Assembly (NCBI GenBank): GCA_021732845.1
Contig: JAKFUF010000003.1
Location: 64,001 to 96,759, forward strand
Source: Planctomycetaceae bacterium
Lineage (GTDB): Bacteria > Planctomycetota > Planctomycetia > Planctomycetales > Planctomycetaceae
Length of the DNA: 32,759 bases
Direction: 5' to 3'
Shown: piece by piece, positions 1 through 32,759 of the stretch
How positions within the stretch are numbered: the first letter of the stretch is position 1
How the letters are laid out: the number at the start of each line of letters is the position of its first letter
Made by a program: the position numbers and the translations under genes
The notes under the pieces: model-generated
What the model was told of the DNA's origin: nothing
Seen by the model: only the letters and a program-made list of their open reading frames with translations
Databases searched by the model: none

Positions 1-2
1 AC

Positions 3-488
3 CGCCTGCACAGTTGGCGCACTCTGATATTGCCGTACATGGATCAGGGTCCCTTGTACAACCAGCTTGACTTGTCCAAGCCGTGGGATGACCCGGCCAA
101 TGCCGAGGTCTTCAAAAGCCACGTCACTTGTTATCGCTGTCCGTCGTCCGCTGCCGCACCGGATCAAACCAGCTATCTGGCCATCCTCGCACCCAATGGC
201 TGTTTTCGCGGCAGCACCACGACGACCATCACCGAGATTGAGGACGGCACGTCTCAAACATTGCTCGTGATTGAAGTGGACGCGGCCCATGCCGTTCCGT
301 GGATGTCCCCCGCTGATGCCGATCGCGACCTGTTCCTGAGCCTGGATGCCAATTCGAAGCTGCTGCATTCCCGCGGAATGACAGCACTCATGGCGGATGG
401 CAGCATCCACACTCTGCCGGCCGACATGCCTGCCGCCGAGCGCGTGGCGATGCTGACCATAGCGGGAAATGATGCCAAGCAACCGTAG
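3..488 (+). CDS. DUF1559 (pseudopilin-like) protein, C-terminal part, 5' end outside window
   Basis: The reading frame is open from the window edge, so the N-terminus with the expected type IV pilin methylation helix is missing. Visible residues begin RLHSWRTLILPYMDQGPLYN and continue through a DLSKPWDDPAN segment, a YRCPS motif, a TSYLAI stretch and an EDGTSQTLLVIE stretch. This is the usual order in planctomycete DUF1559 proteins. The family normally ends with an ADGS motif near the C-terminus, and here it reads MADGSIHTLP. Family members are abundant in planctomycetes, carry a prepilin-like leader and are presumed surface or pseudopilus components; their function is unknown. The product ends about 35 residues after the ADGS motif, a normal length. 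The TTG at position 30 is internal and should not be taken as the start. Confidence 0.85.
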   Translation, partial: RLHSWRTLILPYMDQGPLYNQLDLSKPWDDPANAEVFKSHVTCYRCPSSAAAPDQTSYLAILAPNGCFRGSTTTTITEIEDGTSQTLLVIEVDAAHAVPWMSPADADRDLFLSLDANSKLLHSRGMTALMADGSIHTLPADMPAAERVAMLTIAGNDAKQP

Positions 489-553
489 CCTGGAGTGACA
501 CAGATCATCCACTGCCTGGCGGCTGGTGCTCCGACCTTGATCAAGATGGTGTT

Positions 554-1108
554 ATGCAGATCACAAGCGACTACTACCTCATCGTGGATCTGGAAGCGAC
601 CTGCTCAGACGACGGTACCGTGCCTCGGGGAGAAATGGAGATCATCGAAATCGGAGCGGTCATGCAGAATTCCCGGACGTTTGAAATTGACGGAGAATTC
701 CAAACATTTGTCTGCCCTGTTCGGCATCCCGAACTCACGCAGTTCTGCACAGATTTGACAGGAATCAACCAGCCAGCGGTTTCGAATGCTCCATCCTTTC
801 CCTCCGCCCTGCAGGCGATGTCCCGTTGGAGGCTTGGCTTCCGTGATGCCGTTTTCTGTTCTTGGGGTGACTACGATCGAAATCAATTCCAGCAGGACTG
901 CGAGTTTCATGCGGTGGAGTATCCGTTTCCGACGGGCCACATGAACCTCAAAGCACAGTTCGCTCTCAGCCTTGGCCTGCGAAGAAAGTTTGGAATTGTG
1001 GATGCCCTTCACCGCGTGGGACTCGACTTTGAGGGTTCGCACCATCGGGGGCTCGATGACGCTCGGAACATCGCACGCCTTGTCCGTCGCGTCATCGTTG
1101 GCGCGTAA
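554..1108 (+). CDS. ERI1/KapD-like 3'-5' exonuclease (DEDDh)
   Basis: The 184-residue product consists almost entirely of one DEDDh exonuclease domain. Exo I is LIVDLEATC, with the metal-binding D12 and E14. Exo II lies around the CSWGDYDRNQF stretch. Exo III is HRGLDDARNIARLV, supplying the catalytic His and last Asp. The DLEATC and GLDDARNIAR signatures match the ERI-1/3'hExo-like group, whose bacterial members are often annotated as KapD or 'inhibitor of KinA pathway' homologues. By family knowledge it removes nucleotides from RNA or DNA 3' ends in the cytoplasm; the substrate cannot be read from sequence. The ATG at 554 places the DLEAT motif at the usual distance from the N-terminus. The Shine-Dalgarno signal is weak. 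It is convergent with the DUF2306 gene. Confidence 0.85.
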   Translation: MQITSDYYLIVDLEATCSDDGTVPRGEMEIIEIGAVMQNSRTFEIDGEFQTFVCPVRHPELTQFCTDLTGINQPAVSNAPSFPSALQAMSRWRLGFRDAVFCSWGDYDRNQFQQDCEFHAVEYPFPTGHMNLKAQFALSLGLRRKFGIVDALHRVGLDFEGSHHRGLDDARNIARLVRRVIVGA

Positions 1109-1189
1109 GTCGGTGCAATAATCGATCGCGGCGATTCGCGAAGGAATGCGGTTCACAAAGTCCTGGAAAAAGCTGACAATGCTGAACGG

Positions 1190-1885
1190 CTATGCGCCAT
1201 TGTGGGTGGCAACACTCACCCCACTCACCTGTCGAACCGCTCCTGGGAGTTTTCGTTCGCCCAATTTTCCGCGGTTCGCCAGTTCAAACACAGCCAGCGG
1301 CACCAGCCAACTGGCCCATCCGGCCATGGCGTCGAACCAGCCTGCATCAAGGACAAGGACCGTCGCCAGGCCGCCCAAAACGCGCAGCACGACGGCCGAC
1401 GAGAGCAGCAGGAAGTTGCGCCACATCCACCGGCGATGATCGGCAAACCGGCGCTGTACCGCGGCTCGCCAGCCGAGTGCGATGGTGGTCGCGGTTAGAA
1501 GTGCCAGCAACGCAAACCCCACGGCGGCAGCCGGACCCGCCGCCGCGTAATAGGCCATCACCAAGCCGGATGGCGCGACCAACAGCAGCACTCCGGCCAC
1601 TTGAATTCGGCCAAGGAGCCGATGCCAGCGTGGAAACCGCCGGCGAAATGGCTCGTTGACCAGCAGCATCCCCAGGATCAACGCGATGGGGCCGAAGGCG
1701 ATATGCAGATAGAAGGCACAGTGGTAGCCCTCGTAAAAATAGGACTCTCGACCACGCAGGAAGTCCGAGTTGAAGTTGGCCGGTAGGTAGTTGACGTAAC
1801 CCATCACAACGACCACGGTGACTTTGAGCACCAGCAATGCCGCGACCACGGTCAGGATTCGCCAACCAATTGCTCGGCGCGGCAT
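1190..1885 (-). CDS. DUF2306 integral membrane protein
   Basis: This 231-residue protein has about six to seven hydrophobic segments: one near residues 7-29, then several from about residue 60 to 205. The family signature is visible: a FYLHIAFGPIALILG helix, then RRFPRWHRLLGR, then a PSGLVMAYYAAAG helix, then the HRRWMWRNFLLL loop and helix. This order is characteristic of DUF2306 (predicted membrane protein) and its function is unknown. The start at 1885 lies only 25 bases after the stop of the upstream cytochrome/DUF1553 gene on the same strand, so it may be co-transcribed with it. No good Shine-Dalgarno sequence is visible, consistent with translational coupling. Confidence 0.8.
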   Translation of the reverse strand: MPRRAIGWRILTVVAALLVLKVTVVVVMGYVNYLPANFNSDFLRGRESYFYEGYHCAFYLHIAFGPIALILGMLLVNEPFRRRFPRWHRLLGRIQVAGVLLLVAPSGLVMAYYAAAGPAAAVGFALLALLTATTIALGWRAAVQRRFADHRRWMWRNFLLLSSAVVLRVLGGLATVLVLDAGWFDAMAGWASWLVPLAVFELANRGKLGERKLPGAVRQVSGVSVATHNGA

Positions 1886-1910
1886 GCAGCACCATCAGAT
1901 CATTCGGGAA

Positions 1911-4900
1911 TCATTCGACGTGCAGGAATTCGTTGGAACAGAACAATGTTTGGCAATAACTTTGCCAGGCTGACAACCGGCGGTCGGCTTCCGGCCGCGG
2001 TTGTGCGGGCTGAGCCACGGTGTAGGCGGAGAGAAACTGCCGCGCGTCCGACAGTTCTTCGGGCGTGGGCAGGCGGCCAAACGCTTCCCGGTGCGCCTGC
2101 TCGATGCGCTGGCCATCGGTCAATTTCTCCTCCATCAGGAGCCGCGCGGCAAACAACCGGGACTGTTCACGGACGAACGGGCTATTGAGCAGGAACAGCG
2201 ACTGCGAAGCCACGGTGGTTTCATTGCGGGTGGCGGTCACTCCGTTGGGGTCGGCGGCATCGAACAGGGCCAGCACGTCGGGGAGCATGTTCCGGACAAC
2301 CGGCAAGTAGATCGACCGCTTGGCGAACGTGTCGTAGAACGGGTCGTCCGCACCCAGCCGGTTGGGGCGAATCTTCGCGCCGATCCCCTCACCCCGCTCG
2401 AACAGCAGTTCGCCGCTCTCACTGGTTCCCGGTACGCGGTCGAGCTTCCCACTCGTCGCCAGCATGGCGTCACGCAATTCTTCCGCCGAGAGCCGCCGGC
2501 GCGGAAACGACGACAGCCAGCGGCGGTCCGGATCTTGAGTCCGCGCGGCCTCGGACGCTGCTTCGCTCTGCTGATAGGTGCTGGAGAGGACCAGCGTGCG
2601 GTGCATCGTTTTAAGGCTCCAGCCGCTTCCAACAAGCCGCGTCGCCAGCCAGTCCAGCAGTTCCGGGTGCGAGGGCCGTTCGCCGCGGACGCCGAAATTG
2701 TCGCTCGTCGCCACCAGACCGCGGCCGAAATGGTGCTGCCACAGCCGATTGACCATCACGCGGGCCGTCAATGGGTTGGTGGGGTTGGCGATCCACCGTG
2801 CCAGTTCCAGCCTGCCGCTGCCGTACTGGTTGGGATCGACGGCTGGTGCCATCGCCGACGAGCCGATGGCCTTCGAGTCGCCAACCGCCGCAATCACCTG
2901 TGGCACACCGCGCGGAGCAATCTTTCCCAACGTGAACCGGTTGCCGCGCAGGTGGATCCGCAGATTCCGTGGCTGCGTCTCCTTCGGGGCCATCACCATC
3001 AGTGGCTCAGCCCCCGGCCCCTGTGGCACAGCATATTCCCACCACATCGACGCATTCCGCGCCTCGTCCTGAAACGGCTCGGTGCTGCGAAAGATACCCG
3101 CCAGCGCGTAATAGTCCGAGGCGCGAAGGGCATCGAATTTGTGGTCGTGGCAGCGGGCACACGCCAGTGTCAGGCCGAGCATCGCCCGGCCGGTCACATC
3201 GATCTGGTCATCGACAATGTCCAACCGAGACTGCTCCTTGTCGGTTTCGGCCAGCGCTTTGGGGCCGATCATCAAGTAACCGGTGGCGATCACCCGCCGC
3301 GTGTTGATGGCCACGGAGTCGGTTGGAGGCAGCAGGTCACCGGCGAGTTGTTCAACCAGGAATTGATCGTAAGGCAGATCCTGATTGAAGGCGTCAATCA
3401 CATAATTGCGGTATCTCCAGGCATACCGCATGACGGCATTGGCGTCGTTGGCGGTCGACTCGGCGTACCGCACCACGTCCAGCCAGTGCCGGCCCCAGCG
3501 TTCGCCATAATGTGGGGAGGCGAGCAGCCGGTCCACGACTCGTTCAAACGCCTCCGGCGAATTGTCATTCAGGAACGCGGCAACCTCCTCGTGCGTTGGC
3601 GGCAGGCCGGTGAGGTCAAAGGTGACGCGGCGGAGCAGGGTCAGTTTGTCAGCAGGGGCGGCGGGACGCAGTTGCCGCTGTGCCAGTTCCCGGAGGATAA
3701 AGCGATCGACGGGAGATTTGACCCAGGCTTCATCCTGGACGGCGGGTGGTGTCGGATCCCGCACCGGCTGGTAGGCCCAGTAGCTTCGTTCCTCTTCGGT
3801 GAACACGGCGGGGGCCGCGAGGTTTTGCTGGGGGTTGAGCCACAGGCCGAACTTTTCGGCAAGGTGCCCCTCGACGGCGGAGCGCTGCCTCTCCGTCAGC
3901 GCGGTGTTGTAGACCACCACCTCGCCGAGATCGCCCTGAATTGAGCCACACCACTCAAGGGCTTTGCCGAGGAAGGCCCCGATATCCGTCCGATGCTGAA
4001 TGTCTGGCAGCTCGTCCCGGCCCTCGAGTTCGCCATTGGCGGCGGTAACTGCCACGCCGTTGATAAACAGTCGAGACTTGGTTCGCAGGGGACCCGGTTG
4101 CTTGACGATGGTCAACAGGATCGGCTTGCCGAAGTACGGCTTAAAGGAACTTTTGCCGAGCGAAGCGTCGTGGTTCCATCCGCCGGCGAAATGCAGGGCA
4201 TGATCTTCCTGCTGGTTGATCTGAACCAGGGCCGCGAGCGGTTTGCCAGGGTCGCTGGGATGTGCCGGATTGCCGATGCAGAACACGGTGTCGTAGGGCG
4301 GCTGAGCCCCATGGGGTTGCAGGTTCATCACCAACAACATGCTGAGCGCGGCATCGCCATGTATGTCGATTGGATTGCCCGGCGACGTGGCCAGTCCGGT
4401 GGAGGTCTCGAAACGCACCGCCGGGCGACCCATCAGGGTGCTGTTCCGCACGTATCTGGCGGGCAGACCTGTGCCGCCAGTGCGAATTCCCTTGGTCGCG
4501 GACAAATCGCGGCCGTGTCCACTCTGGTCGGGCCAGACGGGCACCAGTTCGCCATCACCCAGCGTCAAGGCGTCCGCCCGCACCCACAGTTGCAGTGCCT
4601 TCGCGAGTTCACCCGTATTGGGTGACACCGGCAGTTCGACACTGCTGGCCGGCGCGGCTTCCACAGGGACCGCCTCGGTTCCCGGCCATACGGCTCCAGC
4701 GGCGATCCACTTTTCCAAGGCCGCAATCTGCGTGTCGGACAGCTTGCCATCGGGAGGCATCTTGAGTCCGCCTTCGTGGCGGACCGCCTGCAAGAGCAGG
4801 CTTTCCTCAGGCTTCCCCGCCATCACACCCGGTCCCGACTCGCCGCCCTTCAACGCCGCGCTACGGGAATCGAGCCGCAGACCGCCTTTGGACGTGGCTC

Positions 4901-5042
4901 CCGCATGGCATTTGTGACATCGCTCAATCAGCAGCGGACGGATCTTCTGCTCGAAGAATTCTTCGGAGTCAGATGCCCGTGCCAGACCGCCGCCAAGCAT
5001 GGCCACCAGCGCCAAGAGCAGACAATTCCGCATTGCGTTCAT
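1911..5042 (-). CDS. Secreted planctomycete cytochrome C (PSCyt1) / LamG-like / DUF1549 / DUF1553 protein
   Basis: The 1043-residue product opens with a signal peptide (hydrophobic residues about 6-20, cleavage likely after LARA). The planctomycete cytochrome C domain follows at about 28-118, with a haem-binding CHKCH at 42-46 and the typical LKMPPDGKLSD and ALEKWIAAGA motifs. Residues about 145-395 resemble a LamG/concanavalin-like domain (LQLWVRAD, WPDQSGHGRDL, VVYNTALTERQR). DUF1549 spans about 440-650 (SPVDRFIL, LTGLPPT, RWGRHWLDVVRYAES) and contains a second CxxCH, CARCH, at 628-632. DUF1553 spans about 755-1010 (NPLTARVMVNRLWQHHFGRG, SHPELLDWLA, LNSPFV). The family is exported and expanded in planctomycetes, with a suspected but unproven role in polysaccharide or sugar oxidation. 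No DUF1501 gene, its frequent neighbour, is adjacent. The start has no clear Shine-Dalgarno, and the ATG three codons in is an alternative. Confidence 0.93.
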   Translation of the reverse strand: MNAMRNCLLLALVAMLGGGLARASDSEEFFEQKIRPLLIERCHKCHAGATSKGGLRLDSRSAALKGGESGPGVMAGKPEESLLLQAVRHEGGLKMPPDGKLSDTQIAALEKWIAAGAVWPGTEAVPVEAAPASSVELPVSPNTGELAKALQLWVRADALTLGDGELVPVWPDQSGHGRDLSATKGIRTGGTGLPARYVRNSTLMGRPAVRFETSTGLATSPGNPIDIHGDAALSMLLVMNLQPHGAQPPYDTVFCIGNPAHPSDPGKPLAALVQINQQEDHALHFAGGWNHDASLGKSSFKPYFGKPILLTIVKQPGPLRTKSRLFINGVAVTAANGELEGRDELPDIQHRTDIGAFLGKALEWCGSIQGDLGEVVVYNTALTERQRSAVEGHLAEKFGLWLNPQQNLAAPAVFTEEERSYWAYQPVRDPTPPAVQDEAWVKSPVDRFILRELAQRQLRPAAPADKLTLLRRVTFDLTGLPPTHEEVAAFLNDNSPEAFERVVDRLLASPHYGERWGRHWLDVVRYAESTANDANAVMRYAWRYRNYVIDAFNQDLPYDQFLVEQLAGDLLPPTDSVAINTRRVIATGYLMIGPKALAETDKEQSRLDIVDDQIDVTGRAMLGLTLACARCHDHKFDALRASDYYALAGIFRSTEPFQDEARNASMWWEYAVPQGPGAEPLMVMAPKETQPRNLRIHLRGNRFTLGKIAPRGVPQVIAAVGDSKAIGSSAMAPAVDPNQYGSGRLELARWIANPTNPLTARVMVNRLWQHHFGRGLVATSDNFGVRGERPSHPELLDWLATRLVGSGWSLKTMHRTLVLSSTYQQSEAASEAARTQDPDRRWLSSFPRRRLSAEELRDAMLATSGKLDRVPGTSESGELLFERGEGIGAKIRPNRLGADDPFYDTFAKRSIYLPVVRNMLPDVLALFDAADPNGVTATRNETTVASQSLFLLNSPFVREQSRLFAARLLMEEKLTDGQRIEQAHREAFGRLPTPEELSDARQFLSAYTVAQPAQPRPEADRRLSAWQSYCQTLFCSNEFLHVE

Positions 5043-5096
5043 AGGCCGTACTGCCGAGCGATGTCAGTCTGGGCGCAGATCATGCGCAGCAAATCG

Positions 5097-5555
5097 TCAA
5101 GAATGGTTCAGGGTACCCCCGGCCACCGTCCGCGGTTCGTCGCGAATGGCACCCCCACGAGCGGAGTGGATCATGAGTACCGTGGCACAGATCACCCCAG
5201 TCACGCTGGCCGTCGCCGCCGAGGCCCAAACCGCAACGATGAGCCCCAGGCTGATGTTCATTTGGGTCGTGACCGTTGACGCGGCTGAGAATGCACTGCC
5301 GGGGACACCCATCCCCAGCCAGAACGCGATCCAGAAGGCGTTGTGCATGGCCTTCTCCCGCATGTTCGTCGTCTCTGGCGGATTGAGCGGCGTGCCAACT
5401 TCAAGCGAACGCATCCGCTCCGCATGCGTAAACTGGCGGCTGGAGTGGATCAGGCGATACACCAGCGTGATGCACAGCACAAAGAGAGTCGCTCCCACGA
5501 CAGTCGCAATCGTGGCCGGAACCAACCAATGGACGGTTTGAGCAAGCAAGGGCAT
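5097..5555 (-). CDS. Small integral membrane protein, unknown family
   Basis: The 152-residue product has three predicted membrane segments, at about residues 10-34, 73-92 and 99-128. Between the first and second is a charged loop with RQFTHAERMRSLEVG. The ATG at 5555 is preceded by AAGGTGAG at a short, suitable distance, which supports both the start and the gene. It lies 54 bases upstream of the cytochrome/DUF1553 gene on the same strand and could share its transcript. I do not recognise a named family. Similar short proteins with an HAERM-type loop between hydrophobic helices occur in planctomycetes, but that is recollection rather than a domain match. Confidence 0.65.
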   Translation of the reverse strand: MPLLAQTVHWLVPATIATVVGATLFVLCITLVYRLIHSSRQFTHAERMRSLEVGTPLNPPETTNMREKAMHNAFWIAFWLGMGVPGSAFSAASTVTTQMNISLGLIVAVWASAATASVTGVICATVLMIHSARGGAIRDEPRTVAGGTLNHS

Positions 5556-5863
5556 GGCTCACCTTGGCAATGTAAACGGAGCCCTGCAGGTGCCACTGCA
5601 ACGGCGGGGGTGATCCGGAAATTCTGACAGGAACGAGGTGAACATGAAAGGATTGCCCTCTCCTGCACGCGTTGGCGGACGTGCATTCGGCTGGTTGCCA
5701 AGCAGGGAGGGCGTTGTGTACCCTTTCCGGTTGTCCCACCCAATGTTGGTGCAAACCGCGTATTGGGCGAGATGCAGGAGTCTTTCACGACGGTTCCGTT
5801 CCACGATGACGGCGGGCCAGTCGCTTTTGTCCCGAAACTGTCGTCTTCAGGCGCTGTCGCAGC
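5556..5863 (+). other. Divergent intergenic region upstream of ftsH
   Basis: This 308-base gap separates the divergent small membrane protein and ftsH, so promoters for both should lie here. I could not find a convincing -35/-10 pair. A Shine-Dalgarno-like AACGAGGTG precedes an ATG at 5644, but the frame it opens runs deep into ftsH in another phase and looks spurious. Confidence 0.5.
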
Positions 5864-7813
5864 ATGGATTCACCGACGCCGGAAAACTCACCGGATTCCG
5901 CCAAAATCACGCGGCCAGCCGGCTCTACGGCGCGGCAGCCGTTGCAGCCGGGCTCATGGATGCTGCTGCTGATCTTGGGCATGGCGATGGCGGCCAGCCT
6001 GTACCTCACCTTCGGCGCGACTGCCAGCGCGCGGGTGGACTACAGCTTTTTCCTCACGCAGTTGAAGGAAAAGAACGTCAAAAACCTGATTCGGACGGAT
6101 GAAACCCTGCAGGGAGAGTGGAAGACCCCACCGACGGACCCCACAGCTCCCGCCAACCAGAAACGCGCGCTTCCCGCCCGCTTTACTGCCACACCGCCGC
6201 TGCTGGACGAGGGGCTGAACGTCCTTTTGAACGAGGCGGTTCTGAAGGACAAGCTGGAGTACGACAATTCGCGGACGACATGGGGCCAGGGGGCGAATCT
6301 GCTGATTTCGCTCGCCGGGCTCGTGCTGATGGTCGTGTTCATGTTCTTCATCCTGCGCCGCTCCAGCGATCCGATGGGCGCGGGCGGGATGGTGAGCAAT
6401 TTTATCCGTAGCCCCGCCAAGCGGTTCAAAGCCAGCGAAACCCCGACCACGTTTGACGACGTGGCGGGCATGGAACAGGCCAAGCGGGAACTCCAGGAAG
6501 TGGTCGAATTCCTGAAAAACCCGATGAAGTTTCAGCGGCTTGGCGCGCAGATCCCCAAGGGGGTGCTGTTGATGGGGCCGCCAGGGACTGGCAAGACGCT
6601 GATGGCGCGAGCCACGGCGGGAGAGGCCGGCGTGCCGTTCTTTTCGATCAACGGGTCGGAATTCATTCAAATGTTTGTCGGCGTCGGTGCGAGCCGCGTC
6701 CGTGACATGTTCAAAACGGCGAAGGAAGCCGCCCCCTGCATCCTGTTCATTGACGAAATTGACGCGGTCGGCCGCATTCGCGGCGCGGGTGTCGGCGGCG
6801 GACACGACGAGCGCGAACAGACGCTGAACCAGATCCTTGGTGAAATGGATGGCTTCACCCCCTCCGAAGCGGTGATCGTGCTGGCCGCCACCAACCGGGC
6901 GGATGTGCTCGACCCCGCCCTGCTGCGGCCCGGTCGGTTCGACCGGCATGTGACTGTCGACCGGCCGACCAAGGCGGGCCGCAAGGGGATTTTGCTGGTC
7001 CACACCCGCAAAGTGCCGCTGGCGCAGAATGTCGATTTGGACCGTGTCGCCGCCAGTACCACGGGCTTCTCCGGAGCCGACTTGAAAAACCTCGTCAACG
7101 AAGCCGCGCTGTTTGCCGCCCGGACCGGACAGACGCAGGTCTGCGCCGCCGACTTTGAACAGGCCCGCGACCGCGTCATGATGGGGGCCGTCCGCGAAGA
7201 CATCCTGACCGAACACGAAAAGGAGATGACCGCCTATCACGAGGCGGGGCATGCGGTCATCGCGTGGCTCCTGCCCGAGATGGACGCCCTCCACAAGGTG
7301 ACCATCATTCCTCGCGGCCGTGCTTTGGGGGTGACGCAGCTCACCAACCAGGAACGCTTCGACGCCAATGAGACCTATCTGCGGTCAATGCTGACGATGA
7401 CGATGGGCGGCCGCGCGGCCGAGAAGATGATCTTCAATGAGTACACGGCTGGTGTGGAATCGGACTTGAAACAGGCCACCCGCATTGCCCGCCTGATGGT
7501 GGCTCACTGGGGCATGAGCCAGGTGATTGGCCCCGTCGCCTTCCGCCAGTCCGAAGAGCACCCATTTCTCGGCAAAGAAATGCACGAGAACCGTGAATTC
7601 AGCGAAGAGACCGCACGCATCATCGACCAGGAGGTCCAAGCCCTGCTGATCAACGCCGCAAACCAAGCCACGGAACTGCTGAACACGCACAAAGACCTGC
7701 TGGAAAAGCTGACCCGCGCGCTGCTGGACAAAGAAGTGCTGGACTATGACGAGATTCTGACCCTGTTCGGAATGCCGCCTGTATCCAAACGGGCCGTGCC
7801 GGTGGCAGTGTAG
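5864..7813 (+). CDS. ftsH: ATP-dependent zinc metalloprotease FtsH
   Basis: The 649-residue membrane-anchored AAA+ protease has the full family layout. A short cytoplasmic N-terminus is followed by a first membrane helix (about 30-52), an extracytoplasmic segment, a second helix (about 141-166), then the AAA domain. Walker A is GPPGTGKT at 238-245, Walker B is ILFIDEID, and the second region of homology includes [19 protein letters not shown]. The protease domain has the zinc-binding HEAGH at 459-463 and a third ligand, Asp 534, in [10 protein letters not shown]. It degrades membrane and short-lived cytoplasmic proteins, pulling substrates through a hexameric ring. Length is normal. The periplasmic segment is rich in TPPTDPTAP-type residues. 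The ATG at 5864 has little Shine-Dalgarno support. Planctomycetes often carry several FtsH paralogues, and this may not be the only copy. Confidence 0.96.
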
Positions 7814-7817
7814 CGAA

Positions 7818-7869
7818 ACAATTTCAAATTTCAGATCTGAAATGTCACAGTAAAATGTGATTTTAGAAT
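7818..7869 (+). repeat. AT-rich intergenic repeat with perfect palindrome, downstream of ftsH
   Basis: Just after the ftsH stop is an AT-rich run unlike the flanking GC-rich coding DNA. ATTTCAGATCTGAAAT at 7828-7843 is a perfect 16-base palindrome. It is followed by TCACA-N6-TGTGA (7845-7860) and TTTT, which could act as a weak terminator. The TTTCAAATTTCA and CACAGTAAAAT words recur, on the opposite strand, in the repeat block at 22418-22445. Confidence 0.6.
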
Positions 7870-7923
7870 CCTGGTCGCCTGCGATTGCCTTCAAGAGACC
7901 GATCCCCCTCCGAGATTTTCGCC

Positions 7924-9639
7924 GTGAAAAGTCTGATCAAAAGCGTTGTGGTGTGTGCCACGCTGTTGACCGCCGCAATCGGCGTGGCTGCTGAGCCACA
8001 GTGGATCTGGTCGCCGGAGAACGCCGCCGCCCCGATTGGCGACTGCTATTTTCGCCGCACATTTGACCTGACTGACCCGGAATCTGGGCGCGTCGAGGTC
8101 ACCTGCGACAATGTCTACCGGCTGTTCGTGAACGGCGTGAACGTCGGCTCAGGGAACAACTGGCAGCAGATCGACGCGTACGACATCCAGCGACATCTCG
8201 TCAAAGGCCGAAACATAGTCGCCGTCCAAGGCGTCAACAGCGATGGCCCCAACCCGGCCGGATTTGTGGCCCGGCTGATTGTGAAGTCCAAGGGGAGTGA
8301 CGCGGTTGATTTGTCGACGGGGAAGGAATGGAAGACCAACCTGAAGCCCGTGGACGGCTGGCGCAATGCCCGCCTGGATGATTCGGCATGGAAGCCCGCG
8401 CACCTGTTTGGCGAACTGGGGAAAACGGCCCCGTGGGGCGACACGGCGAAGCTTCCCGCCGTGCCAAAAGCCCCCGAGTTCGTGGCGAAGGAACGTCCGG
8501 CCGGACCGTTCCAACTGCTGGACGGCGACCGCGTGGTGTTCGTGGGTGACACGCTGATTGAGCGGGCACAGACGAATGACTACATCGAAACGATGATGAC
8601 CTCCCGCTACCCCGATCGGAACATCCTGTTCCGCAATCTCGGCTGGAGTGGCGACGATGTTTCCGGCATTGCCCGTTCCGGTTTCGGCACCGCGGAGGAT
8701 GGCTTCAAGCAACTGCAGCAGCAGGTCTTCGACTTCAAGCCGACCGTGATCTTCGTGGGTTATGGAGCTAATGCTTCGTACGACGGCCCCGCAGGTTTGG
8801 AAGATTTCCGTGCGGGTTATCTGCGAATGCTGACAATGCTGGAGGCGACCCGGGCCACAATGATTCTGCTGTCGCCGATTCGGCAGGAAGACTTGGGGCG
8901 GCCCTTGCCTAATCCTGAACGGCACAACCAAAACCGGGTTCTGTACGGAGCCACGATCCAGCAAATTGCCAATGAACGCGGGCATTTGTTCGTGGATCTG
9001 TATGCGACACTCGGCAGTCCCTCCAAAAACGACAAGTCCCCCTCACTCACGGACAACGGGGTGCATCTGACACCGTATGGCTACTGGCAGGCCGCCCGGA
9101 CCCTCGAAGACGACCTCGCCTGGACTCCCTGGAAGTGGGAACTCAACCTGACCGCCGAGGGCAAGGTGGAAAAGTCCGGGGGAACGAAGGTCGCCGAGGC
9201 TCAGGCTGACGGCGGCACATTGCGTTTCACCCTCTTGGATGACCGTCTGCCGCTTCCCACTGCCGGCAAGCACGCGGGCTTGACCGGCGCGTTGCGAATT
9301 CAGGGCCTGCCGGCAGGAAAGTTCACCTTGTTTGCCGGTGACGTGGCGATCCAGAGCGGAACCGCCGCCGAATGGGCGGAAGGGCGCAACATCTCGTCAG
9401 GTTCGAACTTTGAACAGGCCGAAGTTTTGCGAAGGACCATTCTCGCCAAAAACCAGTTGTACTTTCACCGTTGGCGACCGCAGAACGAAACGTACCTGTT
9501 CGGCTTCCGCAAGCACGAGCAGGGCCAGAACGCCAAGGAAATCCCGATGTTCGACCCGCTCGTGGCTGAGCAGGAAGCCCAGATCGCCAAGCTCCGTGTT
9601 CCACGGCCGCTGAAGTACGAACTGCGGCCTGCCAAGTAA
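7924..9639 (+). CDS. Secreted SGNH/GDSL-type hydrolase with N-terminal jelly-roll domain
   Basis: I chose the GTG at 7924, giving MKSLIKSVVVCATLLTAAIGVAAE, a clean signal peptide; the frame extends upstream to a TTG at 7885. Residues about 25-150 resemble the N-terminal jelly roll of bacterial alpha-L-rhamnosidases (WIWSPE, YFRRTFDL, VYRLFVNGVNVGSGNNW). From about residue 200 there is an SGNH hydrolase domain: block I VFVGDTLIER, block II RNLGWSGDD (Gly 240), block III GYGAN (279-283), block V DNGVHLTPYGYW (Asp 377, His 381). Block I has Thr 210 where the catalytic Ser is expected. A further beta-rich region of about 170 residues ends the protein. Probably a cell-surface or periplasmic carbohydrate-related hydrolase or binding protein; substrate unknown. 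No Shine-Dalgarno is evident. Confidence 0.82.
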   Translation: MKSLIKSVVVCATLLTAAIGVAAEPQWIWSPENAAAPIGDCYFRRTFDLTDPESGRVEVTCDNVYRLFVNGVNVGSGNNWQQIDAYDIQRHLVKGRNIVAVQGVNSDGPNPAGFVARLIVKSKGSDAVDLSTGKEWKTNLKPVDGWRNARLDDSAWKPAHLFGELGKTAPWGDTAKLPAVPKAPEFVAKERPAGPFQLLDGDRVVFVGDTLIERAQTNDYIETMMTSRYPDRNILFRNLGWSGDDVSGIARSGFGTAEDGFKQLQQQVFDFKPTVIFVGYGANASYDGPAGLEDFRAGYLRMLTMLEATRATMILLSPIRQEDLGRPLPNPERHNQNRVLYGATIQQIANERGHLFVDLYATLGSPSKNDKSPSLTDNGVHLTPYGYWQAARTLEDDLAWTPWKWELNLTAEGKVEKSGGTKVAEAQADGGTLRFTLLDDRLPLPTAGKHAGLTGALRIQGLPAGKFTLFAGDVAIQSGTAAEWAEGRNISSGSNFEQAEVLRRTILAKNQLYFHRWRPQNETYLFGFRKHEQGQNAKEIPMFDPLVAEQEAQIAKLRVPRPLKYELRPAK

Positions 9640-9688
9640 TTCCTCCACCTTGATGCCCTGAACACCGTCATCCCGCAGCGAAAATCGC

Positions 9689-9694
9689 TATACT
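9689..9694 (+). promoter_or_regulatory. Possible -10 element of the addB-like gene
   Basis: TATACT (five of six matches to TATAAT) lies 47 bases before the ATG at 9742 in the gap after the hydrolase gene. No good -35 hexamer is seen at 16-18 bases upstream, so this is tentative. Confidence 0.3.
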
Positions 9695-9741
9695 CAGCCC
9701 TTATCTGGGAGAGTTGTGTGATGGCGCGGTGAGGTGCACGG

Positions 9742-12700
9742 ATGGGAACGGTCATCAATGTGCTGGCAGGCGGGGCTGGCCTCGGGAAAACAGGGACGCT
9801 GCTGAAGCGTTATCGCGAAGCTCTGCGGGCGGGGCACGCCGCACGCCAGCCGGGCCGCACCCTGTGGCTCGCCCCCACTCATCGCAGCGCCCAGGCGATT
9901 CGCGAGCAACTGGTGGACGACAGCTTCGCCGCCGTCTTCAGCCCGCATGTGGTGACGTTTGACGACTTCGCCCGCCGTGTCCTGCAGACCGTCCCCGAAC
10001 CCGTGGCTCCGCTCTCGCCCGTGATGAAGCGGACCCTGCTGCGGCGGATTGTCGCGCGTCAGCTTGAAGCCCGCCGCCTGCGGCACTTCGCCAACATCTC
10101 CCAAACCAGCGGCTTCATTGACCTGCTGGCGGGCTTCATTTCCGAGATGAAACGGGGCGAGATCTGGCCCGAGCGGTTCGAGGAAATTTGCAGCCACGGG
10201 GGGCGGCTGCCGCTGCGCGACAAGGAACTGGCCGGACTGTACCGGGAATATCAAGACCTGCTCTTGCGGGAGAAACTCTACGACACCGAGGGCCGCTTCT
10301 GGTCGGCCCGCGAGGCGCTGAAGGCCGGCTACTGGGGGCCGTTCGCCAACGTGTCCCTCGTCGTCGTCGATGGCTTCACCGACTTTATGTACACCCAGTA
10401 CGAAATTCTCCAGCAGTTGACGCGGCGTGCGGATGAACTGTGGCTGTCGCTGCCGCTGGAATTTGACGGACGCCGGGCGGACCTGTTCGCCAAAACCGGG
10501 GATGTGTACGGCCGGGTCCAAAAGTTCGCCGAAGTTCAGGTGGTGAACCCGGAGGGCCGCCAGCTTTCTGCCGAGCGCCAAGGCAATGAGGCGACGACCG
10601 CGGACCAGCCCGGCGGGCTCCAGCATGTCGCCAAGCATCTGTTCTGCAACCCGCGAGAGATCGTGCCGGGCACCAACGGCGCGGGCATCGAACTGGTGAC
10701 CGTGGCCGGGCAGCACGGCGAAGTGCGGATGCTGGCGAGCCGCATCAAACAGTTGCTGCTGGAAGGTGTGCCACCGGGAGACATCGTCGTCGCCCTGCGT
10801 GGCCTGGACGACTACGCCGATCTGCTGGAGTCCACCTTCCGCGCCTCCAGCATTCCATTCGCGAGTGAGGCAGGCCGCCCCCTTTCACGCAGCCCCGTGC
10901 TGCGCGCCGTGCTTTCGGCACTGAGGTTGGAAACGGAGGGCTGGTCGTTCCGCCGGCTCATGGGCCTGTTGAATTCCAATTTCTTCAACCCGTCCTGGCC
11001 TGAGTTTCGAGAAGGCGATGCCAGGGGAGAGACCGCCACGGTGCTGCGGCGAATGAAGCTCGACGCCGACCGCGAACAGATGCTGTATGGCCTGCACCGT
11101 GAACGCCAGAACAACGAAAGAGTTCAGGCAGCGGCAATGAGCCCGCGGGACGATGGCAGCCCGGCCACGCCGCTGACGCAGACGGCGATGGACTGGCACG
11201 CCGCCGTTTCGCACGCGACGCTGCTGTTGGAACGGCTCTCCGCGGAGATGGCGCGGCTGCGGGGGAAGGCGACGTTCGCGCAGTGGGCGGACACGGTTGT
11301 CAGCCTGGCACGGGTCTTGGGGTTGCGTCCCCCAGAGCCGCTCGTCGATGCCGACGGCACGGCGCTGGGCGAGCCGATCCTCATCAAGGATGATGCCACG
11401 GATGATCCCGATGCCCGCGGTTGGGAGCTGTTCGAGCGGCTGTTGTTCGATGCCGCCCGGGCTGAGCGGCACCTCCTGGAACCGCCGGCCGAGATGACGC
11501 TCGACGGATTCGTGCATGAATTGACCGACCTCTTAAAGAACGAGCGGCTGGGATCGCGCGTGCGGGAGGAAGGCCGGGTCCGTATTCTGGATGCGCCGCA
11601 GGTCCGCAATCTCAACGTGCCCTACCTGTTCCTGGCCGGTCTCACGGAACGCAGCTTCCCCGGCCACTCGGGCGACGACTGCCTGTTCAGCGATGCCGAG
11701 CGGCGGCGGCTGTTCGACCTCGGGCTGACCATCGGCCACCGCGCATCGCACCAGCAGGAAGAACTGCTGCTGTTCTATGGCGTGGTCACCCGCGCCCGCA
11801 AGCTGCTGGTGCTCAGCTATCCGGCGGTCAGCACGGATGGTCACCCGCTCACGGCGAGCCCCTATCTGGTTGCCTTGAAATCGCTGTTTGCCAAAGGGAT
11901 GCTGACGGAAAGCCTCGACGAACACCTGTCGCCGGTCCCCGAGCGGACGCATGTCCTGACAGAGGCCGACGCCCGGGTGCGGGCCATGCACGAGGTGCTG
12001 GAAGGGAAGCCGGAGTTGTGCGTCAGCCTCTGCCAGCGCGAACCATCACGGACGGCGGTGGTCAACGCACTCTCCGCGGTCGACATGGCGGTGTCGCGGT
12101 TCCATTCGCCGGGATTTCATCACTACGAAGGACGGCTGCAAAACGCCCGCAACCTGTCGCAGATCGCCCGTTGGTTCGCCAGGCAGCACGAGTTCAGCGC
12201 CACCCAACTGGAGGCCTATGCGCAGTGCCCGTTCAAGTTCATGATGGCAAATGTCCTCAAGATCGACGAGCAGGAATCGGAGGAGGTCGAGACGGATGTG
12301 GGGCTGCGGGGGACGATGGTCCATGCCGTGCTGTCCGACCTGCACAGCCAGTGGACTGCCACGCCAGGGCCGCCCACGGGCGATGAGCTGGCGACCCGGT
12401 TCTGCGAACTGATGGCCGCCCGGTTGAAACGCCAGCCGAACCGGTCCGACCTGCAGGCCGCACTGCTGGAAATCGAACGCCGCCTGCTGAACGAGTGGGC
12501 CGTCCAATACGGCGAGCAGTGGGACGACTACCGTTCTGACATGGGCGCGCTCTGCGACCATCCCCCGCTGCCGAAGGTGCTGGAGACCACCTTTGGCACA
12601 CCCCGGCACGAGGCTGCCGTGCTGACGCCGCTGGCCGCCGGTGGGCTGACCTTCGGCGAGGGTGATGATGAAGTGCGTGTCGGCGGCCGGATCGACCGGA

Positions 12701-13209
12701 TTGATGTCGGTGTGAAACTTGGGAGGCCAGTGTTCACGGTGATTGATTACAAAACCGGCAAACCACCGGCCTTCCACCCCGAGCAGGTGGAGGCGGGGAA
12801 TTCACTGCAATTGCCGCTGTACACACTCGCCGTCCAGAAACTGCAGTTGGCGGGAACGGAGGCCGAGCCACTGCAGATGGCGTACTGGGGGCTGAAGGAA
12901 ACGGGTTTCGCTCCCGGCCTGAAGGGCCGCGAGGCAGCCAAGGGGCTGGACGAGGAGATGTGGGAAAGGCTGCAGCGGTCGCTGGAGAAGATCATCCCTC
13001 GGTTGGCGGCAGGCATCCGTCAGTCACAGTTTCCCGTCTATAACCCGGACATTCACTGCACGGCCCGCTGTGCCTACAAGTCCGTCTGCCGCATCGGCCA
13101 GATCCGCGCCCTTCCCGCCCGGCTCGGAAAGACCTGGCGACCGCCACTTCCCGCAGGCGAGCCAACGGGCCTGCCAGAGGCTGATGATTTCGGGGAAGCT
13201 CCGTTTTAA
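9742..13209 (+). CDS. addB: AddB-like ATP-dependent helicase/exonuclease subunit (PD-(D/E)XK nuclease)
   Basis: The 1155-residue product begins with a Walker A-like GGAGLGKT (residues 10-17) and continues with a UvrD/AddB-type region (LWLAPTHRSAQAIREQL, VTFDDFARRVL, LFLAGLTERSFPG). The C-terminal third is a RecB-family nuclease: GGRIDRID, then VIDYKTGK with Asp 1002 and Lys 1004, then the QLPLY box. Four cysteines suited to an iron-sulfur cluster are present, Cys 829 (YAQCPF) and Cys 1106, 1110 and 1116 in a CX3CX5C arrangement. By family knowledge AddB works with AddA to resect DNA ends for recombination and to degrade foreign linear DNA. No addA is in the window. The ATG at 9742 has GAGGTG upstream at a good distance. 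Length matches AddB (about 1150 residues). Confidence 0.88.
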   Translation: MGTVINVLAGGAGLGKTGTLLKRYREALRAGHAARQPGRTLWLAPTHRSAQAIREQLVDDSFAAVFSPHVVTFDDFARRVLQTVPEPVAPLSPVMKRTLLRRIVARQLEARRLRHFANISQTSGFIDLLAGFISEMKRGEIWPERFEEICSHGGRLPLRDKELAGLYREYQDLLLREKLYDTEGRFWSAREALKAGYWGPFANVSLVVVDGFTDFMYTQYEILQQLTRRADELWLSLPLEFDGRRADLFAKTGDVYGRVQKFAEVQVVNPEGRQLSAERQGNEATTADQPGGLQHVAKHLFCNPREIVPGTNGAGIELVTVAGQHGEVRMLASRIKQLLLEGVPPGDIVVALRGLDDYADLLESTFRASSIPFASEAGRPLSRSPVLRAVLSALRLETEGWSFRRLMGLLNSNFFNPSWPEFREGDARGETATVLRRMKLDADREQMLYGLHRERQNNERVQAAAMSPRDDGSPATPLTQTAMDWHAAVSHATLLLERLSAEMARLRGKATFAQWADTVVSLARVLGLRPPEPLVDADGTALGEPILIKDDATDDPDARGWELFERLLFDAARAERHLLEPPAEMTLDGFVHELTDLLKNERLGSRVREEGRVRILDAPQVRNLNVPYLFLAGLTERSFPGHSGDDCLFSDAERRRLFDLGLTIGHRASHQQEELLLFYGVVTRARKLLVLSYPAVSTDGHPLTASPYLVALKSLFAKGMLTESLDEHLSPVPERTHVLTEADARVRAMHEVLEGKPELCVSLCQREPSRTAVVNALSAVDMAVSRFHSPGFHHYEGRLQNARNLSQIARWFARQHEFSATQLEAYAQCPFKFMMANVLKIDEQESEEVETDVGLRGTMVHAVLSDLHSQWTATPGPPTGDELATRFCELMAARLKRQPNRSDLQAALLEIERRLLNEWAVQYGEQWDDYRSDMGALCDHPPLPKVLETTFGTPRHEAAVLTPLAAGGLTFGEGDDEVRVGGRIDRIDVGVKLGRPVFTVIDYKTGKPPAFHPEQVEAGNSLQLPLYTLAVQKLQLAGTEAEPLQMAYWGLKETGFAPGLKGREAAKGLDEEMWERLQRSLEKIIPRLAAGIRQSQFPVYNPDIHCTARCAYKSVCRIGQIRALPARLGKTWRPPLPAGEPTGLPEADDFGEAPF

Positions 13210-13260
13210 GTTCAAAAATCGAGGAGCCAGACCATTCGCCTTTGGACAGGGCGTGGCATA

Positions 13261-13328
13261 ATCAAGGATCAACTATCACGGAGTTGGCAGGGTTGCGCTG
13301 TTTGGCCCCTGCACAGTTGATCCTCGAT
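13261..13328 (+). repeat. Long inverted repeat / nested hairpin upstream of the AAA ATPase gene
   Basis: The arms 13261-13274 (ATCAAGGATCAACT) and 13315-13328 (AGTTGATCCTCGAT) pair at 13 of 14 positions across 40 bases. Inside them GCAGGG (13287-13292) pairs with CCCTGC (13307-13312), giving a nested stem. The structure ends 53 bases before the GTG start of the ATPase gene. It could be a structured RNA leader, an operator or the remnant of a mobile element. It has no U-tract and so does not look like an intrinsic terminator. Confidence 0.6.
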
Positions 13329-13381
13329 TTGATTCGGGGCGTACTCAAAGACTGTCTGGAAGGACGCGCAAGGAGACGCTC

Positions 13382-14488
13382 GTGGATTTGGCCCAACCAC
13401 AAATACAGACGATCAGGGTGTCTGGCTTTAAGTCGCTGAGACGGTGTGCGGTCGACCTCACATCGCTCAATGTGCTGATCGGTGCCAATGGGGCCGGAAA
13501 ATCCAATCTGGCCAGCCTGTTTGAGTTCCTTGCCGCCTCCCTGGATCATGGGCTCGAAGAGTATGTCGGGAGAAACGGCGGCCCCAATTCCATCTTGTTT
13601 CAAGGAGCCAAGACGACCGGCGAGATCGCGGTGGCGGTGACCGTTTCGACCGCTGGCGGATCGGGAACGCTCTATCAGCGATGCGTCTACAAACCTCCTG
13701 GCAGCATGTTCTACAGCGGAAATCATGCCGGAGGACCTGGGAACATCGTCCGGAGTGATGAAGTCGTCTTCGATGGCTTATGCAGCGTTATCCAACAAGA
13801 TGGGGCAGGTCACCCGGGCCAGTTGATCTATGAATCGCTGAAGCGCCGGACCTTTCGCCTGCACCTGCTGGATACCAGCCTAAATTCGCCAATGCGCACA
13901 GAGGGCTACATCGAAGACAACGCCCGACTTCGCCATGATGGAGGCAATCTGGCTGCCAGACTCTACCTGCTCAAGCAGACCGCGCCGAAGGTGTTAGAGC
14001 GGATTCGGTCCACGATTCGCAAGATTGTTCCGGGCTTCGATGACTTTGTGCTGGAGCCACAACGGCTGAACCCGAGAAACATTCTTCTGAACTGGAAACA
14101 GGTGGGAAGCGACTACCTTCTCGGGCCGCACCAAATTTCCGATGGCAGCCTGCGCTCAATGGCGCTGGTGACCTTGCTGTTGCAGCCCAGCAGTGAACTT
14201 CCGGACCTGATCGTGCTGGACGAGCCGGAACTGGGACTGCATCCGCATGCGGCCTCCATGCTTGCCGGGCTGATCCGAGCCACGTCTGTGAAGTCTCAGT
14301 TGCTTGTCTGCACGCAATCTCCGACGTTTGTGGATGAATTCCTGCCGGAAGAAGTGATCGTGGCCGACTCGAGAAATGGCGAGTCGCAGTTCCGTCGCCT
14401 TGCCTCAAATTCTCTGACCAACTGGCTGGAAGAATACAGCCTTGGGGAGCTGTGGCAGAAGAATGTCCTCGGCGGAGGGCCGGTGTGA
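13382..14488 (+). CDS. AAA family ATPase (COG4637-type predicted ATPase)
   Basis: The 368-residue product begins with a GTG start; an A/G-rich AAGGAGACG lies just upstream as Shine-Dalgarno. It has the ABC/SMC-like ATPase layout of the AAA_21/COG4637 group: IQTIRVSGFKSLRR strand, Walker A GANGAGKS at 34-41, a central insertion of about 150 residues, the signature-like ISDGSLRSMALVTLLL, Walker B LIVLDEPELGLHPHA with Asp 280 and Glu 281, and a TQSPTFVDEF switch segment. Proteins of this type are often encoded directly before a TOPRIM-like DUF4276 protein. OLD-like ATPase/TOPRIM pairs include known phage-defence systems, so a defence role is plausible but not shown. Its stop overlaps the start of such a partner by 4 bases (GTGA), and that partner is truncated here. 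Confidence 0.88.
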   Translation: MDLAQPQIQTIRVSGFKSLRRCAVDLTSLNVLIGANGAGKSNLASLFEFLAASLDHGLEEYVGRNGGPNSILFQGAKTTGEIAVAVTVSTAGGSGTLYQRCVYKPPGSMFYSGNHAGGPGNIVRSDEVVFDGLCSVIQQDGAGHPGQLIYESLKRRTFRLHLLDTSLNSPMRTEGYIEDNARLRHDGGNLAARLYLLKQTAPKVLERIRSTIRKIVPGFDDFVLEPQRLNPRNILLNWKQVGSDYLLGPHQISDGSLRSMALVTLLLQPSSELPDLIVLDEPELGLHPHAASMLAGLIRATSVKSQLLVCTQSPTFVDEFLPEEVIVADSRNGESQFRRLASNSLTNWLEEYSLGELWQKNVLGGGPV

Positions 14489-14790
14489 ACAAGGCGCTCT
14501 ACGTCTTCTGTGAAGGCCGAACCGAGCAGAGTTTTTGCAGGCAAGTCCTGCAACCGACCTTCTTTCCGCATCACGATGGAGAGGTGCGTGCTGGCTCAAT
14601 GACAAGCACCTTGCCACGGCGGGAGGCCACGATCGCACGGGCCAAAAAAAATCACCCCGCCGCGCGGACGCGGCGGGGTCGGACTCGCGGGAATCCATTC
14701 AACCTTCTAAATCAAAATTCGGGGAATGTCCGCTCGGAGGAGGCTGCCAGTGACAATGGCTGCGTCAAGGTGCAAGCCGCACAAAACTGA
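14485..14790 (+). pseudogene. Truncated DUF4276 (TOPRIM-like) partner of the AAA ATPase
   Basis: The GTG at 14485 overlaps the ATPase stop in a GTGA junction, typical of translational coupling. The first 35 or so codons (NKALYVFCEGRTEQSFCRQV, then LQPTFFPHHDGEV) match the N-terminus of DUF4276 proteins, including the EGRTE motif that carries the first TOPRIM acidic residue. Similarity stops near 14590. The frame stays open to 14790, but the tail is basic and low in complexity and passes through a terminator hairpin of the opposite strand. DUF4276 proteins are about 200 residues, so the remaining acidic motifs are missing. I read this as a deletion or recombination scar that removed most of the gene. 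A short functional protein of 101 residues is unlikely but cannot be excluded. Confidence 0.72.
14644..14678 (-). terminator. Rho-independent terminator for minus-strand transcription
   Basis: CCCCGCCGCG (14655-14664) and CGCGGCGGGG (14669-14678) form a perfect 10-bp stem with a 4-base loop. Read on the minus strand the stem is followed within three bases by eight U residues (A run 14644-14651 on plus). It lies about 260 bases beyond the stop of the DUF11 lipoprotein gene and probably ends the surface-protein cluster transcript. Confidence 0.85.
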
Positions 14791-14935
14791 ATTCAACCGA
14801 AAGCATGTATGCACTATTGATCGAGATTACTCATCCGCATCGTATTGTCGGCATCTCCCGGTGCCTGTCGCGCTTGGGGCTGCAGCAGGCGCGCGGTGAC
14901 CCGTGCGGGCCGCATCCGTCGCGACCAGCCGCGTG

Positions 14936-16276
14936 TCATTTCACGCGGGCCTTGAAGGTCACCACGCCACCCTTGCCGCCGGAGACGGCACCATCCAGGA
15001 CCCATCGCAGGATGACGCTGCCTTCGTCGTTGTCGAAGACTTCCAGGGCTCCGTTGCGGTCGCTGGTGGCACTGTCGGGAATGTACTCCAGCCGCGGAGT
15101 GAGGTTGTCGGAGATCACCACGTTGTTCACCGCCAGGTCGCCCAGGTTGTCGTAGCGGATGGTGAAGGTGATCTCATCACCGGTCTTCGCGGTCTGGCGG
15201 TCGGCCAGCTTGACGATGCGGATCTTGCCCGGACGCGCTTCCGGATCGATGCCGGTCATCTCGCTCGTCTGGAACCGGGCTTTGATCTGGCCGAGGCCGT
15301 GGGCTTCGGCCGAGATGATGGGGTACTGCACGCGGGTCCATGTGAAGGCGGCCTGAATTCCCAGGGCCAGCCGGGCCTCATCGGATTGCTTCAAAGTGCC
15401 CGTTTGCAGAAACGCGAGATCGTTGAGGGCAATGATCGTCTGTTCGTGGGTGATGATCTTGACGGGCAAGTGCATTTCGTTCCGCTGCGTCTTCGTCGTG
15501 ACCATGCTGCCCCGCATCCGTGTCACGATCCGCCCGGCACTGTCCTTTTGCTCGGCATCAATGACCATCTGGCGGTTGCGCATGTTGCCGCCCCGCAGGA
15601 CGACGGACGCACCGACGATCTGGTCCATGGCCACGTCTTCGTTCACGCCGCTGACGGTGGTCACCGCCGCGAACCGCGGCGCGTAGACGCAGACGGAATT
15701 TGAAGGCTTCACCCGGCGTTTTCCGCTGGAGTCCGTAAACTCCACGACGGTGTCTTCGGTCTCCAGACCGGCCATCTGGTCGCCCATGTAATGCACGGGA
15801 TGGCCACGGTCGCCGCCGTCACACAAATACTCGTCGGGAAAATCCTCCAGAGTTTCGCGCAGACAGCCAGCCGGCGGGCAGGGACATTCTTCCAGACCCG
15901 AGGCACGCTCGACAAACAGCCGGGGGTTTTCCTCATCGCCGGCATCCACCGCAACCGCCACGGAGACTGTCGCGACGCCCTCAGGTTCGTCCATGCCGCT
16001 GCTGACATCGGCGGCAGCATCGTTTCGCTCGCCGGCATCCGTCTCAGCATCACTTTCGACGACTTGGTGGCCAATCGGCCTCACGGCGTAGTCGACATAC
16101 GAGGTTCGGTGTTCGGTGGCTTGCTCGGGCATCGCCGCCTGGGGAGACAGTGACCGCGCACCGCAGCCAGTCAGCCCCAGCGCCAGGATCACCCCCGCGC
16201 TGACATGTCGCTGCCATGGCCCGCCGATCGCGCAGCGTGCCCACCAAGGGCGGCAGGTTGCATTGAAGGAGACCAT
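14936..16276 (-). CDS. DUF11-domain lipoprotein
   Basis: The 446-residue product has a long N-region, a hydrophobic segment at about 25-37 and a lipobox LTGC at 35-38, so it should be exported and lipid-anchored at Cys 38. An acidic linker (about 75-120) and a cysteine-rich ECPCPPAGCLRE segment follow. A central region of unknown fold leads to a C-terminal DUF11 domain at about 360-446 (TAKTGDEITFTIRYDNLGDL, VVISDNLTPRLEYIPDS, FKARVK), an Ig-like fold repeated in many bacterial surface proteins. It is the last gene of a four-gene minus-strand cluster, 82 bases after the upstream small lipoprotein gene, with a terminator downstream. The start at 16276 lacks a clear Shine-Dalgarno, and the true start could be a few codons inside. 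Function is unknown, probably envelope structure. Confidence 0.85.
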   Translation of the reverse strand: MVSFNATCRPWWARCAIGGPWQRHVSAGVILALGLTGCGARSLSPQAAMPEQATEHRTSYVDYAVRPIGHQVVESDAETDAGERNDAAADVSSGMDEPEGVATVSVAVAVDAGDEENPRLFVERASGLEECPCPPAGCLRETLEDFPDEYLCDGGDRGHPVHYMGDQMAGLETEDTVVEFTDSSGKRRVKPSNSVCVYAPRFAAVTTVSGVNEDVAMDQIVGASVVLRGGNMRNRQMVIDAEQKDSAGRIVTRMRGSMVTTKTQRNEMHLPVKIITHEQTIIALNDLAFLQTGTLKQSDEARLALGIQAAFTWTRVQYPIISAEAHGLGQIKARFQTSEMTGIDPEARPGKIRIVKLADRQTAKTGDEITFTIRYDNLGDLAVNNVVISDNLTPRLEYIPDSATSDRNGALEVFDNDEGSVILRWVLDGAVSGGKGGVVTFKARVK

Positions 16277-16358
16277 GGGATGACTCGCGAAAGGATGGCG
16301 GCGACGTGTCGGAGGACGGTGGCTGAATGGCTTTCAGCGTGTGCGGTGAAGGCCCACT

Positions 16359-16697
16359 CTATCGGTCACCCACGAACTTGATGACCTTCGAGCCCACCCG
16401 GGCCTGCGGGGTTCGCCGCACGGGAGACTCTTCGGCATTGCTCTCTTCGTTGGCAACGCGTTTCGGTGCGGTCGGGCCGGTCGACCGGCTTTCGAAGGCG
16501 TCTTTCGCGGAGACCTCGGTATGCTCCACCGTCATGATGCTGGGCACGCCGCGGTCAAGGAACGGGTCTCCCCCGCCCCGCATGCGTCCGCCCTTCATGG
16601 CCGTGCTGCTGCCGGCGCAGCCCATCAGGCTCACCACCACCGCCAATGTGGACCAACGGGCAACCTGGCAAAGCCGGATCGGAAGTGCATTCTGCAT
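16359..16697 (-). CDS. Small lipoprotein, unknown function
   Basis: The 112-residue product has a signal segment with a lipobox-like LMGC at 24-27, followed by a Gly/Arg-rich stretch (GGRMRGGGDPF) and a charged, probably disordered remainder ending in SKVIKFVGDR. The ATG at 16697 has a strong Shine-Dalgarno, AAGGAGTG, six bases upstream. It sits 71 bases after the preceding paralogue gene and 82 bases before the DUF11 lipoprotein, all on the same strand, which suggests one transcript. I recognise no domain. Confidence 0.72.
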   Translation of the reverse strand: MQNALPIRLCQVARWSTLAVVVSLMGCAGSSTAMKGGRMRGGGDPFLDRGVPSIMTVEHTEVSAKDAFESRSTGPTAPKRVANEESNAEESPVRRTPQARVGSKVIKFVGDR

Positions 16698-16768
16698 GGT
16701 TCACTCCTTGGCCTGAGACGGCTTGATGGGAACGGGGAGTACTGTGACCAGATTGACACGGCCCCGGG

Positions 16769-17668
16769 CTACTCGGTGATGTCCAACAGCTCGTCCACGT
16801 CCGGCATTGTCTTGGAAGATGTCACGCGTGCCGGCTGCCGCGAAGCTGCGGCGTGGCTTGGTGTGGCTTTCGTCCCCTTGGCACTGGTGCGACTCACATT
16901 CGCGCGGGCCGGGGCGGTTTCAGGCAGGGAGAATTGCACTGGAGCACCCGCCCCGAAAAAGGTCACAAATCCTGGACCCTCTGGCGGCTGCCGGCCGCCG
17001 AGGCGAATGATGGCCATTGGCCGGCCGAGTTCGTCGGCTGTCACCAAGGCATCTTCCCGACGCGTGGCCCGCCGCGTTGGCGCCGAATCGCCGATCGCCC
17101 CGCCGATCGCCCGGTCCGGCTGTTCCAGGTAGATCACCTTGGTCACCATCTGGCCGCGGAGTGCCGTCCGAATCTCGTCACCGGTGAAGACCAGTGGCAC
17201 GGGATACTCGGCCGCCCGTCCCGCTGGCGGATGCAGGCGGCTGATCAGCTCCACGGTCGGATAGAGGTCCACACCGGGAAAATCGTCCAGGTCGCTCAGC
17301 TTCAGCCGATAAACCGGACCTACCAGGAAGTCGGCCTGTGCCGGAGCCACCTGGGTGGGGAAGGCCGAGGCGTTCGGACCATAAAACGTCACCTGGCCGG
17401 CACAGGGAAGCTCAACCTTGATCGGCTGAAAGTACTGCTCCAAACCCGGGCGGATGGTTCCGGCCCACGCTCCGGCAATGCCCGGCGGAACTGTCTGTCG
17501 AAGCGGTGCATACCGTTCAGGCTGGGCCTGAACGGGTGCTGTCCAGATCGTCACGCAGCAGACCGGGCTGAGGACCACAAAGATGGCTCCGCTCAGGCAC
17601 CGCCACCAGTTGCCGCGGACTGCGGCACACGGCATCGGTGCCGTCAGCGAGAGTGCAGAGTGTGACAT
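16769..17668 (-). CDS. Exported protein, paralogue of the 17936-19213 lipoprotein
   Basis: The 299-residue product has a signal peptide (hydrophobic segment about 25-45, cleavage likely after PVQA). Residues about 90-215 align with the neighbouring protein encoded at 17936-19213: QVTFYGPNAS against QVRFVGPEGT, GPVYRLKLSDL against GATYRLTLSNL, DLYPTVELI against TLYPTLQVY, PVPLVFTGDEI against PVQITDEDL, and TKVIYLEQP against TKVIYLPSP. The shared region ends with an AIIRLGG or AVLRLGN segment. The C-terminal third is Ala/Ser/Thr-rich and basic and ends DVDELLDITE. It has no lipobox, unlike its paralogue. No named domain is recognised; the repeated beta-strand pattern suggests a surface or periplasmic beta domain. 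The Shine-Dalgarno is weak. A tandem duplication is the simplest origin. Confidence 0.82.
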   Translation of the reverse strand: MSHSALSLTAPMPCAAVRGNWWRCLSGAIFVVLSPVCCVTIWTAPVQAQPERYAPLRQTVPPGIAGAWAGTIRPGLEQYFQPIKVELPCAGQVTFYGPNASAFPTQVAPAQADFLVGPVYRLKLSDLDDFPGVDLYPTVELISRLHPPAGRAAEYPVPLVFTGDEIRTALRGQMVTKVIYLEQPDRAIGGAIGDSAPTRRATRREDALVTADELGRPMAIIRLGGRQPPEGPGFVTFFGAGAPVQFSLPETAPARANVSRTSAKGTKATPSHAAASRQPARVTSSKTMPDVDELLDITE

Positions 17669-17840
17669 GGGTGGTTCCAGCGGTTCAAGATGAAGAGTGC
17701 GGAGTGATGCCTAGAAGTGTCATCAATCCGCAGCCGTCATTTCGAAGTGAGTTGGGTGAGGGGCGAAGAATGATTTCTACTCAATCAGCAGAGTGCCAGC
17801 ACTGTTCGCCATGCCAGCATCTCGACTCTGCACTTCAGCG

Positions 17841-17865
17841 ATCGAAAATCCAAAATCGAAAATCC
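17841..17865 (-). repeat. GATTTTCGATT-type intergenic repeat
   Basis: On the minus strand this reads GGATTTTCGATTTTGGATTT followed by TCGAT. The GATTTTCGATT word recurs downstream of the gene ending at 20764 (20768-20794). Nearby are degenerate GAGTGCAGAGTG-type words (17650-17705), so the 267-base gap is composed mostly of low-complexity intergenic words. Confidence 0.55.
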
Positions 17866-17879
17866 GTCCCGTCAGACAT

Positions 17880-17902
17880 CCCCCGGTGGCTGGCACCGGG
17901 GG
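17880..17902 (-). terminator. Stable hairpin just downstream of the 17936-19213 gene
   Basis: CCCCCGGTG (17880-17888) pairs perfectly with CACCGGGGG (17894-17902) over a 5-base loop, starting 34 bases past the stop of the minus-strand lipoprotein gene. There is no U-tract, so it may stabilise an mRNA end or attenuate readthrough rather than be a classical terminator. Confidence 0.45.
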
Positions 17903-17935
17903 GGGATCTGACTTCCAATTCGCTCACTGGGTCAT

Positions 17936-19213
17936 CTAATCCACAACAGGGTGATTTTCCTGATAGTGGATGTACTTGACCGGCGGTGGCATGCGGATGC
18001 CTGGCGTCTGCTTGACGTCGATCAGCATGTGGTCCACCGGGGGTGGAATCTGCTGGCGGGAGCGATTCCGCACGGTGTGTGACTTCAAACCAGCGGGAGC
18101 ACCGTAGGGCAGGTGGGTTGGCCCAACCAGTCCGATCGGCGTCCCTGTCTGGGGCATGCCCCATGAAGGGGAGGCCCCCAGACCCAGCGGGCTCATGGCG
18201 GGAGTGCCGAAGCCGTTGGGAGCACCCATCATCATCGGGTGCGGGACAGCATGGACATTCTGGGGCGAACCACCGATGGGCATCGGTGCCACCTGTTCAC
18301 CCTTTTCTCCGTCGACCAGGCGAATCTCGGTCATTCCGGCTGCCGTCACGAGTTTCGCGGCTTCAGGAGCGGTTCCCAGATCCTTGTTGCCGAGGCGAAG
18401 CACGGCGAGAATCGTGCCGCGGCGGTCGGCTTCATGCACCGGGTCAATCCCTGGATCGAGCCGCGTCGACACCAGCGTCTCGACACCGGCAATCGCCAGT
18501 TCCTGGTGCTTGGGGCTGGGCAGGTAGATGACCTTGGTCAGGAAGTTGTTGGCTTCCACCTGGTCGAGGTCTTCATCGGTGATCTGGACCGGCACGCCGT
18601 TGTGGGCCAGGTACGCATCCGTCTCGGGGTGCGTCGGGTACACTTGGAGCGTGGGGTACAGGGTCACGGCTTCACGGTTCGGCAGGTTGCTGAGGGTCAG
18701 GCGGTACGTGGCTCCCTGCTGGAAGTCGTACTTGGCCGGAGCCACGAGCTGATTGGTGGCGAATCCGCCGCCAATCTGCCAGCCGATGACCGTGCCCTCA
18801 GGTCCAACAAAGCGAACCTGGGTGGTGGTTGTTTCGAACGACCGGCCGTAGCCGCCACCGCCACCCGGCCCCATGAAGGGGCCAGGAGGACACCCGGGTC
18901 CGCCCATTCCGCCCATGCCTGGTCCGCCCACGCCGCCCATCATGTTCAGGACGCCTGGGCCTGGCCCATCAACCATCGGTCCGGGCCGAACCAGTTGTTC
19001 GGCAGGCGGCGCGAAATAGTGTGCCCCGGCCGGACGGTGACCATTCGGATTGCGATGGTAGTTGGCCAGTTGAATGTCCGAACCACCGGGTCCGGCCACT
19101 GCTGGCCCGGGTCCCGCAGGACCTTCCAGGGTGTTGGATGCGTCGTACACACCCGACCGACACCCCACGCATACGGCAACAAGTGTTGCCACCGCTAAGA
19201 GATAACACTTCAT
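17936..19213 (-). CDS. Gly-rich lipoprotein, paralogue of the 16769-17668 protein
   Basis: The frame extends upstream to 19465, but the ATG at 19213 is the likely start: it is preceded by AGGGGGGT and gives MKCYLLAVATLVAVCVGC, a lipoprotein signal with the anchor at Cys 18. The 425-residue product then has a Gly/Pro/Met-rich linker (about 75-125; MGGVGGPGMGGMGGPG). A domain at about 130-285 is shared with the neighbour at 16769-17668 (QVRFVGPEGT, YRLTLSNLPN, TLYPTLQVYP, TKVIYLPSP, AVLRLGN). The Met/Pro/Gly-rich tail ends in IPPPVDHMLIDVKQTPG and VKYIHYQ segments. It is likely a surface-exposed envelope protein. It is the first gene of the cluster, so its promoter should be in the gap above 19213. 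No enzymatic motif is visible. Confidence 0.85.
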   Translation of the reverse strand: MKCYLLAVATLVAVCVGCRSGVYDASNTLEGPAGPGPAVAGPGGSDIQLANYHRNPNGHRPAGAHYFAPPAEQLVRPGPMVDGPGPGVLNMMGGVGGPGMGGMGGPGCPPGPFMGPGGGGGYGRSFETTTTQVRFVGPEGTVIGWQIGGGFATNQLVAPAKYDFQQGATYRLTLSNLPNREAVTLYPTLQVYPTHPETDAYLAHNGVPVQITDEDLDQVEANNFLTKVIYLPSPKHQELAIAGVETLVSTRLDPGIDPVHEADRRGTILAVLRLGNKDLGTAPEAAKLVTAAGMTEIRLVDGEKGEQVAPMPIGGSPQNVHAVPHPMMMGAPNGFGTPAMSPLGLGASPSWGMPQTGTPIGLVGPTHLPYGAPAGLKSHTVRNRSRQQIPPPVDHMLIDVKQTPGIRMPPPVKYIHYQENHPVVD

Positions 19214-19609
19214 TGCGACCCCCCCTGTGGGTACTACGGGCTCCGACTGAATCACGTGGTTGAGGACAGCGTGAACGCCACGATCGTTGCGGCTTCCCTC
19301 GGCGTTTCGTCGCCGCGTGCCCTTCGACCGGAGAATGCTCATTGATTGCCGTCGACCTGACCGATTCGAAATGGTTACAATCCCGCCGCCTGTCGATGTC
19401 CAAAGATCGCGTCTGGAGACTGATCCCCAGCGTGCCTTTGGGTTTGAACGCCTGTCTTTGTCCAACGAAACCCTCTTTGGGACCGTAGTGAAGCAAAGCC
19501 CTGTTCAGACCATCGCTTGCGTGAACCAACCATTGCCAAATCGTTACAACCATCATTTTCGGAATAAGCGGGCTTGACTCTTTGGTAAATCCCGCATCAT
19601 CGGAACAGC
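19214..19609 (+). other. Divergent promoter region between surface-protein cluster and LolA-like gene
   Basis: This 396-base gap separates two divergent exported-protein genes. A TTGACT at 19574-19579 points toward the plus-strand gene, but no matching -10 fits before the ATG at 19610. No convincing pair was found for the minus strand. ORFs through the gap lack coding character and start signals. Confidence 0.5.
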
Positions 19610-20764
19610 ATGAAGAATCTTCCCACTTTCACAGTTGCCTTAAGTTCTTTATCGCTGGTGGCCTACATTTTTCTTGCAGCTCCCGTGAGCCGCGGACGAG
19701 TGACAGCCGGTCAGCCCGACCCGGCCGCAGCGCCACCTCCGGCTGCTGCCCCCGCCGAGGCGGCGAAACCGCCCGCCGAGGCGGCAAAGCCCCCGGCCGA
19801 GGCTGCCGCAGAAGCCGCAACTCCAGCGGCGAAAACGGGTTCCACGCGGGCGATGCCGAACCCCGGGGCGCACGACGAACTTAAAAAGGCGCGGGAGAAA
19901 CTTCGAAAGATCAGCTCCATCCGCGCGCAGGTGGTCCAGCAGGTCAATGTCTTCGAACTCGGGTTTACCGGTCGCGGTCGCTATCTGCAGGCACCCGACC
20001 ACAAAATGCGGTACGAATTAAAGATTGAGCTGCCGCAGACCGTGGGGACATTCGAGGAGGTTTCTGACGGAAACATCCTCTACTCGCGCCACGAAATTCG
20101 CCCGTTGCCATCCAAGGTGGAGAAGACGTCTGCAAAGGTGGTGGAGGCCGACAAGGAGGCTTCCAAAGAGGCGAAATCCAAAGTGAAGGCCAGCGATCCA
20201 CAGACCCAGGTGATGGTCACCCGCAAAAACGTCAAGAAAATCCTGGATGAAGCCGCGCGGCATCCAGACGCTTCGGTCAAAAATTCTCTGACAGTCGACT
20301 TGGGACTCGGCGGCGTCGCGGCTCTTTTGGGCGCGATTGAACGGGCGATGAAGTTCAACGCCATGAAGACCGAAACCCTGCGCGGCCATCCCGTCGTGGT
20401 CATCGAAGGCACGTGGACCGCCGACCAACTGACCACGTGGCTCGGAAAAGACGCGCCGCGTGGCACACCGCTGCCTTCGTCAATTCCTGACATCGGCCGC
20501 CTGTACCTCGACGCCGAAACCGGCTTCCCCCATCGCTTGATGTATTTGAAGCGCGTTCCCGACCGTGCCGTGCTGCGTTCCATGCTCCAGCTCGATTTCC
20601 TGGACGTGACGCTCAATGAGACGATCGACCCCAAGGAGTTCGTGTTTGCAGGCGGGGGTGATGCCGACACCGTCGACCTCACCCAGGATATCCTGAATCA
20701 GTTGGCCGCCCCGGAACCGCAGGCACAGCCCGAGACAGATCCGGGAGTGCCAGGAGTGCCGTGA
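19610..20764 (+). CDS. Exported protein with LolA-like / DUF1571-like domain
   Basis: The 384-residue product has a signal peptide (hydrophobic about 9-24). An Ala/Pro/Glu linker follows at about 38-75, containing near-perfect repeats of PPAEAAK; the DNA repeats GCCGAGGCGGC with few changes. Residues about 85-350 form a domain with a long amphipathic start (ELKKAREKLRKISSIRAQVV), alternating strands (GRGRYLQAPDHKMRYELKI, EVSDGNILYSRHEIRP) and LYLDAETGFPHRLMYLK near the end. This resembles the LolA-like lipoprotein-carrier fold seen in DUF2092/DUF1571 planctomycete proteins. A Lys-rich insertion (SKEAKSKVKASD) interrupts it. It is predicted to be periplasmic and may bind a lipid or hydrophobic ligand, but this is inference from fold pattern. 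The start lacks a clear Shine-Dalgarno. Confidence 0.78.
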   Translation: MKNLPTFTVALSSLSLVAYIFLAAPVSRGRVTAGQPDPAAAPPPAAAPAEAAKPPAEAAKPPAEAAAEAATPAAKTGSTRAMPNPGAHDELKKAREKLRKISSIRAQVVQQVNVFELGFTGRGRYLQAPDHKMRYELKIELPQTVGTFEEVSDGNILYSRHEIRPLPSKVEKTSAKVVEADKEASKEAKSKVKASDPQTQVMVTRKNVKKILDEAARHPDASVKNSLTVDLGLGGVAALLGAIERAMKFNAMKTETLRGHPVVVIEGTWTADQLTTWLGKDAPRGTPLPSSIPDIGRLYLDAETGFPHRLMYLKRVPDRAVLRSMLQLDFLDVTLNETIDPKEFVFAGGGDADTVDLTQDILNQLAAPEPQAQPETDPGVPGVP

Positions 20765-20767
20765 GCG

Positions 20768-20794
20768 GGATTTTCGATTGCTGATTTTCGATTG
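20768..20794 (+). repeat. GATTTTCGATT-type intergenic repeat
   Basis: Two copies of GATTTTCGATT separated by a few bases directly follow the stop at 20764. The same word occurs, inverted, at 17841-17865. Both copies lie just past the 3' end of an exported-protein gene. Confidence 0.5.
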
Positions 20795-20914
20795 GGGGTC
20801 ACGCAGGACTGCAGAGTTCTTCGCGCCCTGACACGGGCTTGAAACTCGAAGCTGTCCACGCCAGAATCGCTGTCAGATTGTGGTCCTGAGGCCTCTAAAG
20901 AACCTGCAACTGCG

Positions 20915-21157
20915 ATGGCTGAAGAAAAATTCGACGCGCGGCGCGACAAGCTCGTGATGGAAACCCGGACCTTCTGGGATCCAGAACTGCAAAAACTGAG
21001 CGATGTCGACAAGCAGTGGCTCGCCCGCGCGGTGCATGCCTCACCCGACAAGGCCGCCAAGCTCTCCTACGAACGTTCACACACCGGTTTCGTGCGGGAG
21101 ATCACGGTGACGGTGGCTGATGTCGCCCGGTTGTATCAGGAACGCGCCGCGCACTGA
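20915..21157 (+). CDS. Small hypothetical protein (80 aa)
   Basis: The 80-residue acidic/basic mixed protein starts MAEEKFDARRDKLVMETRTF and ends VADVARLYQERAAH. Codons show the same strong third-position GC as neighbouring real genes, and the frame contains no membrane segment or signal peptide. It is probably a cytoplasmic alpha/beta or helical protein. I do not recognise a family. It converges with the zinc deacylase gene with only six bases between their ends, which argues that the end is real. The Shine-Dalgarno is weak. Confidence 0.6.
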   Translation: MAEEKFDARRDKLVMETRTFWDPELQKLSDVDKQWLARAVHASPDKAAKLSYERSHTGFVREITVTVADVARLYQERAAH

Positions 21158-21163
21158 GCCTGC

Positions 21164-22189
21164 TTATTCGAGCACGGCCGGATCGACATCGTGGGCAATG
21201 CAGGCGACGCAATCGCCCTGCGCCACGAGGGTCGGGGCGCGGGTGGCGATCAGCACGCCCGCAGTGGGGGCGATGATGGGCACCGGCTCGCGGTCCGGTC
21301 GTTCGAGGAAGTGAATCTGACCGACGGCTTGGCCGGCAGCCACGTCGGCCCCCAGATCCACCAGGGTTTCATGAATCCCCGACTCCGGGGCAAACCGGTA
21401 GTCTTCGCGGTTCAGGGCCTGCACCCAGCGGGTTGGTGGCAGTCCGCGTGCGGCGCGGGAGCTGACTTCGCCCTTCAGGATGCCAAAGTGCCGCAGGACA
21501 TTGGCCAGGCCAGACTGGGTCAGGCGGTTGACGGCGGCTGTCACCGCTTCGCCACCGCCGAGTTCCGTGGTGATCACGATTTTTCCCTGCCGCTCGGCTT
21601 CGACGGGCAATAGCCCCGAACCGGCGACATCCGCATACAGGAAGGCGAAGTCGGAGCCCCAGGCCAGAGTGCCCGCCGCCATTTTCCGCCGCTGGTCCCG
21701 GTCGGGCAGCAGGTGCATGTGGGCACAGGGATAAAAGTCGACACTGCGTCCGCCGGTGTGCATGTCGATGACGATGTCCGCCTTGGGGAACAGCACCGAC
21801 GACACATAGTGTGCGATGACTTCGGTGACGGTTCCTTCCGGCTTGCCCGGAAAGGCCCGGTTCATGTTGCGGCCGTCAATCGGCGAGAGCCGGGTACTGG
21901 TGCGGACCGCCGGCGAATTCAACGCCGGCACCAAAATCAGCCGCCCTTTCAGATCTGTCGCCTGCAGCGAACGCATCAGCTTGAGGATCGCGATCGGCCC
22001 CGGATACTCATCGCCATGGTTGCCTCCCAGCACCAATGCCGTCGGTCCCGGCCCGCCATTGATGACCCCGATCGGGACTGGAATGTAGGCCCAGCCACCC
22101 AGGTTGTACGACCAGGGAACCTCCAACTGCCCCAGTTGCTTGCCAGGAAGATCGTAATCGATGGAGGTGTGGATGGGGTTGTCGCTCAT
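21164..22189 (-). CDS. Succinylglutamate desuccinylase/aspartoacylase family (DoeB-like) zinc deacylase
   Basis: I placed the start at the ATG at 22189, preceded by CAGGGATT; the frame extends to 22315 but that extension has no family similarity. The 341-residue product carries the M14-like zinc site: GGNHGDE (55-61, ligands His 58 and Glu 61) and DMHTGG (His 144). Characteristic DoeB/AstE-type segments are GRLILVPALNSPAVR, SPIDGRNMNRAFPG and the catalytic-region TTELGGGEAV. A C-terminal beta domain (about 260-341, APTAGVLI) follows. DoeB removes the acetyl group of N-acetyl-diaminobutyrate in ectoine breakdown, but no other ectoine gene is near, so only 'N-acyl amino acid deacylase' is safe. 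It is cytoplasmic, with no signal peptide. Confidence 0.88.
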   Translation of the reverse strand: MSDNPIHTSIDYDLPGKQLGQLEVPWSYNLGGWAYIPVPIGVINGGPGPTALVLGGNHGDEYPGPIAILKLMRSLQATDLKGRLILVPALNSPAVRTSTRLSPIDGRNMNRAFPGKPEGTVTEVIAHYVSSVLFPKADIVIDMHTGGRSVDFYPCAHMHLLPDRDQRRKMAAGTLAWGSDFAFLYADVAGSGLLPVEAERQGKIVITTELGGGEAVTAAVNRLTQSGLANVLRHFGILKGEVSSRAARGLPPTRWVQALNREDYRFAPESGIHETLVDLGADVAAGQAVGQIHFLERPDREPVPIIAPTAGVLIATRAPTLVAQGDCVACIAHDVDPAVLE

Positions 22190-22285
22190 GAATCCCTGTG
22201 AATCTGTCAGTCTAAGTTTCTGTGAGGATCGCTCAGCGTCATTGCCGAGTTCCGCCGGTGCCGGGGTCCGATTGGCATCTTGAGG

Positions 22286-22323
22286 TGTCCGACAAAAGCC
22301 TATTTCAAATCTCAAATTTCACA
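22286..22323 (-). repeat. Inverted partial copy of the TTTGTCGGAC repeat unit
   Basis: On the minus strand this contains GAAATTTGAGATTTGAAAT followed by CTTTTGTCGGACA. These are the same two blocks, in the same order, as in the tandem units at 22424-22589. The arms 22303-22323 and 22424-22444 could pair across about 100 bases. Confidence 0.6.
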
Positions 22324-22423
22324 TTTCACAGTCTGTTCAGCCACACCGAACTGTCGACTGAGCTTCAATTGCGCGAACGTAACTGTTGCCCCACAGTGTG
22401 GATGCTGCGACAAAGTATTTTAC

Positions 22424-22589
22424 TGTGAAATTTGAAATCTGAAATTCCATGAAACTGAGACGCCCGACTTTTGTCGGAAACGTCAAATCTGAAATCTGAA
22501 ATTGCGTTGAAACCAACAAATGGACTTTTGTCGGACACGTCAAATTTGAAATCACGTTGAACCCGGCGATTGGACATTTGTCGGACGCG
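22424..22589 (+). repeat. Three imperfect tandem repeats (about 50-59 bp)
   Basis: Units at 22424-22482, 22483-22539 and 22540-22589 each consist of a TCAAATTTGAAATCTGAAAT-like block, a TTGAAAC-like block, a short variable segment and a conserved (A)CTTTTGTCGGA(C/A)ACG end. Copies are contiguous with no unique spacers, which argues against CRISPR. The first block recurs downstream of ftsH at 7818-7869. Confidence 0.75.
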
Positions 22590-22659
22590 TACCTCTTAAG
22601 TTGTTGCTGTCGTCGCGGGTGGCCGCATCGTAGCCTTGAACCCAGGCGATTGCATCAAA

Positions 22660-23829
22660 CTACGGCGCGCGTTCCAAGATGCTCACATAGTTGGCGACGG
22701 CCGCGCCGCCCATGTTGAACACGCCAGCCAGCTTCGCGTCAGGGATCTGCATCGCACCCGCTTCGCCCATGAGCTGCAGGCAGGCCATGACATGCATCGA
22801 GACACCCGTCGCGCCGATCGGGTGGCCCTTCGATTTCAAACCGCCGGACGGATTGACGGGCAGCTTGCCGTCCTTTTGAGCCCAGCCCTCCTGCACCACG
22901 CGATGCCCCTGGCCGGGAGGCACCCAGCCCATCGCCTCGTACTCCATCAGTTCGGCAATGGTGAAGCAGTCGTGTGTCTCCACCAGGTCGAGATCATCCA
23001 GTGTCACGCCGGCGTTGCGCAGCGCGGTGGACCAGGCGCGGGCGGCACCGGCAAACGCCAGGGGGTCACGGCGGCTGAGCGGCAGAATGTCGTTGGCGTG
23101 CGCGCGGCTGCGAAAGGCAATGCGCCGGGCCATGCTGCGGGCAGTCTCGGCATCGGCCAGCACCAGGGCCGCCGCACCGTCAGAAATCAAGGAGCAGTCG
23201 GTCCGCCGCAGGGGCTCGACAACATAGGGGTTCTTGTCGGAGACCGTGTTGCAGAATTCGAATCCCAGATCCTTGCGGATCTGCGCGTAGGGGTTGGCCA
23301 CACCGTTCTTGTGGTTCTTGGCGGCGATCATCGCCAACTCGCGGCTTTTGTCGCCATGCCGCTCGAAGTACTGCCTGGCGATCCCTCCGAAAATTCCCGC
23401 AAAGCCCGCCGGTCCGGCCTCCTCCTTGTGATAGCTGGCGCACAGCAGCACGTTGCCGACTTCCCCGGTGGGCGTCGCCGTCATCTTTTCGGCCCCGACC
23501 ACCAGCGCCACTTTCCCGCGTCCGGCCGCGATGAAATCCATCGCGGTGTAGATCGCCGCCGAACCGGTGGCACAGGCGTTCTCGGTGCGCATGGCGGGAA
23601 CGCTCGCGAGTCTCTGGTCAGCCAACGCGACCAGCGCCGCTTCAAACCCCTGCCGCGAAAAGCCGTTGTTCATCACCCCGACAAAGATGCCGTCAACATC
23701 CGTGGATTCCACGCCAGCGTGCCGCAGCGCGTCCAGGCTCACGTGGCTCATCAGCGATTCGACATCGGGGTCCTCCCGCTTGCCAAACGGAATGTGCGAC
23801 CAGCCAATAATCTGCGGTTGATTCAACAT
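22660..23829 (-). CDS. SCP2-type thiolase / acetyl-CoA acetyltransferase family protein
   Basis: The start is set at the ATG at 23829 (GGAG eight bases upstream; product MLNQPQIIGWSHIPFGKRED); the frame is open further to 23898. The 389-residue product carries the thiolase nucleophile Cys 86 in TENACATGSA, the ETHDCFTIAELMEYE motif and the active-site His in SKGHPIGATG. The C-terminal block reads FNMGGAAVANYV and lacks the CXG cysteine of degradative and biosynthetic thiolases, placing it with SCP2/SCP-x-like enzymes. By family it makes or breaks C-C bonds of acyl-CoA esters; the substrate (fatty acid, sterol or polyketide-type) is not readable. No partner beta-oxidation gene lies nearby. Cytoplasmic. 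Confidence 0.9.
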   Translation of the reverse strand: MLNQPQIIGWSHIPFGKREDPDVESLMSHVSLDALRHAGVESTDVDGIFVGVMNNGFSRQGFEAALVALADQRLASVPAMRTENACATGSAAIYTAMDFIAAGRGKVALVVGAEKMTATPTGEVGNVLLCASYHKEEAGPAGFAGIFGGIARQYFERHGDKSRELAMIAAKNHKNGVANPYAQIRKDLGFEFCNTVSDKNPYVVEPLRRTDCSLISDGAAALVLADAETARSMARRIAFRSRAHANDILPLSRRDPLAFAGAARAWSTALRNAGVTLDDLDLVETHDCFTIAELMEYEAMGWVPPGQGHRVVQEGWAQKDGKLPVNPSGGLKSKGHPIGATGVSMHVMACLQLMGEAGAMQIPDAKLAGVFNMGGAAVANYVSILERAP

Positions 23830-23897
23830 GCTGCTGACTCCGTGGGGGCTGTGGTCAACCACGATCCAGGGATCATGGCGGCGGTTCGACCAGTTCA

Positions 23898-23903
23898 ATT
23901 ATA
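23898..23903 (-). promoter_or_regulatory. Possible -10 element for the thiolase gene
   Basis: On the minus strand TATAAT is a perfect -10 hexamer 68 bases before the start at 23829. No good -35 is seen at standard spacing, so an activator or another sigma factor may be needed, or it may be chance. Confidence 0.35.
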
Positions 23904-23991
23904 CCCCACTGGTCCCAGGTCTGCGCGTCGACCGACCCGCGCCTCCGCGCCTCACATTGTGCGGATTCTTATGGTTGGGCCAAACTTTTCT

Positions 23992-24021
23992 TTGACAGCC
24001 GTCCGCGCCGACCGCTAGCCT
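23992..24021 (+). promoter_or_regulatory. Sigma70-like promoter for the exported protein at 24056
   Basis: A perfect TTGACA (23992-23997) is followed after 18 bases by TAGCCT (24016-24021; three of six matches). The start codon is 34 bases further on, so the leader would be short and includes the GGAGG Shine-Dalgarno. Confidence 0.5.
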
Positions 24022-24055
24022 GCAAGAAATGGAGCCACGCGGGCGGAGGTTGAAC

Positions 24056-24658
24056 ATGCGAGCGGTGAAGAATCTGTTGATGTCGGCAATCGTGGTCGGA
24101 TTCGGGGCGGCCGGAGCCATTCACGCCGAGGAGCCACCAGCACTGCTGATCGTGGCTGCGCCTGAAAGCGCCCCGGAGCCAGCCGCAGCGGCACCGGTGG
24201 AACCCGCTCCCGCCCCCTTGGTCGCGCCGCCGCCTGCTCCGGCCGCCCAGCCGGAGTCCACAACTCCGCCTCAAGCCGCACCGCAACCGGCGGCGACCCC
24301 GCGGGAAGAGACTTTTGTCTCTCCCGGCTGGACCATCACCGTGCGGCCGGGCTGCGAATCGGGCTGTGCCACGCCGGCGGTCCCCGGACCATCTCGGTTG
24401 ACCTACGAACAAGCCTACGCTTCGATTCCGTTCCGTCGTGCCGAGTACGAAGCCAATCCCGGATACCGGCACGATGCGGCCATGGAACTGCTGTTTGGCG
24501 CGATGCGGCCGACGACCGTAGTCCGCCAACCGGCCCCGATGACCTACAGCCCGTCCGACTTCTGGACCCACCGCCTGGGACTCGACCGCCGGCAGTTCAC
24601 TCCATGGTATCTGCAGAACTGGCAGACCCAGCCGTTGCCCAGGCTGCTGTATTATTAG
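24056..24658 (+). CDS. Exported Ala/Pro-rich protein, unknown function
   Basis: The ATG at 24056 is preceded by GGAGG at good spacing and starts MRAVKNLLMSAIVVGFGAAG, a signal peptide cleaved near IHA/EE. The 200-residue product then has an Ala/Pro/Glu linker at about 30-90 (PAPAPLVAPPPAPAAQPES). Its conserved-looking C-terminal part is TYEQAYASIPFRRAEYEANP, a GYRHDAAMELLFGAMRP segment, and an aromatic tail (WYLQNWQTQPLPRLLYY). The tail and the FRRAEYEANPGYRHDA region recall small planctomycete envelope proteins, but I cannot name a domain. Likely periplasmic or surface. The promoter upstream has a perfect -35. Confidence 0.72.
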   Translation: MRAVKNLLMSAIVVGFGAAGAIHAEEPPALLIVAAPESAPEPAAAAPVEPAPAPLVAPPPAPAAQPESTTPPQAAPQPAATPREETFVSPGWTITVRPGCESGCATPAVPGPSRLTYEQAYASIPFRRAEYEANPGYRHDAAMELLFGAMRPTTVVRQPAPMTYSPSDFWTHRLGLDRRQFTPWYLQNWQTQPLPRLLYY

Positions 24659-24772
24659 CATCGCCAGTGGGCCAAGGTCGACTGTTTGAGAGGACGCCGG
24701 ATCTGTTGATTGTTGTGACCAACTTTGGCACAACAGTCGAAAATCTGCCGGTTCTTCGCGGTCGAATGCTCC

Positions 24773-25411
24773 ATGCCGCCTGCCGCTGCCAGCCCTGACC
24801 TGCGCAATTACCCGGAGCGGTATCATGTCACCGTCCGGCAGTGCCTGCGGGCATCCTTGTGGGCCATGGGCGTCACGGGACTGGTCGCGCTGACTCTGGA
24901 TCTGGCGGCCGTCTTTGCGAATGGTCCCCTGTTCCTGGCGGCGCTGGCGAGCGCGGTGTTCCTTGTGTTTGGCCTGCTGGCCTCAGTGGGGGCGATGATC
25001 GACTGCCGGACGGCGCGAGTCATGCCGTACTTCCGCCGGCATGTGGGCGAGATCGACACATTTCTGGCAGGCGAAGCGCTGGCCCGCCATCTGCCTTTTT
25101 TGGACGACCTCGCCGCACGCTGCGACCTTCCACCATTGTCCGCATTTGGATTCGCCGACGATTTGAACGGTGAAACACTCACGTGGCACAACCCCTCAGA
25201 GGGACTGCGAACCGTGCTGAGGCTGCGGAACAGCCTGCAGGAGCTGCCGGAGGACGTCTTGGATCATCTTGCAGTCCTCGAAGATCTGCAAAAATTGGAG
25301 CAGGCTTTGCAGCGGGCCGAAGCGCAGGACATCCCCTTTTGCCTGCTATTTCGCCACGGCAACACCACCAGCGGACATGAGTGGTCCGTGCGGCAGGGGA
25401 CTGCCTTTTAG
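24773..25411 (+). CDS. Hypothetical membrane protein with two helices and soluble C-terminus
   Basis: I chose the ATG at 24773 (MPPAAASPDLRNYPERYHV); the frame is open from a TTG at 24725. The 212-residue product has two adjacent membrane segments (about 32-53 and 55-78) followed by a cytoplasmic region of about 130 residues. That region has an acidic, probably helical stretch near 145-185 (LQELPEDVLDHLAVLEDLQK, then LEQALQRAEAQD). No enzymatic motif is visible. The order NYPERYHVTVRQCLRASLW before the first helix suggests a cytoplasmic N-terminus. No family recognised. The gene runs convergent to the hypothetical protein at 25434. Confidence 0.68.
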   Translation: MPPAAASPDLRNYPERYHVTVRQCLRASLWAMGVTGLVALTLDLAAVFANGPLFLAALASAVFLVFGLLASVGAMIDCRTARVMPYFRRHVGEIDTFLAGEALARHLPFLDDLAARCDLPPLSAFGFADDLNGETLTWHNPSEGLRTVLRLRNSLQELPEDVLDHLAVLEDLQKLEQALQRAEAQDIPFCLLFRHGNTTSGHEWSVRQGTAF

Positions 25412-25433
25412 CGGCTTTTAGCGATCGATTCGT

Positions 25434-25901
25434 TCAAGTGTCAATCAGTTTGATCTGCGTTTCGACCAGCGCGGGATCGTTGAGCGTGGGGTTGTCACCA
25501 ATCCACAACCGCACGCGGGCCTCCGGTGGGTGATCGGGACGAACGGGGATTTTGGCGGCTTCTTCGCTGCCGTTGAGATTCTTGCGACGGTCAATCGAGC
25601 GGCCAAAGTCCATCAAATCCACGTTGGATGCCCCGTCGCGGACATCCAGTTTCCAAGACGTGGTGTCGAAGGCATGGCGCGTGATGTAGATCGTCAAATC
25701 ATTTGTGCCCGGGTGCTGCACGATGCCCGCATAGCGCCCCTGGTGTTCACCGACCCACAGGACTTTGTCACCCTTTCCCAGCCGATTGTTGATCCACTGC
25801 TGCGGAGATTCGAACCGCAGGTAGGAGAGCCACCAGAGGACGATGCAAACCGCACATCCACCGATCACGCCCAGCTTCAGTCGTCGCATGTCGCTTCCCA
25901 T
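25434..25901 (-). CDS. Hypothetical exported or membrane-anchored protein
   Basis: The 155-residue product has one N-terminal hydrophobic segment (about 8-28, LKLGVIGGCAVCIVLWWLSY) and a soluble remainder with WINNRLGKGDKVLWVGEHQG and a beta-rich middle. It is probably anchored by this segment. The ATG at 25901 or the one at 25889 could start it; the latter has GGGAAG close upstream. It follows the second cytochrome/DUF1553 gene by 42 bases on the same strand and is probably co-transcribed. No family recognised, so a role next to the DUF1553 protein is only positional inference. Confidence 0.68.
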   Translation of the reverse strand: MGSDMRRLKLGVIGGCAVCIVLWWLSYLRFESPQQWINNRLGKGDKVLWVGEHQGRYAGIVQHPGTNDLTIYITRHAFDTTSWKLDVRDGASNVDLMDFGRSIDRRKNLNGSEEAAKIPVRPDHPPEARVRLWIGDNPTLNDPALVETQIKLIDT

Positions 25902-25943
25902 GGAATAATGGCCGAAAACCCGTCAATGATGATTGCCGTGTGA

Positions 25944-28900
25944 CTACGGGCGCGTGATCGTTTCATGCAGGTTGAGCAGCACGCGGGCAATTGTCGTCCA
26001 GGCGGCCACTTCCGCGGGATCGAGATCCTTGGCGGCAGGCCGGGCGCCCACCGCGAGCAATGCCTGCCGGGCCTTTTCGTCCGTCTGATATTGGGCCAGA
26101 TGCTTCTCATACAAGGGGCGCAGCACCTCGAGTTCCTGCGGCCTGGCCGCACGTGAGAGCGCGGTCTGGAAGGCGTATTGGATCCGGCTGGTCACATCCG
26201 CTCCCCCTTCGCGGACGATCCGTTCCGCAAAGATCCGGGCGGCCTCGACATAGCTGGGATCATTCAGCAACACCAGTGCCTGCAGCGGCGTGTTGGACCG
26301 CGCGCGTTCAATCGTGCATTCTTCCCGGCTGGGGGCGTCGAAGGCCGCCAGGCTGGGATGCAGGTAAGTCCGGCACCAGTATGTGTAGACGCCACGGCGG
26401 TACAGGTTCTCGCCGGTGTCCGCCTGATATTCACGCACGGGGAAATTCAGATGCGACCAATAGCCAGCCGGCTGATACGGCTTGGCACTGGGGCCGTACA
26501 GTTTTTCAACGAGCAGTCCGCTGATCGACAGGGCGTTGTCGCGAACCATCTCGGCGTCCAGACGGAACCGCCCCTGGCGGGCGAGCCACTGGTTGTAGGG
26601 GTCGACCTGCTTCAAGTCGTCGCTGGCATTCGACGCCTGCCGATACGCTCCAGACAGGAGTATCTGCCGAAAGGAGCGTTTGACATCCCAGCCGTGATTG
26701 GCGAAGTCCAGCGCCAGCCAGTCGAGCAGTTCCGGATGGGTGGGCGGCGTGCCCTGCGAGCCAAAGTCATCCAGCGTCTTCACCAGGCCCTGTCCGAAGG
26801 CGATCTTCCACAGGCGGTTCACAAACACCCGCGCCGTGAGCGGATTGTCGGACGAGACGATCCACCGTGCCAAATCCAGCCTGTTCGCCCGCTCTCCCTC
26901 GGTTTTCAGCGTGGCCAGGAAGGAGGGCACGCCCGGCTTGACCTCTTCTCCCGACTCGTCGAGCCAGTTGCCGCGGGGCAGGACGCGGATCATCCGCGGA
27001 GCCATCGACACCGTCACCAGCGTCTTCCGGAAGGACTTTTTGAGGGCGTCAATGTTTTGGTCGAATTCGGCCAGTTGCCCCCGCACTTCGGCCAATGCCG
27101 GAGCGATGCCGCGGTAGTGCTTGGCCAGCAGCAGTTGCTGTTCGGCAGTGCGCTTTTCGGCTTCGGTTCGCAGCGCGGCAACCAAGGCGTCAGGGAAAGC
27201 GAAGTCGGACAGCGTCGGCTTCTCCTCGCTTGTCACTGCGACGCGGAAACGGCCGATGTTGTGCTTCGGATAGGGCGACTCATGCTTGAGGCGCAGCACG
27301 AATGTCACTGATGGACCGGCGGCCAGCGGCTTCTCGAACACAAACACCGCCTTATGGTCGGCCTTCTTCACATGCCCGTCGACCGCCCAGCCAGTGTCGG
27401 GCTTGTTGTCGATGGCGTTGCTGGCCGGATGTCCCACCTGCTCGAAATCCGACAGTGCCGAAACCAGTTTGACGGGGACCGGCGTGGCTTCGGGAGTGGC
27501 GATGACCTCGACACTGACATCCGTCACCACAAAATTGCCGTTCGCCCGCGACAGGCTGCCATCGGCCAGGCTGGGGTGCATCAGAGTTTCCAGCCGCAGC
27601 CCCGTGACCTGCGGCCGGTTCGTGGTCAGCGTCACGGTGTAGGTGTCTTTGTCCGGGTTCTCACCGGAGGCCAGCACCGAGTTGTCGTCTTGAATTGTCA
27701 GCGTCTGCTTCCCCGCGCTCTCCAGTTTTGCCGGCTTCACAACCTGCCAGCCCCGCGGAGCGGAGGCCAGTTCGACGAGTGTCTGCTGCTCCCAGACACG
27801 CTGCGCCGCTTCCAATTCCGGCGTACTCGTTTCCATCGCTTTCCGGAAAGGCGTGGCTCGCTCCTGCAGTTGAGCGAGTTCCTGTTCCTGCTCGGGCGTC
27901 GGCTCTGCAGTCGGATCCTGCAATCCCACCGGCTTCTCCTGCACATCGGCGAAGAACGCCTCCATGCGGTAGAAGTCGCGGGTTAGAAACGGGTCGTATT
28001 TGTGATCGTGACATTCGCAGCAGCCCATCGTGGAACCGAGCCACACCGAGGAGACGTTGCGGACGCGGTCGGCGGCATACTTCGCCATGTACTCCTTCGC
28101 CTGGGCACCGCCTTCGGCGGTGGTCATCAGCAGGCGGTTGTAGCCCGAGGCGATCTTGGTCTGCGTGGTGACTTCCGGCAGCAGGTCGCCGGCAAGCTGT
28201 TCGACCGTAAAGCGATCAAACGGCATGTTGTCATTGAAGGCGCGGATCACATAGTCGCGGAACAGGTCGACGTCCTGATGATTGTCGCCATGGATGCCGT
28301 TCGTGTCGGCATAGCGGACAAAATCGAGCCACATCATCGCCATCCGCTCGCCAAACCGGGGCGAAGCCAGCAGCCGGTCCACCACCTTTTCATAGGCATC
28401 GGGCGACTTGTCATTCACAAACTCCGCCACCTCTTTTGGCGTGGGTGGCAGCCCAGCCACATCAAACGACAGCCGCCGCAGCAGGGTGACCCGGTCGGCC
28501 TCGGCCGCATGCTTGAGCCCCTTCTGCTCCAGCGTCCGCAGCACGAATTGATCGATGGGGCTGTGAACGAACTGGGGCTCATGCGACTCCGGCACCCGTG
28601 GCTCAGTCAGCGGCTGATAGGCCCAATGCTCCTTCCACTCGGCCCCCTGCGCGATCCACAAGCGCAGGGTTTCAATCTGCGCTGGCGTCAACTTCTTCTT
28701 GCCGGAATCGGCGGGGGGCATCTGTTCGACTTCGTCGGTCGAAGTGATTCGCAGGAACAGTTCGCTTTGCTCGGGCTTACCAGGCATGACGGCGGCTGAG
28801 CCACGCCGGTCGCGAAACGCCTCGGCCTTCTGGTCGAGCCGCAGTTCCGCCTTGCGGGCCTTCTCGTCGGGGCCATGGCACGTGAAGCAGGTCTCCGACA

Positions 28901-29027
28901 GGATCGGGCGGATTTCCCGGTTGAAGTCGATCTTCCGTGCCGCGGCGGGCGGAGCCTCAGCGGCCTGGAGCAGCCACGCGGCACTGCACAGCAGGCCGAT
29001 CAGCAACAGTCGAAGCATCAGATTCAT
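25944..29027 (-). CDS. Secreted planctomycete cytochrome C (PSCyt1) / DUF1549 / discoidin-like / DUF1553 protein
   Basis: The ATG at 29027 has GAGGT eight bases upstream and gives MNLMLRLLLIGLLCSAAWLL, a signal peptide; the frame extends eight codons to 29051. The 1027-residue product has a cytochrome domain with CFTCH at 47-51 and EQMPPADSGKKKLTPAQIE. DUF1549 spans about 150-370 (SPIDQFVLRTL, AGLPPTPKEV, RMAMMWLDFVRYADTNG), with a second CxxCH, CCECH, at 336-340. A middle region resembles an F5/8 type C (discoidin-like) fold around GHPASNAIDNKPDTGWAV. DUF1553 follows at about 720-990 (NPLTARVFVNRLWKIAFGQG, THPELLDWLA). It is exported and likely binds haem. Unlike the gene at 1911-5042 it lacks the LamG-like insert. 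No DUF1501 gene is adjacent. Confidence 0.93.
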   Translation of the reverse strand: MNLMLRLLLIGLLCSAAWLLQAAEAPPAAARKIDFNREIRPILSETCFTCHGPDEKARKAELRLDQKAEAFRDRRGSAAVMPGKPEQSELFLRITSTDEVEQMPPADSGKKKLTPAQIETLRLWIAQGAEWKEHWAYQPLTEPRVPESHEPQFVHSPIDQFVLRTLEQKGLKHAAEADRVTLLRRLSFDVAGLPPTPKEVAEFVNDKSPDAYEKVVDRLLASPRFGERMAMMWLDFVRYADTNGIHGDNHQDVDLFRDYVIRAFNDNMPFDRFTVEQLAGDLLPEVTTQTKIASGYNRLLMTTAEGGAQAKEYMAKYAADRVRNVSSVWLGSTMGCCECHDHKYDPFLTRDFYRMEAFFADVQEKPVGLQDPTAEPTPEQEQELAQLQERATPFRKAMETSTPELEAAQRVWEQQTLVELASAPRGWQVVKPAKLESAGKQTLTIQDDNSVLASGENPDKDTYTVTLTTNRPQVTGLRLETLMHPSLADGSLSRANGNFVVTDVSVEVIATPEATPVPVKLVSALSDFEQVGHPASNAIDNKPDTGWAVDGHVKKADHKAVFVFEKPLAAGPSVTFVLRLKHESPYPKHNIGRFRVAVTSEEKPTLSDFAFPDALVAALRTEAEKRTAEQQLLLAKHYRGIAPALAEVRGQLAEFDQNIDALKKSFRKTLVTVSMAPRMIRVLPRGNWLDESGEEVKPGVPSFLATLKTEGERANRLDLARWIVSSDNPLTARVFVNRLWKIAFGQGLVKTLDDFGSQGTPPTHPELLDWLALDFANHGWDVKRSFRQILLSGAYRQASNASDDLKQVDPYNQWLARQGRFRLDAEMVRDNALSISGLLVEKLYGPSAKPYQPAGYWSHLNFPVREYQADTGENLYRRGVYTYWCRTYLHPSLAAFDAPSREECTIERARSNTPLQALVLLNDPSYVEAARIFAERIVREGGADVTSRIQYAFQTALSRAARPQELEVLRPLYEKHLAQYQTDEKARQALLAVGARPAAKDLDPAEVAAWTTIARVLLNLHETITRP

Positions 29028-29180
29028 CAGGGGGACCTCGGCAATGTTCAAAACTCCGCGTCAGGCGAAACGCCGTGCCCTACAGTTTGGCAGGGGAAAG
29101 TAAGGAGAACAAGAATCAGCATCCAGTTGCCTGGTGCCGGGCCTGGTATCTGATGTCCGCGGCAAATATTGGATCGAACC

Positions 29181-29408
29181 TTATGCAGCCCCAACGGCAG
29201 CGTAGACCTTGCCCCGGGTGGTCAACCAATCCAGGTCGCCCCGCTCGGCGTGTTCCTTGACCTCACGAAGGAACTGAACGGTTTCCGCTTCGTAGCACGG
29301 CTCGGTCGGGTCATCGACGGGAATGACCATCTCAACCTCAACCGCGACCACATACTTTTCGCTCTGAACCAGCCGTGTCCGCTTGATTCGCTCTCCGGGA
29401 ATCCGCAT
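29181..29408 (-). CDS. Antitoxin-like small protein, partner of the DUF4258 protein
   Basis: The 75-residue product starts MRIPGERIKRTRLVQSEKYV and has a VEVEMVIPVDDPTEPCYEAE strand region followed by a helical ETVQFLREVKEHAERGD segment. Its start lies two bases after the stop of the DUF4258 gene, so the pair is almost certainly one transcript. Acidic partners of DUF4258 proteins are common and usually taken as antitoxins. I have no named family for this one. It could instead be a small regulatory or accessory subunit. Confidence 0.7.
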   Translation of the reverse strand: MRIPGERIKRTRLVQSEKYVVAVEVEMVIPVDDPTEPCYEAETVQFLREVKEHAERGDLDWLTTRGKVYAAVGAA

Positions 29409-29410
29409 CG

Positions 29411-29698
29411 TTACCCTCTGTCGAAGAAATGGACGGTTACGAGTTTGGCGACACCACTATGCCGCAGATGCGACCAAACGGCCTTGAATTCGGTACCGTC
29501 AGGCAACGACTCGCGTACTTCAATGGTTGGGTTGGGCGTTGCATCCAATCGCTCTACGATCAAGTCGCCGTCCTCCAGACCAGCAATCACTTGCCACTCC
29601 ATGATACCGCGCTCTTCCAGTCGCTCAGAAGCATGTTGCCCGACGACGTATTTTTCGTCGAAGACAAGTTGTCGAATCGTGTCGAATAATAGTCCCAT
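29411..29698 (-). CDS. DUF4258 domain protein, toxin-like (RelE/BrnT-like fold)
   Basis: The 95-residue product matches DUF4258: a helix FDTIRQLVFD, then QHASERLEERGI, a GLEDGDLIVERLDATPNP segment, a beta hairpin ending TIEVRESLPDGTEFKAVW and a last strand AKLVTVHFFD. The ATG at 29698 has GAGGT seven bases upstream. DUF4258 proteins share the RelE/BrnT-like compact fold and several are toxins of type II systems, usually ribonucleases, but activity is not shown for this protein. It is the first gene of a two-gene operon with the short partner downstream. In many type II systems the antitoxin comes first; here the putative toxin comes first. Confidence 0.78.
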   Translation of the reverse strand: MGLLFDTIRQLVFDEKYVVGQHASERLEERGIMEWQVIAGLEDGDLIVERLDATPNPTIEVRESLPDGTEFKAVWSHLRHSGVAKLVTVHFFDRG

Positions 29699-29993
29699 CG
29701 ACCGACCTCTTTAGGCAACATTCCACCCAAACCTCGCTGGCGAAGTGGTACCATCATAGAGAAAATGATCGAGTTCATGCCAAAGCGAGTCAACTGCTGC
29801 TCGAATCTGACCAGGATCTCGGGGCTTCGCCGAAGTGGGCGGCGTGATTCCTCTCCAAACAGTCCAACAGTCCAGAGAGGACAGTATCCAACAACCTCCT
29901 CAATCCTGTAAATTGTGGAGTGCCCGTGTCGCCGCGGAATACCGAGATCAGGCCGAGGGACAGGACATTTCAACTTACGCAACGAGGACGAGG

Positions 29994-31304
29994 ATGAGTC
30001 GCGTCACCGAGAACTATGAGCGAGCCCGCAATTCTCTGGCAGGGGGCGTCTCATCATCGACGCGGCTCAACAAGGCGATTGGCCATCCCATGTACATCTC
30101 GCGGGCCGCCGGCTGCAAGGTGTGGGACCTCGATGGGAAGCCGTATTATGACCTCTGTTGCAGCCACGGCGCGACGCTGCTGGGCCACGGCGACCCACGG
30201 GTGACGGCGGCGGTGCAGGAGGCGTTGCTCAACGGCGCGCCGTGTTCGTACGAGAACGAACGGCATGCCGAACTGGCAGAACTGCTGTGCGAGACGATTC
30301 CCTGCTTCGAACGGGTGCGGTTCACGGGCTCCGGGACCGAAGCCACGATGCACACCATCCGGCTGGCCCGCGCCTTCACCAAGCGCACGAAGATTTTGAA
30401 GATTGAAGGCAACTTTCACGGCTATCACGACCAGGTGATGTACGCCATTGGTTCGCCCCCCACTGCACTTGCCGCCGATGCACCCACCAGTGCCTGGCCG
30501 GCGTCCTCCGGGATGACACCGGGCCTGGATCAGCAGCTCATCCTGGTGCCGTACGATCGGGCGGACCTGCTGGCCGATGCGATTCAGAAGCACGCCCACG
30601 AGCTGGCGGCGGTGATCTGCGAGCCGGTGTTTTTCAATGCTGGCTGCATTCTGCCCTCCGACGAATTCGTCCGGGTGATGCGGGATGAGACGCAAAAGCA
30701 TGGCATTCTGCTGATTTTCGACGAAGTCCAGTCGGCGTTCCGGATGGGACCCGGCGGAGCCCAGGAATACCTGGGTGTCACACCGGACCTCTGTACCGTG
30801 GGGAAGGCGGTCGGCGGTGGCTACCCCTTGAGCGTGTTCGGTGGCCGGGCCGATGTCATGGCAAAGCTGATGCCCCAGGGCGATTGTCAGCACAGCGGCA
30901 CGTACAATGGGCACCCGGTGATCGTGGCGGCGGCGATCGCGGCGATTCGTGCCTATCGGGAACCCGGTTTCTACGACCATATCTTCGCCATCGCCAAGCA
31001 ACTCTACGATGGCATGAACCGCGTCTTCAGTGAGAACGGAGTTCCGGGAAAGGTGCTGGGGCTGGGTGCCCGGTTTGGCATCTATTTTGGGGTCGAGGGT
31101 GAGCCACACAGTTTTAGAGATGCCCTGCCGCACAACAAGCCGCTGATGCTCAAGTTCATCGCCGAATCGATCGCCAATGGGGTGTACTTCCACGACTACG
31201 GCGGCGGAGCCTGCCATCACGGTTTCGCCGCGGCGACGACCGCGGACGACGTGGGGGAGATCCTGCAGCGGTTGAACACCGCGGTGCGGGCGATCGCGAT
31301 GTAG
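29994..31304 (+). CDS. Class III aminotransferase, glutamate-1-semialdehyde aminomutase (HemL)-like
   Basis: The start is the ATG at 29994, with GAGGACGAGG before it; the frame extends to 29835 without similarity. The 436-residue product matches PLP fold-type I class III enzymes. It has LAGGVSSSTRLNK (HemL has GGVNSPVRAF here), VWDLDGKPYYDLCCSHGATL, GSGTEATMHTIRLARA, NFHGYHDQV, LIFDEVQSAFRMGPGG and the PLP lysine Lys 271 in TVGKAVGGGYPLSVFGG. True HemL converts glutamate-1-semialdehyde to 5-aminolevulinate; differences in the N-terminal motif and substrate region suggest a paralogue of unknown substrate. Cytoplasmic. The small membrane protein begins 12 bases after its stop. Confidence 0.9.
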   Translation: MSRVTENYERARNSLAGGVSSSTRLNKAIGHPMYISRAAGCKVWDLDGKPYYDLCCSHGATLLGHGDPRVTAAVQEALLNGAPCSYENERHAELAELLCETIPCFERVRFTGSGTEATMHTIRLARAFTKRTKILKIEGNFHGYHDQVMYAIGSPPTALAADAPTSAWPASSGMTPGLDQQLILVPYDRADLLADAIQKHAHELAAVICEPVFFNAGCILPSDEFVRVMRDETQKHGILLIFDEVQSAFRMGPGGAQEYLGVTPDLCTVGKAVGGGYPLSVFGGRADVMAKLMPQGDCQHSGTYNGHPVIVAAAIAAIRAYREPGFYDHIFAIAKQLYDGMNRVFSENGVPGKVLGLGARFGIYFGVEGEPHSFRDALPHNKPLMLKFIAESIANGVYFHDYGGGACHHGFAAATTADDVGEILQRLNTAVRAIAM

Positions 31305-31315
31305 GGAGCGATGCG

Positions 31316-31600
31316 ATGCGACTGCTCGGTTACTTTCTGGGAGCCTTGGGCGTGATGGGGATGGGACTCCTGCTGCTGGGAGCCGCCACTCCATTCCAAC
31401 TCACCTGGAGTCGCGGTTACTCATTCCAATCCGTGCAGCTTGCCGGCTGGGATCTCTTGATCCATTTCGCCCATCCAACGCTTCCCGCAGGAAGCTTTGT
31501 GGCCATCCCATGGCTGGTTCCGATCATTGTGTTGGTGCTATTGGCCTGTGCGTGGGGATGCTTGAACGTCGAATCCCACGGCCGCATTTCGCGGCAATGA
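31316..31600 (+). CDS. Small membrane protein following the aminotransferase
   Basis: The 94-residue product has two membrane segments, at about 5-27 and 62-82, separated by a loop of WSRGYSFQSVQLAGWDLLIH and a further short segment. The ATG at 31316 has GGGAG seven bases upstream. It begins 12 bases after the aminotransferase stop, suggesting one transcript. No family is recognised and nothing in it points to a transporter or enzyme. Confidence 0.65.
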   Translation: MRLLGYFLGALGVMGMGLLLLGAATPFQLTWSRGYSFQSVQLAGWDLLIHFAHPTLPAGSFVAIPWLVPIIVLVLLACAWGCLNVESHGRISRQ

Positions 31601-31683
31601 TCGGCAAAGTGCCGGGGCTGCGGGCTGTGGCTTTGGTTTCAGCCGAAGTGCGTCCGAAATGCCGGCCGCAAGCCGTTGGTGAA

Positions 31684-31783
31684 CGGCCCCTTCAGGGCCG
31701 ACGGTTCTGATACGGACCATTCCCAGGCCGTCGGCGGCTCCGCCGCCTTTGGCCTGGGCTGACAGAAACGGCCCTTCAGGCCG
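31684..31783 (+). repeat. REP-like cluster of three palindromes
   Basis: Two copies of CGGCC(C)-CTTCA-(G)GGCCG occur at 31684-31700 and 31769-31783. Between them CCCAGGCC (31722-31729) pairs with GGCCTGGG (31751-31758), and GGCGGC (31733-31738) pairs with GCCGCC (31742-31747) inside it, giving a long two-part hairpin. The arrangement resembles REP or BIME-type extragenic elements. Confidence 0.7.
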
Positions 31784-31838
31784 GAATCGGTCTGGCAGGA
31801 CCAGCGTGACAACTAAATGTCGAAAATAATATTTCACC

Positions 31839-31872
31839 TTGACATTAAATCACCACAGAAGTACAGTACTGT
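31839..31872 (+). promoter_or_regulatory. Strong sigma70-like promoter with overlapping operator-like palindrome
   Basis: Perfect TTGACA (31839-31844) and TACAGT (31862-31867; four of six matches) are separated by exactly 17 bases. ACAGTACTGT (31863-31872) is a perfect 10-base palindrome overlapping the -10, suited to a repressor. The gene starts 37 bases later, with AAAGG as Shine-Dalgarno. Confidence 0.65.
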
Positions 31873-31909
31873 TTGTATGTATATCATGACATGTTAAAGG
31901 CGAATGGCG

Positions 31910-32759
31910 ATGAATTGCCAACCAACGAACGCGGCGGAGGCGGTACAGCGCGTGGCTCAGGCGGGAAGTGGGATGCCAGAGACGAAGGGGCGGGCGCGGA
32001 AGCCGCGGAGCGACTGCAAGGTTTCCGAGCCGGATTTGTATGCGGCCATTGTGTTGCACCTGGGTGTCCTGAAATATGTCGCGCTGGCGGTGGGGCTCAG
32101 GCGGTGGAACGTGTACCGGCGGATTGCCCGCAATCCCCAATTGCAAACCGTCCTGGAGGCGGCGCGGGCGGTCGTGGTCAGCGTGGCTTGGAAACAGTTC
32201 GACAAGGCGCTGGCGGCGAAGGCCCCCTGGGCGATCATGTTCTTGATCAGCCGCGATGAAGGGTTGCCCGCGTCTTCTTATGAGCCACGGGAGGCTGGGG
32301 TGGCCACAACGGCTGAGTCCAAGACTCCCCAGGAAATTGAGCCACAGCCGGAACTGGCGAATGCCTCGACGTTGAAGCTCGTCCAGGCTTTGGAGCGCGG
32401 GGAGCGATGGGCCATCAAATATTGTCTGAGTCACCTGGAACCGGATGGACAGTGCGGCATCAACCGCTTGCGCCGGCGGGTCGAAGAATCGGACGAGGGC
32501 GAGGAGGAACCGGAGGTGGAAGAGACTGCCAGCGAGATGGAAGTCTTGGAGGATCCGGAGAAGATCCATGATTACGAACTGGCGACCAAGTACGTCGTCG
32601 CCAATTACGGGCTGCTGTCGGGGCGACTTGAACTGCCGCCTGCGCCCCCTGTCGCGAAGGCGGGTCCTACCGCGCCCCCGAGCGGTGTTTCCGCAGCCAC
32701 CGCGCCCTCCGTCGTGCAATCAGAACGGGTGGTGCTGACCCTGAAGCGGCCCGATGCCA
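31910..32759 (+). CDS. Phage small-terminase-like / HTH DNA-binding protein, 3' end outside window
   Basis: This frame is open without a stop to the right edge (283 codons visible). The ATG at 31910 has AAAGG nine bases upstream; an in-frame ATG at 31904 is an alternative. Residues about 41-100 (DLYAAIVLHLGVLKYVALAV, then GLRRWNVYRRIARNPQLQTV) look like a helix-turn-helix. They are followed by a KALAAKAPWAIMFLISR helix, the pattern of small-terminase-like proteins of phages and mobile elements. A second, related helix (QALERGERWAIKYCLSHL) occurs near residue 160, suggesting a duplicated motif. An acidic stretch near 195-225 and a Pro/Ala linker near 245-265 follow. Codon choice is GC-rich, unlike the AT-rich leader. 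Function as terminase, transposon or regulator is inference. Confidence 0.72.
   Translation, partial: MNCQPTNAAEAVQRVAQAGSGMPETKGRARKPRSDCKVSEPDLYAAIVLHLGVLKYVALAVGLRRWNVYRRIARNPQLQTVLEAARAVVVSVAWKQFDKALAAKAPWAIMFLISRDEGLPASSYEPREAGVATTAESKTPQEIEPQPELANASTLKLVQALERGERWAIKYCLSHLEPDGQCGINRLRRRVEESDEGEEEPEVEETASEMEVLEDPEKIHDYELATKYVVANYGLLSGRLELPPAPPVAKAGPTAPPSGVSAATAPSVVQSERVVLTLKRPDA

Follow-up and report, generated by a model that had tools for sequence, protein, structure and literature searches.

A probably decayed HEC-01-type module in a Planctomycetaceae genome and the apparent order in which such two-gene loci break down

In the window, that is, the whole stretch of 32,759 nucleotides of Planctomycetaceae DNA analysed here, a complete ATPase gene overlaps a second frame that resembles a partner family for about 34 codons and then no longer does. 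The locus raises the questions of what kind of module it was, how the second gene came to be cut short and why the ATPase is still there. We suggest that a module of a known candidate kind has decayed here and that the locus is one case of an apparently recurrent decay order. In the reading that we consider likely, a deletion took about 85% of the DUF4276 Toprim partner of a HEC-01-type module, and the intact ATPase and a stub of 34 codons remain. The deletion would also have reached as far as the 3' side of the convergent gene (Table 1).

Table 1. Features at and around the ATPase/partner locus (positions in the window)
Feature	Position	Strand	Remarks
AddB-like gene	9742-13209		upstream of the ATPase; PDDEXK_1, ADDB_N
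Inverted repeat	13260-13329		between AddB and the ATPase; 15 nt (93%), 40 nt between arms
Intact AAA_21/HEC-01A-type ATPase (HecA)	13382-14488	+	368 aa, GTG start
DUF4276/HEC-01B Toprim partner stub	14485-14586	+	about 34 codons, EGRTE motif; first strand and first helix only of the relative's model
Out-of-family tail	14587-14790	+	read by the stub frame to its stop; breakpoint between 14586 and the terminator
Intrinsic-terminator-like hairpin	14654-14679	-	11 pairs, T8 tail; downstream of the convergent gene
Convergent DUF11-domain gene	14936-16276	-	bounds the deletion

The ATPase, HecA, matches the Pfam family AAA_21 (3.7e-22) and, over its full length, the HEC-01A model of PADLOC (PDLC04175; residues 6-367, E 5.1e-111), a collection whose models cover known and candidate systems. 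On the side of the ATPase, the locus thus has what a HEC-01 system should have. We take the Walker A motif to lie near residues 34-41 and the Walker B motif to be DEPELGLHP at residues 280-288. The TGA of this gene (14486-14488) and the GTG of the partner (14485-14487) overlap in a GTGA junction, from which the partner frame runs for 101 residues. The initial annotation had read an intact ATPase and this overlap from the letters, and both are confirmed.

Only the beginning of the partner can be recognized. The HEC-01B model of PADLOC matches the 101-residue frame at residues 3-29 (E 2.3e-6) and not over its full length, and a HecB family profile made from the full-length partners of relatives (57 sequences) matches at positions 4-30 (E 8.4e-9 among the six frames, 1.7e-5 in a larger set). 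By contrast, Pfam found no family at all in this frame, and hence no DUF4276 (PF14103). Thus, the proposal that the first 35 or so codons are those of a DUF4276 protein with its EGRTE motif stands by the HEC-01B and family-profile matches and not by Pfam. BLASTP homology of the stub to two relatives (L022 and L016) stops at residue 34, nucleotide 14586, where an end of similarity near 14590 had been predicted. In the comparison with the closest relative found (L014), nucleotide identity is 12, 14, 13, 9 and 11 of 18 in successive blocks of six codons, falling to 7 of 18 over codons 31-60 and 2 of 18 over codons 61-66 (all in L014 codon numbers). Because identity collapses past the break, an alignment to L014 that stretched to residue 78 was treated as chance. 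At codon position 2, the GC content is 0.35 for the stub, 0.43 for the ATPase and 0.58 for the tail. A remainder of the partner in another frame further downstream was looked for in the six frames of 14401-15000 and rejected, all other frames listed for this interval scoring below zero bits with the 57-partner profile.

The intact form is seen in L014, a locus of a Gimesia sp. MAG, in which the ATPase is 72% identical in the alignment and the partner has 231 residues. This partner is a DUF4276 protein (PF14103, 165.8 bits vs. a cut-off of 30.2; 1.8e-48) and matches HEC-01B at 7e-72; it is on such intact partners of relatives, together with plasmid annotations, that the name DUF4276 for the stub rests. 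The AlphaFold2 model of the L014 partner (46 sequences, mean pLDDT 92.7) lies nearest to OLD Toprim domains (Z 8.8-9.6 over 169-180 residues, rmsd 4.1-4.2). It also aligns with PARIS AriB (Z 8.2 over 185 residues, rmsd 4.6, and Z 7.3), with GajA and retron-Eco8 (Z 6.5-7.1) and with the Thermus OLD (Z 6.2), where matches taken as unrelated begin at Z 5.9 and a Z below 8 may reflect a common arrangement only. A Pyrococcus structure titled hypothetical protein (2p62) scores Z 9.2. Plain Foldseek gave nothing for the model at E 0.001 or better, the best match being an OLD Toprim at E 0.011, and the HecB profile had no match among PDB sequences at E 1. An OLD/AriB-like Toprim fold of the relative's HecB is supported by the predicted structure, and with it the TOPRIM-like label that had been given to the partner.

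Across 46 partners, 12 columns do not vary: E9, G10, E13, D81, E130, E132, E167, P177, K192, C212, F215 and W218. The stub retains the first three; the other nine are gone, including D81, E130 and E132, and what is left falls short of a Toprim fold with its conserved acidic residues. Judged from its sequence, the stub would be without an active site, and the pair on this contig could no longer cut anything. We have filed the module as a decayed HEC-01 remnant and not as a working member. The full partner and the alignment break that had been expected from related genomes are both found with L014 (break at 14586), which belongs to another genus of the same family and is not a strain. The search for relatives gave no other genome of the window's genus, and the event is not seen against an intact close strain.

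Past the break, the stub frame continues through the opposite-strand terminator, as the initial annotation had pointed out. The hairpin has a fold z of -2.06, with 8 of 200 shuffles as good, and sits about 260 nt beyond the stop of the DUF11 gene, for which 160 of 170 genomes have a match at E 1e-30 or better (by similarity, not as established orthologues). One might ask whether the 101-residue frame is a real short protein made of the stub and a new tail, for example a decoy or an inhibitor, particularly as the frame overlaps the ATPase stop and its translation may be coupled. However, the tail has no family match and differs in its position-2 composition, the frame crosses the terminator, and its own genome contains no second copy; a functional short form is thus extremely improbable. 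No other classified locus shows the same break, and the search for the tail, which covered the window's own genome, gave no sign of a conserved short form. Beyond the earlier reading, comparable decay is seen repeatedly in the family.

The inverted repeat between AddB and the ATPase, the only one listed there, is possibly an operator or a hairpin. An origin from a mobile element was considered and set aside; the repeat listed upstream is only 15 nt long, and 14489-14930 is single-copy in the genome. GC rises from the ATPase (0.574) over the window (0.618) to AddB (0.654), and the lower value of the ATPase is compatible with acquisition. An empty site was looked for, and AddB was beside the DUF11 gene in none of the 21 family genomes in which each has a listed position; the two genes are on different contigs in 15 of these and at least 48 kb apart in the other 6. 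In another locus (L276), the partner stub likewise runs into a convergent gene, and that neighbor resembles trpB by eye.

Could the break instead be an artefact of assembly, the real genome having a full partner? In favor of this, the genome is in many pieces (262 contigs) and 95.7% complete. With the L014 partner as query, the whole genome yielded no more than the stub and, near the start of contig C121, a C-terminal fragment, while the HecB family profile yielded the stub, this fragment and a divergent partner on contig C129; the single query had missed the latter, and we relied on both searches. The C121 fragment (L126, 382-507), which covers partner profile 183-224 and is preceded by 381 bases of contig, might seem to be the missing end. 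However, it is closest to the partner of L129 (26 of 39 residues), L014 ranking 39th of 71 (17 of 38), and its contig continues into other genes. The fragment is of the L129 and not the L014 subtype, which rules it out as the lost piece and makes it a remnant of another, third pair. Moreover, contig C14 extends well past the break on both sides, the terminator and the body of a family-wide gene coming next, and similar stubs are known from a complete plasmid and from contigs several megabases long. We therefore hold an artefact to be very unlikely. The deletion of the Toprim part from a decayed module, as first proposed, is supported, the remainder having been found neither near the stub nor elsewhere in the 96%-complete genome.

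The partner on C129 belongs to a second HEC-01-like ATPase and DUF4276 pair (approximately 15417-17167; L127 6418-8168), in which both frames are open (HEC-01A 2.6e-75, DUF4276 6.5e-26) and the ATPase is 34-35% identical to that of the window in two matched segments. Through this pair, a HEC-01-like system may still be available to the cell.

With HEC-01, a candidate defence system in PADLOC-DB, the locus shares the gene order, the overlapping junction, the full-length ATPase match and the N-terminal match of the partner; it differs in that the partner has nothing after about residue 34, and the module is incomplete. PARIS, composed of the AriA ATPase and the AriB Toprim protein, has the same two-gene layout, and the relative's HecB model aligns with AriB. 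However, HecA is only weakly AriA-like (6.3e-23), HEC-01A scoring far higher, and the effector family is DUF4276 and not that of AriB, which is DUF4435. In other words, there is no AriB-type effector next to an AriA here, the stub and the partners of relatives matching HEC-01B/DUF4276. OLD nucleases, Gabija GajA and the retron-Eco8 effector likewise join an ATPase to a Toprim domain, but as a single fused polypeptide, whereas HEC-01 has two genes. The best Foldseek matches of a HecA model are Septu/retron PtuA ATPases and SMC heads (E about 2e-14 for a retron I-A ATPase and for an SMC head); the partner of PtuA is an HNH nuclease and not a Toprim protein. The papers in our full-text literature search do not mention DUF4276.

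In PARIS, the AriA hexamer keeps AriB inactive, binding of a phage trigger releases AriB, and released AriB cleaves tRNA (PMC12409363). By analogy, HecA would be the sensor and restrainer and HecB would cut nucleic acid; in a complete pair, HecA is most likely what detects infection and keeps the Toprim nuclease switched off until a trigger arrives. We infer restraint, nuclease activity, toxicity and a defence role for the HEC-01 pair.

The intactness of the ATPase can be read in two ways. In an alignment of 47 sequences, of which the window is a member, HecA keeps all 37 invariant columns, and compared with the 37 columns that are invariant in the other sequences alone, it shows 0 departures. 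Among the 64 columns with at least 90% conservation in the others, it departs at 5, which is more than in most sequences (median 1; 5 or more in 4 of 47). Because the HecA of L014, with its intact partner, has 7 such departures that cover all five positions, four with the same residue, these departures are a trait of the subtype. Nothing in the window ATPase suggests that it has begun to decay after losing its partner, and recent loss and continued use are both compatible with its intact columns: it is either a recent leftover or kept for another reason. It might have been kept for a function of its own, as a stand-alone sensor or a DNA-binding or regulatory ATPase, in a derived single-gene form. 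The departures shared with L014 fit this idea, as do stubs beside intact ATPases on a complete cyanobacterial plasmid and on long contigs of other genomes. However, a recent deletion would look identical, no shared form was seen among the eleven deletion-type partner breaks described below, and in nine clusters both genes are broken, so that the ATPase is lost in time too. We regard a stand-alone ATPase as unlikely.

ATPases of the window type are rare in the family: at E 1e-60 or better, they occur in 8 of 170 genomes, counting that of the window. The partner is broken in three of these (the window, L009 and L129) and intact in five (the Gimesia genome of L014, L010, L130, L131 and L132). L129 lacks profile positions 36-180 and L009 positions 30-64. 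In L015 (4496-5417), HecA 5-272 is fused directly to HecB 95-137, both ends being lost. Of the 25 plasmid matches listed, out of 136 records with any match, 15 are at 36-40% identity over nearly the full length; the partner is present on 12 plasmid records, all among these 15. The remaining three are Tolypothrix/Microchaete plasmids, and the one examined keeps only about the first 15 partner residues.

The frequency of such decay was surveyed in 170 loci (the window, 78, 9, 30 hand-picked and 52), grouped into 143 HecA clusters; more divergent AAA matches were left out, as was the second ATPase copy of L215, which matches profile 2-337 and has a partner stub of 2-20. Before revision, both genes were intact in 99 clusters, only the partner was broken in 15, only the ATPase in 6 and both in 13, and 10 were limited by contig ends. 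After revision by hand, 18 clusters are broken in the partner only (17 without the window) vs. 2 in the ATPase only (L073 and L213). Set aside from the latter class were L042 (a run of N), L194 (a long single frame matching from profile 23) and L198 and L176 (single open frames). L129, whose deletion has both its ends within the sequence, was counted as broken instead of contig-limited, L242 and L245 were added because clustering at 93% had merged them with relatives that have intact partners, and L274 (1615-2753), whose ATPase and partner are about 1.1 kb apart, was left as intact. Both genes are broken in nine clusters, L015 included, after four ambiguous ones were set aside (L083 and L087, with the ATPase at the contig start; L081 and L210, with an unclear ATPase start). 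Break positions were entered by hand, and the very short stub of L030 was read by eye. In total, the partner is broken beside 18 of about 119 intact ATPases in these revised clusters, window included.

Given gene lengths of 227 and 368, 17 partner-only clusters out of 19 with a single broken gene correspond to a p of 5e-6, a value that is too strong because most loci were found via the ATPase and large ATPase deletions escape such a search. Point lesions hardly hide a locus and form the class least biased in this way; here, 7 partner-only clusters (L018, L028, L071, L179, L208, L242 and L245) stand against the 2 ATPase-only clusters (p 0.019), or against 3 (p 0.042) if L240, with a nonsense codon in the ATPase and a partner cut by the contig end, is counted against the bias. 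In 392 Planctomycetota genomes searched from both sides, there were three or four partner-only loci (G465, G494, the window and perhaps G525) vs. one ATPase-only locus (G514); this set alone is not significant (3 of 4, p 0.16). Thus, the sources agree in the direction of a partner-first bias, and its strength is modest. The lesions comprise frameshifts, a nonsense codon and deletions of differing extent, 11 deletion-type breaks falling at profile positions 15 to 158, with 7 at or before 35. Because the lesions differ in kind, they look like independent events.

A sensor/restrainer model predicts that the effector is lost first, because earlier loss of the restrainer would free the nuclease. 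We read the bias as decay that begins with the effector, the Toprim protein probably being costly to keep and the ATPase acting as its sensor and restrainer. Partner-first loss points to the DUF4276 protein as this costly effector, and the partner is predicted to be toxic when freed. A stronger version, in which the decay of HEC-01 modules follows a fixed sequence, the gene of the DUF4276 Toprim protein breaking first, with the ATPase persisting as an antitoxin-like restrainer or because it is otherwise useful, is a tentative proposal that we find somewhat doubtful; if true, the order of decay would reveal the toxin partner in untested two-gene defence systems. By itself, this is one more broken defence locus, and it is the survey that makes the HEC-01 decay order testable. 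For annotation, an intact HEC-01A match does not imply a working system.

Programmed frameshifting was considered for four loci with lesions near profile 40 (L028, L071, L208 and L210), in which no shared slippery site was seen, and they were taken as ordinary lesions. In L087 (600-2601), about 1.3 kb of other sequence, possibly a mobile element, interrupts the partner near residue 127.
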